Positions 1 to 64,000 of a DNA stretch of 64,000 bases are shown here, piece by piece (the first letter of the stretch is position 1; the number at the start of each line of letters is the position of its first letter). This DNA comes from Propionispora vibrioides (GTDB lineage Bacteria > Bacillota > Negativicutes > Propionisporales > Propionisporaceae). A program made the translations under genes and the position numbers. The DNA is taken from NCBI RefSeq assembly GCF_900110485.1, contig NZ_FODY01000001.1:186001-250000 (forward strand), written 5' to 3'. The notes under the pieces were generated by a model. The model made no database searches. It was not told the DNA's origin and was given only the letters and a program-made list of their open reading frames with translations.

Positions 1-1101
1 CTCGTAGCTGCCTTCTTCCAACCGTTGAATTTCCACATCGACAATTTCATCGTGTTCATCCTGGATATCGCCGACAATTTCTTCAATGACATCTTCCAGT
101 GCCACCAAGCCTGCCGTCCCGCCATACTCATCGGCTACCACCGCAAGATGAATGCGTTTCCGCCGCATGACCTGCAAAAGTTTTGCTACCGACATTCCCT
201 CCGGAACGACCAGAATCTCCCGCATAATGGTTTTTAAATCTTTATTTTCAGAATTACATAAATCAAAATCCATCAAATCTCTTAAATGAACCATACCGAT
301 CACATGGTCTTTATCCTCAATGCAAAGCGGAAACCGCGTATGGCTGGCTTCCCGGACCACCCGCAGATTTTCTTCATAAGAATCATCAACAAACAGGCAA
401 ACCATATCCTGCCGCGGAATCATAACTTCCCGGGCCAGACGGTCGGCAAAATCAAACACATTGTCAATCAGTTCGCTTTCCATTTGATCCAGCACACCGC
501 CACGGTGGCTGGCGCTTACCAGCATGCGTAATTCCTCTTCCGAATGGGTCAGCTCAGCCTCTTTAGCGGCCTTAATCCCCAGGATAGCCAAAAATGCCTG
601 CGCCGCCTGATTGAACAGCAAAATAACGGGATACCCGATTTTATGAAAAATATATAAGGGCCATACGGAAAATAAAGCGACTTCCTCCGTCTTTTGAATA
701 GCCAGTGATTTGGGCACCAATTCTCCCAATACAATATGCAGAAAGGTTATAAGTATAAAACCAAGAGCCACACTGATGGTGGACGCCAGCCAATAATAAT
801 TGTCAGGCAGAATGTCGTTAAACAAAGACACCAGCAGTGACGCCACGGCAGGTTCTCCCAGCCAGCCTAGAGCCAGCGAGGCCAGAGTAATTCCCAGTTG
901 AGTAGCTCCCAGGTAGGTATCAAAGCCCGACACTACCTTCAGAGCCAAAACAGCCCGGCTGTTGCCCTGATGAGCCAGTTCTTCCAAGCGGGTCTTTCTT
1001 ACCTTTACCAGCGAAAATTCGGCAATAACAAAAAAACCATTTAGAAAAACCAATAACAGAGCCAATATTATTTTTACCGTACTATATAAAGGCGAATCGA
1101 T
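1..1101 (-). CDS. CNNM/CorC (HlyC)-type hemolysin-family membrane protein, 3' end outside window
   Basis: This is the N-terminal part of a DUF21 plus CBS-pair membrane protein of the family often annotated as hemolysin or magnesium/cobalt efflux protein; family members are thought to move divalent cations. About 367 codons are visible. The N-terminus is a hydrophobic segment containing NGFFVIAEFSLV, followed by KVRKTRLEEL, typical of DUF21. Near the window edge are the CBS hallmark EYGGTAGLV and the acidic DIQDEHDEIVDVE that leads into the CorC/HlyC C-terminal domain. The reading frame is still open at base 1. The start is uncertain. The frame contains no ATG or GTG; a strong GGGAGAGG site sits 7 nt before an ATC codon at 1101, while the first ordinary start is TTG at 1065 without a clear binding site. 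Starting at 1101 gives the N-terminal length expected of the family. Confidence 0.85.
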   Translation of the reverse strand, partial: MDSPLYSTVKIILALLLVFLNGFFVIAEFSLVKVRKTRLEELAHQGNSRAVLALKVVSGFDTYLGATQLGITLASLALGWLGEPAVASLLVSLFNDILPDNYYWLASTISVALGFILITFLHIVLGELVPKSLAIQKTEEVALFSVWPLYIFHKIGYPVILLFNQAAQAFLAILGIKAAKEAELTHSEEELRMLVSASHRGGVLDQMESELIDNVFDFADRLAREVMIPRQDMVCLFVDDSYEENLRVVREASHTRFPLCIEDKDHVIGMVHLRDLMDFDLCNSENKDLKTIMREILVVPEGMSVAKLLQVMRRKRIHLAVVADEYGGTAGLVALEDVIEEIVGDIQDEHDEIVDVEIQRLEEGSYE

Positions 1102-1115
1102 AGCGCATCCTCTCC

Positions 1116-1700
1116 CTATTTTTGCACATCATGCCTGACCGGCATGATGGTTCCTGCTGTAAAAATATACTGCAGCGCACTTTCACTGGTAATGTCTAAA
1201 GCTATTATATCCTTCTTAGGTACCAGAATATTAAAGCCGTTGGTTAAATTAAAACTCATCGGAACATAGACACAGACATGTTCTTCGTCCATAGCTTCCG
1301 CCAGCGGCTCGGAAAGCTCCGACATAATAAAGCCGATTGACTTTGCCCCCGGATGGGGATAAGGCACCAAAACAGCCTGTTTAAATAGATGCTGTGACTC
1401 AAACACAGCCGTAGATAATTGTTTGATGCTTTTGTAAATAAACTTTACTATGGGAATGGAATCCAGCAGACGCTCACCAAATTCCAAAAGACGTTTCAAT
1501 ATCCAATACGAAGATAGCCAGCCTGTCACAATCAGCAGGATGACAACCGCAACAATCCCGATACCGGGAAAATGTACCGGCATATGTCGTCCCAGCAGAT
1601 CTTCGGCCATGGAAAAAATCTGTACAACAACAAAAGCGGTAATGGCAATTGGAACAATCACAATCAAGCCATTAATAAAATATTTGGAAATTCGATTCAT
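1116..1700 (-). CDS. DUF502 family membrane protein
   Basis: A 194-residue protein of the DUF502 family, whose biochemical role is not known. Two hydrophobic segments are visible, at about residues 8-28 and 46-66, the second ending in the conserved TGWLSSYW. A soluble C-terminal part contains the family signature PIVKFIYKSIKQL and later VYVPMSFNLTNGF. Length is normal for the family. The ATG is preceded by AGAGGAG. It has its own promoter (1722-1750) directly after the era terminator, so it forms a short transcription unit with the CNNM gene that follows 14 bases after its stop. Family assignment is secure; function is open. Confidence 0.88.
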   Translation of the reverse strand: MNRISKYFINGLIVIVPIAITAFVVVQIFSMAEDLLGRHMPVHFPGIGIVAVVILLIVTGWLSSYWILKRLLEFGERLLDSIPIVKFIYKSIKQLSTAVFESQHLFKQAVLVPYPHPGAKSIGFIMSELSEPLAEAMDEEHVCVYVPMSFNLTNGFNILVPKKDIIALDITSESALQYIFTAGTIMPVRHDVQK

Positions 1701-1721
1701 AAAAAATACTCCTCTTTACAA

Positions 1722-1750
1722 ATGATACCATCTATCCTGATTGCGGTCAA
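1722..1750 (-). promoter_or_regulatory. Sigma-A-type promoter of the DUF502 gene
   Basis: On the minus strand TTGACC (1745-1750) and TATCAT (1722-1727) are separated by exactly 17 bases. The -10 lies about 20 bases before the start codon region, and the -35 touches the tail of the era terminator. Assigned by consensus only. Confidence 0.6.
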
Positions 1751-1782
1751 TAAAGAGAAATGACTACCTATCAGGTAGTCAT
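1750..1782 (-). terminator. Intrinsic terminator after era
   Basis: A perfect 10-bp stem (ATGACTACCT, 3-base loop, AGGTAGTCAT; 1760-1782) is followed on the minus strand by TTTCTCTTTATT. It lies about 25 bases after the era stop and separates the pgpH-ybeY-era operon from DUF502. Confidence 0.75.
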
Positions 1783-1805
1783 CCGAAACTTCCTATGCCG
1801 GCCGG

Positions 1806-2711
1806 TTATTCATAGCCAAAATTCCGCAATGAACTGTCCCGGTTACGCCAATCCTTTTTCACTTTAACCCATAAATCCAGAAAACTTTTCGAGCCAAGCA
1901 GGTTCTCAATATCTTTCCTGGCCGCATGACCAATCTCTTTTAGCAGTTTGCCGCCAGCACCAATCACAATGCCTTTTTGCGACTCCCGTTCCACATATAC
2001 CACGGCCCGGATATACAAATCGTCATTGGGCCGTGTGGTAATTTCCTCAATATCCACGGCTATGGCATGAGGAATTTCCTCTCTGGTGACGTGAAGAATC
2101 TTCTCTCTGATCAACTCGGCAATGACCAGCCGTTCCGGTTGATCGGTCAGCATATCTTCAGGGTAATACTGCGGACCCGGCTTTAAATGTTTTTTTATCT
2201 CGTCAGTCAAATGATCAAGATTAGTATGTTCCAAAGCGGAAATCGGTACGACCGCCGAAAAATCAAAGCAATTTGTATACTGGGTAATAATCGGCAAAAT
2301 ATTGTTTTTGCTGATTTGGTCAATCTTGTTGATTACCAGAAGCACCGGCGTTTTAACCGTTTTAAGTCTCTCCAGGATATACTGTTCCCCGGCACCCAGT
2401 TCTTCGGTGGCATCGACAACAAAGGCAACAACATCTACCTCATGCAAGGTATTTTCCGCCGTTTTGACCATATACTCGCCCAGTTTATGCTTAGGCTTAT
2501 GGATGCCCGGCGTGTCAATAAACAGAATCTGAGCGTCCGCCAACGTTAACACACACAAAATTTTATTACGGGTGGTTTGTGGCTTATCAGACATAATCGC
2601 CACCTTTTGTCCAATCAGACTATTCATCAAAGTGGATTTCCCCACATTGGGACGTCCGATGATGGCGACGAACCCCGATTTATATTCTTGTTTTTCAGCT
2701 ACTTCACTCAT
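1806..2711 (-). CDS. era: GTPase Era
   Basis: Era is an essential small GTPase that binds the 3' end of 16S rRNA during 30S maturation. The 301-residue protein has the usual length. The P-loop GRPNVGKST is at residues 19-27, followed by [11 protein letters not shown] (switch II) and NKID (G4). The C-terminal half is a KH RNA-binding domain with [13 protein letters not shown] and the typical ending with [10 protein letters not shown]. The start ATG has AAGGGGAATT upstream. It is the last gene of the operon reading pgpH-ybeY-era. The dgkA and cdd genes that usually sit between ybeY and era in Bacillus are absent; only 75 bases separate the two genes. Confidence 0.98.
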
Positions 2712-2786
2712 TCCGAATTCCCCTTTTGAAGAACTTGTTACAGTTCTTGCTTCTTCTGAATACTTTTACTTGTTGGTCGGCGGCCT

Positions 2787-3266
2787 TCACACATCGTTTG
2801 GACTTCTGGTAATATTAAGTGCCGCCAACACCTTTTCTTCCTCCAGCCGCATAGTCTGGCGCTCCAGTTCGTCCTCATGATCAAAGCCTAGTAAATGTAA
2901 CATGCCATGGACAGCCAGATAAGCCAGCTCACGTTCCAGAGTATGCCCGAAATCACCGGCTTGTCGCTCGGCCGTTTCCAAGGAGATGATGATGTCACCC
3001 AGCAGCAGTTCCTCCGGACCATCAATAATATCCGGTTCATCGCCTTCATTCAAGGCAAAGGAAAGCACATCCGTAGCCCGGTCTTTCCCGCGATAATCCC
3101 GGTTGAGTTCTCTGATATAAGGATCATCGGCCAGAACAACACTCACTTCGGTTTGTGGCGCCAGGGCATGTATTTCAGCTGCTTTTTGCAGCACAGCCGT
3201 CACGATGCTCTCCAGTTGGTCCGTTACTTTCATCTTTTGCTGGAGATTGCTTATTGTTACTTCCAT
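2787..3266 (-). CDS. ybeY: Endoribonuclease YbeY (rRNA maturation factor)
   Basis: YbeY is a zinc metallo-RNase involved in 16S rRNA 3'-end processing and 70S quality control. The 159-residue protein carries the zinc motif H120-GML-H124-LLGFD-H130. The start at 3266 is supported by GAGGAAG upstream and by an N-terminus (MEVTISN) that matches the family. Its first 92 bases overlap the end of pgpH in another frame, so its ribosome binding site lies inside pgpH and translation is probably coupled. Neighbours pgpH, phoH and era are its usual partners. Confidence 0.97.
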   Translation of the reverse strand: MEVTISNLQQKMKVTDQLESIVTAVLQKAAEIHALAPQTEVSVVLADDPYIRELNRDYRGKDRATDVLSFALNEGDEPDIIDGPEELLLGDIIISLETAERQAGDFGHTLERELAYLAVHGMLHLLGFDHEDELERQTMRLEEEKVLAALNITRSPNDV

Positions 3267-5370
3267 TCTTATACTTCCTCTTCTCTAATTCTTTTAGCGT
3301 ATCCGGATATTCGATTCGGGTGTGAAACATACTGGATAAGACCCGGATAAACACATCACCGATGATATTCAAATCCTTTAAGGTCAAACTGCACTCGTCC
3401 AATTGTCCGTCGTGCAGCCTTTCCCTGATGATCTTTCTAACCATAGCCTCAATCCGGTTCAAGTTGGGTTTGGCTATGGAACGAACCGCGGCTTCGCAGC
3501 AATCAGCCAGCATGATAAGCGCCGCCTCCTTCGTCTGCGGTCGCGGCCCCTCATAACGAAAGTCAGCTTCCACGATGCATTCACTATGATCCGTTTCGGT
3601 AGCCCTGTTATAAAAGTATGATACCAACGTTGTCCCGTGGTGCTGCTGGACAATATCAGTGATCATTTGCGGTATTTTATAGTCCCGGCATAAATCAATT
3701 CCGTCTTTAATATGGGAGGTTACAATTAAAGTGCTTAAAGAGGGGGCAATTTTTTCATGGGGATTATCAATTCCCACTTGATTTTCAACAAAAAAGTAAG
3801 GACGTTTGATTTTGCCGATATCGTGGAAATAAGCACCAACCCTGACGACCACCGGATCGGCACCAATACTGTCAGCAGCCGTTTCCGCCAGATTACCGAC
3901 TAAAACACTGTGGTGATAGGTCCCGGGAGCATCCAGCAGCAACCGTTGCAACAGCGGATGGTTAGGCCTGGTCAGGTCCAGCAGCTTGATGCTGGTAGTG
4001 ATATTAAAGGCATGCTCCAGGTAAGGCAATAACCCAATAGTAATGACGGCCGATACAATCCCGCTGACTACTCCCTGCAAGCCTTGAAACAAGACCTGCG
4101 AGGGATTAACCTGTTTGATAAAACCGGTAGCCAGAATGACAATGAAATTAACCGCCGCAATCCAAACACCCGTTTTAGTCAAACTATAGCCGTGAGTCAC
4201 CTTAGACACGCTATATACGCCAACCATGCTGCCAATTAGAGCAACCGATACGGCACGCAAATCCTGGTCTACAATCACACCAAACAGCATGGCTGCCGTC
4301 ACCCCGGTGAGCAACCCGACCCTGGCATCAATAAGAATAGACGCCAAGAGAGCACCTGCCGCCACAGGAGCTACGAAATCAGAGTAATAATGGGCCGTCT
4401 TACCTAACAGCAAGGTTAACAGAATGATCAGCCCCAGTAAGGTCAACTGCAAATCATTTTCATATACCCCGCGCGAAAATTTATACAAATACCCCATGAC
4501 CAGCAGCATGACCAGCAGCACAAACACAGTCAGACCGAAAACCCTGATCTCACCAACCTGTCCTTTGTATAAGCCAAGCTCTTCCATCGCCTGGATCTGG
4601 TCGGCCGTAACCACATCGCCCTTTCTGACTAGAATTTGTCCTTGCTTTACCGTCTCCCGCACTGGTTCAATACTATTTAACGCCGACTGTTTACGCTTGT
4701 CGGTTTCCCGTATGTTCAAAATAAAATTAGGCTTTAACAGTTGCTGCGTGATGCCGGCAACGGCCGCCTCCATATGCTTGTTAAGCCCCAATTCCTCTGT
4801 TTCGATTACAATATGCTTTCTGGCAAGGTCAATATCATCATCGCGGATTCCACGCTGAAAATATTTGTGCAGCAACAATTTGACCTGTTCCTCCGCTTTT
4901 ACCAAATCCGCCTCATTAAGTTGAACCAACCCGGCCACCGCCGTTTGTGGCAGGCTGACCGGCATATTGGCGGAAATCTTCCCCATCTTCCCTTCATCCG
5001 TTTTTAACGAGGCATCAGCCAGTGTCGAACGGGCTATCAGGAAGATGGCCGCTACACTCTCATCCGCCTTGGCCATGATCGAAACGTCCAGATCATACAC
5101 GTTGGCAATACTGGAAAGTACCTCTTCTTCCAAATGCTTGGTTTTTACCGTATCCACATAAGAAACGGTACGGGGAGCAAGAATATCGCGGTCACTAACT
5201 TGTCCAATTTGGAAAGAAACTTTATCGGAAACAAAATCGGCAGATAAAACGACGGTAAATACGAAAAAAAACGCCAATCCAAGTACCATACGACGAATGA
5301 TGGGTTTTGCATATGTACTCGTTGGTTGAAGAAAAAAATCCCGTAACTTGCTATTATTAAGTGACAGCAT
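3175..5370 (-). CDS. pgpH: PgpH-type 7TMR-HD cyclic-di-AMP phosphodiesterase
   Basis: This family hydrolyses cyclic di-AMP to pApA at the inner face of the membrane. The 731-residue protein has one N-terminal membrane helix, a large extracellular 7TMR-HDED segment, a seven-helix membrane block and a cytosolic HD domain with H516-D517 in YFHDIGK and a later HHGTT. The start at 5370 is chosen because GGAGTG lies 8 bases upstream; a longer reading frame to 5421 would run into phoH. The last about 40 residues are lysine/serine-rich and poorly conserved, and run 92 bases into ybeY. It belongs to the phoH-pgpH-ybeY-era block. Confidence 0.95.
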   Translation of the reverse strand: MLSLNNSKLRDFFLQPTSTYAKPIIRRMVLGLAFFFVFTVVLSADFVSDKVSFQIGQVSDRDILAPRTVSYVDTVKTKHLEEEVLSSIANVYDLDVSIMAKADESVAAIFLIARSTLADASLKTDEGKMGKISANMPVSLPQTAVAGLVQLNEADLVKAEEQVKLLLHKYFQRGIRDDDIDLARKHIVIETEELGLNKHMEAAVAGITQQLLKPNFILNIRETDKRKQSALNSIEPVRETVKQGQILVRKGDVVTADQIQAMEELGLYKGQVGEIRVFGLTVFVLLVMLLVMGYLYKFSRGVYENDLQLTLLGLIILLTLLLGKTAHYYSDFVAPVAAGALLASILIDARVGLLTGVTAAMLFGVIVDQDLRAVSVALIGSMVGVYSVSKVTHGYSLTKTGVWIAAVNFIVILATGFIKQVNPSQVLFQGLQGVVSGIVSAVITIGLLPYLEHAFNITTSIKLLDLTRPNHPLLQRLLLDAPGTYHHSVLVGNLAETAADSIGADPVVVRVGAYFHDIGKIKRPYFFVENQVGIDNPHEKIAPSLSTLIVTSHIKDGIDLCRDYKIPQMITDIVQQHHGTTLVSYFYNRATETDHSECIVEADFRYEGPRPQTKEAALIMLADCCEAAVRSIAKPNLNRIEAMVRKIIRERLHDGQLDECSLTLKDLNIIGDVFIRVLSSMFHTRIEYPDTLKELEKRKYKNGSNNKQSPAKDESNGPTGEHRDGCAAKSS

Positions 5371-5386
5371 GTGTTTCACTCCAATA

Positions 5387-6376
5387 TCAGGTTTTGCCCT
5401 CTCCCATCTCATACCTGTCATACGCTTTCACAATCCGGCTTACTATCTCATGACGGACAACATCACCTTCCGTCAGGTTCACCAACGTAATTCCGTCAAC
5501 ATTGCGGAATATTTCTTGCGCCTGCTTAAGACCGGAAACCGAGTTATGCGGCAAATCAATCTGCGTGATATCGCCTGTTACAACAATCTTAGAGCCAAAG
5601 CCCATTCTGGTTAAAAACATTTTCATTTGCTGCGGCGTCGTATTTTGCGCCTCATCCAATATAATAAAAGAATCATTTAGCGTACGGCCGCGCATATACG
5701 CCAGCGGTGCCACCTCAATGATATTTTTCGCCATGTATTTTTGAAAGGTTTCGTAACCTAAAATATCCTGCAAGGCATCATACAAAGGCCTTAAATAAGG
5801 GTCGATCTTTTCTTGCAAGTCTCCCGGCAAAAAGCCAAGTTTCTCACCGGCCTCAATGGCGGGACGGGTCAAAATAATTCTTTCCACCTCTTTATGTTTT
5901 AAGGAAAATACTGCCAGAGCAACAGCAAGATAAGTTTTCCCGGTTCCGGCAGGTCCTATTCCAAATGTTATATAATTGCTTCTTATCGCCTCGATATAAG
6001 TATGCTGTCCGATGGTTTTCGGCCTGATTTGCCGTCCCCTCGCCGTAGTCATAATCGTGTCGCCAAACATCCTGTGCAAAGATTCCAGCTTTTTATCCTT
6101 CAGCATACGGATGGTATATTTTATATCATGAGCGGACAGGGTATTGCCTAAACGGCAAAGATACCTTAGTTCTTCGAACAAATTGAAAATAAGCCCGGTT
6201 TCCTGTTCATCGCCCCGGATGACCACTTCGTCACCACGGGCAGTAATTTTATCCGGAAAGTAGGAATTGATAATACGAAGATTTTCATCATGCCGTCCTA
6301 ATATGGCAAGCGCCTCCGTAATATCCGTAAATTGAAAACGTTTTTCCGTTACTCCTGTTTCATGTACTGACTGCAA
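5387..6376 (-). CDS. phoH: PhoH-like ATPase (YbeZ type)
   Basis: A 329-residue P-loop ATPase of the PhoH/YbeZ family, found with YbeY in most bacteria and linked to RNA metabolism. Walker A is GPAGTGKT at about residues 141-148; Walker B with DEAQNTTPQQMKMFLTR follows. The frame extends back to a TTG at 6406, but that would place the strong AAGGAGG inside the coding region. The TTG at 6376 lies 10 bases after this site and is the better start, which also removes the overlap with yqfD. The operon is yqfC-yqfD-phoH-pgpH, as in Bacillus. Confidence 0.94.
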   Translation of the reverse strand: MQSVHETGVTEKRFQFTDITEALAILGRHDENLRIINSYFPDKITARGDEVVIRGDEQETGLIFNLFEELRYLCRLGNTLSAHDIKYTIRMLKDKKLESLHRMFGDTIMTTARGRQIRPKTIGQHTYIEAIRSNYITFGIGPAGTGKTYLAVALAVFSLKHKEVERIILTRPAIEAGEKLGFLPGDLQEKIDPYLRPLYDALQDILGYETFQKYMAKNIIEVAPLAYMRGRTLNDSFIILDEAQNTTPQQMKMFLTRMGFGSKIVVTGDITQIDLPHNSVSGLKQAQEIFRNVDGITLVNLTEGDVVRHEIVSRIVKAYDRYEMGEGKT

Positions 6377-6395
6377 AGATAATGTTCCTCCTTGA

Positions 6396-7616
6396 TTATT
6401 GTGCAATATTTACGTCCTGCCCGATATCCTCAATGGCTTCCACGCTTACCTTAACTCGTACAATTGCCGTATCCGGTATATTGATTACAGCAATATCACG
6501 GGATAAAATCTGCGCCGACTCGGGAATAACCGTCTGTATAGCCGACAGCGCTTTGCTCTTGGCACGGTCACGGGCTTCTTCAAAGGTATATTCTCTGTGG
6601 GAAACCTGCAGTTCATGATACACCTTTATGGTAGATTCGACAACAAAGTCGCTATTCCTCCATCCAGGCAGCTTTTTATAGATCGTCTGTTCTTCAAAGG
6701 ACGAATATTTCTCCGGGTGCGGCTCCCGTACAGTAAACTGGGTATCGCCGATTTTCAGGTAAACGCCGATATCCTTTTGCCCGGTGCGGGTATATAGGTC
6801 CTTCGCCATATCTGCCTCACCGTAACTTTCATACCAGACTCGCCCTTTAACAATGCCTTTCGCTTTCGTCAATTGTATAGTATGATCCAACTCCTCCGAA
6901 CTTACTATACCTTCTTCTTTGTTTTCCGGCGGCGGCACAATGCCCCGGATAAGTACATCGCCCGGTTTTACCGTATCATCCTTTTTCACCTTAGGTTGTC
7001 CGTTTAAGACAATAATTTCAGTAATCACTGCATCTTTTGCCGCAACAATATCAGCCGGTGATTTATCTTCCTGCTGCGGCATAGTTTTTTCTACGATTTC
7101 AATCACAGCCCGTGTACCGGTATAGTTAATCCCGACCCAGGCAATTTCAGGAACCTCCAGCATAAGCCGGTTTTCAATCTCCTGCAACCGCTCTTTATCC
7201 TTTATGTTGCCGGGGCTTAGTCCCTGCTGGCGAGCAATGTCCGTGATCCGTTCTAACGGTATTGTTTTGACTCCCTTAACATCGACAAACCAGATATGGA
7301 CCGTCAAAAAGTTCAGGGTAATAAAAAAAAGCAGCGCTCCCAGAGCAATCATTTTGCGCCGCTTTATTTTTTTTGCGACAAAAGGAAACCCGTGGCAGCC
7401 AACCACCTTAATGTGATTACGGGTTTTCCTTACCAGCCTGCGAATACGTAAAAAGTCGGCCAGCTGCAAATAGGCATACATGCTGGACTCATCGCTTTTG
7501 ATATTCCATAAAAGAATACCTTCGGTTATACACAAATTTATGAACTTCTCCGGCATCGGTCCATTAATGCGAATGATGACATGACCATTAAGGTATTTTA
7601 AGAAACTAAGTGTCAT
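6396..7616 (-). CDS. yqfD: Sporulation protein YqfD
   Basis: YqfD is a mother-cell sporulation membrane protein whose exact role is unresolved. The 406-residue product has a single strong membrane segment (MIALGALLFFITLNFLTV) near residues 90-107 and a long C-terminal region with FVDVKGVKTIP and VPEIAWVGINYTGTRAVIEIVE, which resembles the fold seen in YabP/YqfC partners and FtsQ-like domains. The start at 7616 follows GGAGG by 9 bases and overlaps the end of yqfC by 11 bases, so the two are translationally coupled. Strong family match. Confidence 0.93.
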   Translation of the reverse strand: MTLSFLKYLNGHVIIRINGPMPEKFINLCITEGILLWNIKSDESSMYAYLQLADFLRIRRLVRKTRNHIKVVGCHGFPFVAKKIKRRKMIALGALLFFITLNFLTVHIWFVDVKGVKTIPLERITDIARQQGLSPGNIKDKERLQEIENRLMLEVPEIAWVGINYTGTRAVIEIVEKTMPQQEDKSPADIVAAKDAVITEIIVLNGQPKVKKDDTVKPGDVLIRGIVPPPENKEEGIVSSEELDHTIQLTKAKGIVKGRVWYESYGEADMAKDLYTRTGQKDIGVYLKIGDTQFTVREPHPEKYSSFEEQTIYKKLPGWRNSDFVVESTIKVYHELQVSHREYTFEEARDRAKSKALSAIQTVIPESAQILSRDIAVINIPDTAIVRVKVSVEAIEDIGQDVNIAQ

Positions 7617-7881
7617 ACCGAATGACCTCCACGATACCTTCCAGCAAGATTTGTTCAACCTGCAAGTTTCCCAGTACCATATCCGCTCCTGTTACTACCA
7701 GTTCTCCCTGATTCAATTTTATTCTCACTAACGAAGGGGTATATTGTATAATTCCCCGGTGGTTTTCAACCAAAAGTTGTTTATTACCCAACATGGTAAT
7801 ACGGGGCAGATCCATGACGATATCTTGCGGAATATCCAGCAGACCGGCTAGCTTTTGTAAATGTCCCCGCTTATTGCGCAA
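7606..7881 (-). CDS. yqfC: Sporulation protein YqfC (YabP/YqfC family)
   Basis: A 91-residue protein of the YabP/YqfC family. In Bacillus yqfC is expressed in the mother cell under sigma-E. The conserved core is seen as DIVMDLPRITMLGN, with GELVVTG later. The frame runs back to a GTG at 7899, but AAGGAGGGAG lies between, so the TTG at 7881, 7 bases after GGAGG, is the likely start. A good candidate sigma-E promoter (7909-7936) sits about 30 bases upstream. It leads the yqfC-yqfD-phoH block. Confidence 0.92.
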   Translation of the reverse strand: MRNKRGHLQKLAGLLDIPQDIVMDLPRITMLGNKQLLVENHRGIIQYTPSLVRIKLNQGELVVTGADMVLGNLQVEQILLEGIVEVIRYDT

Positions 7882-7908
7882 TATTCTCCCTCCTTCCACC
7901 CCTATAAA

Positions 7909-7936
7909 ATGTATGCGTATCCCTTACGTTTCATTC
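7909..7936 (-). promoter_or_regulatory. Candidate sigma-E promoter of yqfC-yqfD
   Basis: On the minus strand CATACATT (7909-7916) fits the sigma-E -10 consensus CATACANT fully, with GAATGAA (7930-7936) 13-14 bases upstream as a partial -35 match. Position just before a gene known to be sigma-E dependent in Bacillus supports it. No transcription data. Confidence 0.6.
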
Positions 7937-7991
7937 TGAGGAAGGCCCGCATAGCGGACATAAATAAAAAGCGTGAAACAAATCACGCCTT

Positions 7992-8160
7992 TTAAGAAAT
8001 TGCTGATTTAATGGGTCTTGCCGGACTGGCGAGAGATTTTCCCTCTGGAAAGGAGCAAAACCGCAGAAATAGTTAAGCTATTTTAAGATTGCCCTGGCAC
8101 AGCCAGACGGAAAAAGAGCCGTCAGGGCGCGCAGTGTAAATTAACCGGTGATTCCTTAAG
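7992..8160. repeat. Palindromic intergenic element, group A, copy A1
   Basis: A 169-bp element aligning end to end with the copies at 62351 (same orientation), 28328 and 63558 (opposite). Ends are TTAAGAAATTGCTG and, inverted, TTAAGGAATCACCG. Internal inverted arms include AAATAG/CTATTT around a 5-base apex and a CCAGACGG half-site. The right terminal repeat contains the herA stop codon (TAA, 8156-8158). Confidence 0.8.
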
Positions 8161-9691
8161 AAAGTGGCAACACTCCAGTTAACGGATTAACCGCGGGCAA
8201 TTGAAACCGCTCCATAAAGTTTTCAAATTTATGAATTTTTACCGGAGCAGCGAACCGCATGTAATTGGTTGCCAGGATCATTTCACCGCAATCCAGGTTC
8301 TTAATTTCATTTCGTTGCTGCAGGATATCTTTCCGGCACATGGCCTCCAGCTTGCCCCGGTCGGCTTTGGAGGCCAAGCCTAAGATAAACAAGGTATTTA
8401 ACTGGGATAATACCTTATCCGCCAATAGTCTCGGCTGCTGATCAACTACGCACATCCCCAGATTAAACTTTCTGGCTTCGCTTACTAATCTGGCAAATAC
8501 ATTATTGTTTGCCACTTCCTTTTTCCCCAGAAAGCGATGAGCTTCTTCTAAAACAACTAAAACCGGTTTTGCGCTCATTTTGGCCTGCTCATCCTTACCG
8601 GAATAATGTTGCAGCAGTTTCTTGGAAAGAAAGGTTGATAACGCTTGCTCACCAACGGGAGAAATATTTTTAAGCTCCACCAGCACGACCTTCCCCAACT
8701 CCAGTTCTTGCAATATCTGTGGCAAGGTCCGTTCCTGCTGTTCAGCAATATTCAGTTCCTTTTCCAAATTCCAGCAAAGGCTTTTTATTTTGTTGATTGT
8801 CCGGGAATTAAATTTTTGTCCGGTGCTGCCTGACAATTCTTCCACAATATCGGCCGTATCATAGTTGAGAATATATTTCATCCAATTTTCCTGCCAGATG
8901 GCATGCATCTTGTAGAGTGCATCCAACTGCGCCTCAGTGAAACTGCCGCAGGCCAATATGTCATCAGGTTCTATCTCTTCATAGGCAATTTTGAATTTTG
9001 TTGCCGTTTCATTTACCGGGTTAGTATTGTAAATCGCCAGTCTGTCCTTAACCAGCGGATGGAGAGCCAGGTCTTTATAATATTCATTATGGACATCAAA
9101 GATCAACAGTCCGTAATGATCGCTTTGCATGACCGAGCTGGCTAAAACCTTTACCAGATTGCTCTTGCCGGAACCGGTGGTCCCGAAAATGCCGATATGC
9201 TCGGTAATAGCTTTGTTGCCATAAATCCCGACAGGCAGGTCCATCACACTTCGTCCGGATTTCAGTAAACCGATTTCCAAATCACCCTTCATTTCATCAA
9301 GCAAGGCGCTATCCTCACCGCTTAGCGAATGTACTTCACAAAAAAAATTGGGGCAGGTTTTCGGATTTAATAGTTGCCCCTGCTGATCCACATAACACAA
9401 CTGCTCCGCCATAGCTATTTTTACCGTATGATTGCCGCCTAAATAAAAATCCAATTCTTCCTGATTGGCAACCTGGCCGTTCTCATCCAGTTTACTCATC
9501 AAGTAACCGACTCCGTTTAACCCCGACCAACGTGACTTGACTTTAAAATCATAAGCTCTAATGTAAAAACGGTCCTGGTTTTGTCCCTCCACGACCAGTA
9601 TGTCCCCAAAATCCACATCTTGGTTAGGAGCCACGACAAACTCCACATAGGTACCTTTGGCATAAGTGAGCCTTCCCTTGTATTGTGCCAT
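8156..9691 (-). CDS. HerA-like ATPase (DUF87), orphan
   Basis: A 511-residue FtsK/HerA-superfamily ATPase. The N-terminal about 110 residues form a beta-rich, HAS-barrel-like part; Walker A is GTTGSGKSN at residues 170-178, followed by LLIFDVHNEY; Walker B appears as VLVVLEEAHRF near residue 370, with an arginine-rich RLVSEARKFNLG and a Q-motif-like VVDQQPR. HerA proteins normally form hexamers that translocate DNA with the NurA nuclease or, in phage-defence loci, with other effectors. No nuclease or effector partner lies next to it. It is inserted between yqfC and the floA operon, which are neighbours in Bacillus, and is bracketed by element A1 at its stop and B1 at its start. Its role is unknown; DNA handling or defence are guesses. 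Confidence 0.88.
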   Translation of the reverse strand: MAQYKGRLTYAKGTYVEFVVAPNQDVDFGDILVVEGQNQDRFYIRAYDFKVKSRWSGLNGVGYLMSKLDENGQVANQEELDFYLGGNHTVKIAMAEQLCYVDQQGQLLNPKTCPNFFCEVHSLSGEDSALLDEMKGDLEIGLLKSGRSVMDLPVGIYGNKAITEHIGIFGTTGSGKSNLVKVLASSVMQSDHYGLLIFDVHNEYYKDLALHPLVKDRLAIYNTNPVNETATKFKIAYEEIEPDDILACGSFTEAQLDALYKMHAIWQENWMKYILNYDTADIVEELSGSTGQKFNSRTINKIKSLCWNLEKELNIAEQQERTLPQILQELELGKVVLVELKNISPVGEQALSTFLSKKLLQHYSGKDEQAKMSAKPVLVVLEEAHRFLGKKEVANNNVFARLVSEARKFNLGMCVVDQQPRLLADKVLSQLNTLFILGLASKADRGKLEAMCRKDILQQRNEIKNLDCGEMILATNYMRFAAPVKIHKFENFMERFQLPAVNPLTGVLPLS

Positions 9692-9724
9692 GGACTTATC
9701 TCCCTTCGTAAAAAAATTGCCGAT

Positions 9725-9892
9725 TTAGAACCTGTATTCAAGCATGGAAATACTGGAGCAGTGAGCGTTTTTTTGCCAGATGAGGAACATTTCTGCAGGC
9801 ATAATGGGGTTATGGCAAGGAAATGTAACAAAAGTATGGCGGAAAAAGCGCCACCGATACAACGTTTTCTAACAGTTGAGTACAGATTCTTA
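9725..9892. repeat. Palindromic intergenic element, group B, copy B1
   Basis: About 168 bp with ends AGAACCTGTATTCAA and, inverted, AGAATCTGTACTCAA. Core blocks are GTGAGCGTTTTTTTGCCAGA and, on the other arm, GTATGGCGGAAAAAGCGCC. The apex is CATAA/TTATG around GGGGT-like loop bases. It fills the space between the terminator at 9911-9949 and the start of the herA-like gene. Confidence 0.75.
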
Positions 9893-9910
9893 GCTTCTAT
9901 TGTGCATAAA

Positions 9911-9949
9911 ATATAAAAAAAAATAACAGGTTTAATTTTCCCTGTTATT
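9911..9949 (-). terminator. Intrinsic terminator of the nfeD-floA operon
   Basis: A perfect 9-bp stem AATAACAGG/CCTGTTATT (9922-9930, 9941-9949) with a 10-base loop, followed on the minus strand by nine T residues. It lies just after the stop of the small gene at 9959. T runs on both sides would let it act in either direction. Confidence 0.85.
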
Positions 9950-9958
9950 TTTAAAAAT

Positions 9959-10297
9959 CTATTTTCTTTTTTGATAGATTGGTCTATAGGCGCGGGGCTT
10001 TTGCAATATCTCGGAGTAGATAACCGCCTGCAGCAGCATATTCCTTTCAACCGACAAGCCAGGCGCAACACCTGCCTTGTCAACACTGGCCGGAGAAACG
10101 GCCGCCTGTGGTATAACAACCTCAGGATACATGGGTAATACCGCCGGCTTGCTGACTTTGGCAGGAGGTATGGATGGCATATCGGCAGGCGGTTCGGGAA
10201 TTTCCGGATATTCATATTTCTTTGGTTTTCCCCGGCGCAAAAGTTCCGGAACCAGATAGAGAACCAGCATAAGCAGAATGGGTATAATGATATCCAT
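9959..10297 (-). CDS. Small membrane-anchored proline-rich protein, unknown
   Basis: A 112-residue protein that I do not recognise. Residues about 3-20 form a hydrophobic anchor (IIIPILLMLVLYLVPELL), followed by a basic cluster and a region rich in proline, with PEIPEPPADMPSIPP, and a C-terminus of mixed charge ending in KRK. It starts 2 bases after the floA stop with AGGAAAGAG upstream and is the last gene before a strong terminator, so it is co-transcribed with nfeD and floA. Bacillus has yqfB, a different small gene, at this place. A role beside the flotillin in membrane organisation is only suggested by position. Confidence 0.75.
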   Translation of the reverse strand: MDIIIPILLMLVLYLVPELLRRGKPKKYEYPEIPEPPADMPSIPPAKVSKPAVLPMYPEVVIPQAAVSPASVDKAGVAPGLSVERNMLLQAVIYSEILQKPRAYRPIYQKRK

Positions 10298-10299
10298 AA

Positions 10300-11304
10300 C
10301 TACTCTTTCCTAGGCTCATTGCCTTTTACCGGAGTCTGCAGCGGTTCGACCTTGCCAATCGTCTCACGCATCTGCGTATCGGCAATGATGTTGTTCATAT
10401 TATAATAATCCATGACGCCCATCCGTCCCTCCTGAAGAGCCGCTGCCAAAGCATGAGGAACTTCAGCCTGGGCTTCCACGACCTTAGCCTGCATTTGTTG
10501 CGTATAGGCACGCATTTCCTGTTCTTTGGCAACTGCCATAGCCCGTCGTTCTTCGGCTTTGGCCTGGGCAATCCTTTTTTCCGCCTCTGCCTGATCGGTC
10601 ATTAGCTCGGCTCCGATATTCCGGCCAACATCCACATCGGCAATATCGATGGATAATATTTCAAACGCCGTACCGGCATCCAGTCCTTTGGATAAAACCG
10701 TCCTTGAGATATGATCGGGATTTTCTAAAACGTCCTTGTGATCTACCGAAGAGCCGACGGTTGTAACAATCCCCTCGCCAACCCGGGCAATAATCGTAGC
10801 TTCGCCGGCACCGCCGACCAGTCTGTCAATATTCGCTCTCACGGTAACCCTTGCCTTTACCTTCAACTCAATGCCGTTTTTTGCTACCGCCGACACAATA
10901 GGCGTCTCAATGACTTTGGGATTAACACTCATTTGGACGGCTTCCAGCACATTGCGTCCAGCCAGGTCAATGGCTGCCGATCTTTCAAACGGCAGGGGAA
11001 TCTGCGCCCGGTGAGCGGCAATCAGAGCATCGACGACTTTATCCACATCACCACCGGCCAGATAGTGAGCCTCCAGTTGATTTACCTGGATGTCCAAACC
11101 AGCCTTATTCGCCTTGATTAGCGGCAAAACGATCTGAGACGGCGGCACCCGGCGCAGCCGCATGCCGATTAAGGTAAATATCCCGACCCGTACGCCGGCC
11201 GCCAAAGCCGATATCCATAAACCCAGCGGCACAAAATGCAAGAATATGCCAATCCCCATAATGATTAGCGCCAGAAAAAACAAAGGACCGATTAAAGATG
11301 TCAT
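10300..11304 (-). CDS. floA: Flotillin-like protein FloA
   Basis: FloA scaffolds functional membrane microdomains. The 334-residue protein has an N-terminal hydrophobic hairpin (about residues 4-40), an SPFH-like region with [20 protein letters not shown], and a long alanine/glutamate-rich stretch (about residues 230-285) predicted to be coiled coil, with [18 protein letters not shown]. Length matches Bacillus FloA (YqfA). The start has GAGGAGATG upstream. The gene follows nfeD, its usual partner, by 18 bases. Confidence 0.96.
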
Positions 11305-11322
11305 GCATTCATCTCCTCTACA

Positions 11323-12612
11323 TTAATGTTTGGTTAAACGGACCACCATACGGTTGCCCGTGGTATCGATGACCGTCACTTCCAGTCCCGGCTGAATAAA
11401 CTCTCCCTCCGAGACTACATCCAGCACAGTTCCGTCAATTTCAATTCTCCCGGCCGGGCGTAAAGCGGTCAGGGTCTTTCCGGTTTTCCCCTGATATGCC
11501 GAATGGTCATTGCCGCTTACAAAGCCGGCCTGCCCGGTTTCCGCTTCCCGCAGCACCAGCTTCATCCACAGCCGGCTGGACGGCAGCCTCCTGACGATGA
11601 GCAGGAACAAACCTATAGCCAGCAGCATACTGATAAGAATGCTATAAACAGCCGTATTACCGGCGCCAGCAAGCAAATACACGCCAGTAAACAGGCTGAG
11701 CGTACCGGCAGCTGCAAAAATACCGGTACCGGCTACAAAAAACTCCGCGCCCAGCAGCAGCAGACCCATAAGCAGCAATAAAGCCTCCAGCCAGCCGGCA
11801 TAGCCCAGCAGCCATTGACCGGTGAACAAAAGAGAAGCCGCCGCCACGGCAAGCAGACCGGCCGCACCGGTACCGGCTGTCTTGAACTCAACGAGAATGG
11901 CCAAAAACATAACCGTCAGCAAAACAAACTTCACGGCAGCCATTGACAACCATCCGGCGGCATAATCCTGCCAATTGGCGGTATACTCCCGTAAGGGACT
12001 GTTCTGCAGGCCATAGTGGGCCAGTACTGCCGTACGGTCAGCGGCGATCAGTTCAGCATAGCCCACTGCCACTGCCTGAGAATCGGTCAGCGAAAGAATT
12101 TGCCCTTGTCCGGCATACCCCGGATACCCCATAGTTTTATCCACCATAGCTTCAGCAATCCGCGGATTACGTCCATGTTTTCCCGCTGTGGCGGCAAATT
12201 CGGCCTTTAGTGCCGAAATATTTTTTTCTGTGGCGGGAATCGGCTCGGCAGCACCGATACTGCTGCCTTGGGCCATCACAATATGTTGATGGGCCAGGCT
12301 AATCAGCGCGCCGGCCGACCAGGCGCGATTTTTTACAAAACAAATGGTGCGTACCGGCATGCTGTCAATCATATCCCGCATTTTAACCGCCGAGTCAACC
12401 AAACCGCCGAAAGTATCCAATTCCAAAATAACCGCTGCCGCATTCTTAGCGCGGGCTTCCGTATAAGCTCTATGTAAAAGTGCTACCTGGGTTTCATTAA
12501 TCTCTCCCTGCATGACAACAACGACGACGGAAGGCTGTTCCTCCTGAGCACTCACTGGAACAAATATCGCCAGACAAAGCATAAACAAGATCAACCATAC
12601 TGTTCGCATCAT
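11323..12612 (-). CDS. NfeD-family ClpP-class membrane serine protease
   Basis: A 429-residue long-form NfeD protein (YqeZ type). It begins with a cleavable signal peptide (hydrophobic residues 5-20, VSA before QEEQ), then a ClpP-like protease domain with the substrate-loop ELDTFGGLVDSA and a serine within RAWSAGALISLA, followed by about four membrane helices (residues 215-335) and a C-terminal OB-fold NfeD domain ending with LEVTVIDTTGNRMVV. NfeD proteins pair with flotillin/stomatin proteins; here floA follows directly. Start is one of two adjacent ATG codons after AAAGGACTG. Confidence 0.93.
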   Translation of the reverse strand: MMRTVWLILFMLCLAIFVPVSAQEEQPSVVVVVMQGEINETQVALLHRAYTEARAKNAAAVILELDTFGGLVDSAVKMRDMIDSMPVRTICFVKNRAWSAGALISLAHQHIVMAQGSSIGAAEPIPATEKNISALKAEFAATAGKHGRNPRIAEAMVDKTMGYPGYAGQGQILSLTDSQAVAVGYAELIAADRTAVLAHYGLQNSPLREYTANWQDYAAGWLSMAAVKFVLLTVMFLAILVEFKTAGTGAAGLLAVAAASLLFTGQWLLGYAGWLEALLLLMGLLLLGAEFFVAGTGIFAAAGTLSLFTGVYLLAGAGNTAVYSILISMLLAIGLFLLIVRRLPSSRLWMKLVLREAETGQAGFVSGNDHSAYQGKTGKTLTALRPAGRIEIDGTVLDVVSEGEFIQPGLEVTVIDTTGNRMVVRLTKH

Positions 12613-12754
12613 CTTACAGTCCTTTCCCCAGACTCACTCCCTACGCAGATCTTTAAGGAAGAAAGTCTTGGTTAGGTCATTTTCTTTAATAAACGCACTC
12701 GTCAACACTTTTCTTCCCAACTGCAGCCACCTGCTGTCCTATCGGGTAAATTAA

Positions 12755-12781
12755 AATCCGGCACAATGGTTGTACCGGATT
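12755..12781 (-). terminator. Intrinsic terminator after yqeY
   Basis: A near-perfect 12-bp stem (AATCCGGCACAA, 3-base loop, TTGTACCGGATT) directly after the yqeY stop at 12786, followed on the minus strand by TTAATTT. The tail is short, so efficiency is uncertain. The 140 bases from here to nfeD hold no clear sigma-A promoter that I could identify. Confidence 0.65.
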
Positions 12782-12785
12782 CATT

Positions 12786-13238
12786 TTACTGATTTAACAG
12801 CTCTCGTACTATAGAATTTACTAACTTTCCATCCGCGCGCCCCTTAATCTTAGGCATGAGCGCAGACATAACTTTCCCCATATCCTTCGGACTAGCAGCA
12901 TTCGTTTCAGCAATCGTTTCAGTTACCACTGCACGAACTTCAGCTTCATTTAATTGTTGAGGAAGATATTGCATCAACACGGCAACTTCCTGTTCCAGGT
13001 TATCAACTAAATCTTGTCGGTTGCCTTTCTGGAACTCTTCAATTGCGTCCCGGCGCATTTTTACTTCTTTCGATAAAACATCCAGAACTTCACTTTCGGA
13101 AAGCTCTTTCTTTTGATCAATCTCAACATTTTTTATATTAGCACGCACCATACGAATTACCGAAAGGCGCGTCTTGCCCGCTTCCCGGTCTTTCATGGCC
13201 TGCTTCATATCTTCTGCTAACCTATCCTTAAGATACAT
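12786..13238 (-). CDS. yqeY: GatB/YqeY domain protein
   Basis: A 150-residue protein consisting only of the YqeY domain, which is also the tail domain of the GatB subunit of tRNA amidotransferase; stand-alone YqeY is thought to act in tRNA-related processes but its role is not settled. The conserved start LKDRLAEDMKQAMKDRE and the later LPQQLNEAEV and SPKDMGKVMSALMPKIKGRADG are diagnostic. It lies behind rpsU with the strong promoter at 13506-13535, as in most Bacillota. Confidence 0.95.
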   Translation of the reverse strand: MYLKDRLAEDMKQAMKDREAGKTRLSVIRMVRANIKNVEIDQKKELSESEVLDVLSKEVKMRRDAIEEFQKGNRQDLVDNLEQEVAVLMQYLPQQLNEAEVRAVVTETIAETNAASPKDMGKVMSALMPKIKGRADGKLVNSIVRELLNQ

Positions 13239-13262
13239 GTAGATACCTCCGAAACACTGCTA

Positions 13263-13442
13263 TTAAGCTTTAAATTTACGTTTCCGTGCCGCTTCGGATT
13301 TTTTCTTGCGTTTTACGCTAGGTTTTTCATAATGCTCGCGTTTTCTAACTTCGGCAAGAGTTCCCGCCTTTTGACAAGTACGCTTAAATCTGCGGAGTGC
13401 ACTATCAATTGTTTCATTTTTTCCTACCTTGACTTCTGACAT
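13263..13442 (-). CDS. rpsU: 30S ribosomal protein bS21
   Basis: A 59-residue, strongly basic ribosomal protein of the small subunit. It shows the family pattern [18 protein letters not shown] and a lysine/arginine-rich tail. The frame extends to 13499, but GGAGGGAGGGAG lies 6-8 bases before the ATG at 13442, and the product then has the normal bS21 length. First gene behind the strong promoter at 13506-13535; yqeY follows 24 bases later. Confidence 0.96.
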
Positions 13443-13505
13443 CTGATCTCCCTCCCTCCACTTGACCATTACGGGGAAGTGTATTACGTTCATATACACC
13501 TAAAT

Positions 13506-13535
13506 ATTATACACTAGCAATTTGCAGATTGTCAA
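13506..13535 (-). promoter_or_regulatory. Strong sigma-A promoter of rpsU-yqeY
   Basis: Perfect TTGACA (13530-13535) and perfect TATAAT (13506-13511) on the minus strand with an 18-base spacer. The -35 sits 3 bases after the hit stop codon. This separates rpsU-yqeY from the heat-shock operon, although read-through is possible as no terminator lies between. Confidence 0.8.
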
Positions 13536-13537
13536 TA

Positions 13538-13885
13538 TTAACCTGGGGGCCATTTCATAAGCCTGCCGCCAAGAATATGGTAATGTAAATGATGGACCGT
13601 TTGTCCGCCATGTTCCTTGGTATTGACAACAATGCGGAACCCATCTTCGGCTAAGCCAAGCTGGTTGGCCAAAAGTCCGGCGGTAGCAGTAAGATGCCCC
13701 AATAAACCTATATCTTCCGGACCTGCCGCCAGGAGGTGTTCCAGATGCTTCTTCGGTATGAGCAAAACATGAACCGGAGCAGCCGGATTGATATCCTTAA
13801 AGGCAATTACCTGCTCATCCTCATAAATAGGTTCGACGGGAATTTGTTTTGCCGCTATTTTACAAAAAATGCATTCTGTCTGCAT
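13538..13885 (-). CDS. Histidine triad (HIT) nucleotide-binding protein
   Basis: A 115-residue HINT-type purine nucleoside phosphoramidase. The HIT motif HHLHYH is close to the C-terminus, preceded by EHGGQTV; the N-terminus ECIFCKIAAKQIP carries the CxxC often seen in the group. GGGGAGGTG precedes the ATG. It follows mtaB after 92 bases and ends the long hrcA operon just before the rpsU promoter. Confidence 0.94.
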   Translation of the reverse strand: MQTECIFCKIAAKQIPVEPIYEDEQVIAFKDINPAAPVHVLLIPKKHLEHLLAAGPEDIGLLGHLTATAGLLANQLGLAEDGFRIVVNTKEHGGQTVHHLHYHILGGRLMKWPPG

Positions 13886-13977
13886 ACAGCACCTCCCCTC
13901 CGGCGATTTTAACAGTCATACCTTTATTACTTCTGTAGGCTTATAGCAATATCCTGCAAAAAAATAAAACACCATAG

Positions 13978-15273
13978 CTAATTCTGTACAATAACACCCC
14001 ACAGGCCATCACGATAGGCTGCTTCGATTCGGACTTGGCTGATCTTTCCCCTTACTTCCTGCGATCCTTTGGCATATACGCGAACATAATGATCCGTCAA
14101 GCCTTCCGCGATATCTGTCTTTTTATTTTCAAACAGTACTCTTACCTCCTGCCCGATATACTGCTTATTAAAGTGAGCAGCCTGAGCCGCCGCTAACTCC
14201 TGGAGGGCCTGAACACGCTGTTTTTTTATATCTTCGCCGACCTGGTCAGGATAATTCGCGGCTGGTGTCCCCTGTCGCTTGGAGTAGGGAAAAGTATGAA
14301 CTCTGGCAAATCCCATGCTGCCGGCAAAATCCAGCGTTTCGGCAAATAAAGCGTCCGTCTCACCCGGGAAACCGACAATGATATCCGTTGAAATAGCAAC
14401 ATCCGGTATTGCTTCACGAATATTGGCAAGGAGCGCGCGATACTCTGCCGCTCGATAATGGCGGTTCATTGCCCGCAAAATGGTATCGCTTCCCGACTGG
14501 AGCGGCAGATGCAAATGATGGCAGAGCCGTTCATCCTGCTTCATAATCGCAATCAACTCATCCTCTACTTCGATGGATTCCAGCGATCCTAACCGCAAGC
14601 GGACAAGTCCGTCCAAATCAAGAATCGTTTTGACAGCATCAACCAAACTATGGTTATTATCACGGCCATAGGCCCCCAAGTGAATGCCTGTTAATACAAT
14701 TTCCTTGAAACCGGCCTGAATCAACCGTTCAGCCTCCTGCCGGATGCTGGCGAGCGGCCTTGATTTCAGAGCGCCTCTGGCGTAGGGAATAATGCAATAA
14801 GTACAAAAATTAGTGCAACCATCCTGTATTTTTAAAAACGCCCGTGTCCGTCCGGGAGCTTGCAACAGTGGCACATCTTCGAATTCTGTCGACGTCATGA
14901 CATTACCGACAATATTAATCCGTTTCTTAGATTGTGCGGCCTCGCTGACCAGTTCTACCACACGCCGCCGATCCTTGGTGCCGATAATGACATCCACACC
15001 TTCTATAGCCTCTACCTGTTCCGGTGAAACCTGTGCATAGCAGCCTGTTACAGCAATAATGGCTGCCGGATTATTTTTCATTGCCTTACGAATTAGCTGC
15101 CTGGACTTTTTTTCTCCCAGATGAGTGACAGAACAGGTATTGATGACATATACATCGGAAAAATCATGGAAGTCAACAACGTCATAGCCTTCCAGCTTAA
15201 ACAGACTTTCCATAAGCTCTGTTTCATACTGATTCACTTTGCAGCCTAACGTAGTAAATGCAACCAACGGCAC
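13978..15273 (-). CDS. mtaB: tRNA (N6-threonylcarbamoyladenosine-C2-)-methylthiotransferase MtaB
   Basis: This radical-SAM enzyme turns t6A37 of tRNA into ms2t6A. The 431-residue protein has the UPF0004 N-terminal domain with conserved cysteines (TLGCKVNQYE, NTCSVTH, VTGCYAQ), the radical-SAM cluster motif CTNFCTYCIIPYARG (CxxxCxxC), and a C-terminal TRAM domain. LGCKVNQYE distinguishes MtaB from MiaB and RimO. It starts with GTG at 15273, directly after the rsmE stop, with GGGGGTGA inside the end of rsmE, so the two are coupled. Confidence 0.96.
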   Translation of the reverse strand: MPLVAFTTLGCKVNQYETELMESLFKLEGYDVVDFHDFSDVYVINTCSVTHLGEKKSRQLIRKAMKNNPAAIIAVTGCYAQVSPEQVEAIEGVDVIIGTKDRRRVVELVSEAAQSKKRINIVGNVMTSTEFEDVPLLQAPGRTRAFLKIQDGCTNFCTYCIIPYARGALKSRPLASIRQEAERLIQAGFKEIVLTGIHLGAYGRDNNHSLVDAVKTILDLDGLVRLRLGSLESIEVEDELIAIMKQDERLCHHLHLPLQSGSDTILRAMNRHYRAAEYRALLANIREAIPDVAISTDIIVGFPGETDALFAETLDFAGSMGFARVHTFPYSKRQGTPAANYPDQVGEDIKKQRVQALQELAAAQAAHFNKQYIGQEVRVLFENKKTDIAEGLTDHYVRVYAKGSQEVRGKISQVRIEAAYRDGLWGVIVQN

Positions 15274-16011
15274 CTACTCACCCCCCATGTCGCCACATTC
15301 ATACATAACAATCGAAATGGCGGCAACCGGTGCCGTTTCCGTACGTAAAATGCGCGGTCCCAGTGTAACAACCAAAGCGCCCATACTCCGGCATAATTGA
15401 ACCTCATCGGGACTAAAGCCGCCCTCCGGTCCGACAATGATTGTATAATGCCGGCTGTCTCCATTGCGTAAAACCTGCTTTAATGTGCTGTCAACCTGTC
15501 CTTCATATAACAGAAGGACTTTGCTCTCTTTATCGATATGCTGAAACAGTTTGGCTAAATCCTGCACAGCCGCTACAACGGGAACCTGCAGCCGCCCCGA
15601 TTGTTTTGCCGCCTCGCCGGCAATTTTCTGCCATCTACTGACCCGTTCCGCTTTTTTCTTGGCATCATAGCGAACAACGATATTCTGCGAAATAACCGGA
15701 ATAATGCTGTCCACACCAAGCTCCACTGCTTTTTGCACAATATAATCCATCTTATCGCTTTTCGGCAGGCATTGCGCCAGCGAGACCTTCACCGGCGATT
15801 CTCTTTCTTCCTTGATCATTTCTTCCGGACAAAGCTGAATGCAGTTTTCCTCCACCTGTTGAATCACCGCAATCGCGGCCTGTCCATCCTCAGCAATTAG
15901 CGTAACCCGTTCACCCGGTTTCATACGCAAAACACGGTTTATATGATAGGCATCCGGTCCGGTAATGGTTACCGTCGGCCCTAGTTGCCCCTTAAGAAAA
16001 AAGCGGCGCAT
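15274..16011 (-). CDS. rsmE: 16S rRNA (uracil1498-N3)-methyltransferase RsmE
   Basis: RsmE methylates N3 of U1498 in 16S rRNA. The 245-residue SPOUT-class protein starts with RRFFLKGQLG and contains the N-terminal PUA-like part and the C-terminal knotted domain with IVGPEGGFSPDEV and LGPRILRTETAPVAA, which binds S-adenosylmethionine. Length is standard. It begins 1 base after the prmA stop and runs into mtaB, in the order prmA-rsmE-mtaB known from Bacillus. Confidence 0.97.
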   Translation of the reverse strand: MRRFFLKGQLGPTVTITGPDAYHINRVLRMKPGERVTLIAEDGQAAIAVIQQVEENCIQLCPEEMIKEERESPVKVSLAQCLPKSDKMDYIVQKAVELGVDSIIPVISQNIVVRYDAKKKAERVSRWQKIAGEAAKQSGRLQVPVVAAVQDLAKLFQHIDKESKVLLLYEGQVDSTLKQVLRNGDSRHYTIIVGPEGGFSPDEVQLCRSMGALVVTLGPRILRTETAPVAAISIVMYECGDMGGE

Positions 16012-16012
16012 G

Positions 16013-16951
16013 TTAGACGCCCCTCTTTCTCATCACCATGGCAACCCAGCCGCCATTTTCGACAACCTTTTCCACAATAAAGTTCTGTTCAATAGCTGCC
16101 GCCGTTACATCACTCAATCGCTCGACAATAATCCCGCTGGCAATAAAGCAGCCATCCTTCTTAAGCTTAGCCGGGATGTCTTTTAATAAATGAATAATGA
16201 TATCGGCAATAATGTTTGCTACAATGACATCTGCCTGACCTTCGACCCCGGTTAACAAGTCGCCGCGTGCAACAGATATCAGGTGCTCGACCTGATTGAT
16301 TGTTACATTTTCCTGAGCTACTCGTACGGCAACCGGATCAAGGTCCACAGCTTTAACACTTTTGGCGCCCAGCTTAGCAGCCGCTACCGCTAAGATTCCT
16401 GAACCGGTCCCTACATCAAAGACCACCGAACCCTCACGCACCACTTCCTCCAGGCATTGGGCGCACATCATCGTAGTGTGGTGCGTTCCTGTGCCAAAAG
16501 CCATGCCCGGATCAAGTTCAATGACAATATCATTGGGGATAGCCACGTATTCTTCCCAGGAGGGCTTGATAATAATCTGCGGGCTGATCCGCGTGGGATG
16601 AAAATATTCTTTCCAGGAAGACTCCCAGTCCTCTTCCTGAACTTCTTTGCAGGCAATGGCACCTTTGCCCTTATCAAGGTTATGGTTTACCAGTTCATTA
16701 ACCCGCTGTTCAAATGAGGCCAGCTTATCGTCCAATTCTTCATTCATCGGCAAGTAGGCTTTCACAGTAACGGTTTCCACATCAGTTTCCTCGGGAATAT
16801 CGCAATAATCCCAGGCTCCCGCGCGCCGGTAAGCATTAACCAGCTCAGGGTCTTCAATGACAACCCCGCTGGCTCCTAAATCATGAAAAATATTAGCTAC
16901 CGCCTCGGTAGCCTCATGTGTCGTCTGGATACTGATTTCAGCCCACTTCAT
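16013..16951 (-). CDS. prmA: Ribosomal protein L11 methyltransferase PrmA
   Basis: PrmA trimethylates ribosomal protein uL11. The 312-residue protein has the small N-terminal substrate-binding domain (KWAEISIQTTHEA) and a class I methyltransferase domain with MAFGTGTHHTT and VFDVGTGSGILAVAAAKLG, then VANIIADII. Length is typical. AAGGAGCG precedes the ATG. It follows dnaJ after 74 bases, in the usual heat-shock operon order. Confidence 0.97.
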   Translation of the reverse strand: MKWAEISIQTTHEATEAVANIFHDLGASGVVIEDPELVNAYRRAGAWDYCDIPEETDVETVTVKAYLPMNEELDDKLASFEQRVNELVNHNLDKGKGAIACKEVQEEDWESSWKEYFHPTRISPQIIIKPSWEEYVAIPNDIVIELDPGMAFGTGTHHTTMMCAQCLEEVVREGSVVFDVGTGSGILAVAAAKLGAKSVKAVDLDPVAVRVAQENVTINQVEHLISVARGDLLTGVEGQADVIVANIIADIIIHLLKDIPAKLKKDGCFIASGIIVERLSDVTAAAIEQNFIVEKVVENGGWVAMVMRKRGV

Positions 16952-17025
16952 ACAATCAATCGCTCCTTATGTCCGTATGCTGTTAGTACCGTGTAAAATA
17001 CAGTGTGCACTTTAACAGACTGCCT

Positions 17026-18162
17026 TCATACGCCAAACACATCTTTTACTTTTTTAAAAAAGTTTTTCTGCTCCGGGTTTATATTCTCGCCGCCCAACTT
17101 GGCAAACTCCTGCAATAAAGTACGCTGGCGCTCATTCAGCTTCTGCGGGGTCAGAACTTTAACCCGGACATGCTGATCGCCACGGCCATTGCCACGCAAG
17201 TGGGGAATCCCCTTTTCCTTTAGACGGAATATCGTTCCCGACTGAGTTCCTTCAGGAATACGCAGTTTTACCTTGCCGTCCAGGGTAGGCACATCAATTT
17301 CATCACCCAGTGAAGCTTGCACAAAGCTGATCGGCACTTCACAAATTACCTCACTGCCTTCACGGGCAAACAATTTATGCGGTTTTACGAAAATATACAC
17401 ATATAAATCACCCGGCGGTCCCTTGCGAACACCGGCTTCACCCTCGCGGGCGATCCGCAGCCGGGAGCCGTTGTCTACGCCGGACGGAACTTTGATTTTA
17501 ATCTTTCGTTTGTTGCGCACTTTACCACGGCCATGGCAATCCCGGCAAGGCGTCTGAACGATTCTACCCTCACCGTTGCAACGGTCACAGGTCCGCACAT
17601 TGACCATCCGACCAAAGGGCGTGTTCTGCATCACCTGAACTTGCCCGGTTCCTTTACACTGCGGGCAAACTTCCGCCTGTGTTCCTGGCGCCGCCCCGGA
17701 ACCCTTACAGGTATCACAATCCTCAGTCCGCGGAATCTGTACTTCTCGCTCCACGCCAAACGCTGCTTCTTCAAAGGATATTTCTAAATCATACCGCAGG
17801 TCGGCACCTTTTTCCGGACCGGGCTGGCGTCCGCCAAACCCAGACTGGCCGCCAAAAAACATATCAAAAATATCTGAGAAGCCACCACTGCCGCCAAACC
17901 CGAAATCCCCGCCAGCATTCCCTCCCCGGGCGCCATCAAACGCAGCATGACCAAACTGGTCATACTGCGCTTTGCGTTGGGGGTCAGATAACACTTCATA
18001 AGCTTCATTAATTTCTTTAAATTTAGCTTCCGCTTCTTGTGGATTATCACGATTGACGTCAGGATGGTATTTGCGGGCCAGTTTACGAAAAGCCTTTTTT
18101 ATTTCGTCATCCGATGCCGTTCTAGGCACACCCAGCAATTCATAATAGTCTTGTTTACTCAC
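17026..18162 (-). CDS. dnaJ: Chaperone protein DnaJ
   Basis: Co-chaperone that delivers substrates to DnaK and stimulates its ATPase. The 378-residue protein has the J domain with HPD (KYHPDVNRD, about residue 33), a G/F-rich linker (about residues 75-115), four zinc-finger repeats of CxxCxGxG type from CDTCKGSG to CRDCHGRG, and the C-terminal substrate-binding domain. It is thus a full type I DnaJ. It starts with GTG at 18162, 36 bases after dnaK, following AGGATGG. Confidence 0.98.
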
Positions 18163-18198
18163 GGCACACCATCCTACACTAATTTACTCAAAAAGTAA

Positions 18199-20043
18199 TT
18201 ATTTTTTATCTTCGTCCACTACTTTGTATTCGGCATCCACAATCTTTTCATCCTGTCCGGCACCACCTGCCGCACCGGCTCCCGGAGCTTGAGTGCCAGC
18301 CTCAGCTGCATCGGCCTGGCTGTAGGCAGCTGATGTCATCTCATACAACGGTTTGGTCAACTCTTCCGTGTCAGCTTTAATTTGTTCAATATCAGTACCT
18401 TTCAGCGTTTCTTTTAATTTGTCGGCTGCTTTTTGCACTTTTTCAACCAAAGCCTTATCAGCTTTATCGCCCATATCCTTAATCGTTTTTTCGGCTTGAT
18501 ATACTAAGGAATCAGCATTATTGCGCACTTCCACTTCTTCTTTGCGCTTTTTGTCTTCTGCCGCATGCGCTTCAGCCTCGTTGACCATGCGTTCAATATC
18601 GTCCTTGCTCATACCGCCGGAAGCAGTGATCGTGATTTTCTGTTCCTTACCGGTTCCCATATCTTTCGCCGAAACATGGACAATACCGTTGGCGTCAATA
18701 TCAAAAGCAACTTCAATGCGAGGCACCCCACGCGGTGCCGGCGGAATATCTGAGAGTTCAAAACGGCCCAGTGTTTTATTGTATGCGGCCATTTCCCGCT
18801 CACCCTGTAGCACATGAATGTCTACAGAAGGCTGATTGTCGGCTGCCGTAGAGAAGACCTGACTTTTTCTGGTCGGAATAGTAGTATTGCGGTCAATAAT
18901 TTTAGTAAACACACCGCCTAGCGTCTCAATGCCCAAAGACAGCGGCGTAACATCGAGGAGCAGGACGTCTTTTACATCACCGACTAAGACACCGGCCTGG
19001 ATAGCGGCGCCAACAGCCACACACTCGTCAGGGTTTACACCACGGTGTGGTTCTTTGCCCAAAAAGCGTTTGATCGCTTCCTGCACAGCCGGGATACGGC
19101 TGGAGCCGCCTACCAAAATGACCTTATTAATATCGCTCGGCTGCAAACCGGCATCAGACATAGCCTGACGGGTTGGTCCCATGGTAGCTTCCACCAGATC
19201 GGCAGTTAATTCATCAAATTTAGCTCTAGTTAAATTGATGTCCAGATGTTTAGGGCCGGTTTGGTCCGCTGTAATAAACGGCAGATTGATATTGGTCGTC
19301 AACACGCCGGAAAGTTCAATTTTTGCTTTTTCTGCAGCTTCTCTGAGCCGCTGGGCAGCCATCCGGTCCTGCGATAAATCCACACCGGATTCTTTCTTGA
19401 ATTCACTAACCAGCCAGTTCATGATTCGTTCATCAAAGTCATCGCCGCCTAAACGGTTATTACCGTTAGTAGCCTTTACCTCAAACACACCGTCGCCTAA
19501 TTCGAGTATGGACACGTCAAAAGTACCGCCGCCCAAGTCGAATACCAAAATCGTGTGATCTTCGCCTTTGTCTAGCCCATAAGCTAATGCCGCCGCCGTC
19601 GGTTCGTTGATAATCCGGAGCACTTCCAAACCGGCAATGGTTCCGGCATCTTTCGTAGCCTGGCGCTGGCTGTCGCTAAAATAAGCCGGCACGGTAATAA
19701 CAGCCTGCGTTACCGTTTCTCCCAGATACGCCTCGGCATCCCCTTTAAGTTTTTGCAGCACCATGGCCGAGATTTCCTGGGGAGTATAATCTTTATCGTC
19801 AATACGGACTTTATGCGCCGTTCCCATGTGGCGTTTAATGGAGCTAATCGTGCGATCAGGGTTGGATACGGCCTGACGTTTTGCCAACTGACCGACCAAA
19901 CGCTCTCCGGTTTTCGAAAAGCCGACAACCGAGGGAGTAATCCGGCTGCCTTCCGCATTAGCGATAACCACCGGTTCGCCGCCTTCCATCACGGCAACCA
20001 CTGAGTTTGTAGTACCAAGGTCTATTCCAATAACTTTTCCCAT
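18199..20043 (-). CDS. dnaK: Chaperone protein DnaK (Hsp70)
   Basis: The 614-residue ATP-dependent chaperone shows [13 protein letters not shown] at the start, [12 protein letters not shown] and [11 protein letters not shown] in the nucleotide-binding domain, the linker [13 protein letters not shown], the substrate-binding beta domain and a helical lid that ends in an alanine/glycine-rich tail before [10 protein letters not shown]. As in other Gram-positive-type DnaK proteins, a segment of the nucleotide-binding domain is missing compared with proteobacterial DnaK. Start ATG follows AGGAGG. Operon member hrcA-chaperonin-grpE-dnaK-dnaJ. Confidence 0.98.
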
Positions 20044-20078
20044 TGCAAATACCTCCTAAGTTTTGTATGTAAAAATTT

Positions 20079-20660
20079 TTAATTGCTTACCACTTTTACC
20101 ATGCTGGGACGAATCACTTTGCCCCGGACGCTGTAACCTTTTTGCAATTCCTCGGCAATTGTCCCGTCCGGCTGCTCCGGATCTTCTACCCGCATAACTG
20201 CTTCATGCTGCTGCGGGTCGAATGGCTTGCCAACCGCCTCAATAGCAGTCAATCCAACTTTATCCATTACACCGGCAAACTGACGGTAAATCATTTGAAC
20301 ACCAGCCAGTACGCTTGCCGCATCCTGCGCGGCAGCACTTTGCAGGGCCCGCTCGAAGTTATCGATGACCGGTAGAATCTCTACCAGTATATTCTGGGCA
20401 ACAATATTGGATAATTCCTCTTTCTCCTGACGGGTTCGGCGCTTAAAATTTTCAAAATCCGCCTGCAAACGTTTAAAACGATCGATTTGTTCATTGACCA
20501 ATTGATTCTTTTCTTCCACCAGAGCCAAAAGGCGCTCCACTTCCGTTTCACTGGCTGCGCCAGCCCCGGCAGCTTCAGCACCGTCAACGGCAGCTTCCTT
20601 TTCTTCTGCATCCAAAACCAGTTCCTGCTCGCAGCTATTGGCTTCCTTATTTTCCGACAT
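20079..20660 (-). CDS. grpE: Nucleotide exchange factor GrpE
   Basis: GrpE releases ADP from DnaK. The 193-residue protein has an acidic, alanine-rich N-terminal region, a long coiled coil (LLALVEEKNQLVNEQIDRFKRLQADFENFKRR region, about residues 45-85) and the C-terminal beta domain with GKPFDPQQHEAVMRVED. The frame extends to a GTG at 20672, but GAGGTG lies 9 bases before the ATG at 20660, which is preferred. It lies between the archaeal-like chaperonin gene and dnaK. Confidence 0.97.
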   Translation of the reverse strand: MSENKEANSCEQELVLDAEEKEAAVDGAEAAGAGAASETEVERLLALVEEKNQLVNEQIDRFKRLQADFENFKRRTRQEKEELSNIVAQNILVEILPVIDNFERALQSAAAQDAASVLAGVQMIYRQFAGVMDKVGLTAIEAVGKPFDPQQHEAVMRVEDPEQPDGTIAEELQKGYSVRGKVIRPSMVKVVSN

Positions 20661-20693
20661 GTATGATTTCACCTCACCTATATAGTAGCCTAC

Positions 20694-22262
20694 TCAAAAA
20701 TCGGATGGTCCCTGATCTTTAGAGGCGGCGTTATCCTCCCGCTTCTTGATAATGGTATCAATCCGCAAAATAGCTATAGCCACTTCACCGGCCGCCTTAA
20801 CGGCATGAATCTTTACGGGCACGGGGTCTACAACACCTAATGACAGCATATCGGCAATCAGGCCTGTTTCACAATCAACAGCCAGGCAGTTCTGGCTGGT
20901 TCCGGCCTGCGCGGCCACTACTTCCTCCACCTTTTCCAGTGGATTATAGCCGGCATTCTCCACAATTTGGGCCAGTGGGTGCTTCAGTGCATTTACTACA
21001 CAATCCACACCATAAACAGCCATCCCCTTGACCCGGGTACGCGCCTGTTCCACAGCGCGGGCTACAGCCACTTCAATCGCACCACCGCCGGGAACATACC
21101 CACCGATTATTGCCGCCTGCACACTGGAGGCCGCATCCTTGGCAATTCGCTCCCTTTCTCCCGCAACCTCCTGGGTTGATGCGCCGACCAAAATTGTTGC
21201 CATCGGTTTCCCCTGGCCGCCAACAACGCGTAGCTGCTCCAGTTTTTCATCTTCATAAACCTTCTCGGCATATCCAATATATTTAACAAGCTCACCCGCT
21301 TCTTTTTTCAAACCGGTCCGCTTAATCATTTTAGCTCCGGTATGATCGGCCGCCCGACGCAGTTCTTTTGCCGCAATCCGCTGCACCACCAAAACCCCTG
21401 CGTCGGTCAGTATTTCTTCAGCATCGGCGTGAACACCACGATCAACTAGAACTACATTAATATTTTGCTCGACAATTTTTAATATATTGGCACGAAATTC
21501 ATTCTGCAAATCAAGGTACCGCCTAAATCCCGCCTCGGTCCCCAAAGCCTCGTCACCGATATTTTCCGGTTCAAGGGCATCATCAATAATCAGGATTCTC
21601 GCATTGTCCATGGCTTGCGGCATTTCTTTATTCATCCGTTCTTTGTCAATGACAACCCCCATAAACACTTCATTGTCGGCTCCAACCTTTGCCGTAATAA
21701 TTTCCGACAGTCTAAAATGTTTATCCTGTAGCTTGGGCGAACCGATTAAACGGGCCGCCTGAACTACCAGTCGCGCAATATCTTCGTATTCGCGGCCGGC
21801 AACCATGGCAATATTATGCAAAATCGGCTGTTCCAGTTTTTCTATCGGTAAGCTTCGCTGCGCCAATTGTTCAACCGCATATTGGACGCCAAATCGGATT
21901 CCCTCAATAATCCGGGCTACAGGCACACCCCGCAGGACCTGATTTACTCCTTCGGCCACCAAAGCGCCGGCAATCAGCGTAGCCGTTGTCGTTCCATCGC
22001 CCACTTCTTCCTGCTGAGCCTTGGCAATATTAATCAGCATTTTAGCCGCCGGATGATTAACATCCATTTTATCCAAAATGGTGACACCGTCATTGGTAAT
22101 GATCACACCGCCTGCCCGGTCCACCAGCATGGTATCCAGCCCCTTGGGACCTATGGTTCCCTCGACAGCCGCCGTAACAGCCCGGACGGCGTTGGAGTTA
22201 GTTACCAGGGCGGTCAACCGTTCATCAACGTCTGAACCACTCCCGGCCTGCTTTACATTCAT
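20694..22262 (-). CDS. Archaeal-like (group III) chaperonin, Cpn60/TCP-1 family
   Basis: A 522-residue thermosome/CCT-like chaperonin, not a GroEL. It shows the group II pattern ATP-site motifs GTIGPKGLDTMLVD, NDGVTILDKMDVNHPAAKM and VGDGTTTATLIAG, then VVLVDRGVHADAEEIL and GGYVPGGGAIEVAVA, with no GGM-rich tail. Bacterial group III chaperonins of this kind were described in Carboxydothermus hydrogenoformans and some other Bacillota, where they also sit in the dnaK operon; they fold proteins without a GroES-like lid protein. Here it lies between hrcA and grpE, with a strong AGGAGG before the ATG, and should share the CIRCE/HrcA control. The DNA between hrcA and this gene holds two hairpins. 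Confidence 0.95.
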   Translation of the reverse strand: MNVKQAGSGSDVDERLTALVTNSNAVRAVTAAVEGTIGPKGLDTMLVDRAGGVIITNDGVTILDKMDVNHPAAKMLINIAKAQQEEVGDGTTTATLIAGALVAEGVNQVLRGVPVARIIEGIRFGVQYAVEQLAQRSLPIEKLEQPILHNIAMVAGREYEDIARLVVQAARLIGSPKLQDKHFRLSEIITAKVGADNEVFMGVVIDKERMNKEMPQAMDNARILIIDDALEPENIGDEALGTEAGFRRYLDLQNEFRANILKIVEQNINVVLVDRGVHADAEEILTDAGVLVVQRIAAKELRRAADHTGAKMIKRTGLKKEAGELVKYIGYAEKVYEDEKLEQLRVVGGQGKPMATILVGASTQEVAGERERIAKDAASSVQAAIIGGYVPGGGAIEVAVARAVEQARTRVKGMAVYGVDCVVNALKHPLAQIVENAGYNPLEKVEEVVAAQAGTSQNCLAVDCETGLIADMLSLGVVDPVPVKIHAVKAAGEVAIAILRIDTIIKKREDNAASKDQGPSDF

Positions 22263-22283
22263 CGTTCGTCCTCCTATGTATAT

Positions 22284-22326
22284 GGCGGAACAGCCGCCAT
22301 CATACTGGTCTACGACAGACCAGTAT
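22284..22326 (-). other. Two tandem hairpins between hrcA and the chaperonin gene
   Basis: In the 72-base gap a 10-bp perfect stem ATACTGGTCT/AGACCAGTAT (22302-22326, 5-base loop) is followed on the minus strand by a 5-bp GGCGG/CCGCC stem (22284-22298). Neither has a T tract. They could protect or process the downstream mRNA, so that chaperones are made in excess over HrcA. Function inferred from position only. Confidence 0.5.
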
Positions 22327-22334
22327 CATACAAA

Positions 22335-23363
22335 TTACACCTTGTATTTCTTCAATATTTCACCTAAATGGCTGTGCATAAAATCAAGAATGCTGATAAT
22401 CTTTCGATATTCCATCCGTGTCGGTCCTAAGACAGCCACGGTACCGACAATCTGACCGTCCAGGCGATAAGTGGCCTGCACAACACTGCAATCCTGCATT
22501 CCGGTATACTTATTTTCCTGACCAATAGTAATGATAACACCGTCGTCTTCTTTCTTTTGCAAGATATCGCAGAGCAAACGCTCTTCTTCCAGCATGGTCA
22601 ACAGACCTTTGATTTTGTCAAGGTTACGAAACTCCGGCTGATTCAGCATTTGCGTAGTGCCACCCAGATACACCTTTTCATTTTTCTCGGCAAAGAGTGC
22701 TTGTTTGATCATAAGCAAAGCCGTATCCAAAAATTCTTCGCTCGGCAAAAGCTCCTGTTTGATTTGAGTCAGCAGTGAAGTCTGAATCCGGTCAAAAGGC
22801 AATCCTGCCAGACGACTGTTAATGCCTTCGGCAATTCTTTGCAAATCCTTTAATGAGGTTCCCGGCGGCGTATTCATAATCTTGTTTTCCACAAAGCCGG
22901 TATCGGTTACTACCACCAAAATCACGCGACGTTCGTCCAGCGGCAGAAACTGAATATATTTAAAGACATATTGCGAAAGCTGCGGCGCCAATACCATGGA
23001 AATATTTCGGGTCATCCGGGAAAGAATCTTCGCCGTTTCCTGAAATACTTCTTCAATACGCTGCACCTTAGCATGATACCAGTTATCAATCAAACTAATC
23101 TCACGTTCCGATATGGTCTGCGGTTCAATTAAACAATCTACATAAAAGCGGTATCCCTTAGCCGATGGGATTCGCCCTGCTGAGGTATGGGGCTGTTCAA
23201 TGTAGCCTAATAGCTCAAGATCGGCCATTTCATTCCGGATAGTGGCCGGACTTATTCCCAAGCCATATTTGCGAGCAATTGTTCGTGAGCCAATAGGTTC
23301 AGCGGTGGAAATATAATCATCAATGATTGCCTGCAAAATTTTACGTTTACGCTCATCTAACAT
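22335..23363 (-). CDS. hrcA: Heat-inducible transcription repressor HrcA
   Basis: HrcA binds CIRCE operators and represses class I heat-shock genes. The 342-residue protein starts LDERKRKILQAIIDDYISTAEPIGSRTIA, with a winged-helix DNA-binding domain containing SPATIRNEMADLE, followed by the GAF-like and C-terminal domains; VVTDTGFVENK and GPTRMEYRKII are typical. The frame extends to 23396, but that region is the CIRCE itself; GGTGGAG precedes the ATG at 23363, so this start is chosen. First gene of the operon and expected to regulate its own promoter. Confidence 0.97.
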   Translation of the reverse strand: MLDERKRKILQAIIDDYISTAEPIGSRTIARKYGLGISPATIRNEMADLELLGYIEQPHTSAGRIPSAKGYRFYVDCLIEPQTISEREISLIDNWYHAKVQRIEEVFQETAKILSRMTRNISMVLAPQLSQYVFKYIQFLPLDERRVILVVVTDTGFVENKIMNTPPGTSLKDLQRIAEGINSRLAGLPFDRIQTSLLTQIKQELLPSEEFLDTALLMIKQALFAEKNEKVYLGGTTQMLNQPEFRNLDKIKGLLTMLEEERLLCDILQKKEDDGVIITIGQENKYTGMQDCSVVQATYRLDGQIVGTVAVLGPTRMEYRKIISILDFMHSHLGEILKKYKV

Positions 23364-23379
23364 AACTCCACCCCCATTG

Positions 23380-23406
23380 TTAGCACTCAGTCTCATAGAG
23401 TGCTAA
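23380..23406 (-). promoter_or_regulatory. CIRCE operator (HrcA binding site)
   Basis: A perfect consensus: TTAGCACTC (23380-23388), 9-base spacer, GAGTGCTAA (23398-23406). It lies between the -10 at 23418 and the hrcA start at 23363, where HrcA binding would block transcription of the whole operon. Only this one CIRCE was seen in the window. Confidence 0.97.
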
Positions 23407-23417
23407 TATCTATTAAA

Positions 23418-23446
23418 AAAATACCACTCCTTACGCCAACTGTCAA
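23418..23446 (-). promoter_or_regulatory. Sigma-A promoter of the hrcA operon
   Basis: Perfect TTGACA (23441-23446) and TATTTT (23418-23423) with a 17-base spacer on the minus strand, ending 12 bases before the CIRCE. The -35 begins 10 bases after the edge of element C1. Confidence 0.8.
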
Positions 23447-23456
23447 GATAGCAACT

Positions 23457-23617
23457 GGGGTTTGTTTGTAAATTAACGAAATGATCTTAGGTGCGTGATT
23501 TTTGCGCCAAATAAGACAACATGTTACAGGAATAGTGGCCCCTACTTCAAAACATGGTAACGAAGTACGGCACAAAAACACCGTCAGAGCGTTTCGGATA
23601 ATTTACAAACAAGCCCC
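23457..23617. repeat. Palindromic intergenic element, group C, copy C1
   Basis: A 161-bp element with 19-bp terminal inverted repeats carrying one mismatch (GGGGTTTGTTTGTAAATTA against GGGGCTTGTTTGTAAATTA). Core blocks are GCGTGATTTTTGCGCCAAAT and AACGAAGTACGGCACAAAAA; the apical arms are CATGTT/AACATG. It fills the gap between the hemW stop (3 bases away) and the hrcA promoter. Confidence 0.85.
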
Positions 23618-23619
23618 TA

Positions 23620-24774
23620 CTAAGTATCCGGTAAAAAAGCGCCAAAAACCACATTTCCGTACTTCATCCCCAGTTCTGTCAGGCGTACGTTTTTTTCTGT
23701 TACCTCGATCAGTTCCTGCCGGCGGAGCGCAGTGATAACCTTATTATATTGACTAAAGAAATCTGCCGCAAAGCAAGTATTAAACTCAAGGATATGTACG
23801 CCGTTACTGGTTCGCAGCGCTAAAAAGGCAAATTCAGCCATGGCCGTCTCTCTATCCAGTTTTTCCACAACCGCTACAGGAAATTCCTGCTTTTCTCCAC
23901 CAGTACCGGAAAAGAAGTCGATATATCGCTGCAGGTCAACGGTATTCGCCAGCCTCTGACCGTCAAAAAAAGAATGGGCCGCCAGGCCTAATCCCAGATA
24001 AGGCTGGTAATGCCAGTATTTTAAATTGTGACGGCATTCCCAGCCCGCCGGGGCATAATTGGATATTTCATACCGTCTAAAGCCTCGAGCCGGTAAATAA
24101 TGCACAGCCAGCTCATACATGGCCTCTTCGATCTCTTCCTCGGGCAAAGCGAGCCGCCCCTGCTCATGTAGCGAAGCAAAGGGCGTCCCCTCTTCGATTT
24201 TCAACCCATATACCGAAAGATGCCGGACGCCCATACCGATAGCACGGTCGATGCTTTCCTGTAAATCCTGCACTGTCTGTTCCGGCAAGCCGTACATCAG
24301 ATCAACATTGATATTGTCAAATCCCGCAGCCTGTGCCAGTTCTACGGCCCGAGCTGCCTCTGCCGCTGAATGAATCCTGCCGATTTGAGGCAATAAGCGC
24401 TCCGCAAAAGTCTGTACGCCAAAACTGATCCGGTTGACACCCTGTGCCTGCAAGGTCTGCAGCTTAGCCCTGTCCACCGTCCCCGGATTGGCTTCTATCG
24501 TAATTTCCACTTCGTCGCTCAGTCGATAGTTTTCCCTTAAGCAGCTAAGAATCTGGTTTAGCAGGTCCTGCGACAACAGGGTTGGCGTGCCGCCGCCGAT
24601 AAAAACGGTATCAACCACGGCATGGGAGAAAATACCGCTCCGGCCAGTGGCTTCCCGGCACAAAGCGGTAATATAAGTGGAATATAGCTGACTATCAGTG
24701 GTAAAGGACGGAAAATCACAATACAAACATTTCTGGCGGCAGAAAGGTATATGAACGTAAATGCCCAGTTTCAT
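23620..24774 (-). CDS. hemW: HemW-like radical SAM heme chaperone
   Basis: Formerly annotated as an oxygen-independent coproporphyrinogen III oxidase; HemW is now viewed as a heme-trafficking protein. The 384-residue protein starts LGIYVHIPFCRQKCLYCDF with the CxxxCxxC cluster motif, followed by FIGGGTPTLL and the HemN C-terminal domain. It lacks the extra N-terminal cysteine extension of true HemN. It starts 5 bases after lepA, the same order (lepA-hemW-hrcA) as in Bacillus. Confidence 0.95.
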   Translation of the reverse strand: MKLGIYVHIPFCRQKCLYCDFPSFTTDSQLYSTYITALCREATGRSGIFSHAVVDTVFIGGGTPTLLSQDLLNQILSCLRENYRLSDEVEITIEANPGTVDRAKLQTLQAQGVNRISFGVQTFAERLLPQIGRIHSAAEAARAVELAQAAGFDNINVDLMYGLPEQTVQDLQESIDRAIGMGVRHLSVYGLKIEEGTPFASLHEQGRLALPEEEIEEAMYELAVHYLPARGFRRYEISNYAPAGWECRHNLKYWHYQPYLGLGLAAHSFFDGQRLANTVDLQRYIDFFSGTGGEKQEFPVAVVEKLDRETAMAEFAFLALRTSNGVHILEFNTCFAADFFSQYNKVITALRRQELIEVTEKNVRLTELGMKYGNVVFGAFLPDT

Positions 24775-24779
24775 CGGCG

Positions 24780-26576
24780 CTAGTCCATCTTAAGAATTGC
24801 CATAAAGGCTTCCTGGGGAACTTCCACACTGCCTACCTGTTTCATGCGTTTTTTGCCTTCCTTTTGCTTTTCCAGCAGTTTTCGTTTACGCGAAATATCC
24901 CCGCCATAGCATTTCGCCAGCACATCTTTTCGCATGGCCCGGACGGTTTCCCGGGCAATCACTTTGTTGCCGATAGCCGCTTGAATCGGGATTTCAAACA
25001 TTTGCTTCGGAATGATTTCTTTTAACTTTTCCGCCAGTTGTCTGCCGCGGTAAGCCGCCTTGTCCCGGTGCACGATGATCGACAGGGCGTCCACCGGCTC
25101 ACCGTTCAACAGGATATCCAGTTTGACCAACTGGGAGGTCTGATAGCCGATCAGTTCGTAATCCAGCGAAGCATAGCCTCTGGTAGAAGATTTCAAGCGG
25201 TCAAAATAATCATAAATAATTTCGCTGAGCGGCAAATGATAAGTCAGCATCACACGGGCAACGTCCAAATATTTCATATCTTTAAACTCGCCGCGTTTTT
25301 CCTGTGAAAGCTCCATGACCGCACCCACGTGATCATTGGGAACAATCACTGTTGCCTTAACATAAGGCTCGTCAATATGATCAATCTCCTGGGGGGTGGG
25401 CAAATGCGACGGATTGTCTATTTCATAAACTTCACCGTCCGTTTTGGTCACTCGGAAAATAACGCTGGGTGCTGTAGTGATTAAGGTCAAATTATATTCC
25501 CGTTCCAACCGTTCCTGAATCACATCCATATGCAAGAGACCTAAGAAACCGCAACGAAAACCAAAGCCCAAGGCAATGGAGGTTTCCGGCTCAAATACCA
25601 GCGCCGCATCATTTAGCTGAAGTTTTTCCAACGCATCCCGTAAATTGTCGTAATCGGCACTGTCCACCGGATATAAGCCGCAATATACCATGGGTGTGAT
25701 TTTCCGATAGCCTGGCAGGGGTGACTTTACCGGACGCTCCGCCTCTGTAACCGTATCCCCGACCCGGGCATCCTTAACATTTTTAATACTGGCGGCAACA
25801 AAGCCCACCTGTCCGGGTTCCAGCACATCCACATTGGCAAGAAAGGGCCGGAAAATTCCCACTTCGGTGACTTCAAAGCTTTTGTCCGTCGCCATCATTT
25901 TGATCTTCATGCCCGGCTTAACCGTACCATCCATCACCCGGACATAGGCGATGACTCCCTTATACGGATCAAAATGAGAGTCAAAAATAAGCGCGCTCAA
26001 AGGGGCTTCCCTATCGCCCTTCGGGGCAGGGATCTTCGCCACGATCGCCTCCAGCACTTCTTCAATGCCAATACCGGTTTTGGCACTTGCCAGTACAGCC
26101 TCCGAAGCATCCAGACCAATTACATCCTCCACTTCCTGTTTGACCCGTTCCGGTTCGGCGCTGGGCAAGTCAATCTTATTAATAACAGGAACAATTTCCA
26201 GATTGTGGTCCAAGGCCAGATAGACGTTAGCCAACGTCTGAGCCTCAATCCCCTGCGCCGCGTCAATTACAAGCAACGCTCCCTCGCAGGCAGCCAGGCT
26301 GCGGGATACTTCATAAGTAAAATCGACATGCCCCGGGGTGTCGATCAAGTTGAGCATATAGGTTTCACCATTTTTGGCCGTATACGACAGCCTCACCGCC
26401 TGCGCTTTAATAGTGATGCCCCGTTCCCGTTCCAGTTCCATTTGGTCTAATACCTGGTCTTCCATTTCACGGGCAGAAAGCGCACCGGTATATTCTAAAA
26501 TCCGGTCAGCCAAAGTTGACTTTCCATGATCAATATGGGCAATTATCGAGAAATTTCTAATATTAGCTGAATTCAT
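24780..26576 (-). CDS. lepA: Elongation factor 4 (LepA) GTPase
   Basis: Ribosome-associated GTPase involved in translation quality or ribosome biogenesis. The 598-residue protein shows the G1 motif [15 protein letters not shown], switch [16 protein letters not shown], and the LepA-specific C-terminal domain ending in [20 protein letters not shown]. Length and motifs are standard. AGGAGAGG precedes the ATG. It is followed by hemW. Confidence 0.98.
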
Positions 26577-26644
26577 GAAGGCGCCTCTCCTCTGATGTAA
26601 ATACTTTTAAAATTATATCATCTGCCGCCTTCATACCGCAAGTG

Positions 26645-27088
26645 TTACCTTTGCTTCCTGATCAGCTCAAATAAGGTCTGGCTTGCCGCCTGTACATATG
26701 CGTGCAATTGAACCTTGGTGCGCACCGCTTCCTCGCTAAACTGCCTGGACCATAAATCAAGCAGGGCAAACTCCGGTGCCGCATCGATACATAAACGGAT
26801 GGGAATTTCCCATTGTCGTGTCCCGGCCGTAACAACGATCTCTGTATCGGTGTTGCTGAGCACGGCCAGCGGGTAATCGGATTGAACCAGATACGAAGAG
26901 CCAAATAAATAAAAAGCGTAATAACCCTGGTCCTGCTGCCTGACATTAAACGCCTGCACGGTTTCATGGCGCCGGGTGAGCCCATTCATCTGCAGCTCCG
27001 CCGCATTGACACCAGCAACGATCAACAGCACCAATACCAGCAGTCCTCGCAAAACAACTGTTGTTTCCGCCAGACGAGTATCGTTCAA
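26645..27088 (-). CDS. Unknown exported or membrane-anchored protein, 147 residues
   Basis: I do not recognise this protein. Residues about 12-30 are hydrophobic (VVLRGLLVLVLLIVAGVNA) and end in a possible signal-peptidase site, so it is likely exported or anchored. The rest is mixed alpha/beta with no cysteine pairs or catalytic pattern that I can identify. It starts with TTG at 27088, 5-7 bases after GAGGTG. It lies between spoIIP and lepA, 27 bases after the spoIIP stop, and is probably transcribed with spoIIP, which hints at a sporulation-linked role. No homologue named. Confidence 0.7.
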   Translation of the reverse strand: MNDTRLAETTVVLRGLLVLVLLIVAGVNAAELQMNGLTRRHETVQAFNVRQQDQGYYAFYLFGSSYLVQSDYPLAVLSNTDTEIVVTAGTRQWEIPIRLCIDAAPEFALLDLWSRQFSEEAVRTKVQLHAYVQAASQTLFELIRKQR

Positions 27089-27115
27089 GTTATCACCTCA
27101 AGCTAATTGCTCATT

Positions 27116-28186
27116 TTACTGAAATTTATTTTCCGCAATAATCTCGGCCAGCACATCACCCAGCATTTCCATACTGCGTGCAGCCTCTTCCACACTGTTC
27201 TCCTGACAGCCAACCTCCAACAACAAGGCGTGAGGATGGAGATGCTGATTATAGCGCCACTCGACTAACTGGATCCCCCGCGATAATCCGGGGTAATGCT
27301 GGTTCAGCTTAGCATCAATCAGTTTGGCAAAAGCGTGATTTTCCTGCCAATGGGGCTGCTCCAGACCCGGTTGCCCCTGCGCCACCAGGATCATAATCCG
27401 GGCAGCCGGCTGTCCGTTGATCATGGCTGTTGTGTATTCCCGTTTTTGCGCGTCCCGGTGTATATCAAAAATCATTTGTATGGACGGATTATCCTCCAGC
27501 ATTTTTTTTGCCGTAATTTCCGAAGGTCCATAGGCTTTCATAAAACTGGGATAATCATGAATAGTGGTGCTTTGGACGGCGGCAATATTGTATTTTTCCA
27601 TTTGCTTGACTAATGCCTGTCCTACCTGGATGATATCGCCGGTCTGTCCGCCCGGCTTATGGTCCACCCCCGAGGTGGGGATATAAGACTCCGCCGTGTG
27701 AGTATGATAGATACCCACTAAAGGCTTGCTTTTATCCAGTTCTGTCTTCCCTGCGGCCTTGGAAAAGAGCGCCACTCGCTCCCCGCCAGTCATCGGTTTT
27801 GAACTTTTGATGCTTGCCACGACAGGTATTTCCGAATTGATCACCGAGCGCATATCGCGTAAATCAACAGACGTTAACATCATGAAAAAGTTGGATAATA
27901 GGCTAGCCGGGGTAAACTGACTTGTTCCGTTCTGTTGCTTTGCCGCCAATTCCAGTCCCGGCACACCGTAAAACAAGATCTCCTGCCATTGCGGCCAGGC
28001 GGTAAATGTCTCCTGCTCGATAGGGTAGAATTTGTTTACTGCTACAGGCACAGCCGTATCCTGGCTGAAAGCCTGTACTACTGCCAACGTACACAATAGC
28101 AAAATAACTGCGCCGACCCAAAAATAGGACTTCTTCATTTGCCGCTTATTCGTCGTACGATGCCGCTGCCGCCTTGATAACATCAT
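27116..28186 (-). CDS. spoIIP: Stage II sporulation protein P (SpoIIP)
   Basis: SpoIIP is a membrane-anchored amidase/endopeptidase that works with SpoIID and SpoIIM to thin septal peptidoglycan during engulfment. The 356-residue protein has an N-terminal membrane helix (about residues 21-40) and a C-terminal SpoIIP domain with VGIYHTHTAESY, MIFDIHRDAQKR and LLEVGCQENSVEEA, including the metal-binding His and Glu positions. Two adjacent ATG codons follow GGAGG; the second has the better spacing. A candidate sigma-E promoter is at 28299-28328. The 320 bases upstream hold this promoter, element A3 and otherwise nothing that I recognise. Confidence 0.96.
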   Translation of the reverse strand: MMLSRRQRHRTTNKRQMKKSYFWVGAVILLLCTLAVVQAFSQDTAVPVAVNKFYPIEQETFTAWPQWQEILFYGVPGLELAAKQQNGTSQFTPASLLSNFFMMLTSVDLRDMRSVINSEIPVVASIKSSKPMTGGERVALFSKAAGKTELDKSKPLVGIYHTHTAESYIPTSGVDHKPGGQTGDIIQVGQALVKQMEKYNIAAVQSTTIHDYPSFMKAYGPSEITAKKMLEDNPSIQMIFDIHRDAQKREYTTAMINGQPAARIMILVAQGQPGLEQPHWQENHAFAKLIDAKLNQHYPGLSRGIQLVEWRYNQHLHPHALLLEVGCQENSVEEAARSMEMLGDVLAEIIAENKFQ

Positions 28187-28298
28187 TGCCTCCTACCGGC
28201 AACTTAGGTAGGGATCACCTGGAAGTTACCTGGTTTTTCTATGGTTGTCATCAATCATTACAAGAGTGCCGTATAGCCTTAACTATCAGCACGTCCTA

Positions 28299-28328
28299 TA
28301 TATATGTCCGGCAGCTATTCAATATGAC
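28299..28328 (-). promoter_or_regulatory. Candidate sigma-E promoter of spoIIP
   Basis: On the minus strand GTCATATT (28321-28328) matches the sigma-E -35 consensus well, and CATATATA (28299-28306) is a partial match to CATACANT, with a 14-base spacer. It lies about 110 bases before spoIIP, which is sigma-E dependent in Bacillus. Its -35 touches the end of element A3. Confidence 0.55.
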
Positions 28329-28500
28329 TTAAGAAACCACTAAATTTAATTCACAATGCGCGTCCTTACGAATCTCTTTTTCACCTGGCTGCGTCAGCAA
28401 ATCCTTGAGCAACCCAACTATTCCTGCATTCTTATTTTCTTGCCAGATGAAAAAATCTCTCACCAAAGCGACAGGTTTATTACATCAACCGATTCTTAAT
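28328..28500. repeat. Palindromic intergenic element, group A, copy A3 (inverted)
   Basis: About 173 bp, opposite in orientation to A1. Read on the minus strand it begins ATTAAGAATCGGTTGATGTA and ends TTTAGTGGTTTCTTAAG. Core blocks are GGTGAGAGATTTTTTCATCT and GACGCAGCCAGGTGAAAAAG. It starts 8 bases after the gpr stop and ends at the -35 of the spoIIP promoter. Confidence 0.8.
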
Positions 28501-28508
28501 AATGGCAG

Positions 28509-29480
28509 TTAATGCAAGTAACGGTGAATATTGGCGTAATCAATATTTGGATGCATGGCCTGATTAATTCCTCCGGCCACTACCGCAGAGATATCGGCAA
28601 TCTGACGGTCCACTTCCTTCGGCGTAACCATAAGGTCGCCCAGGGAATTAGGCAATACCTGCTTTACGATGGTGTGACGGTCGGCCTCGGAAAGCCGCTC
28701 CATACTCTTTAAATATCTGGCAAAGGCCGCCTGTTCCTGCATGGCATTAATGGTATCCATGGCTATGGTGGAGGCATGAACAACGGTCGGCACACCAATG
28801 GCGATAACCGGCACCTGCAGGGACTCTTGGGTTAAGCCAAACCGCTTATTACCTACGCCTGAACCGGGATGAATACCCGTATTGGAAAGCTGCACCGTGG
28901 TAACCACCCGGTGGCTGGCAGCAGCGGCCAGCGCATCAATCGCAATAACCGCATCCGGTTTGATCCGGCTAACGATGCCGTGAACAATTTCCGCCGTTTC
29001 CATGCCGGTAACCCCCAATACGCCCGGCGCAATCGCACAGACGGAACGGACGCCGCCTTTCAGCTCAGGTGATAGCATATCCTGCAAATGCCGCGTGACA
29101 ACAATCTTTTCTACCGCCCGTGGGCCCAGGGCATCCGGTGTAATTTGCCAGTTTCCCAAACCAACCACCAGCACTGTGGCGTTTTGCGACAACGGCAGCA
29201 ACGCAGCAAGTTCTTTAGCCAGCATTTGCATAACCTTTTCCTGTAACAATGTGTTTTTATAACGCAATCCCTGCGCTTCCACCGTAACATATTCGCCTTC
29301 AACCTTGCCCATCATCTGAGCCGCCTGCGGCGTACTGATTGTCACACGGGTGATGACCACATCCTCGTCATTGGCTGTTTTCACCGTCAAACCGGGAATT
29401 TTCTCTTCCACTTCTTGCGTCAGCATTTCCTGCGCTTCCAAAGCCAAATCAGTCCGCAAATTCCGGTGTCCGTATTCCAT
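28509..29480 (-). CDS. gpr: Germination protease GPR
   Basis: GPR degrades small acid-soluble spore proteins at germination. The 323-residue protein belongs to peptidase family A25. It begins with YGHRNLRTDLALEA, where the zymogen is normally self-cleaved, and contains VVGLGNWQITPDALGPRAVEK, GITGMETAEI-like GVLGVTGMETAEIV and DALAAAASHRV-like VIAIDALAA, then HPGSGVGNKR. Length is a little shorter than in Bacillus. AGGAGTG precedes the ATG. A full-match sigma-G promoter is upstream (29532-29561). It is followed by spoIIP as in Bacillus. Confidence 0.97.
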   Translation of the reverse strand: MEYGHRNLRTDLALEAQEMLTQEVEEKIPGLTVKTANDEDVVITRVTISTPQAAQMMGKVEGEYVTVEAQGLRYKNTLLQEKVMQMLAKELAALLPLSQNATVLVVGLGNWQITPDALGPRAVEKIVVTRHLQDMLSPELKGGVRSVCAIAPGVLGVTGMETAEIVHGIVSRIKPDAVIAIDALAAAASHRVVTTVQLSNTGIHPGSGVGNKRFGLTQESLQVPVIAIGVPTVVHASTIAMDTINAMQEQAAFARYLKSMERLSEADRHTIVKQVLPNSLGDLMVTPKEVDRQIADISAVVAGGINQAMHPNIDYANIHRYLH

Positions 29481-29531
29481 CTATCAATCACTCCTAAGCT
29501 TTGTTTTCTCTCAACCAACAACAATTACCCC

Positions 29532-29561
29532 TATTATGATCTGGAACATATTTTCCTATAC
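29532..29561 (-). promoter_or_regulatory. Sigma-G (forespore) promoter of gpr
   Basis: On the minus strand GTATA (29557-29561), an 18-base spacer and CATAATA (29532-29538) fit the sigma-G consensus GHATR-N18-CATNHTA at every defined position. It is about 50 bases before gpr, a forespore gene in Bacillus, and lies back to back with the rpsT promoter. Confidence 0.75.
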
Positions 29562-29575
29562 CGCAGAATTCTCAC

Positions 29576-29604
29576 TTGCTTTTACTGATAATTCATGCTA
29601 AAAT
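29576..29604 (+). promoter_or_regulatory. Sigma-A promoter of rpsT
   Basis: TTGCTT (29576-29581), a 17-base spacer and TAAAAT (29599-29604) on the plus strand, about 35 bases before the rpsT start. A short leader with two purine-rich runs (TTGGAGG, AAAGGAGG) follows; only the second is correctly spaced from the start codon. Confidence 0.65.
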
Positions 29605-29638
29605 ATTGGAGGTAAAATGGTCAAAGGAGGTGAAACAC

Positions 29639-29905
29639 TTGCCAAATATTAAATCATCTGAACGTAGTGTAAAAACTGATGCCGAAAGACGCGCAAAAAA
29701 CTTTGCAGCTAAATCCACTGTAAAAAGCGCTTTCCGCAAAGTAGCTGAAGCTGTACATACCGGCAAAGCGGATGAGGCGAAAGCCTTCCTGACCAATGCT
29801 AGCAGCACTATTGATAAAGCTGTTTCTAAAGGCGTTATCCATAAAAATGCAGCAGCCCGTAAAAAATCCCGCTTAGCCCGCAAAGTCAACGCTATGGCTC
29901 AATAA
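29639..29905 (+). CDS. rpsT: 30S ribosomal protein bS20
   Basis: An 88-residue basic ribosomal protein starting PNIKSSERSVKTDAERRAKN and containing ASSTIDKAVSKGVIHKNAAARKKSRLARKVN, typical of bS20. The start is TTG at 29639, placed by AAAGGAGGTG ending 7 bases upstream; the longer frame from 29576 would begin at the promoter. Transcribed alone, against the direction of its neighbours, between its own promoter and terminator. TTG starts are known for bS20 genes in other bacteria. Confidence 0.97.
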   Translation: MPNIKSSERSVKTDAERRAKNFAAKSTVKSAFRKVAEAVHTGKADEAKAFLTNASSTIDKAVSKGVIHKNAAARKKSRLARKVNAMAQ

Positions 29906-29910
29906 GTTAT

Positions 29911-29947
29911 AAAAACCCTATCCATTCAAGATGGACAGGGTTTTTTT
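29911..29947 (+). terminator. Intrinsic terminator of rpsT
   Basis: Stem AACCCTATCCAT/ATGGACAGGGTT (one mismatch) around a 5-base loop, followed by seven T. It starts 7 bases after the rpsT stop. Confidence 0.85.
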
Positions 29948-30055
29948 GTTTTTCTTTTTATACTATTTTCTTGAAAATGTGATAAGATCTTCGAGAATTT
30001 TTGGTTCACTCCAAGGACGGCAGTACAGCGGTAGGCAAAAAAGGCCGCAAAGATG

Positions 30056-31132
30056 TCATGGTTTTGATGGGATAGTAGTATTATGACATAGACGAATGAC
30101 GATTTCTTCCAGAACAGCCTCATTGGCTTGACTTGATTTAAAATCAGTGTCGGCCTGGGCGAGTGATAACAGCGCCTGGCGTAATTGCGCGATGCCGAAC
30201 TGCTGGCTTTGTTTTATCTTTTTCTCACAAATATAGTTGACTAGTCCGGTCCGGGTTCCTATTTCACGGGCCGGCAAACCGGTTGCAACCATTTCCTTGA
30301 TTCGCCAGAGCAAACGTATCTCCCGGGCCAGCAGGCCAATCAACTTAGCCGGATGCTCACCGGAAGCTAGTTGTCTGCCCAGTAATGGCAGGGCCTTGGC
30401 AACCTGCTTTTGCCCGATTGCCTCCAGCAGGGCAAAAACTGACAGTTCCGGAACGGACGCCAGCACCGCTTCCAAATCCTGCAATGTAATTATCGTTCGG
30501 TTGCCGGTGTAAAGCGATAGCTTTTCCAGCTCCGCTTCCAAAAAAACCAAAGAAATCCGGGGCATACTCCCCACCATAGCTAACACGGCTTCCATCGCAT
30601 TGGCAGCTATTTTTTTTTGTCTTTTGCCAAGCTGCGCCTGTACCCACTGGGAAATATTTTTGGTATCCCAGGATTTAAAGGAAATAGCTTCAAAAGCAAT
30701 TCCGCATTTTTCAATCTGTTTAAACAGCTTCCTTCGCTTATCCACTTTCTCAATTGTCGTTAAGACAAGACAAGTATAGTCCGGCATATCGGCGAGCACC
30801 TTCAGCAATCGCCCACTGCTCTTATCGCTTTTCCCAGATTCGTCCACCTCAGCATTGTCCTGTTTTGCCGCCCGGAAAAAAGCCGTATTATGGATGACAA
30901 TAACCTGCTTTCCGCCCAGGAACGGTACTGTTTCCAAGAGACCAATTAACTCCTCGGGTTTAGGATCGCCATCCAGCACGGTCAAATTGCAGTCCCGTTC
31001 ATCAGGCGTCAGCAATTGATCAATAATGGCATGCTCCAGTTGCTGGATAATATAATGCTCCTCACCGTATAACAGATATACAGGGCTTACCTCCCCCTGT
31101 CTGATCCGCTCTTCCAGTTGGCTATAGTTCAT
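30056..31132 (-). CDS. holA: DNA polymerase III delta subunit HolA
   Basis: The delta subunit opens the sliding clamp in the clamp loader. The 358-residue protein begins YSQLEERIRQGEVSPVYLLYGEEHY and shows the family features TPDERDCNLTVLDGD and, near the C-terminus, RLLWRIKEM with a helical tail. The frame extends to 31159 inside comEC, but GAGG lies 6 bases before the ATG at 31132. It follows comEC with a 17-base gap. The 75 bases past rpsT's terminator at the 3' side contain no gene. Confidence 0.94.
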   Translation of the reverse strand: MNYSQLEERIRQGEVSPVYLLYGEEHYIIQQLEHAIIDQLLTPDERDCNLTVLDGDPKPEELIGLLETVPFLGGKQVIVIHNTAFFRAAKQDNAEVDESGKSDKSSGRLLKVLADMPDYTCLVLTTIEKVDKRRKLFKQIEKCGIAFEAISFKSWDTKNISQWVQAQLGKRQKKIAANAMEAVLAMVGSMPRISLVFLEAELEKLSLYTGNRTIITLQDLEAVLASVPELSVFALLEAIGQKQVAKALPLLGRQLASGEHPAKLIGLLAREIRLLWRIKEMVATGLPAREIGTRTGLVNYICEKKIKQSQQFGIAQLRQALLSLAQADTDFKSSQANEAVLEEIVIRLCHNTTIPSKP

Positions 31133-31148
31133 AGTTGTCCTCGACTCC

Positions 31149-33554
31149 TTATTCATCATAAAGGTAGGGATTAACCGTCATCGTTTGTCCATCAGTAACA
31201 ACCCGTACGGCACCGGACCGGTCGGTACGATATACCCTGGTCTTGCCGGCAGCCAGCCGTGCCAGCGTTTCCGCATGGGGATGGCCGAAAGAATTGTGAT
31301 AACCGACGGATATTACGGCAACCTGCGGCGCCACAGCCTGCAAAAAGGCAGCCGTAGATGACGTGCGTGAGCCATGATGCCCCACTTTCAGCAAATTACT
31401 TTTAATCGGCAGTTTCTCAGCCAGTATTTCCGCTTCGCCGGGAGCTTCCAAATCACCGGTAAACAGTATGCTCTGGTCACCGAACGCCACCCGTATGACC
31501 GTGGACGTTTCATTCCCCTCACTGGCGCTCCGGCTGCCCGCCGGAGCATACACTACCGTAAAGGTCACTCCGTCCAGTTCAATCTGTTGCCCTTGATATT
31601 GCGGGATCACTGCTTGCCTGTTTCTATGATATAACACAGCCTTTTCTGCCTGTGTATACTCCGCCTCCCGGGCCATTAATACACACTTGACCGGAATATG
31701 ATTCAATATGGCAGCCGCTCCGCCGGCATGATCCTGATGTCCGTGAGTCAAAAAAAGATAGTCCAGTTCCGTTATCCCGTAATGTCTCAGGTAAGGATAA
31801 ACAACCTGCTCGCCCAGGTCGAAAGAAGTACTGCCCATGGACCCGCCCGTATCCACCATCACCGCCCGGCCATGAGGTGTCGTAATCACAGCAGCATCGC
31901 CTTGACCAACATCAATAAAATGAATAATCACCGGTCTGGGGTAAACCAGACAAGCAGCCCAAACCAGTGCTGCCACAATGCTGAAGACCTGAACCCGGCC
32001 CGGCCATCGCCGCCATATCTCTAATGGTAACATAACCGGTTGGGGAAAGTAACCATATAGCCAAAATAAAAGCAGATAGTAGACGACACAAACAGCCCCA
32101 TCCAGGGGAGGAAAATAGATGCTAGCGGCGGGAAGTGCCGCCAGCCAGGCTGTAGCCTGAAGCACCGCACCCAGGCAAAGGCTGCAGCCTGCAAACACGA
32201 GTCCGGCAAGCGCCGGAGCCCAGCTCACAAGCAACACACCAACTAGCCCCGCTATAACAATCCCCTCCACCATTGGCACAACAATAAAATTAGCGGTAAA
32301 GGAACTAAGGGAGTAATTGCTGAAATACCAGGCCGTCAAGGGCAGCGCTGCCAATTGAACGGCAAAAGTCGCGGCAACAACCTGTGCTAGCCGTTTCGGC
32401 AAACGTTGCAGCAAATGCACTGTCTTGGCATAAAACAAAATAAGCCCGGCTGTGCAAGCAAAAGAAAGCTGAAAACTGATATCATAGATCAGTTCCGGCT
32501 GCAAGGCCAGCATAAGCAGCAGGGACAGTCCAAAAGCGGCGGCTACATCTTTTTCCCGTTGCCAGACGACAGCCGCCAGGCCGGTCAGTCCCATAATCAG
32601 TGAACGCAGCACCGGCGCAGTCAACCCGGCGATAACAGCATACCCGGTAACCGCGATGGCCGTTATGACGGCGATTAAACCCGGTCGGAGTTTAAACCGT
32701 CTTCCCAGCCAGAGCATCGCCACACCAACCAACGCGACATGAGTTCCTGACACCGATAGAATATGAATCAGTCCGGTTGTCTGAAAATCGGTGATAACCT
32801 CCCGGCTGATTCCCCGATAGCCACCGAAGATCATACCGGACAGAATAGCCGCCTCCGGCGCAGGCATAACCTTTTCCATAGCAACAACAACCTGACGGCG
32901 CCAGTTATCCCGCCAGGCTTGCCAGGAAATGCCCCCTCCGGACAACTCAATAAGTCTTAAGGGACCGGCCGGCAGCAACCGCGCCCTGATCCCCTCCCGT
33001 TGCAAGGCGGCCACGGTGTTGATCGCGCCGGGATTATTATACCCATGAAGCTCGACAATCGTCCCCGCAGCACTAATTCTGTCACCACAGTCAATCGCCG
33101 CGGGTACTTTGTTCGCTGAGACGCTCAGACTGACCTTGCCGGTTACCGGTATCGCACTTTTTTTTTCGTTATCCGGTTTTGTCAGTCCCCAGGCTTCCAC
33201 TATATATCTGAACTTAGTTTCTTCCCCGTTCGCCGTAAGCTCCTGCTTTTCAACAACCTGACCGCTAAGAATTACATCCTGACCGGCAAACAGGCTGACA
33301 TCACTGGAGGGAATACTGACTGCCTGCAGATAGCGGATAGCACCGGCGAAAAAAAAGAGCGCCACCAGAGCAAAAACCAACCAGCCCGCCTCATCGCGCC
33401 GCCGGGCAAAACAAAACACAGCTCCCGCCGCAATCAGCCCCAGGCAATAAAGCAGCGGCAAATAAACCGCGCATAAACCGGCCCACCAAATACCGACTGC
33501 AAAGGCCGCGGCCACCACCACTAGAAGATTGCTTACTATCACAGACATCGGCAT
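31149..33554 (-). CDS. comEC: ComEC/Rec2 DNA-uptake channel protein
   Basis: Forms the inner-membrane channel for single-stranded DNA in natural transformation. The 801-residue protein has N-terminal helices, a DUF4131/OB-like domain, the Competence domain with about eight membrane helices (GLIHILSVSGTHVALVG region onward), and a C-terminal metallo-beta-lactamase-like domain with FIDVGQGDAAVITTPHG and FLTHGHQDHAGG, which may act as the nuclease. Full length with no break. It starts 7 bases after comEA. Functional uptake would also need pilus and comFA genes, not in the window. Confidence 0.95.
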   Translation of the reverse strand: MPMSVIVSNLLVVVAAAFAVGIWWAGLCAVYLPLLYCLGLIAAGAVFCFARRRDEAGWLVFALVALFFFAGAIRYLQAVSIPSSDVSLFAGQDVILSGQVVEKQELTANGEETKFRYIVEAWGLTKPDNEKKSAIPVTGKVSLSVSANKVPAAIDCGDRISAAGTIVELHGYNNPGAINTVAALQREGIRARLLPAGPLRLIELSGGGISWQAWRDNWRRQVVVAMEKVMPAPEAAILSGMIFGGYRGISREVITDFQTTGLIHILSVSGTHVALVGVAMLWLGRRFKLRPGLIAVITAIAVTGYAVIAGLTAPVLRSLIMGLTGLAAVVWQREKDVAAAFGLSLLLMLALQPELIYDISFQLSFACTAGLILFYAKTVHLLQRLPKRLAQVVAATFAVQLAALPLTAWYFSNYSLSSFTANFIVVPMVEGIVIAGLVGVLLVSWAPALAGLVFAGCSLCLGAVLQATAWLAALPAASIYFPPLDGAVCVVYYLLLFWLYGYFPQPVMLPLEIWRRWPGRVQVFSIVAALVWAACLVYPRPVIIHFIDVGQGDAAVITTPHGRAVMVDTGGSMGSTSFDLGEQVVYPYLRHYGITELDYLFLTHGHQDHAGGAAAILNHIPVKCVLMAREAEYTQAEKAVLYHRNRQAVIPQYQGQQIELDGVTFTVVYAPAGSRSASEGNETSTVIRVAFGDQSILFTGDLEAPGEAEILAEKLPIKSNLLKVGHHGSRTSSTAAFLQAVAPQVAVISVGYHNSFGHPHAETLARLAAGKTRVYRTDRSGAVRVVTDGQTMTVNPYLYDE

Positions 33555-33561
33555 ACACCAA

Positions 33562-34173
33562 TTAAATGGTTATTTTATCGGCCAGCCGGTTAAATTTGGC
33601 TTCACCGATACCCGGGACATTCTTTAAGTCGGCAATGTCCTTAAACATTCCCGCAGTTTCCCGGTACTCCACAATCCGCTCCGCCATGGCGGGACCAATT
33701 CCGGGAAGTTTATCCAGTTCTTCCTTGCCGGCGCTGTTAATATTTACTTTTTCCTGCCCATCGCTGCTATGGGTTACCGTTCCGCCACCACCGGCCACTG
33801 CCGCACTGTTTTTATCCGGCACATGGATATGCATTCCGTCCCTGATTTTTTCCGCCAGGTTAATTTTGATCTGATCAGCGGCTGACGTCAATCCACCAGC
33901 CACCTGCACCACATCCACCACCCGGCTGTTAACCGGTATGTGGAATACCCCCGGCCGATTAACCGCACCGCTGATGTAAACAACACAGTCCTCCGCCGTT
34001 TTAGCCGTATTGACCTTGGTCGGATTTACCGCATCGGCGCTTTTCCGCTGTTCCTCCGACTGGACGGAAATCCGCTCGCTAACCGCCTGCTTTTGCCAGA
34101 AACTGTAGAAACTGGCTGTTAACAAAATGGCGGCAACAAGCATAATTACGATAATCCGTTCTCTGGTGAACAT
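33562..34173 (-). CDS. comEA: ComEA competence DNA-binding receptor
   Basis: A 203-residue membrane-anchored DNA receptor. One N-terminal membrane helix (about residues 8-25) is followed by a SLBB domain with CVVYISGAVNRPGVFHIP and DQIKINLAEKIRDGMHIHVPD, then a Gly-rich linker and a helix-hairpin-helix DNA-binding domain with INSAGKEELDKLPGIGPAMAERIV. This SLBB plus HhH order is standard for Bacillota ComEA. GGAGGGG precedes the start. It leads the comEA-comEC-holA unit. Confidence 0.96.
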   Translation of the reverse strand: MFTRERIIVIMLVAAILLTASFYSFWQKQAVSERISVQSEEQRKSADAVNPTKVNTAKTAEDCVVYISGAVNRPGVFHIPVNSRVVDVVQVAGGLTSAADQIKINLAEKIRDGMHIHVPDKNSAAVAGGGGTVTHSSDGQEKVNINSAGKEELDKLPGIGPAMAERIVEYRETAGMFKDIADLKNVPGIGEAKFNRLADKITI

Positions 34174-34247
34174 CCATCCGTTCCCCTCCGCAAAAGAATA
34201 TCTGGTTCACCGAATTCGCCAAATATATCCAAAATCCTCCAAATGCA

Positions 34248-34286
34248 CCAAAAAAAGCAGCCGTCCTACCAGCAGGTAGAACGGCT
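34248..34286 (-). terminator. Intrinsic terminator of leuS
   Basis: A 12-bp stem (AGCCGTCCTACC, AGCA loop, GGTAGAACGGCT; one mismatch) at 34259-34286, followed on the minus strand by a run of T. It lies about 90 bases after the leuS stop, past repeat D1. A weaker T run on the other side could make it bidirectional. Confidence 0.85.
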
Positions 34287-34323
34287 GTACTTTTTTATCC
34301 GATGGCTAAGCCCCTGAATAATA

Positions 34324-34374
34324 CCGACTAAGCTTCCCTGTTGGGAAAAATCCCTTCTGGAAACGAGTCTCCAT
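34324..34374 (-). repeat. Post-stop repeat D, copy D1 (after leuS)
   Basis: About 51 bases directly after the leuS stop closely resemble the segment after aspS (41379-41427). Shared on the minus strand: GAGACTYGTTTCMRGARGGA, then TTTT, a CCC..GGG-type hairpin and GAAGCTTAGTCGG. A short hairpin is possible but it has no T tract; the terminator lies further on. Confidence 0.6.
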
Positions 34375-36861
34375 TTATTTCACTACAATATTGACCAGCT
34401 TTTGCGGTACGCATATTACTTTTACAACTTGCTTGCCTGCAATCAATTCCTGAACTTTCTGCTGTTCCATGGCTTTATCCTGCAATGCTTTATTGTCAAG
34501 ACCTACGGGAACGACAATTTTATCTCTTACTTTCCCGTTAACCTGTAAAACAATTTCCACTTCATCCAGCTTAACCGCTTCCGGATCAAAGGCAGGCCAG
34601 CTTTCCTTGTGAACGCTGCCGGCCTCGCTGCCCGCAATGGCATGCCATAATTCTTCCGTAATGTGCGGCGCGAAAGGAGCCAGCAAACGAACCAGGGCGG
34701 CGACCAGTTCCCGGGCAAAAGCCGGCTGGACGGCAACATTCTGATCTTTCAATACATACATGGCATTGACCAGTTCCATTATGGCACTGATAGCAGTATT
34801 GAAAGTGAAACGTTCACCCACATCCTCCGTTACCTTTTTAATGGTTAAATGCAAAATCCGTCTTACATGCTGCTCTTCCTTGGACAAGGACGCAGCAGCC
34901 ACTTCTGCTACCTCTGCGGTAAGGAAGGAATGATAGTAATGGATAATGCGCCAGAACCGGCCGAGGAAGCGATAGGCTCCTTCCACCCCCTGCTCGCTCC
35001 ACTCCAGATCGCGTTCCGGCGGAGCCGCAAACAAGATGAACAGGCGGGCCGTATCGGCGCCGTACTTGCTGATAATTTCCTCCGGCGAAACCACATTGCC
35101 TTTGGATTTAGACATCTTGGCACCGTCTTTGATAACCATACCCTGGGTCAGTAAATTTTTAAACGGTTCATCGAAGTTGGTAAGTCCGGCATCTTTCAGT
35201 ACTTTGGTAAAGAAGCGCGAGTAAAGTAAGTGCAAAATGGCATGTTCAATGCCGCCGATATACTGATCAACAGGCATCCAGTAATTCACCTTCGACGGGT
35301 CAAAAGGCGTCATAGTATTGCGCGGATCGGTATAACGCATATAATACCAGGAAGAACAAATAAAGGTATCCATCGTATCGGTTTCACGTCTGGCCTCACC
35401 GCCACATACCGGGCAGGAACAATGTACAAAGGACTCAGTGGTAGCCAGCGGCGACACCGATCCTGTATCAAACCGGACCTCGTCAGGCAGCATGACAGGC
35501 AAATCCTTCTCCGGCACCGGCACGGTGCCGCACTGCGGGCAATAAATAATCGGAATCGGCGCTCCCCAATATCTTTGCCGGGAAATCAGCCAGTCACGCA
35601 AACGGTAGTTCACCCGTTTTTTCCCTAGGCCATGCACTTCCAGCCATTTGGCGATTTCCGTCTTGCCCTGCTCATTATCCAGCCCGGTAAACTGTCCGGA
35701 ATTAACCATAGTACCGGTACCGTCGTAAGCACCTGTCATAGTTTCAATAGTTAACTCCTGGCCCTGCGGCTGGATAACCAGCTGTTTTGCCAAATTATAT
35801 TTGGTAGCAAACTGCCAATCCCGTTCATCATGGGCTGGTACTCCCATGACCGCACCGGTACCATATTCGACCAATACATAATTGGCAATCCAGATCGGCA
35901 CTTGAGCGCCATTGAACGGATTAACGGCATAAACACCGGTAAACATCCCTTCTTTTTCCATCTCACTGGAAGTACGGCTGATTTCACTTAGATTGCGCAC
36001 CCGTTTGATAAAGTCACGAATAGCTGTTTCATTCGGTTTGCCGGTGATAAATTTATCTACCAGGGGATGTTCCGCCGCCAACACCAGATAGGATACACCG
36101 AAAACCGTATCCTGCCGGGTTGTATAGACGGCAATTTTCTCCTCATATTCAGGGACAGGGAAACTGAATTCAGCCCCTTCGCTGCGGCCGATCCAGTTAT
36201 CCTGCATCGTTTTGACCCGCTCCGGCCAGCCTTTAAGATCCTTCAAATCCTCCAGCAGCCGTTCGGCGTAATCGGTTATCTTAAGGAACCACTGTTCCAG
36301 CTCTTTCTTGACCACAACGGCATCGCAACGCCAGCAATGTCCGTCAATGACCTGTTCGTTAGCCAATACGGTATTGCAGTCGTTACACCAGTTAACCGTT
36401 GCCTTTTTCTTATACGCCAGGCCACGCTTGTAAAACAACAGGAATAGCCACTGGGTCCAGCGATAATATTCCGGGTGGCAGGTGGCCACCTCACGGTTCC
36501 AGTCATAGGAAAGCCCCAGTTCCTGCTGTTGGCGCCGCATGTTGGCAATATTGTTCCAAGTCCACTTGGAAGGCTGTACGCCATGCTTGATCGCCGCATT
36601 TTCCGCCGGCATGCCAAAGGCATCCCATCCCATGGGATGGAGCACATTATAGCCTTGCATCACTTTAAACCGGGCCACCACATCGCCAATAGAGTAATTG
36701 CGCACATGTCCCATATGTAAATTTCCCGAAGGATACGGAAACATTTCCAAAACATAATATTCCGGCCGCTGACGGTTGATTTCCGTACTGAATGCATTCG
36801 TTGCCAGCCATTCTTTTTGCCACTTTGCTTCGATTTCAGACGGAAGATATTTTTCGTCCAT
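34375..36861 (-). CDS. leuS: Leucyl-tRNA synthetase
   Basis: Charges tRNA-Leu. The 828-residue class I synthetase shows [16 protein letters not shown] (HMGH signature), a CP1 editing domain with [14 protein letters not shown], zinc-like cysteine pairs (CNDCN, CWRC), AKMSKSKGN (KMSKS) and the C-terminal anticodon-binding domains ending in NIVVK. Length is usual for Bacillota. AGGGAGG precedes the ATG. It is preceded by a T-box leader with its own promoter and followed by repeat D1 and a terminator, so it forms a single-gene unit. Confidence 0.98.
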
Positions 36862-36913
36862 TACTTAATAACCTCCCTAATGTATAAAACAATCCTTTCG
36901 GTGCCCAAGAACC

Positions 36914-37144
36914 AAAAACGTCCCTGGCTATAAAAGCCAGGGACGAGACATTCCCGCGATACCACCCTGATTGACGGCGAATTGCCGTCCTCTCCTAGAT
37001 CGCTAACGCCGATCCTGCGTCAGCCATTACATTTCACGGCTGCTCCTCTGCAGCGAGTTCGGCGCCTTCCCGGTTTGGCTTGCATCGTCCGCCAACTTTC
37101 TGTACCGGTCATCTCACCTACTACTCTGCATCCACGGATTATCA
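36914..37144 (-). ncRNA. T-box leader of leuS (Leu, CUC specifier)
   Basis: The T-box sequence AGGGTGGTATCGCGGGAA lies at 36951-36968 on the minus strand, followed by an 11-bp terminator stem CGTCCCTGGCT/AGCCAGGGACG (36919-36945) and TTTTT. Stem I has GGTGAGATG (AG-bulge type) and a specifier loop with GAACTC, giving CTC (Leu) at 37055-37057. Uncharged tRNA-Leu should pair with the T-box bulge and favour the antiterminator. Sequence, gene and specifier agree. Confidence 0.95.
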
Positions 37145-37150
37145 GATTAC

Positions 37151-37179
37151 ATTATATAGTAGTTCTTATATAAAGTCAA
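37151..37179 (-). promoter_or_regulatory. Sigma-A promoter of the leuS T-box transcript
   Basis: TTGACT (37174-37179), a 17-base spacer and a perfect TATAAT (37151-37156) on the minus strand. The -35 box lies 4 bases from the edge of element B2. Confidence 0.8.
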
Positions 37180-37183
37180 ATTT

Positions 37184-37348
37184 TAGAACTTGTATTTAGT
37201 CATAGAAATGCTGGAGCGGCGAGCGATTTTTTCGCCAGACAAGGCAATTTTAGTGGACATAATGAGGTTATGACAAGGAAACTTAACGAAGTATAGCGAA
37301 AAAACCGCTGCCCATACAGTGTTTTCTAATAGTTGACTACAAATTCTT
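37184..37348. repeat. Palindromic intergenic element, group B, copy B2
   Basis: About 165 bp between the leuS promoter and the plus-strand gene at 37443. Ends are AGAACTTGTATTTAG and, inverted, AGAATTTGTAGTCAA. Core blocks are GGCGAGCGATTTTTTCGCC and AACGAAGTATAGCGAAAAAA, which pair with each other; the apex is CATAA/TTATG. Same orientation as B1. Confidence 0.8.
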
Positions 37349-37409
37349 AATTTACCTCCAAAATTAGTCTTCTCTATATACTCATATTTAGCGATGACAG
37401 TTCATAAAT

Positions 37410-37431
37410 TTAACCATCCAGCTATGGTTAA
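37410..37431 (+). other. Palindrome overlapping the RBS of the gene at 37443
   Basis: A perfect 8-bp inverted repeat TTAACCAT/ATGGTTAA with a 6-base loop. Its right arm runs into AAGGAGG, so it could be a repressor operator or an RNA hairpin that affects translation. No experimental hint. Confidence 0.45.
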
Positions 37432-37442
37432 GGAGGCTTATC

Positions 37443-37835
37443 ATGTATAAACTGATCATCGGCAATGTAAGAATCACCGTCCATGATGATGATATTACCC
37501 GGCAGGCAGCTGCCGACGCCGCCAAACAGGCCATTCATACTTCCGGCCAGCAGGGAAAATTGCTGAGCCTGATCGAATTGCGGACCACCGCTGACGGCAT
37601 TGACGTACAAACGACGGAAAAAACCGGCAACCGGCTTGCCCGTAAAACTATCAAACAAAGCATGCTGGACGGCATATTGAATGCAGCCAGGGAAAAACTG
37701 ATTCCCACAGCAGCTTTTACCAGTAAAGATGTCTGGTTCGACAGCGACACAGGGCAGGAATGGCGAGGCGCCGAAGTTGATTCCACCCGCGGCGAGCTGT
37801 TGCTACAATTGGAAAAATGGTCTCAGGAATTATAA
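37443..37835 (+). CDS. Unknown small protein, 130 residues
   Basis: I do not recognise this protein. It is soluble, of mixed charge, with no membrane segment or signal peptide and no cysteines. Notable parts are ITVHDDDITRQAAADAAKQAIH near the N-terminus and a C-terminal LLLQLEKWSQEL helix. AAGGAGG lies 6 bases before the ATG, and the start is clear. The gene runs towards tetR and the two overlap tail to tail by 13 bases. A palindrome covers its ribosome binding site region. Codon use looks like that of the neighbours, so it is probably a real gene. Confidence 0.75.
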   Translation: MYKLIIGNVRITVHDDDITRQAAADAAKQAIHTSGQQGKLLSLIELRTTADGIDVQTTEKTGNRLARKTIKQSMLDGILNAAREKLIPTAAFTSKDVWFDSDTGQEWRGAEVDSTRGELLLQLEKWSQEL

Positions 37836-38431
37836 TTGTTATCCTTGATGCCATGTAAATAGATTTGCACAGCCTGCAGCAGGTAATTCTTATCATGCTC
37901 ATTATCAACCGTCAAAAACTCCCGGGCTATCGGTTTAGCAATAAAGTAGAAATTCATAATTCCCACCAATGACAGTACGGCATAACCTGGATTCAGCGCC
38001 GCATTAAACTGGCGGGACGCCACTCCTTCGGCAAAGGCTTGATATAAAAAGGGGTAAATTTGTCCAATATAGCGCTTTACGACACTGTCCAGACCGGTTG
38101 TGGGGTTTGTCAGTTCACTGTGTAAAAAGCGGATCAGAAAAGGCCTGCTTTTGTGTATATCATACACGCCCTTGGCGTAGTACACAATCCGCTCTTCCGG
38201 GCTCATCGTTGTTTGAGCAGCCTGTTGCAGCAGACCGGTAATCGGCCGGAACTGATTTTCCAAGACCGCCAGGTACAAGCCTTCCTTACTGCCGAAATGA
38301 TAGGATATGAGCGCACTGTTTACCTGGGCGGCATCAGCCAGCTCCCGGATGGATACGGCAGCATAACCCCTTTGGGCAAACAAGGAAGTGGCAGACTCAA
38401 TCAGTTTGGCTTGCGTATCTTTTTCTGTCAT
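37823..38431 (-). CDS. TetR/AcrR family transcriptional regulator
   Basis: A 202-residue regulator. The N-terminal helix-turn-helix is typical: AKLIESATSLFAQRGYAAVSIRELADAAQVNSALISYHFGSKEGLY. The C-terminal ligand domain is of the CerR/DUF1956-like kind in appearance but I cannot name the ligand. The frame extends far upstream to 38779, but GGAG lies 6 bases before the ATG at 38431, and the upstream part has no TetR character. A long perfect palindrome covers its -10 region, which suggests autorepression. Neighbouring lgt is divergent and might also be affected. Confidence 0.93.
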   Translation of the reverse strand: MTEKDTQAKLIESATSLFAQRGYAAVSIRELADAAQVNSALISYHFGSKEGLYLAVLENQFRPITGLLQQAAQTTMSPEERIVYYAKGVYDIHKSRPFLIRFLHSELTNPTTGLDSVVKRYIGQIYPFLYQAFAEGVASRQFNAALNPGYAVLSLVGIMNFYFIAKPIAREFLTVDNEHDKNYLLQAVQIYLHGIKDNNYNS

Positions 38432-38442
38432 GATGTTCTCCT

Positions 38443-38483
38443 GAAATGCTATTCTTACTCGAATGATTAAAGAATAGCATTTC
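38443..38483 (-). promoter_or_regulatory. TetR operator: 14-bp perfect inverted repeat
   Basis: GAAATGCTATTCTT (38443-38456) and AAGAATAGCATTTC (38470-38483) are exact inverse complements with a 13-base spacer. The distal arm contains the -10 box of the tetR promoter and the proximal arm abuts the ribosome binding site. Binding would shut off tetR. An RNA hairpin is the alternative. Confidence 0.7.
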
Positions 38484-38499
38484 TTTTTTCTTTTGTCTA
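38471..38499 (-). promoter_or_regulatory. Promoter of the tetR gene
   Basis: TAGACA (38494-38499), a 17-base A-rich spacer and TATTCT (38471-38476) on the minus strand. The -10 lies inside the operator arm. Confidence 0.6.
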
Positions 38500-38552
38500 T
38501 GCGATTCCCTCTACCGTCCGGCTTCTCCTGAACAGCATAAATTGGCAAATAA

Positions 38553-38581
38553 TTGCACATTACAGATAAATCACCTATAAT
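38553..38581 (+). promoter_or_regulatory. Sigma-A promoter of lgt
   Basis: TTGCAC (38553-38558), a 17-base spacer and perfect TATAAT (38576-38581) on the plus strand, 66 bases before the lgt start. Confidence 0.75.
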
Positions 38582-38647
38582 GAATACAGATTTTGTTGTA
38601 CAGGTCACGTCTGTACCGCCCCTGTCTGCATTAACAAGGAGGATTCT

Positions 38648-39448
38648 ATGCATCAGTATTTGTTTTTTATCGGCGATTTTCCCATCCGGGCCTATGGTCT
38701 GATCCTGAGTCTTAGCATCATATTGGCAACCGGTACAGCTTACTATTTTGCCAAGCAGGACGGACGTTGGCATCAGCACGTTCCTGATATGGGAATTTAT
38801 TGCGGCATCGCCGGCATTATCGGCGCTCGCTTATGGGATGTGTTTTTCTTTGACTGGGGGTACTATCACAATCATTTGCTGGAAATTCCATTCGTCTGGC
38901 AGGGAGGCATGGCTATCCAAGGCGGCGTTTTTCTTGGTGCCATAGTCGGGTACCTTTATACCAAGCGTCATCAGATTGACACCTGGGCTTTTGCCGACAT
39001 CGTCGCCGCTCCGGCCATTATCCTCGGTCAGGCGCTGGGCCGGGCCGCCAATCTGTTGAACGGCGATGCCTTCGGACATCCTACAGGCGGCAACTTCGGC
39101 ATTCTCTATCCCTCTACCACACTGGCTCATCAGGTATATGGCACACAGCCCTTATGGCCGGCCGAAATATGGGAAAGTCAGTTGGATATCGTTATCTTTG
39201 TGCTGCTGCTGCTTTTCCGTACGACCAATCACGCCAAGGGTCAGGTATTCATCCTGTATGCGGTGCTTTATTCCACGGCCCGTTTTTTCCTGGAATATTT
39301 GCGTGGTGATTACGGCACCTTACTATTGGGGTTAAAATCGGCACAGCTTACCAGTTTAGCAGTGATTCTAGCCGGAATCTGCCTATTTATTTGGGTGGGC
39401 AAATACGGCACACCGATTCAGGAGTCAAAAAAAACAAACAAAAGATAA
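38648..39448 (+). CDS. lgt: Prolipoprotein diacylglyceryl transferase
   Basis: Lgt transfers diacylglycerol from phosphatidylglycerol to the lipobox cysteine of lipoproteins. The 266-residue membrane protein has about seven helices. It contains IRAYGLIL-type start (FPIRAYGLILSLSII), GGMAIQGGVFLG and the Lgt signature GRAANLLNGDAFG, followed by HPTQLYE-like region HQVYGTQPLWPAEIWES and FLRGDYG-like FFLEYLRGDYG. AAGGAGG precedes the ATG. It stands alone between its promoter and a terminator shared with rarA. Confidence 0.96.
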   Translation: MHQYLFFIGDFPIRAYGLILSLSIILATGTAYYFAKQDGRWHQHVPDMGIYCGIAGIIGARLWDVFFFDWGYYHNHLLEIPFVWQGGMAIQGGVFLGAIVGYLYTKRHQIDTWAFADIVAAPAIILGQALGRAANLLNGDAFGHPTGGNFGILYPSTTLAHQVYGTQPLWPAEIWESQLDIVIFVLLLLFRTTNHAKGQVFILYAVLYSTARFFLEYLRGDYGTLLLGLKSAQLTSLAVILAGICLFIWVGKYGTPIQESKKTNKR

Positions 39449-39467
39449 TCCTCTGCGGTAAAGAAAC

Positions 39468-39502
39468 GGGCAGCCTGCTCAATATAGCGGGCTACCCTTT
39501 TT
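39468..39502. terminator. Shared terminator between lgt and rarA
   Basis: Stem GGGCAGCCTGC/GCGGGCTACCC (11 bp with wobble pairs) followed by CTTTTT on the plus strand. The rarA stop codon (39492-39494) lies inside the stem. It terminates lgt; on the minus strand the tail is poor. Confidence 0.65.
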
Positions 39503-40835
39503 CTTTGCCATTATTCTTATCTTGATTCTGTCGCTTAGCAAGCCGCTCCCGGACAACCGCTTCATAGCCCTGATCACCGGGCCGGTAATAAACAGTGCCT
39601 GCCAACGCATCGGGCAAATACTGCTGTTCAACATAATGCCCTGGATAATCGTGCGGATACCGGTACTCTTTCCCGTGGCCAAAAGCTTTAGCTCCTTTAT
39701 AGCTGCTGTCGCGCAAATGCAGCGGCACAGTGCCGCAATCCCTTTGTTTTACATCCTGCAGAGCATCGTTGATGCCCAGATACGCCGCGTTGCTCTTAGG
39801 CGCCGCCGCAATGTAGGTGACAGCCTGTGCCAAAGGAATCCGCGCCTCCGGCAGGCCAATAAACTGCACGGCCTGCGCCGCCGCCATCGCCAGACTGAGC
39901 GCCTGAGGATCGGCATTTCCGACGTCTTCTGCAGCACAGATCACAATTCTGCGGGCAATAAATTTTACATCTTCACCAGCCGCCAGCATCCGGGCCAGAT
40001 AATGCAGCGCCGCATCAGGATCGGAACCGCGCATGCTTTTAATCAACGCCGAAGCTACATCATAATGGTTATCGCCATTTTTATCGTATATTTGTATTTT
40101 TTCACCGGCCACAGCATGTACAAAGTCCACAGTCAGCCGTTTTTCTTGCGACACTTCCAATAAACCGACGGCTTGCTCCAATATATTCAGAGCCACCCGG
40201 GCATCACCGCCGGAAATATCGGCTATCGTCGCCAGGGCCAGCTCATCATATTCGATTGCCAGCTGGCCCAGTCCCCGCTCTGCATCAGCCGTTGCCTGCC
40301 TGATAATCCGCAGGACGGCTTCTTTATTAAGAGGCTGTAACCGTACCACCCGCATGCGGGATAAGAGCGGGGAATTCACTTCAAAATAGGGATTCTCGGT
40401 TGTCGCACCGATCAAAATAACCCGTCCATCCTCCACAAAAGGCAGCAACACATCTTGCTGGCCCTTATTAAACCGATGGATTTCGTCAATAAACAGTAAC
40501 GTGCGCTGCCTGTGCAAAATAAGGCGCTCCTTAGCCCCTTCCGTTACTTTACGGACATCGGCAATCCCCGCCGCCACGGCATTTAACTGTTCGTAATGGC
40601 TGCCTGTCTGATTGGCAATGACATTGGCCAGTGTTGTTTTTCCCGTACCTGGCGGACCGAATAAAATCATCGAAGGAATATTATCGGATTCGATCATTTT
40701 TCGTAGAAAACTCCCCTGGCCGACCACCTTATCCTGTCCGACAAACTCCTCCAGGCTCCGAGGCCGCATACGCGCGGCCAACGGTTCATTCTTCCTCCCT
40801 GTTTCCTGCTGCAGGCTGTATGAAAACAAATCCAT
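39492..40835 (-). CDS. rarA: Replication-associated recombination protein A (RarA/MgsA)
   Basis: A clamp-loader-like AAA+ ATPase that acts at stalled replication forks. The 447-residue protein shows LAARMRPRSLEEFVGQ, Walker A GPPGTGKTTLA, LLFIDEIHRFNKGQQDVLLP, GATTENPYFEV and a C-terminal domain with YPHDYPGHYVEQQYLPD. Full length. AAAGGAG precedes the ATG. It lies downstream of 6S RNA and aspS, as in Bacillus. Bases 40836-40977 before it hold a possible -35 TTGACA but no convincing -10, and a short GAGAG/CTCTC hairpin. Confidence 0.96.
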   Translation of the reverse strand: MDLFSYSLQQETGRKNEPLAARMRPRSLEEFVGQDKVVGQGSFLRKMIESDNIPSMILFGPPGTGKTTLANVIANQTGSHYEQLNAVAAGIADVRKVTEGAKERLILHRQRTLLFIDEIHRFNKGQQDVLLPFVEDGRVILIGATTENPYFEVNSPLLSRMRVVRLQPLNKEAVLRIIRQATADAERGLGQLAIEYDELALATIADISGGDARVALNILEQAVGLLEVSQEKRLTVDFVHAVAGEKIQIYDKNGDNHYDVASALIKSMRGSDPDAALHYLARMLAAGEDVKFIARRIVICAAEDVGNADPQALSLAMAAAQAVQFIGLPEARIPLAQAVTYIAAAPKSNAAYLGINDALQDVKQRDCGTVPLHLRDSSYKGAKAFGHGKEYRYPHDYPGHYVEQQYLPDALAGTVYYRPGDQGYEAVVRERLAKRQNQDKNNGKEKG

Positions 40836-40977
40836 TTCCGGTTGTACTCCTTTCTCCCCTTGCTCCCGGCAATACCACCGTATCCCACGCTGTTTTTCCG
40901 GCCAGCCCCGGGATAGGCGAGAGCATCTCTCATATAAGTTAACATTCTCTCCAAATCGTTATTTATCCTGTCAAATA

Positions 40978-41011
40978 GAAAAAACCTAAGCCTCTTGCCG
41001 ACGCTTAGGTT
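40978..41011 (-). terminator. Terminator of the 6S RNA gene
   Basis: Stem AACCTAAGC/GCTTAGGTT (40983-40991, 41003-41011) with an 11-base loop, followed by TTTTTT on the minus strand. Confidence 0.85.
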
Positions 41012-41215
41012 GCTTTTTCTTGCCTTCTTCCCCACCATGCCGTATATCGCCGCTGTTTTGAACCTGCCCTAAGCAGGTGGGCACCCTCCTGCTTACTTTA
41101 TGTGTCCTCGCGAAAGGCATGCATGCGATAAACAGAGTCAGGTTCCCTTATTTACGGTGTTGGCTCAAAACATTGGCACCCACGTACATAGCAGGGTGAG
41201 AAAGGCAATGTTTAT
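41011..41215 (-). ncRNA. ssrS: 6S RNA (SsrS/BsrA type)
   Basis: About 205 nt on the minus strand. The 5' end TTGCCTTTCTCACC pairs with the 3' GGTGGGGAAGAAGGCAA to form the closing stem. Internal GTGGGTGCC/GGGTGCCCAC-type arms and a long central hairpin give the open-bubble rod of 6S RNA, which binds sigma-A RNA polymerase. A promoter (41222-41250) and a terminator frame it exactly. The place between aspS and rarA is also that of Bacillus bsrA. Ends are estimated to within about 5 bases. Confidence 0.8.
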
Positions 41216-41221
41216 GCTTTT

Positions 41222-41250
41222 ATATTATCAAAAAATTTCGCCAATTGCAA
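41222..41250 (-). promoter_or_regulatory. Promoter of the 6S RNA gene
   Basis: TTGCAA (41245-41250), a 17-base spacer and TAATAT (41222-41227) on the minus strand, placing the RNA start at about 41215. Confidence 0.6.
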
Positions 41251-41378
41251 GTTTTCCGTCGTGGAACATTATTCCAGGCGGTTTATCCGGCAGCCAAGCG
41301 GTGCTAAGATTACCGTCCTCTGCAAGCGGGCGTTATACCCTCATAGGCACAGTCGAGCAACTAACTTCCCGGGTACTT
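41251..41378 (-). other. Unexplained structured stretch between aspS and 6S RNA
   Basis: These 128 bases hold no gene. On the minus strand several hairpins can be drawn: GGGTATAACGCCC, ACGGT..ACCG around AATCTTAGC, and GGCTGCCGGATAAACCGCC. No good T tract follows. It could be the 3' UTR of aspS or an undescribed small RNA; I cannot assign it. Confidence 0.35.
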
Positions 41379-41427
41379 CCGACTAAGCTTCAGGGGGTGT
41401 CAAAATCCCTCCTGAAACAAGTCTCAT
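41379..41427 (-). repeat. Post-stop repeat D, copy D2 (after aspS)
   Basis: Directly after the aspS stop. On the minus strand GAGACTTGTTTCAGGAGGGA, a CAGGAGGG..CCCCCTG hairpin and GAAGCTTAGTCGG match copy D1 after leuS. Confidence 0.6.
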
Positions 41428-43227
41428 TTATTTGCTGACCGGTTTCTTAAGTACAATATCCGTCTTAATCGACAGTTCCTTAAGCTGCGCCGGCGATACC
41501 TCCGAAGGCGCCTGGGTCATTACGTCGGTGGCGCTTTGCGTTTTGGGGAAGGCAATGACATCGCGAATCGAAGAACGCTTGGCCATCAACATGATCATCC
41601 GGTCCAAACCAAAGGCGATACCGCCATGAGGAGGCGTACCATATTCAAAGGCTTCCAGCAGGTAACCGAATTTTTCCATAGCTTCTTCTTTGCTCAGTCC
41701 GATTGCTTTAAACACCTTTTCTTGTAAATCGCGGTTGTATATCCGGATACTGCCGCCGCCAATTTCGGTGCCGTTCAAGATCATATCATAGGCTTTTGCT
41801 TTCATCTGCCCCGGATTGGTGTCGATCAGAGCAGCATCCTCATCGCGGGGAGCGGTAAACGGGTGATGCATAGCAGTCCAGCGTTTTTCTTCCTCATCAT
41901 ACTCAAACATGGGGAAATCGACAACCCACAGGAACGCCAACGCATCGGGGTCAATCAAATTAAGCCGCCGCGCCATTTCCAGACGCAGTTGGCCCAAAGC
42001 GGCTGCTACTACTGCCGGCTTATCGGCAATAATCAGAAGCAAATCACCTTCCTGAGCGTTGGTGGCAGACAATATCTGCTGGACTTTCTCTTCACTAAAG
42101 AACTTGGTGATCGGCGATTTAATTCCTTCCGCCGTGTAACAAATCCAAGCCAGCCCTTTGGCACCATAGATATTCACATATTCAACCAGACCGTCCAATT
42201 CACGTCTGGGTATTTGGGAATAACCTTTAACATTGATTGCCTTTACCTGACCGCCGTTAGCCAGGACAGTCTCAAACACTTTGAAGTCCGAACCGCGTAC
42301 CGCGTCAGAAATATCCATCAGTTCCATGCCAAACCGGAGATCCGGTTTATCGGAACCATACCGGGCCATCGCATCTTCATAGCTCAACCGCAAAAAGGGT
42401 GTCGGGATGTCCATATTCATGGTTTCCTTGAACAAATAGGCAATCATGTTTTCCATCATGACCAGAATTTCCTCGCGGTCCAGGAAGGACATTTCAATAT
42501 CCAGCTGGGTAAATTCAGGCTGACGGTCAGCCCGCAAATCTTCGTCACGGAAGCAGCGGACAATCTGGAAATACCGCTCCATACCGGCCACCATCAAAAT
42601 TTGTTTGAAAATCTGCGGAGATTGCGGCAAGGCAAAAAACTTTCCAGGATTCACCCGGCTGGGCACCAAATAGTCGCGGGCACCTTCCGGCGAGCTTTTC
42701 ATCAGCATCGGTGTTTCAATTTCCACAAAACCATTATGATCGAAAAAGTCGCGCATGGCTTTGGTGACATGATGACGGAGCATCAAGTTACGTTGCATTT
42801 CCGGACGGCGCAAGTCCAAATACCGGTACTTGAGGCGCAATAACTCATCAACATCCACATTGTCCTGAATATAGAAGGGAGGTGTCTTAGCGGCATTTAA
42901 AATCCGCAGTTCCTCTCCATATATCTCGATTTCACCGGTAGCCACGTTGACGTTAACTGTTTCCGCCGACCGCAAGCCCACTTTCCCCTTTACACAAAGT
43001 ACGTATTCGCTGCGCACCGTTTCCGCCTTTTTGAAAATATCGGCATATACATCCGAAGAGAATACAATTTGCACAATACCGGAACGGTCTCTTAAATCAA
43101 TGAAAATTAAACCGCCATGGTCACGCCGGCGGGCAACCCAGCCACACAATACAACCGTTTCGCCATTCATCGCCTTATTCAAATCATTACAGGAATGAGT
43201 CCTTTTCAGTCCTACCATCGTATCCAT
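41428..43227 (-). CDS. aspS: Aspartyl-tRNA synthetase
   Basis: A 599-residue bacterial-type class II synthetase. It has the N-terminal OB fold (VVLCGWVARRRDHGGLIFIDLRDR region), motif 2 RCFRDEDLRADRQPEFTQ, the bacterial GAD insertion and motif 3 GIAFGLDRMIMLM. The frame extends to 43281 inside hisS; GGAGG lies 9 bases before the ATG at 43227, which fits the family N-terminus. It starts 4 bases after the hisS stop. Whether it is discriminating (Asp only) cannot be told by eye. Confidence 0.97.
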   Translation of the reverse strand: MDTMVGLKRTHSCNDLNKAMNGETVVLCGWVARRRDHGGLIFIDLRDRSGIVQIVFSSDVYADIFKKAETVRSEYVLCVKGKVGLRSAETVNVNVATGEIEIYGEELRILNAAKTPPFYIQDNVDVDELLRLKYRYLDLRRPEMQRNLMLRHHVTKAMRDFFDHNGFVEIETPMLMKSSPEGARDYLVPSRVNPGKFFALPQSPQIFKQILMVAGMERYFQIVRCFRDEDLRADRQPEFTQLDIEMSFLDREEILVMMENMIAYLFKETMNMDIPTPFLRLSYEDAMARYGSDKPDLRFGMELMDISDAVRGSDFKVFETVLANGGQVKAINVKGYSQIPRRELDGLVEYVNIYGAKGLAWICYTAEGIKSPITKFFSEEKVQQILSATNAQEGDLLLIIADKPAVVAAALGQLRLEMARRLNLIDPDALAFLWVVDFPMFEYDEEEKRWTAMHHPFTAPRDEDAALIDTNPGQMKAKAYDMILNGTEIGGGSIRIYNRDLQEKVFKAIGLSKEEAMEKFGYLLEAFEYGTPPHGGIAFGLDRMIMLMAKRSSIRDVIAFPKTQSATDVMTQAPSEVSPAQLKELSIKTDIVLKKPVSK

Positions 43228-43231
43228 TTCA

Positions 43232-44497
43232 CTATTCCTCCGTCTCTCTTTGAATCTTGCCTGTAACGTCAGCCACAGCAACCAATTCCTGCTCGCCGCT
43301 GTGCATGTTCTTTAACATTACCTTGCCATCAGCCATTTCTGCTTCGCCAACAATCGCAACATATCGGGCCGGATACTTATTAGCATGTTTCAGTTGTGCC
43401 TTGATGCTTCTGTCCATATAGTCCATATCGGCCCGGAGACCGGTCTGCCGCAAGTCGCACAACAGGCGAAAGGCATAACTTTGCATGTCTTTGCCCATGG
43501 GGGCTACAAAAACATCGATATCGCCGGTTGTATCGGGTAATAGTTTTTGCTTTTCCAAAGCCAGCATAACCCGTTCCAGGCCAATAGCCAGGCCAATGCC
43601 CGGCGTCGGCTGTCCGCCGCACTCGGCAACCAGACCGTCATAACGGCCACCGCCACATACGGCGCTCTGTGCTCCCAGCGGCGCATACTGAATCTCAAAG
43701 GCGGTTTTTGTATAATAGTCAAGACCCCGCACCAGTCTCGGATTTAATTGATAATCAATACCGGCTGCGGTAAGCAGCACTTTTAGCTGAGAAAAATGTT
43801 CCCGGCATTCATCGCATAAGCAATCAATCACTTCCGGCGCACCGGCCGACAGGTTAGTGCAAGTCTCCTTCTTACAATCCAGTATTCGCATCGGATTACG
43901 GTCAAACCGCGACTGACAGTCGGAACACAATTCCGGCAATTTATCCGCTAAAAAGTCCTGCAGTCTTTTACGATAGACAGGACGGCATTCCGGACAACCT
44001 ACCGAGTTAATATACAGTTTTAAATCATTGAGACCCAGCCGTTGAAAGAAGGTTACGGCCAGGATGATAATTTCCGCATCCACCGCCGGTCCCTTGGCCC
44101 CCAACGCCTCTATGCCAAACTGATGAAACTGGCGGTAACGACCTGCCTGCGGCCGGTCATACCTAAACATGGGCCCCATATAAAACAACTTAGCCGGCAA
44201 AGGCCCGGCATACAGCTTGTTTTCCAGAAAAGAACGGACTGTCGCTGCCGTATTCTCGGGACGTAAGGTCAGGCTCCGTCCCCCCCGGTCAGTAAAGGTG
44301 TACATTTCCTTTTCCACGATATCCGTAGTTTCACCAATCCCGCGAAGAAAAAGTTCCGTATGCTCAAAAACCGGCGTACGGATTTCCTGATACGCAAAAG
44401 AACGGCATACATCACGCGCTGTTTTTTCGATATATTGCCAATACCCGCTGGAATCCGGTAATATATCCTTTGTTCCGCGCGGACCTGTTGTCAACAT
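43232..44497 (-). CDS. hisS: Histidyl-tRNA synthetase
   Basis: A 421-residue class II synthetase. It begins with TTGPRGTKDILPDSS, has motif 2 with MFRYDRPQAGRYRQFHQFG, the histidine signatures LVRGLDYYTKTAFE and CGGGRYDGLV, and the C-terminal anticodon domain. Length is typical. AGGAGG precedes the ATG at 44497. No T-box is seen in the 18 bases to hemZ, so hisS-aspS appear to be driven from the hemZ/fur side. Confidence 0.97.
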   Translation of the reverse strand: MLTTGPRGTKDILPDSSGYWQYIEKTARDVCRSFAYQEIRTPVFEHTELFLRGIGETTDIVEKEMYTFTDRGGRSLTLRPENTAATVRSFLENKLYAGPLPAKLFYMGPMFRYDRPQAGRYRQFHQFGIEALGAKGPAVDAEIIILAVTFFQRLGLNDLKLYINSVGCPECRPVYRKRLQDFLADKLPELCSDCQSRFDRNPMRILDCKKETCTNLSAGAPEVIDCLCDECREHFSQLKVLLTAAGIDYQLNPRLVRGLDYYTKTAFEIQYAPLGAQSAVCGGGRYDGLVAECGGQPTPGIGLAIGLERVMLALEKQKLLPDTTGDIDVFVAPMGKDMQSYAFRLLCDLRQTGLRADMDYMDRSIKAQLKHANKYPARYVAIVGEAEMADGKVMLKNMHSGEQELVAVADVTGKIQRETEE

Positions 44498-44515
44498 GTA
44501 AAAAATTCCTCCTCG

Positions 44516-46030
44516 TTATTCAAACAACCCTGCAATAACCGCATTTCGCTCCGCAAGGTAGGTTGTAAGATTTTTCATATATGTATGGACATCCTTGGGA
44601 TGATAGCAATTTTTAATTTGGCCGGTAAGGGGCTGCACCGCTTTGGTCGTTGCCGCCGGGCCAACGCCAAGGATTGTCTGGTTTTCCTCCATAATCTGGA
44701 CATTATAGATACATTCTGTTCCCGCTTTTGCATAGCCAACATTTTCTAAATTACCGGACATATATTTCTGCCGGTACAGATAGTAAGGATGCATGTTTAA
44801 TTCAGCCATGGCTTGTCTGGCAATGGCCAACATGTTTTCTGTCGTTTGGCGTCCCGGCAGTAACTCACTGCATTCCTCCAGCGACATCTTAAGCCTGGAC
44901 CCCTTTTTCAAAGCTAAAGTGTGTACCGTTACATTATCCGGGTGTAACGCCGCAATACGGGTAACGGTATCTTGCATATCCGCTTCCGTTTCCCCCGGCA
45001 AACCGGCGATAATATCCATATTAATATAAAATTGCTCCATACTGCTCAATTTTTGGAACATACTTATTATATCCTCAACAGTATGCTTTCGTCCAATGAG
45101 TTTTAAAGTTTTTTCCTGCATAGTCTGAGGATTCAGGCTTACCCGATTGACGTTATACTGTTTCAGTAGCTCCAACTTGATCTGATTCAAGCTGTCCGGC
45201 CGGCCGGCTTCCACGGTATATTCCGCAGGAACGGTTTCTCCCAGAAAGAATTTAACCATTTCCAGTAGTTGCCGGAACTGTTCATTAAGCAGGCTGGTTG
45301 GCGTTCCCCCGCCAATATATACTGTTTGAAGCTCCAGTCCGTATTGGTCGATTAATTGTCTGGCAGCGCGTAAATCCATTGCCAGAGCCGTCAAAAAACT
45401 CCCTACCGCGGCTTCTGCGGGGAGTGCAAAGCCTGGGAACGAACAATACAGGCAGCGGGACGGACAATAAGGAATGCCGATATACACACTGATTTGCCTG
45501 GCGTTATGACGAAACTGAGGCAGTCGGTTCTGACGGCCGACCACCTCAACAATCAACTCAGCCTTATCTCTGTCCAGAGCATAATCGCCAATCAGCTTAT
45601 CAATCACCGTTTCCGGTGTCAAACCGGGCTCCAGTAATTTCCGGACCATTTTACCAGGCCGTACCCCGGACAAAATGCCCCAGGGTCCGCCTTTCTCACC
45701 TGTAATCCGCCGCATAAGCAAAAGCAAATTCAGGCGTACCAGCCGGCGGGCCGTCTTAGCGGCTTCCACCGGCAAGGAAGCCGCCTGATGAGCTTGTTCA
45801 AAAGAGATCACTGCCGCGGACTCCCGTACAAAAACCGCTGTGCTGACCCGGACTGCGTCAGCTTCTATTGCCGCATAATTGTCGATATAGAAGCTGTCTT
45901 CCGCTAGCTGTTGCCATGAACTCCGGCCTAGCGGCGGCCCAGCGGCACCTATTTGAAACAGATTCATAATGGCCCGGATATCCTGTAAAAACAGCTCCTG
46001 ATTTTCTCCGCTGAAATACGTACTAGGTCT
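44516..46030 (-). CDS. hemZ: HemZ-type radical SAM coproporphyrinogen III dehydrogenase
   Basis: Oxygen-independent heme-synthesis enzyme of the HemZ branch. The about 504-residue protein has an N-terminal extension and a radical-SAM domain with GIPYCPSRCLYCSFPGFA (CxxxCxxC) and YIGGGTPTSL, then a HemN-like C-terminal part. The frame reaches 46093 inside the fur gene. The GTG at 46030 gives an N-terminus aligned with HemZ and overlaps the fur stop by 8 bases; the binding site AGGAG is rather far away, so the exact start is uncertain. In Bacillus hemZ is controlled by redox regulators. Confidence 0.88.
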   Translation of the reverse strand, partial: RPSTYFSGENQELFLQDIRAIMNLFQIGAAGPPLGRSSWQQLAEDSFYIDNYAAIEADAVRVSTAVFVRESAAVISFEQAHQAASLPVEAAKTARRLVRLNLLLLMRRITGEKGGPWGILSGVRPGKMVRKLLEPGLTPETVIDKLIGDYALDRDKAELIVEVVGRQNRLPQFRHNARQISVYIGIPYCPSRCLYCSFPGFALPAEAAVGSFLTALAMDLRAARQLIDQYGLELQTVYIGGGTPTSLLNEQFRQLLEMVKFFLGETVPAEYTVEAGRPDSLNQIKLELLKQYNVNRVSLNPQTMQEKTLKLIGRKHTVEDIISMFQKLSSMEQFYINMDIIAGLPGETEADMQDTVTRIAALHPDNVTVHTLALKKGSRLKMSLEECSELLPGRQTTENMLAIARQAMAELNMHPYYLYRQKYMSGNLENVGYAKAGTECIYNVQIMEENQTILGVGPAATTKAVQPLTGQIKNCYHPKDVHTYMKNLTTYLAERNAVIAGLFE

Positions 46031-46472
46031 CACTTTTCTTTTGGCACTCCTGACAATAGCCGTAAAACTTAAGCTGGTGATCCACCACCGCAAAATTGCT
46101 TTTCCGGGCTACCGCACTTTCCAGTGCATCCAGCAAATCATCCTCAAACTCCCTCACCTTACCGCAGGACAGGCAGATTAAATGATGATGATGGTGGCTG
46201 GTGCTGTCTTCGTTAATCTCATAGCGGCTACGGCCATCACCAAAGTCCATCTTTTGCAAAACCGATAAATCACTCAGCAATTCCAACGTCCGGTATACGG
46301 TAGCCAAGCCGATTTCCGAGGACTGATCCCGTAAAATGTTATGCACATCCTCCGCGCTTAAGTGTTCTCCCTGATGATCGAGAAAAGCCTGCAGCACAAT
46401 TTGACGCTGTGAAGTCAATTTATACTGCCTTTCCCGGAACATCTCCTTTAATTGGGCCATAGTAATACTCAT
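46023..46472 (-). CDS. Fur-family metal/peroxide-responsive regulator
   Basis: A 149-residue Fur-superfamily repressor. The N-terminal winged helix includes LTSQRQIVLQAFLDH and GLATVYRTLELL. The regulatory domain has the metal-site histidines in SHHHHHLICLSCGKV and two CxxC pairs (CLSC and CQEC) for structural zinc. Whether it senses iron, zinc, manganese or peroxide cannot be decided by eye; the poly-His segment does not settle it. GGTGAAA precedes the ATG. hemZ overlaps its end, suggesting co-regulation of heme synthesis. Confidence 0.93.
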   Translation of the reverse strand: MSITMAQLKEMFRERQYKLTSQRQIVLQAFLDHQGEHLSAEDVHNILRDQSSEIGLATVYRTLELLSDLSVLQKMDFGDGRSRYEINEDSTSHHHHHLICLSCGKVREFEDDLLDALESAVARKSNFAVVDHQLKFYGYCQECQKKSET

Positions 46473-46484
46473 TTTTCATTTCAC

Positions 46485-47525
46485 CTATCTTTCTCTATGC
46501 CATAAATGTCTAACAAGTACTCTCAAGAGCGCCGCTACCGGCACTGCCAGGATCATTCCCGCAATGCCAAATAATTTTCCGCCCACCAGCAGACTGATAA
46601 TAATGATAACAGGATGAAGTGCAATCGAATGTCCCATAATCTTGGGTACAACCACATGATTTTCAAGCTGATGGATCATCAGGTAAAAAACAATCACCTT
46701 AAGCGCCAGTGCCGGCGCCGTTGCGTAAGCCAGTAAAATGGCCGGCAAAGCGCCAACAATCGGACCGACAATCGGAATGGTTTCCGTAAGCATCGCCAGC
46801 AGCCCCAGCACCATGGGATACTGGACACCCATAAGGTACATGCCGGCAAACACCATGAGACCGATCACAATACTCACCAGAATCTGACCGCGAATGTATT
46901 GACTTACCACCTCCGCCATTTCGTCGATAATGACGTTCGCTTTATGCCTGGTCTCACCGGGAAATACCGCCAGGATATCCCCTTTTAAAAACCGCCAGTC
47001 CTTAAGAAAATAATAGGTCAACACAGGTACAACGACTAGTTCAACCGCTCCCGACGCAACGGAAAAAGCCGTATTCAGCATCCGTTTCGCCAGATCAATC
47101 GTGTATGCTGTGGCCCCATTCAAGACTTGATCGATAATATTGTGAATATTATCTGGTATTTCCACATTATGTGTATTTCTTTCAAACTCTATCGAAATCA
47201 TCTTTAACTTAAAGATCAGCGCAGGCAAATCAGCCAGGAATTTATAAAACTCAATAATAAAAGGTGTAAACAAAAAGACCGCAATGACCGTCACCAGTAT
47301 GGCTGCACAAATAAATGATAAAAGAGTTGCCACGCCCCGGGGCAAATGCCGGTGAAAAGGCCAGATGGGAACAGCTACGAAAAAATCCACCACGGGATTT
47401 AAAATAAAAGATATCACCATGGCCAGCAGAATAGGTAAATAAATAGCGCTCACTTCATTTACCAAATAGATAATAACGGCCGCAGCCACCAGTTTTAAAT
47501 AGCCTGTTTGCGTCTTGGTCAACAT
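46485..47525 (-). CDS. AI-2E family (PerM-like) membrane permease
   Basis: A 346-residue integral membrane protein of the AI-2E/UPF0118 family; members have been linked to export of various solutes or sodium/proton exchange, and the substrate here is unknown. About eight hydrophobic segments are visible; YYFLKDWRFLK, GQILVSIVIGLMVF and PIVGPIVGALPAI are family features. The frame extends into the preceding MBL gene; the ATG at 47525 is 6 bases after its stop, though the binding site is weak. The Fur-family gene follows 12 bases later. Confidence 0.9.
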   Translation of the reverse strand: MLTKTQTGYLKLVAAAVIIYLVNEVSAIYLPILLAMVISFILNPVVDFFVAVPIWPFHRHLPRGVATLLSFICAAILVTVIAVFLFTPFIIEFYKFLADLPALIFKLKMISIEFERNTHNVEIPDNIHNIIDQVLNGATAYTIDLAKRMLNTAFSVASGAVELVVVPVLTYYFLKDWRFLKGDILAVFPGETRHKANVIIDEMAEVVSQYIRGQILVSIVIGLMVFAGMYLMGVQYPMVLGLLAMLTETIPIVGPIVGALPAILLAYATAPALALKVIVFYLMIHQLENHVVVPKIMGHSIALHPVIIIISLLVGGKLFGIAGMILAVPVAALLRVLVRHLWHRER

Positions 47526-47530
47526 AGGTC

Positions 47531-48154
47531 TCACATACGGATGAAGGAATTCATCCGGCGCTCCCATCCAATGGTGGTAGCCGGTCCATGCCCCGGCAGC
47601 ACCTTTATATCATCCGGCAGCACCATCAATTTTTCCCGTATCCCGGCAATCAGCAGTTCGCTGGACCCGCCGGGGAAATCGGTCCGACCGACCGATTCGG
47701 CAAACAGGGTATCGCCACTGAGCAAAAACTTGTCTCCCAACAGACAGATTCCACCAGGCGTATGTCCGGGAGTATGGAGCACCCTGAGCGTTCCTTCCCC
47801 GACAGCAACTAAATCCTCTTCCTGCAGGAGCCGGTCCGCCGCCTGACAGATTACCGGCGCGCCGATATAAACAGACAGATTGCGTTGCGGACTTGTCAGC
47901 ATGGCTGCATCGTCGGCATGAATATAAACAGGCGCCTGGGTGGCCTCCCTGATTTTATCGTTCGCCGTGATATGGTCGGCGTGTCCGTGGGTATTCACAA
48001 TGGCCGTTACCTGGAGTTTTTGCTCCTGCACTGTTTGCAATATTTCCGCCGCGTTGGCACCGGGATCCACCACAATGGCCTGCCGTGTTTTCTCACAATA
48101 GACAATATAACAATTGGTCCCCAATGCCCCTACTTCGATGGCTATCACTTCCAT
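47531..48154 (-). CDS. Metallo-beta-lactamase-fold hydrolase (glyoxalase II-like, YqgX type)
   Basis: A 207-residue MBL-fold protein with NTHGHADHI (HxHxDH), HTPGHTPGGIC, SGDTLF and a final LPGHGPATT, the full set of metal ligands. It resembles the small bacterial hydroxyacylglutathione hydrolase-like proteins; the real thioester substrate in low-GC bacteria is not known. AAAGGAGGG precedes the ATG. Gene order relA-dtd-MBL is common in this phylum. Confidence 0.93.
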   Translation of the reverse strand: MEVIAIEVGALGTNCYIVYCEKTRQAIVVDPGANAAEILQTVQEQKLQVTAIVNTHGHADHITANDKIREATQAPVYIHADDAAMLTSPQRNLSVYIGAPVICQAADRLLQEEDLVAVGEGTLRVLHTPGHTPGGICLLGDKFLLSGDTLFAESVGRTDFPGGSSELLIAGIREKLMVLPDDIKVLPGHGPATTIGWERRMNSFIRM

Positions 48155-48164
48155 GTAATCCCTC

Positions 48165-48614
48165 CTAAAAGGTTCTCTTACTATCCAACAGCAGCGTTAC
48201 CGGTCCATGATTAGCCAAAGTGACAATCATTTCCGCCTGAAACTGCCCAGTGCCAACCCTCACTCCCAATGAAGAACAAACTTTTACAAACGCTTCGTAC
48301 AACTCATTGGCCTCACTAGGCGGTGCCGCCATTGAAAAACTGGGCCTGCGGCCTTTGCGGCAGTCTCCCAGCAAAGTAAACTGCGAAACGACCAGTAATT
48401 CTCCCGTGATATCAAGCAGGGACAAATTCATTTTCCCCTCCGAATCAGGAAAAATGCGCAGGTTTACAATTTTTTCCGATAAATACTGAACATCCTGCAA
48501 GGTATCCCCCTGTTCAACTCCCAGCAAAACAGTCAGGCCCCGTTCAATCCGGGAAACAATCTGCCCGTTCACCGCAACGCTTGCCTTATCGGTTAATTGG
48601 ACTACAGCCCTCAT
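48165..48614 (-). CDS. dtd: D-aminoacyl-tRNA deacylase
   Basis: DTD removes D-amino acids (and glycine from tRNA-Ala) from tRNA. The 149-residue protein has [17 protein letters not shown], the active-site motif SQFTLLGD and [11 protein letters not shown] (GP-cisPro type motif). Length is standard. Its start codon overlaps the relA stop (ATGA), so the two are translationally coupled, as is usual. Confidence 0.97.
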
Positions 48615-50824
48615 GCCGTACCTCCTACACTAAGCGTCGCCCGATGCACACTGTATACATCTTTCACCCGACGGATTTTGGTCATAATATGCTCCAGTTG
48701 ATTTAAATTGCTGATATCCAGTGTTAAAGTGATCACCGAGGTTTTATTCTTTTGCGGCCTTGCATTGACCGAGCTGACATTGGTCTTGCTTTCGGCGATC
48801 ACCATGAGAATATCGGACAACATGCCAGCCCGGTCAACGCACTGTACCTCAATGGCCACCTTATAGACGCTGTCGGTATTGATGTCCCAGCTAACCTCAA
48901 TCATCCGGGCGTACTCCTCGGGATGTCTTAAAATGTTCGTGCAGTCGGCCCGGTGAATGGATACGCCACGGCCTCGCGTAATATAGCCAAAGATCGGATC
49001 ACCGGGGACAGGATTGCAGCAGCGCGCCAACCGCACCATTAGACCGCCTTCCCCTTCGACCAAAATGCCATGGCTGGATTTTTTCTTCGTATTGTGTTTC
49101 GGCTTCAAATCGGCCAACAGTTTCGACACATCGGGTGGCGCCGCTTCCCGCAATTCCTTTTTATAGATTTCAATAAATTTAGCCATGACGGCATGGGACG
49201 TAGTACCGCCAAAGCCCAATGCCGCAAACAAATCATCAGAATTTCCCGCTATATTCAGCTTCTTGGTAATTTCATTCAACCGGTCGCCTTTACTGACCTC
49301 TTTCCAGTCATAACCGAGTTTTTTGCATTCCTTCTCAATCAGTTCCCGGCCTTTGCTGATATTTTCTTCCCGTTTTTCCTTCTTAAACCATTGTCTTATC
49401 TTGTTTCGTGTATCGGAAGAGCCAACGATATTGAGCCAATCCCGGCTGGGACCGCTGCTTTGCTTGCTGGTAAGAATTTCGACAATATCGCCGTTTACCA
49501 ACGTATACTCCAGTGGCACAATCCGGCCGTTCACTCTGGCGCCTACACAGCGATGTCCCACATCGGTGTGGATCCGGTAGGCAAAATCAATCGGTACCGA
49601 TCCGGCCGGCAAATCGATGACATCACCTTTGGGCGAAAAAACAAACACCTCGTCGGCAAAAACATCCAGCTTCAACGTCTCCATGAATTCTCTGGGATCC
49701 CGTAAATCCTGCTGCCACTCCAGTAACTGACGCAACCAGGACAGCGTTTCATCAAAATCTTTGCTGGTCCCTTTACTGCCCTCTTTGTACTTCCAGTGAG
49801 CGGCAATGCCGCACTCGGAAATCCGGTGCATCTCCTGTGTCCTGATCTGGATCTCCAGGGGATGCCCTTCTGTCCCGATCACGGTCGTGTGCAGCGACTG
49901 ATACATATTGGATTTGGGCATAGCAATATAGTCTTTAAACCGCAGCGGCAACGGCTTCCAAAGGGTATGCACGACACCTAACGCACCATAACAATCCTTT
50001 ACGGTATCCACGATGATGCGGATGGCCGACAGGTCATAGATTTCACTCAGATCCTTATTTCCTTTAACCATCTTTCGGTAGATACTGTAAAAATGCTTAG
50101 GGCGCCCCTGAATGTCGGCCTTGATCTCCACTGCCTTCAGCCGTTCCGTCAATATGTCAATGGCGGAATTGATCAGCAACTCCCGCTCTTTGCGTTTTTG
50201 TTTTACCTTCTCAACGAGCTCATAATATTTATCAGGCTCCAGATAGCGAAAAGCCAAATCCTCCAGTTCCCATTTAATATTCGACATCCCCAGCCGATGA
50301 GCCAGTGGTGCAAATATCTCGATTGTCTCCTGGGCGATTTTTCGCTGTTTGGGTTCCGGCATATATTTCAAGGTACGCATATTATGCAATCGGTCGGCCA
50401 GCTTAATCATAACCACCCGTATATCCTTCGCCATCGCCAGAAACAGCTTTCGCTGATTTTCCAGTTGTTGCTCCTCTTTGGATTTATACTCAATCCGGCT
50501 AAGCTTGGTAACACCGTCTACCAGCATGGCGATTTCCTTGCCAAATTTCTTTTCCAGTTCCTCCAGAGAAAATTCCGTATCTTCCACGACATCATGCAGG
50601 AGTGATGCGCTGATGGTTACAGCATCAATTTGAAGATCAGCCAGGATCTTCGCGACACCCAGCGGATGGAGAATATACTCCTCGCCGGATATGCGCTTTT
50701 GCCCTTCGTGGGCATTATAGGCAAGGCGGTACGCCTCCTCAACGAGATGAATCGGAGCGTCCGGCTGGTAAGACTGTATCTGGCTGATAACATCTTCTAT
50801 GGTTATATTGGTTTGTGTAGACAT
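48611..50824 (-). CDS. relA: Bifunctional (p)ppGpp synthetase/hydrolase (Rel)
   Basis: Makes and degrades the stringent-response alarmones. The 737-residue protein has the HD hydrolase domain ([13 protein letters not shown]), the synthetase domain ([10 protein letters not shown]), a TGS domain with [27 protein letters not shown], the helical/CC region ([16 protein letters not shown]) and a C-terminal ACT domain. All catalytic parts appear intact. The second ATG (50824) has better spacing from GGGGT than the first (50830). In the recJ-apt-relA-dtd order. Confidence 0.97.
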
Positions 50825-50871
50825 ACGCATACCCCGCTATAAAACATATGATAATGAATTGAATTCTTACT

Positions 50872-51384
50872 TCAATAACTGACTAAAGAAACTACATTAT
50901 ATCCGGCCAATCTTTCTCGGCCCTGCAAATAGGACAGTTCAATCATAAAGGTTATGCCAGCCACCTCACCGCCCAGTTCCTCAATGAGAGCAATCGTGGC
51001 CAATGTCGTTCCGCCAGTGGCCAGCAAGTCATCGACAATTAATACCCTTTGTCCCGGCAAAATAGCATCCTTATGCACTTCCAGTGCATCATGACCGTAC
51101 TCCAGCGAATACTGATGGCGGATTGTTTCAGCCGGCAGCTTGCCGGGTTTGCGCACAGGAATAAAACCTGCTCCCAGCGCATAGGCCACTGGTGCACCGA
51201 CCGCAAAGCCACGTGCCTCCGGGCCGACCACCAAATCGATTTGCTGGTCTTTAAACGAACCGGCCAATTGATTAATGGCAGCTTGAAAAGCCTCGCCATC
51301 TTTCAGCAGCGTCGTGATATCCTTAAAGCGAATACCCGGCTCGGGGAAATCCATAACCACTCTAATTTTTTCTTTAAAATTCAT
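50872..51384 (-). CDS. apt: Adenine phosphoribosyltransferase
   Basis: Salvages adenine to AMP using PRPP. The 170-residue protein shows the N-terminal [42 protein letters not shown] and the PRPP-binding motif [14 protein letters not shown]. Length is exactly typical. GGAGGCCG precedes the ATG. It lies between recJ and relA, the usual order. Confidence 0.98.
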
Positions 51385-51417
51385 CTGTACGGCCTCCTAA
51401 TTCGTGATCCGGTATTA

Positions 51418-53952
51418 TTAAGCTATCCATGTTAGAATTTCACCGGCAGTGGCCTCCATAAGTTGCCGAGCAAAACGGGAAAACTCCTCCAGTTTTGCTT
51501 GGCCCGCCCGAAACGTCAGAGACTGCTCAATATCCAATTTATGCCCGGGCGGTTTTGAAAGCGCTAGACGCCAGCAACCATCCTGTCCGTTCAGAACTTC
51601 CAGTAATTTCAACTCGGTCAGAATTTGCAGCGCAGCAGCCACACCGTCTTCTGTTATAACTATATTATACTTTTTAAAAATCATTTCTTTTATCGTCTGG
51701 GCCGTTATATCCACTGGTCGGTCTTGCTCAGTTTCGCTCCGCAGCAATAGGTAAACATACCCCGTAATCGCCCTATCAGGCAGGCTGGATTTAAGAAACG
51801 AACCGGTCTGACCAATATCGTTTTTGCCAAAGACCAAATGCAGCCGAAAACTGTCAGCGTCCCGTTCCAGCTTGCTGCATTGCTCGCTGAATTCCTTTTT
51901 ATTCAATGCGGCATGGTAAAACACGACATGCCTTACCGCTGGAAGGGTAATGTCCACACAGGCATTGGGCACAAGTACAATTGCCTGCAGTTCCCGGCTC
52001 TGCCACCGGCTTTCTATCATCCCGCGCCGCTCGGCCGTGCATTGCTGGCTGTACCAGTCTACGGCAAACCGGCCGTCAGCAGCCAGCGTTAGCTGTCCGA
52101 TCAACTCGCCTGCCTGCACCGCTGTATTTACATAAATAACCGTTTTTTCACCTGTCGCCAAAACTGTCAGGATATGTTCCAGCTTGTTGACGACATTGCG
52201 ATAATCATGCAATTCCAAATGATGGTTTGACGATTTTATTATAGCATGGTTTTCTTTTTCTTTCACTGCCGGACGTACATCCAACGCCTTTAGCTGCAAA
52301 TTCCGGGCACCGTTCCACTCGTTAATTTCCGGCACAAAAGCGACATCGACCCGGCCGCCGTTACCGATAACCGGAGCCAAAGAACCTAACTGCCAGGCAA
52401 TCACATCGCTGCCGCATTTTTTTTGCTGAACTCTCATTTTCAGATGGCGTCCCTCCTGGCCGATCGCTCTGGCCTGAGACACCTCCAGGTTTTCACAGGC
52501 TAACAGCGGGGCGGCGTTTCCCATGCCATAGGGAGCCAATCGTTTCAATTCCTCCACCAAGCTGAAATCCACTTCTGTCAAAGAAACTAACGCATCAATC
52601 TGCAATTCCGGAATCAGGGCTTCCGGCGGTAGCACCTTTCCGGCAATGTCATTCAGCCGTTGCCGGAAAGCCTCCAGATTTTCCGGCAAGATGCTAAAGC
52701 CGGCGGCCTGGGAATGTCCGCCGAAATGCAAGAGCAAATCGGCACATTGCATAAGCGCCAGATAGATATCAAAACCGGCAACACTGCGGCACGAACCGCG
52801 TCCCTGACCATCCTGAAGGGCAATCATAACCACCGGCCGGTAATATACATCGACTAAACGGGAAGCTACAATTCCGATGATTCCGGGATGCCACTGTCCC
52901 GCCAGTACCATGACCTGATCGGAGCACTGTCCGGCCGCCTGCCCGGCTTCTTCCAGAATCTGTTTTTCAATATTTTTTCTTACCGTATTCTCATTTTCCA
53001 GCAATGCGGCAATTTCTTGTGCTCTCACCTCATCCTCGGTAATCAATAGCTCCACAGCCAAATCAGCCTTTCCCACTCGCCCTGCCGCATTAATTCGCGG
53101 GGCAAGCACAAAGCCGATTTTATCAGCTTCCAATTGTTCCGGCAGCAGTTTACAGGTATTCATAAGAGCCCGAAGACCGGTATTGGTTCCCTTTGCCATT
53201 TCCGCCAATCCCGCTTTTACCAGTATCCGGTTCTCACCCAGGAGCGATACCACATCCGCCACTGTACCCAGCGCCACTAGATCCAGACAATTAAGCAGGC
53301 TGTCCTTTCCCTGGTAGTGACACCAGAGTGACTGACATACTTTATAGGCAACACCGACTCCGGCCAGTTGTTTCTCCGGATAACCGCAGTCCGGTCGTTT
53401 CGGATTGATTACGGCATAAGCCGGCGGCAATTTTTCCGGCGGCTGGTGGTGATCGGTGACAATAATATCCACACGTTCCTGTATACCGGCAATTTCGGCT
53501 GCGGCGCTGATTCCGCAGTCAACAGTAACAATCAACCCGGCCCCTTGCTCATACAAACGCTCCAGCGCAGCAGCGTGAACCCCATATCCCTCGCTTTGAC
53601 GGTCAGGTATATAATATCCCACTTCACCGCCCAACTGTCGTAACGTCCGGTAAAAGAGCGCGGTGGCGGTAATACCGTCCACATCGTAGTCACCATATAT
53701 GGTGATTTTCTGTTTATTGTCCAAGGCCGCCTTAATACGCTGTACGGCTCTGTCCATGTCTTCCAACTGCTGAGGATCATGGAGCGCTTCTTTTGCACCA
53801 TACAAGAAAGCCTTTGCCTCTTCTATATTATCCAAACCCCGGTTCAGCAAAATCTGAGCCGTAATCCTGCTGATTCCCAGCGCAGCACTCAGCCGGGACT
53901 GGATATCGGGCCGGGGCTGTACGGGATTCCATCTTCTACAAATCCTGGACAT
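51418..53952 (-). CDS. recJ: Single-stranded-DNA exonuclease RecJ
   Basis: 5'-3' exonuclease in recombination and mismatch repair. The 844-residue protein has the DHH motifs YGDYDVDGITATALF, VDCGIS, VTDHHQPP and the DHHA1 domain with PRINAAGRVGKA, then GGHSQAAGFS and an OB fold. It carries the long C-terminal extension of about 270 residues seen in many Bacillota RecJ proteins. GGAGG lies 4-5 bases before the ATG at 53952; the longer frame to 53970 is unlikely. Confidence 0.96.
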   Translation of the reverse strand: MSRICRRWNPVQPRPDIQSRLSAALGISRITAQILLNRGLDNIEEAKAFLYGAKEALHDPQQLEDMDRAVQRIKAALDNKQKITIYGDYDVDGITATALFYRTLRQLGGEVGYYIPDRQSEGYGVHAAALERLYEQGAGLIVTVDCGISAAAEIAGIQERVDIIVTDHHQPPEKLPPAYAVINPKRPDCGYPEKQLAGVGVAYKVCQSLWCHYQGKDSLLNCLDLVALGTVADVVSLLGENRILVKAGLAEMAKGTNTGLRALMNTCKLLPEQLEADKIGFVLAPRINAAGRVGKADLAVELLITEDEVRAQEIAALLENENTVRKNIEKQILEEAGQAAGQCSDQVMVLAGQWHPGIIGIVASRLVDVYYRPVVMIALQDGQGRGSCRSVAGFDIYLALMQCADLLLHFGGHSQAAGFSILPENLEAFRQRLNDIAGKVLPPEALIPELQIDALVSLTEVDFSLVEELKRLAPYGMGNAAPLLACENLEVSQARAIGQEGRHLKMRVQQKKCGSDVIAWQLGSLAPVIGNGGRVDVAFVPEINEWNGARNLQLKALDVRPAVKEKENHAIIKSSNHHLELHDYRNVVNKLEHILTVLATGEKTVIYVNTAVQAGELIGQLTLAADGRFAVDWYSQQCTAERRGMIESRWQSRELQAIVLVPNACVDITLPAVRHVVFYHAALNKKEFSEQCSKLERDADSFRLHLVFGKNDIGQTGSFLKSSLPDRAITGYVYLLLRSETEQDRPVDITAQTIKEMIFKKYNIVITEDGVAAALQILTELKLLEVLNGQDGCWRLALSKPPGHKLDIEQSLTFRAGQAKLEEFSRFARQLMEATAGEILTWIA

Positions 53953-54039
53953 GATACCTCCACAGAGCAAAATAAATAAATAAAATGACGAATTGTACTA
54001 TATTTCTAGAACATTTCTCAATATTCCTTTAAAAATGGC

Positions 54040-54065
54040 AATAAAAAAGCTACTATGGCAGTAGC
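54040..54065 (-). terminator. Intrinsic terminator after the DUF456 gene
   Basis: 6-bp stem GCTACT/AGTAGC with a 5-base loop (54049-54065), followed on the minus strand by TTTTTTATT. It separates the DUF456 gene from recJ. Short stem, so moderate confidence. Confidence 0.6.
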
Positions 54066-54081
54066 GGACGCCATGTTGTCT

Positions 54082-54546
54082 TCATGGCATAAACAAATAG
54101 TTAGCGGCCAGTCCAAACAGGATTAAACCACAAACTCCCCGTAATAGCAAAAGTATAAATAAATAGGAGGCTCCCCGGATAAAGTCATCACGGCTAGGCA
54201 TCAGAGTCTTACCAATTAACGTCTGCCAGACAAGTATGCCAGGCAAAGTTCCGATAAAGGCACTGGTCATCAATACTCCGGCAAAATTTCCGACTGCCGT
54301 ATCAATGACAAAATGCAACGCCTGTTGTTTCATTAGATAGCCTCGCACTAGTCTGCCGCCCAGTTCGGCGATCAGAACAACCGTTAGTACAACCGGCCAG
54401 AAAAACGACGGCAAAAAAACCTCTGTCGCCATATAATAACCGGCAATCCCCAAGGCAATCATGGCGGTTCCCGGCAAATTAGGCGCTAATGTGCAAACCA
54501 CGCCAGCCATCATCCACAAAATCAGTATCGCTTTCCATAACAACAT
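54082..54546 (-). CDS. DUF456 family membrane protein
   Basis: A 154-residue hydrophobic protein of the DUF456 family, function unknown. It has three or four membrane segments and the conserved N-terminal pattern LAPNLPGTAMIALG and the glycine-rich FAGVLMTSAFIGTLPGILV. The frame extends to 54591, but the first 15 residues are unlike the family, and starting at the ATG 54546 gives the usual N-terminus. The binding site is weak (AAAAGGG, far). It lies alone between terminator 54040 and repeat E. Confidence 0.82.
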   Translation of the reverse strand: MLLWKAILILWMMAGVVCTLAPNLPGTAMIALGIAGYYMATEVFLPSFFWPVVLTVVLIAELGGRLVRGYLMKQQALHFVIDTAVGNFAGVLMTSAFIGTLPGILVWQTLIGKTLMPSRDDFIRGASYLFILLLLRGVCGLILFGLAANYLFMP

Positions 54547-54599
54547 CAATCGGATACGCCCTTTTAGAAAACAGTGTAGTAACAAACTCATATTTCAAT

Positions 54600-54705
54600 C
54601 AAATGACTTGTCTGAATTTCCATTTGCTGCGTTGTCATCAATCGGCGTAGGAACGGCTATACCTCATTCCTCTGTCTTGCAGATGAAAATTCATCCTACA
54701 TACTT
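54600..54705. repeat. Diverged relative of the palindromic elements (E)
   Basis: Inverted arms GAATTTCCATTTGC (54614-54627) and GCAGATGAAAATTC (54679-54692) pair with two mismatches. Read on the minus strand, GAATTTTCATCTGCAAGA and ACAACGCAGCAAATGGAAAT resemble the two core blocks of the group A elements (for example A3). The ends are not recognisable as any of the three terminal repeats. It may be a decayed copy. Confidence 0.45.
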
Positions 54706-54739
54706 TGACCAAAATAGGAACATGCCACTACACTAGCCT

Positions 54740-55738
54740 TTACTGCCGGTATAGGAAATATACGCTATACAATAAAAACACCACCATACTAAGCCCCGCA
54801 ATACTGATAATCGATAGCATAACGGTAAAAGGCAAATAGCTGCCAAGTGAAACCAGGACATAGGCAATGGTTAGCGAACGCCAAAAAGAATAGCCTGTCA
54901 ACACACTTACCTGTCGTGCGTTGACCAGCATAGCCGGTGCCATGGTATTCAAAAAGGTACAAAACAATGCCAAATGAAAAAGCCACCACACCGGTTCGCT
55001 TAAAAAGCGGCCGGCAAGGCCGGATAAGGCCAGCGGCCCTGTTGCGGCTGTCCCGACGATCAACTCGGCAACCAGCAGGGTAAACATGCCTTCCAGAAGC
55101 TTGGCAAGTATTACCAGCAGAATGGTCTTATACCCCTTCCCCGCTAGATGAGCTGCCGCTTCCACGGTGAGAATGGAACGCATACCGCCGATATTATAGC
55201 CAATTAGAATGCTTAAGGTAATCCAGCTAATATTCTGCCACTGCGGCCAGCTCAGTGACCATTCCGGTTTAGTGGAAACCAGCAGGTAAAAAACCAACGG
55301 GATAAGCACCAGAGCCAGATAGTTGGAAAATTTCACGATATCCCTACCCCGCCCGGCAGCCAACAAGGAAAATAAAAGCAAGCAAAATGGAGCACCCCAA
55401 AAATGCGGAATGGAAAACAGCTTTTCCAAAATATATCCCGTGTAATAGCCACCGGTCAAAGCACTGGCTGGCAGGCAAACCGACAGCACGGTAACAGCCA
55501 GCAGCTTTTTCCCCCAGCGCCGGGACATCGCACCGGCCAGCACAGTTAATTCCTGTCTCCCCTGTACACCAATCCACCCTGCCATGCCGGTCATCCCGGT
55601 TCCCAGAAGGATATATACGACAACGGTGGCTATAAAAACCTCTCTTGGTAAAAAAGCAGCCAAATCGGGGACAAGGGCTACATTGTCTCCCGCAATATGG
55701 GCTACCGCCAGGTAGAAAGCCGGTAAAAATATCCACAT
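54740..55738 (-). CDS. Unknown multi-helix membrane protein (YkvI-like appearance)
   Basis: A 332-residue very hydrophobic protein with about ten membrane segments. It resembles the YkvI-type branch of the amino-acid transporter superfamily: a glycine-broken first helix region (GTGMTGMAGWIG), GGYYTGYILEKLF and IGYNIGGMRSILTVEAAAHLAGKGYK. Such proteins are likely sodium- or proton-coupled transporters; the substrate is unknown. AAAGGAT precedes the ATG. It is next to the secF terminator and forms its own unit. Family resemblance is by eye and only moderately sure. Confidence 0.75.
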   Translation of the reverse strand: MWIFLPAFYLAVAHIAGDNVALVPDLAAFLPREVFIATVVVYILLGTGMTGMAGWIGVQGRQELTVLAGAMSRRWGKKLLAVTVLSVCLPASALTGGYYTGYILEKLFSIPHFWGAPFCLLLFSLLAAGRGRDIVKFSNYLALVLIPLVFYLLVSTKPEWSLSWPQWQNISWITLSILIGYNIGGMRSILTVEAAAHLAGKGYKTILLVILAKLLEGMFTLLVAELIVGTAATGPLALSGLAGRFLSEPVWWLFHLALFCTFLNTMAPAMLVNARQVSVLTGYSFWRSLTIAYVLVSLGSYLPFTVMLSIISIAGLSMVVFLLYSVYFLYRQ

Positions 55739-55813
55739 ATCCTTTCACCCGCCTTTACTGCTACTATGATATTAGCAACGCCGTCACTTGGTGAAAGAAT
55801 GCTGAAAATAAAT

Positions 55814-55839
55814 GAAAGCCCGGTTTATACCGGACTTTC
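55814..55839 (-). terminator. Intrinsic terminator of secD-secF
   Basis: 11-bp stem GAAAGCCCGGT/ACCGGACTTTC with one wobble, 4-base loop, followed on the minus strand by ATTTATTTT. It begins 10 bases after the secF stop. The T run is interrupted. Confidence 0.75.
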
Positions 55840-55849
55840 CGAAAATGTA

Positions 55850-56755
55850 TTATTTCGCTTTTGCTCTCCCGGCCAGTCTTTTCCGGTCGGCATATTCCTT
55901 CCAGGTGACCCAAATCGGGCTGGCATTAAAAATAGACGAATATACGCCACTGATAAAGCCTACCAATAGGGCAAAGGAAAAGTTCTTAGTTGTTTCCCCA
56001 CCGAAGAAATATAAGGATGCAGTGGCAAACAGTACCGTAAGAATGGTGTACAGCGACCGGGTCATGGTCTGCCAGATACTGTGATTTACCAATTCCTGCA
56101 AGCTTTCATTCTTCCGCTGCATTTTTAGATTTTCCCGGATCCGGTCAAAAATAACTACCGTATCGGTAATGGAATAACCGACAATGGTTAGAATCGCGGC
56201 GACAAACGAAGAGTCAATTTCCTTTTGCAGCAAAGAGAAAACGCCCAGTACAACCAGCACATCATGAAAAATAGCTAATATACCGGAAACGGCAAATCTA
56301 AACTCAAACCGATAAGTCAGGTACAGCACCATAAAGAATGCTGCCAATAACACGGCCTTTATAGCCTGCCAGGTCAGTTCAGAGCCAATGACGGCACCGA
56401 CCTTCTCCACCCGCTGGACTTCAAAATCACCCAGCCGTTTATGCATATCCTCTATTACAACGCGCCGTTCATCATCATCGAGCACTCTTGTCCGGATAAA
56501 GACGTTCTGCGCCGCTTCCGTCTGGCTCGTCGAAGCCAACTGGATAGTACTATTGCCCAGTTTATAATCGTCTAATACTGTACGCACCTCAACTACCGTA
56601 ACCGGACGGACAAATTGCAGATCCAGCAGCGTTCCGCCGGTAAAATCTATTCCCAGATTAAAGCCTCGCAGCACCATGGAAATTAATCCGGGAATGATAA
56701 TCAGCGCAGAGAGTGCAAACCATAGGTATCGTCTTCCAATAATATCAAATTTCAT
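55850..56755 (-). CDS. secF: Protein translocase subunit SecF
   Basis: With SecD it uses the proton motive force to complete protein export. The 301-residue protein has six membrane helices, the N-terminal GFNLGIDFTGGTLLDLQF, and the SecF signatures GYSITDTVVIFDRIREN and TTKNFSFALLVGFISGVYSSIF. It follows secD after 12 bases and precedes a terminator. SecD and SecF are separate here, unlike the fused SecDF of Bacillus subtilis. Confidence 0.97.
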   Translation of the reverse strand: MKFDIIGRRYLWFALSALIIIPGLISMVLRGFNLGIDFTGGTLLDLQFVRPVTVVEVRTVLDDYKLGNSTIQLASTSQTEAAQNVFIRTRVLDDDERRVVIEDMHKRLGDFEVQRVEKVGAVIGSELTWQAIKAVLLAAFFMVLYLTYRFEFRFAVSGILAIFHDVLVVLGVFSLLQKEIDSSFVAAILTIVGYSITDTVVIFDRIRENLKMQRKNESLQELVNHSIWQTMTRSLYTILTVLFATASLYFFGGETTKNFSFALLVGFISGVYSSIFNASPIWVTWKEYADRKRLAGRAKAK

Positions 56756-56767
56756 GTTTTCGCCTCC

Positions 56768-57973
56768 CTACGCCCCAAAGATTTTTCCGCTTTTTACTAA
56801 GTTTGCACTTATCAGCATTTTCAATAAGAAGCGGGTAACGGTAATTGCCGTAAACATACTCAATATAATCCCCAGCCCCAGAGTAATGGCAAAGCCTTTA
56901 ACTGGACCTGTGCCAAGAAAGAATAATACAACGGCTGCCAGCAGTGTATTGACATTGGAGTCGATAATACTGCTAAAAGCACGGCTAAAGCCGGCATCCA
57001 TCGCGGCCCGCAGCGTTTTGCCGGAGCGATATTCTTCCTTAAACCGTTCAAAAATCAAAACGTTGGCATCCACGGCCATGCCAATTGACAAAATAATACC
57101 GGCAATACCGGGCAAGGTCAACGTGGCATTCAATGATTTTAAGCCAAAAAGCAGCAGCACGACATATAACGCCAGACTGATGTTGGCCACAAAACCGGAC
57201 AGGCGATAGAAAACCAGCATAAACAGAACAATGGCGGAAATGCCGATGGCAAAGGCTGTTTTACTCTTTTCCTTTGAATCCATCCCCAAGGTAGGACCTA
57301 CTGTTCTTGTCTCCATAACTTCCACTTTTACCGGCAGAGAGCCTGAACGCAGCAAAATGGCTAAATTCTGTGCTTCCTCAAGCGTCTTGCTGCCTGTAAT
57401 CTGCGCTTTGCCACCGGTAATCGGCTCCTGCACCACAGGGCTGGTAAGCACCTGCTTATCCAATAAAATGCTAATTGGCTTTCCCACATTTTTAGTTGTC
57501 AAGTCGGCGAATTTCTTCGCCCCTTCATCGGAAAATTCCAGGGCAACCACATTTTTGTTTGACTGTTCGATCTGAGCCTGCGCATTTTTCAGATCAGTCC
57601 CGGTCATCACGGTAGTTCCCGTTACATCCTTAAACTCCAGCATAGCCGTCTTGCCGATTAATTCGATCGCTTTGTCAGGATCGTTAATTCCCGGCAGCTC
57701 CACAATAATCCGGCGGTCTCCCTGGCGTTGAATGATCGGTTCCGTCAAACCCAGGTCATTGATCCGGTGCTCAATAATTTTGACCACCCGCTGCACAGCA
57801 TCCTCATCGACCTTGGCTTCCGGTGTGTCTACCGCCTCCAACACGACATGGGTACCGCCTTGTAAATCAAGACCTTGCTTAATGGACGTAGCCAGGGGTG
57901 AAATGAAATAGCCGGCAATAGCTAAAATCGCTACTACTGCAACTAAAAACTTAGTCAGATTCCCCACTCTCAA
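56768..57973 (-). CDS. secD: Protein translocase subunit SecD
   Basis: A 401-residue export subunit with one N-terminal helix, the periplasmic domain starting GLDLQGGTHVVLEA, and five C-terminal helices containing GIAGIILSIGMAVDANVLIFERFKEE. It starts with TTG at 57973 after GGGGGAG. A near-perfect sigma-A promoter lies upstream (58024-58053). secF follows. yajC, the third partner, is about 3 kb away and separated by several other genes. Confidence 0.97.
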   Translation of the reverse strand: MRVGNLTKFLVAVVAILAIAGYFISPLATSIKQGLDLQGGTHVVLEAVDTPEAKVDEDAVQRVVKIIEHRINDLGLTEPIIQRQGDRRIIVELPGINDPDKAIELIGKTAMLEFKDVTGTTVMTGTDLKNAQAQIEQSNKNVVALEFSDEGAKKFADLTTKNVGKPISILLDKQVLTSPVVQEPITGGKAQITGSKTLEEAQNLAILLRSGSLPVKVEVMETRTVGPTLGMDSKEKSKTAFAIGISAIVLFMLVFYRLSGFVANISLALYVVLLLFGLKSLNATLTLPGIAGIILSIGMAVDANVLIFERFKEEYRSGKTLRAAMDAGFSRAFSSIIDSNVNTLLAAVVLFFLGTGPVKGFAITLGLGIILSMFTAITVTRFLLKMLISANLVKSGKIFGA

Positions 57974-58023
57974 TGATTTCTCCCCCTATTCTCATATTCT
58001 CTTGCCTTTTTGCACGAGGTTAA

Positions 58024-58053
58024 TTATATCCGAAAATTTGAAATAATGTCAAC
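58024..58053 (-). promoter_or_regulatory. Sigma-A promoter of secD-secF
   Basis: Perfect TTGACA (58048-58053) and perfect TATAAT (58024-58029) on the minus strand with an 18-base spacer. The -35 is 9 bases from the edge of element C2. Confidence 0.8.
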
Positions 58054-58062
58054 AAATCCCCA

Positions 58063-58226
58063 GAGTGTGTTTTCAAACTACAAGGATTGATTTCCGTGGT
58101 GAGTGATTCTTGTGCCAAACGAGGCAACATTTTTTGAATAGTAGCCTCTATTTCAAAAAATGTTAACGAGTATGGCGCAAAAAGCGCCGGCAGGAATCGT
58201 TTCGGATAGTTTGAAAACACGCCCTA
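58063..58226. repeat. Palindromic intergenic element, group C, copy C2
   Basis: A 164-bp element with 19-bp terminal inverted repeats (AGAGTGTGTTTTCAAACTA against AGGGCGTGTTTTCAAACTA; two mismatches). The inner arms AACATTTTTTGAA/TTCAAAAAATGTT pair perfectly over 13 bases around TAGTAGCCTCTAT. Core blocks TGGTGAGTGATTCTTGTGCC and AACGAGTATGGCGCAAAAAG. It separates the HD-domain gene from the secD promoter. Confidence 0.88.
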
Positions 58227-58288
58227 TGGTTGTCACCCGGAACCCAAGACCCACATTGCCTCACCCGACACGGAATATCGGCTTGCCT

Positions 58289-58954
58289 TTATAACAACTG
58301 GTTGTCGTTAATAATCAGGCTGAAGCGGCACTTTAAAAACTCGGCGGCACGCCGGCACATAACCATCCGCACCAGAAAGATCTCAAAATACTCCATAACC
58401 GGACAGATCTCTGTATTGATAGTAAGCCGCAGGGTTATCGTCCGTTGCCCCTTATCAATAAGCAGGGCACTGCTTTCCGCCGCATAATTGACACGGTCAT
58501 GGATTTCAAATTTGGCAAAATCGGTGTTAGTCACCCGGCTGCGGAACACATCCGACTTATCAGCCAGGATGAGTGCTGCCGCCACCGCATTAACAGCTTG
58601 TCCCCGCTCCTCCTCATGATTGCCGATCGCTGAAATCACCAAAGCAATCTCTTCGGGCGGCATAGCCAGCCGGGACAAAATGGCATAAGCCATGACCGCG
58701 CCGGTACCACCATGATTAAACCGATTGACCATATTGCCAATGTCATGCAGATATCCGGCAACCGATGCCAATTGGCAGGACCGTTCCTCGCAGCCGAGCT
58801 CGCTAAGCACCTGATACGCCCGGTGGGCCACAATATTGGCATGGCGCTGTCCATGTTCCGTAAAGCCAAGTTCACTGAGATATTTAGTGCTGCAGCTAAG
58901 ATACACATCTACTTCATGATCTTCTTTCAAATTAGCGGTGGTTATGACTGCCAT
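58289..58954 (-). CDS. HD-domain phosphohydrolase-like protein
   Basis: A 221-residue protein with an HD domain: H34/H38 in EHGQRHANIVAHR, the H70-D71 pair in AGYLHDIGNMV and a later NHEEERG with ADKSDVFR (Asp ligand region). The set of metal residues appears complete. The substrate (nucleotide or other phosphate) is unknown. GGAGG precedes the ATG, which overlaps the preceding P-loop gene by 23 bases, so the two are coupled. Together with the PP2C-like gene they form a possible signalling group, with no named homologue that I can give. Confidence 0.88.
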   Translation of the reverse strand: MAVITTANLKEDHEVDVYLSCSTKYLSELGFTEHGQRHANIVAHRAYQVLSELGCEERSCQLASVAGYLHDIGNMVNRFNHGGTGAVMAYAILSRLAMPPEEIALVISAIGNHEEERGQAVNAVAAALILADKSDVFRSRVTNTDFAKFEIHDRVNYAAESSALLIDKGQRTITLRLTINTEICPVMEYFEIFLVRMVMCRRAAEFLKCRFSLIINDNQLL

Positions 58955-59291
58955 CGTTTTTCCTCCTGATATAATCCAGAATGACTTGAGCCACTTCTTC
59001 TTTGGTTAAACGATCGGTTTCGATAAACAAGTCGGCATGCTCCCTGGCGTCAGCCAGCCGTTCCCGCTGAGCAATCAACCGTTCCTCACCCCAGGGAATT
59101 TTCCGCCGGGTCCGAATCGTCGCTAATGTGGCATCCAGCATTACTAGTATGTCAGGTTGTTTTTTCTTCCATAACTGTTTTATTTGAGAATGTTCCTGTG
59201 CGGCGTTATAAGCTTCGATTCCCATCCTGGTAAGATTTTGCACCAGTGTTGTCTTGCCGGAAGCACACACCCCAACTACTACAACTCTCAT
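58932..59291 (-). CDS. Small P-loop NTPase/kinase-like protein
   Basis: A 119-residue protein with a perfect Walker A at the N-terminus (VVVVGVCASGKTTLVQ, residues about 3-18) and DILVMLDATLATIRTRR, which looks like the nucleoside-kinase Asp-Arg region. It is too short for a complete adenylate or dephospho-CoA kinase. The frame starts at a GTG (59303), but AGGTGG is correctly spaced for the ATG at 59291. Its 3' end overlaps the HD gene. The role is unknown; nucleotide or tRNA-end metabolism are possible guesses. Confidence 0.82.
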   Translation of the reverse strand: MRVVVVGVCASGKTTLVQNLTRMGIEAYNAAQEHSQIKQLWKKKQPDILVMLDATLATIRTRRKIPWGEERLIAQRERLADAREHADLFIETDRLTKEEVAQVILDYIRRKNDGSHNHR

Positions 59292-59310
59292 CTTACACAC
59301 CACCTATATA

Positions 59311-59486
59311 AGAACCTGTACTCAACCATAATCAATGCTGTATTGGTGACGATTCCCACCATACTTTTCCATAACTCTATTATGCCCACAAAATTGGCCT
59401 TATCTGGCGAAAAAAATCGCTCGCCATGGATCATTTCGTTAGTTTGAGGACACACCCTAACATTTCCATGATTACCTACAGGTTCT
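59311..59486. repeat. Palindromic intergenic element B3, mosaic of groups B and C
   Basis: Read on the minus strand it begins AGAACCTGTAGGTAATCATG (group B end), then switches to TGTGTCCTCAAACTAACGAA, the group C left end, continues through the shared core GGCGAGCGATTTTTTTCGCC, and ends with the group B right end TTGAGTACAGGTTCTT. Outer terminal repeats AGAACCTGTA are perfect over 10 bases. It starts 5 bases after the stop of the phosphatase gene. Confidence 0.75.
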
Positions 59487-59491
59487 GAAAC

Positions 59492-60196
59492 TCAGCAGGG
59501 GAAATTGACACTCATCCGGTGAATTTTGTGTACATTTTCACTGTCTGTTAATCCCATAACTACAACAGTCATATCATCGCCGGGGCGATAATCGTCAAGC
59601 TGAAGCGCATACTCCAGAATGGATTCTGCAATAAAGGAAGCATCAGCAGGTCCGTTCTCCTCAATGATTTTCAGCAAATAATTAAAGTCCATCGTCTTGC
59701 CCCGTTTGCGTCCGGCAGCCTGAATCCCGTCAGAATAAGAGACCAGGATCATCCCTGTCTCTAACGGAAGTTGGTGCATTAAAGGCTTCATCCGTTTATG
59801 CACACCGATGGAGTTAATTTCCTGCTCATAGACGTCAGTATGATACATATTTTTAATAATAACCGGACAATTGGAATTACGGCTAAACAGTACAGTTTCT
59901 GTTTCCAAATCCACACTTAATACCGTTAAGGTCGAAGAAACTTTCCCGTCCTTCATGGTATACAGATAATCGTGAACAGCCCTGGCTACCGCACCGTCAC
60001 GGGCCCCTTCGGCAATAAGCGCCGCCGCCTTGTTGACCACCATGCTGCTGGTCAGTTTCGCGGCCTTGCCGCTGCCCTGACCGTCCGCCAGGATGGCGGA
60101 AATTCCGCCGCGGGGCCGTTCAGCAACTTCTACGCTGTCGCCACATTCGCTCATCGCATATTTATGGGTTTTGGCTATGCCAATTTTCACTTCCAT
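59492..60196 (-). CDS. PP2C/SpoIIE-type serine phosphatase
   Basis: A 234-residue PPM-family phosphatase domain without other domains. Metal-binding positions are seen in AILADGQGSGKAA (D38-like), LVSYSDGIQAAG and DDMTVVVMGL (C-terminal DD). It resembles the SpoIIE catalytic domain rather than PrpC. It lacks the SpoIIE membrane region, so it is not SpoIIE itself. Similar stand-alone proteins occur near hydrogenase or regulatory genes in anaerobes. Here the HD and P-loop genes follow behind element B3. Partner proteins are unknown. Confidence 0.88.
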   Translation of the reverse strand: MEVKIGIAKTHKYAMSECGDSVEVAERPRGGISAILADGQGSGKAAKLTSSMVVNKAAALIAEGARDGAVARAVHDYLYTMKDGKVSSTLTVLSVDLETETVLFSRNSNCPVIIKNMYHTDVYEQEINSIGVHKRMKPLMHQLPLETGMILVSYSDGIQAAGRKRGKTMDFNYLLKIIEENGPADASFIAESILEYALQLDDYRPGDDMTVVVMGLTDSENVHKIHRMSVNFPC

Positions 60197-60236
60197 GTTT
60201 AATCATCCTAATAAGGAAGGCAACATGTCGCAAAAG

Positions 60237-60833
60237 CTACATCTTGCCTTCACCGCATTTTATAAGCTGATCCCCGGTGACAATGTAATCAACAGTCTGG
60301 TCGTGCGTAGCGCAGACCACTTCGGGAACCATCTGACAGCTGAGCGCCACGCCCGCCGTTACGGCATGGGATGTTTTATACAAAAACCGATCATAATAGC
60401 CGGCCCCCATACCACACCGCCGGCCTAAGGCATCAAAGGCGACACCGGGCACAATAACCAAATCGATCTGCTCTGGCGCTACAAAAGAAAGCGTGCTTTC
60501 ATCCGGTACCAAAATACCGAATTTTCCTGCTGACAACTCTGCAAAATTATGTATAACTGCAGCCTGCATATAACCATATACTTCCCCGGGATAGGGCACA
60601 CAAACCGTCTTACCTTGCTGCCAGGCATGCTCAATCAACTGCCTGGTCTGTACCTCATCGGGCATGGACAAAAAAAGCATCACTGTCCTGGCCTGAACAT
60701 ATTCAGGCCAGTTGTACAGTTGCCCGGCAATGGCCTCACTCTCCGCCATAATAGTCTCCCGTGGCAAAGAACGCCGTAGGTTCAGGATTTTTTGCCGCAA
60801 TTCCTTCTTTTTGCTGCCTGCATCATTCGCCAA
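60237..60833 (-). CDS. 5-formyltetrahydrofolate cyclo-ligase
   Basis: Converts 5-formyl-THF to 5,10-methenyl-THF with ATP. The 198-residue protein starts KKKELRQKILNLRRSLP and has the C-terminal signature RRCGMGAGYYDRFL, with LVIVPGVAFDALG before it. Length is typical. It begins with TTG at 60833, after GGTGA, with about 16 bases to the yajC stop. Position next to yajC suggests co-transcription with it. Confidence 0.95.
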   Translation of the reverse strand: MANDAGSKKKELRQKILNLRRSLPRETIMAESEAIAGQLYNWPEYVQARTVMLFLSMPDEVQTRQLIEHAWQQGKTVCVPYPGEVYGYMQAAVIHNFAELSAGKFGILVPDESTLSFVAPEQIDLVIVPGVAFDALGRRCGMGAGYYDRFLYKTSHAVTAGVALSCQMVPEVVCATHDQTVDYIVTGDQLIKCGEGKM

Positions 60834-60849
60834 GTTTATTCACCACAGC

Positions 60850-61140
60850 TCATTTTTCAGTGTTCTTAAGTTCACTCTGTAACCCATTCACCGACGAACG
60901 GGAAACGGTAACATCCACCTTTTCGGCAATCTTCAAGGTAACCACTCTTTCATTCAGTGCCACTATGGTGCCATGCAACCCGCCAACAGTCACAATCCGG
61001 TCCCCTTTTTTCAAGCTGTCCAGCATCTGATTTCTTTGCTGCTGACGTTTTTTTTGCGGTCTGTACAGAAAAAAGTAAAAAATAACGATCATTACGATCA
61101 ACGGAGCATACTGCATGATTTCCTGTGTTATTCCCGGCAA
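60850..61140 (-). CDS. yajC: Preprotein translocase subunit YajC
   Basis: A 96-residue single-pass membrane protein that joins SecDF. It has a membrane helix at about residues 9-27 (YAPLIVMIVIFYFFLYRPQ) followed by the conserved RPQKKRQQQRNQMLDSLKKGDRIVTVGGLHGTI pattern. The longer frame to 61179 is rejected because AGGAGG ends 7-8 bases before the TTG at 61140. It follows tgt after 70 bases, the typical tgt-yajC order. Confidence 0.96.
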   Translation of the reverse strand: MPGITQEIMQYAPLIVMIVIFYFFLYRPQKKRQQQRNQMLDSLKKGDRIVTVGGLHGTIVALNERVVTLKIAEKVDVTVSRSSVNGLQSELKNTEK

Positions 61141-61210
61141 AAAAATCACCTCCTGATTATAAAATTTTGTACCAGTCAAATATATTCAACATAGAACTGG
61201 CAAATCCTTG

Positions 61211-62350
<1,140 letters not shown>

Positions 62351-62520
62351 TTAGGGAACCGTTGATTTAATGAGCCTGCCAGCCTGGCGAGAGGTTTTTT
62401 CGGCTGGCAAGGAAGTAAAACGGCAGCAATAGCGGCCCCTGTTTCAAGGTTTTACTGACATAGCCAGACGGGAAAAGATCCGCCAGGATGCGCGGTGTGA
62501 ATAAAGCAGTGGTTCCCTAG
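62351..62520. repeat. Palindromic intergenic element, group A, copy A2
   Basis: A 170-bp element between queA and tgt with ends TTAGGGAACCGTTG and, inverted, CTAGGGAACCACTG. It aligns with A1 over its length. The queA stop codon TAG (62517-62519) is formed by the terminal CTAG. Core blocks GGCGAGAGGTTTTTTCGGCT and CATAGCCAGACGGGAAAAGA. Confidence 0.85.
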
Positions 62521-63536
62521 ATAATCAGCATGGCATCGCCGAAGCTGAAAAAACGATACTGCCGGACCACCGCTTCCCGGTAGGCCGCCAGAACCCTTTC
62601 CCTCCCGGCAAAGGCGCTGATCAACATTAACAGCGTCGATTTCGGCAAATGAAAATTAGTTATGATGGCATCGACAACCTGAAACTGACAGCCGGGATAA
62701 ATAAAAATACTTGTCCAGCCGCTGCCGCTCCTCACCTGACCGCCCGCCGCCGCTGTTTCCAGCGTCCGCACCGAGGTCGTTCCCACGGCAATAACCCTGT
62801 TGCCCGCCTGTTTAGTGGCATTGATCAGTTCGGCCGCTTCCGGCGTAATGGTGTAATATTCCTTATGCATGGTATGCTGGGTAATATCCTCCACCTGTAC
62901 CGGCCGAAAAGTCCCCAGTCCGACATGTAAGGTTACAAAGGCCAGATTAATGCCCTGCTGTCGCAAGTGCTCTAAAAGTCCTTGCGTAAAATGAAGTCCC
63001 GCTGTCGGTGCTGCTGCCGAGCCCCGCTCCCGGGCGTATACCGTCTGATAACGTTCTTTATCGGTAAGCTGCTCTTTAATATAAGGCGGCAGCGGTGTCT
63101 CGCCCAGCTTGTCCAGGATCTCCTCAAATACACCGTCAAATTGAAAGCGGATTACCCGGCCGCCAAAGTCGGTACAGTCAAGAATCTCGCAGCGCAGTGC
63201 TTCGCTAAAAACAATAACCGTGCCGGGACGGGCTTTTTTGCCGGGCTTAACCAGCACCTCCCAATCGGTTGCCGTCAAGCGATTCAGCAAGAACACCTCA
63301 ATTTTTGCGCCGGTTTGCTCCTTATGTCCGATCAATCGGGCCGGAATAACCCGTGTATCATTAAAGACCAGAGTATCGCCGGGACGCAGATACTCTGGCA
63401 GGTTAAAAAACTGCTTATGCTCCAGTTCGTCCCTGCCCCGGTCCAGCACCAAGAGCCGTGAAGCATCCCGCGGTTCGCACGGCAGCTGGGCAATCCGATC
63501 CTCCGGCAATAGATAGTCAAAATCTTCTAATCGCAT
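62517..63536 (-). CDS. queA: S-adenosylmethionine:tRNA ribosyltransferase-isomerase
   Basis: Builds epoxyqueuosine on preQ1-tRNA. The 339-residue protein shows [18 protein letters not shown], the family core [35 protein letters not shown] and [16 protein letters not shown], ending [15 protein letters not shown] lies 9 bases before the ATG at 63536; a TTG immediately before it is less likely. The stop codon lies in element A2. It is followed by tgt and preceded by spoIID-like, each separated by a group A element. Confidence 0.97.
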
Positions 63537-63557
63537 CAAGTCAGTCTCCTTAAATAC

Positions 63558-63727
63558 CTAGAAAACCACTGATTCATTCGCAATGTACGTCCTGATGGAT
63601 CTTTTTCCGTCTAGCTGCGTCAGCAAGACCTTAAAATAACTCCAGCTATTTTCCGGTTTTACTCTCTTGCCAGACGAAAACATCACTCACCAGCCGCGAT
63701 AGGCTCATTACAGCAGCGGCCTTCTAA
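63558..63727. repeat. Palindromic intergenic element, group A, copy A4 (inverted)
   Basis: About 170 bp, opposite in orientation to A2. Read on the minus strand it begins TTAGAAGGCCGCTGCTGTAA and ends AATCAGTGGTTTTCTAG. Core blocks GCTGGTGAGTGATGTTTTCG and GACGCAGCTAGACGGAAAAA; apex AAAATA/TTATTTT. The spoIID-like stop TAG (63724-63726) lies in its end. It is 22 bases before the queA start. Confidence 0.85.
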
Positions 63728-64000
63728 TACAACTTTTTAATTTCAATTCCCTGATAATAGTGTTTCAATATGGCTTTAAAGTATTCCGAACTACCGGCCG
63801 GAGCTTTTTCCGCCATAGCCTTGGCACCCCACTGCGACATACCCAGACCATGGCCGGAGCCAAAACCATTAAATACAATCTGCTCCTGTCCGGTCCCGCT
63901 TATATGACGGATACTGTCACGATCCAGCAAAAATCCCTTTTGCTTATTAGGCGGCAGGTTGACCGGTATCTCCTTGGTTTCATGGTCACCATAGGAGTCA
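63724..64000 (-). CDS. SpoIID/LytB domain protein, 5' end outside window
   Basis: Only the last about 91 residues are visible; the frame is open at 64000. The segment FGSGHGLGMSQWGAKAMAEKA is the diagnostic C-terminal motif of the SpoIID/LytB lytic-transglycosylase-like domain, preceded by RDSIRHISGTG and followed by ILKHYYQGIEIKKLY. Its place before queA is that of spoIID-like genes in Negativicutes. Whether it is the true sporulation SpoIID or a paralogue cannot be told from this part. Confidence 0.88.
   Translation of the reverse strand, partial: DSYGDHETKEIPVNLPPNKQKGFLLDRDSIRHISGTGQEQIVFNGFGSGHGLGMSQWGAKAMAEKAPAGSSEYFKAILKHYYQGIEIKKLY

Follow-up and report, generated by a model that had tools for sequence, protein, structure and literature searches.

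A chaperonin gene within the hrcA operon

The hrcA heat-shock operon of Propionispora vibrioides carries a chaperonin gene, cpn3, between hrcA and grpE, which raises the questions of which chaperonin group its product belongs to, how it came to this place and what it might do beside GroEL and DnaK. We analysed the window, a 64,000-nucleotide stretch of contig NZ_FODY01000001.1 (positions 186,001 to 250,000), together with the source genome assembly (4.43 Mb) and sampled relatives. The features that bear on these questions are as follows.

17026–18162, minus strand: dnaJ (PF01556, PF00226, PF00684)
18199–20043, minus strand: dnaK (PF00012, 848 bits)
20079–20672, minus strand: grpE (PF01025, 157 bits)
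20694–22262, minus strand: Group III chaperonin gene cpn3, 522 amino acids (PF00118, 362 bits; PDB 5x9u, 446 bits; residues, tree and fold)
22263–22334, minus strand: hrcA–cpn3 spacer with two predicted hairpins (−27.5 kcal/mol) and no T-run
22335–23363, minus strand: hrcA, with its likely true start at 23363 (TIGR00331, 358 bits; start read from the sequence)
23380–23406, no strand assigned: perfect CIRCE operator, the predicted HrcA binding site (sequence match, conserved in relatives)
23418–23446, minus strand: sigma-A-like promoter TTGACA-17-TATTTT with a TG before the −10 (extended −10), 10 of 12 consensus matches

The cpn3 reading frame is intact, with an ATG start, the ribosome-binding site AGGAGG and no internal stops, and its product aligned end to end to the Cpn60_TCP1 family. 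On one strand, hrcA, cpn3, grpE, dnaK, dnaJ and prmA follow one another, with a hemW-like gene before hrcA, and cpn3 is the second gene of a putatively HrcA-controlled operon. Gaps of 72 nt (hrcA–cpn3) and 21 nt (cpn3–grpE) separate cpn3 from its neighbours, and no intrinsic terminator was found in either. A preliminary description of this locus had placed the operon under a perfect CIRCE, and we located this element at 23380–23406 as TTAGCACTC-N9-GAGTGCTAA, in a search for which 0.02 matches were expected by chance with three mismatches permitted. As listed, hrcA spans 22335–23396, with a start that falls within the CIRCE; the likelier start is the ATG at 23363 (MLDERKRK), preceded by GGGGGTGGAG. 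The promoter, which ends 11 nt upstream of the CIRCE, is the top sigma-A-like match in a region whose total of such promoter-like matches is not above chance.

Hairpins of differing sequence occur in the hrcA–cpn3 spacer of a number of relatives and are absent from several, for example Sporomusa, so that we rejected a conserved RNA element and claim none; an Rfam search of the region gave no match, and the hairpins could possibly act in mRNA processing or stability. The window also contains spoIIP (27116–28186), which supports the earlier description of the host lineage as sporulating.

Sequence, fold and tree place Cpn3 in Group III

The top PDB sequence match of Cpn3 was 9rwq, a resurrected Group III-like ancestor (642 bits) that is labelled 'Ancestral Group II' in the database output and whose sequence aligns as Group III, followed by Ch-CPN of Carboxydothermus hydrogenoformans (5x9u, 446 bits) and natural thermosomes (about 233 bits or less). 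NCBIfam thermosome models reached about 297 bits, under their cut-offs, and GroEL models gave weak, piecemeal matches (TIGR02348, 137 bits against a cut-off of 582), none of them full-length and above cut-off.

Individual residues were then compared in an alignment that comprised 108 Group III rows together with Ch-CPN, seven thermosomes from archaea and six GroELs. The ATPase residues in the GDGTTT loop and the two catalytic aspartates, whose loss would have spoken against the preliminary assignment, are all kept (D58, D89, T91, T93 and D376, corresponding to Ch-CPN positions 56, 87, 89, 91 and 373). The Group III-specific arginine is R157, equivalent to Ch-CPN position 155, which touches the gamma-phosphate; this column holds Arg in 108/108 Group III rows and Lys in six of the seven archaeal rows. 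Hydrophobic residues of the built-in lid are retained (L240, F246, Y249 and F256), the four-residue lid insertion of Group II is absent (a 3+1 residue gap relative to Mm-cpn), and the Group II nucleotide-sensing loop with its Lys was not found in the aligned Cpn3 sequence, which is six columns shorter than Mm-cpn between two intermediate-domain helices, as is Ch-CPN. These residue, loop and lid features are the marks that separate Group III (PMC5635000).

An AlphaFold model of Cpn3 (pLDDT 86) showed the equatorial, intermediate and apical chaperonin fold, and its best Foldseek matches in the PDB were Ch-CPN in both states (5x9v/5x9u, TM 0.88–0.90), ahead of thermosomes (TM about 0.80–0.84). 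In a tree of 72 rows, which includes only seven archaeal rows and contains long branches, among them the one to GroEL, Groups I, II and III each occupied one side of a branch; cpn3 fell outside the GroELs and within a Group III clade of 61 rows (SH-aLRT 89). From sequence and predicted fold we assign cpn3 to Group III, as neither a GroEL nor a member of the thermosomes, in keeping with the preliminary reading of a complete Group III gene.

Cpn3 and Ch-CPN (PDB 5x9u/5x9v; PMC5635000) have in common their operon position, built-in lid, Group III arginine, catalytic residues and fold, as well as the lack of a nucleotide-sensing loop. Their sequences are about 45% identical, Ch-CPN itself sitting on a family branch that evolves fast, and Cpn3 has N211 and C464 where Ch-CPN has Trp208 and Phe461. 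The archaeal thermosomes of Group II, such as Mm-cpn, resemble Cpn3 in the built-in lid and the chaperonin fold but differ in possessing the nucleotide-sensing loop with Lys and the four-residue lid insertion, at about 30% identity. Other close known systems come from Thermosinus, a member of the Sporomusaceae, and from the genus Propionispora itself. The Thermosinus carboxydivorans protein WP_007289467.1 is, like Cpn3, a Group III chaperonin, and among modern proteins it has been named as standing closest to the reconstructed ancestor of Group III (PMC12696368). Propionispora sp. 2/2-37 carries its homologue (L012) in the same operon, with 72–73% identity to Cpn3 and 28% of residues differing, in a genome with two GroEL genes; the chaperonin of the same-genus genome G003 is identical to it.

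Constraint and rate of change

Measured against two genus-mates, cpn3 gave dN/dS values of 0.08 and 0.11, the second being rough at a dS near 1.9. The protein evolves faster than DnaK, DnaJ and GroEL: its mean identity to class-mates is 68%, as against 87% for DnaK, and GroEL is 87–90% identical to that of six relatives. Such faster change, combined with repeated loss of the gene among relatives (see below), agrees with a folding machine that is auxiliary and not essential, and the contribution of Cpn3 may for these reasons be small or conditional.

The same rate and losses would also suit a protein that is Group III by descent but has lost its folding activity, serving as a holdase only or decaying, and homologues of that appearance exist: in three distant relatives (L049, L054 and L111) the general-base aspartate is replaced by alanine (TNAGVTIL compared with TNDGVTIL), and in the one-contig genome G018 the gene (L110) appears broken by a TGA and frame loss after about residue 350, possibly through a sequencing error. 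In cpn3 itself, however, all catalytic residues are intact and the dN/dS values are low, and we regard loss of activity here as unlikely, if the best placed of the alternatives. A very fast homologue (L101 in G306, 46% identity) lies in a Negativicutes operon that is otherwise normal, in a genome of 1.7 Mb, and keeps the equivalents of Asp373 and Arg155.

Distribution and inheritance of cpn3

Relatives of cpn3 were present in 102 of the 299 sampled genomes of the phylum and in 58 of 300 sampled genomes of the class, the latter a slight undercount. The preliminary description had limited such genes to a small set of Bacillota; this understates a family of which 195 members had been counted by 2017, all of them in the DnaK operon with one exception (PMC5635000). 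In all 35 named relatives, CIRCE, hrcA and cpn3 occur in the same order, the CIRCE at the same place with zero mismatches; grpE-dnaK-dnaJ follows in 32 of these and dnaJ alone in three. Other loci showed the same CIRCE-hrcA-cpn3 order wherever contig ends leave it visible. GroEL was found in every one of 66 genomes tested, 65 of which have cpn3. Where relatives lack the gene, hrcA is directly followed by grpE and the CIRCE is kept, including in G001, from the same family, and G304, the sister of a carrier.

Several apparent exceptions were set aside. G319 and G323 are not gene-free, cpn3 there being cut off by contig ends, and flags for a TAG inside the gene in G322, G346 and G354 were rejected, as the aligned stretch is open. 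A match labelled Actinobacteria (L037) groups with Peptococcaceae L033 for both cpn3 and the neighbouring genes, and we therefore take it to be a likely mis-binned contig and not a true actinobacterial cpn3.

The variant operon hrcA-cpn3-dnaJ occurs in L031, L032 and L035, whose dnaK and grpE lie at other sites of the genome. In L035, a Symbiobacterium metagenome-assembled genome, an insert of about 859 bp (5142–6000) splits cpn3 behind codon 38, within the conserved GPKG motif; the insert gave no Rfam intron match, and its 237-residue reading frame no Pfam match.

We next compared the cpn3 tree with a tree of hrcA, dnaK and dnaJ. Distances in the two were correlated at 0.68, or 0.76 without the fast row L101, a level reached in 0 of 999 permutations, and 19 of 44 splits were in common. 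Negativicutes stood together in the cpn3 tree, except for L101 on its very long branch and with the inclusion of L026, their sister in the operon tree. Mapping presence and absence of cpn3 on the operon tree required seven changes. The broad agreement between gene and operon trees and the direct hrcA-grpE junction in gene-free relatives speak for vertical inheritance of cpn3 in the host lineage, with repeated loss in relatives.

These data bear on the transfer questions that the preliminary description had raised for the host lineage. A recent horizontal acquisition, in which an archaeal thermosome gene landed by chance in the heat-shock operon, would account for the archaeal-like family matches of cpn3, but would leave unexplained why the gene occupies the same locus in every relative and largely follows the tree of its operon. 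Its base composition (GC 51%, GC3 50%) is moreover similar to that of neighbouring genes, and identity to natural archaeal proteins is about 32% at best; we thus judge recent transfer very improbable. Plasmid and phage collections contained distant relatives only, below 60% identity. Whether the first bacterial Group III copy came from archaea is debated (PMC5635000, PMC12696368), the former paper mentioning deep relatives in Thaumarchaeota, and any such transfer would be far older.

Because the survey shows Group III to be common and at one locus, we lean slightly towards a view in which Group III already belonged to the hrcA operon when Negativicutes and the sampled clostridial-type lineages still shared an ancestor, was passed on vertically from that early time and was lost cleanly many times from between hrcA and grpE. 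If this is true, much of Bacillota would have Group III as an ancestral trait, and scattered transfers would not be its source.

CIRCE sites elsewhere in the genome

Exactly two Cpn60/TCP-1 genes are present in the source genome, cpn3 and groEL, the latter with groES at a separate locus downstream of its own perfect CIRCE. That cpn3 is itself a diverged GroEL paralogue, a reading to which the shared superfamily and the weak GroEL model matches lend some colour, is hardly credible given its built-in lid and Group III residues, its separation in tree and fold, and this real GroEL with groES elsewhere.

The third perfect CIRCE of the genome (G000:C10:42037-42063; L199 3038–3064) lies about 36 bp before htpG (Hsp90, PF00183), a pairing also seen in at least 10 sampled relatives of the class, and, judged from these predicted sites, the HrcA regulon here seems to include Hsp90 (HtpG). 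We rejected queT as the target of this CIRCE, which precedes htpG on the other strand. Two tandem c-di-GMP-I riboswitch aptamers lie downstream of queT in the source genome (L005 2355–2698).

Other genes in relatives are preceded by CIRCE elements, including one for a ClpB-like protein (L191) and one for an HtrA-like protease (L205, G003). In the class-mates L194, L198 and L207, a CIRCE with no or one mismatch precedes a gene for a similar protein of about 333–365 residues, which looks like a mannooligosaccharide phosphorylase-type glycosidase and may be an unexpected HrcA target. The genus-mate contig G003:C16 (94 kb; L204–L206) has four perfect CIRCE elements, and a second groES-groEL lies near two of these.

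A proposed role beside DnaK and GroEL

Taken together, cpn3 very probably encodes an HrcA-regulated Group III auxiliary folding ring that works beside DnaK and GroEL. By analogy with homologues, its product would form an ATP-driven ring chamber with a built-in lid and no need for GroES; assembly as an 8+8 double ring, ATPase and folding activity, and control by HrcA are likewise expected from homologues. In the proposed scheme, hrcA, cpn3, grpE, dnaK and dnaJ would be co-transcribed from the single sigma-A-type promoter, which HrcA would shut off at the CIRCE. HrcA needs GroEL for its activity and thereby senses misfolded protein. Misfolded protein that occupies GroEL would leave HrcA inactive and derepress the heat-shock set, such that GroESL, DnaK-DnaJ-GrpE and the Group III ring would be made together, plus HtpG in this genome.

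The Group III ring would most likely be an auxiliary chamber for clients released by DnaK, parallel to GroEL, although a hand-over of clients from DnaK is speculative. A link between DnaK and Group III, suggested by the operon, has been proposed earlier (PMC5220055, PMC5635000); the three loci with hrcA-cpn3-dnaJ and no grpE-dnaK indicate that a strict tie to DnaK does not hold throughout. The tie to the HrcA heat-shock regulon advanced in the preliminary description stands as regards the CIRCE and the operon, but it is not new, having been published (PMC5904260): that paper, citing Techtmann and Robb 2010, states that HrcA regulates the Type I as well as the Type III genes of the Firmicutes concerned.

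Thus cpn3 is an unexceptional representative of a family already known, and the finding reads an established system correctly and adds the genome of a spore-forming member of the Negativicutes to the Group III family. A host that can be cultured and that has GroEL as well as a Group III ring under a common regulator would offer a practical place to test the role of the second ring, and would also be suited to asking whether this ring takes DnaK clients.
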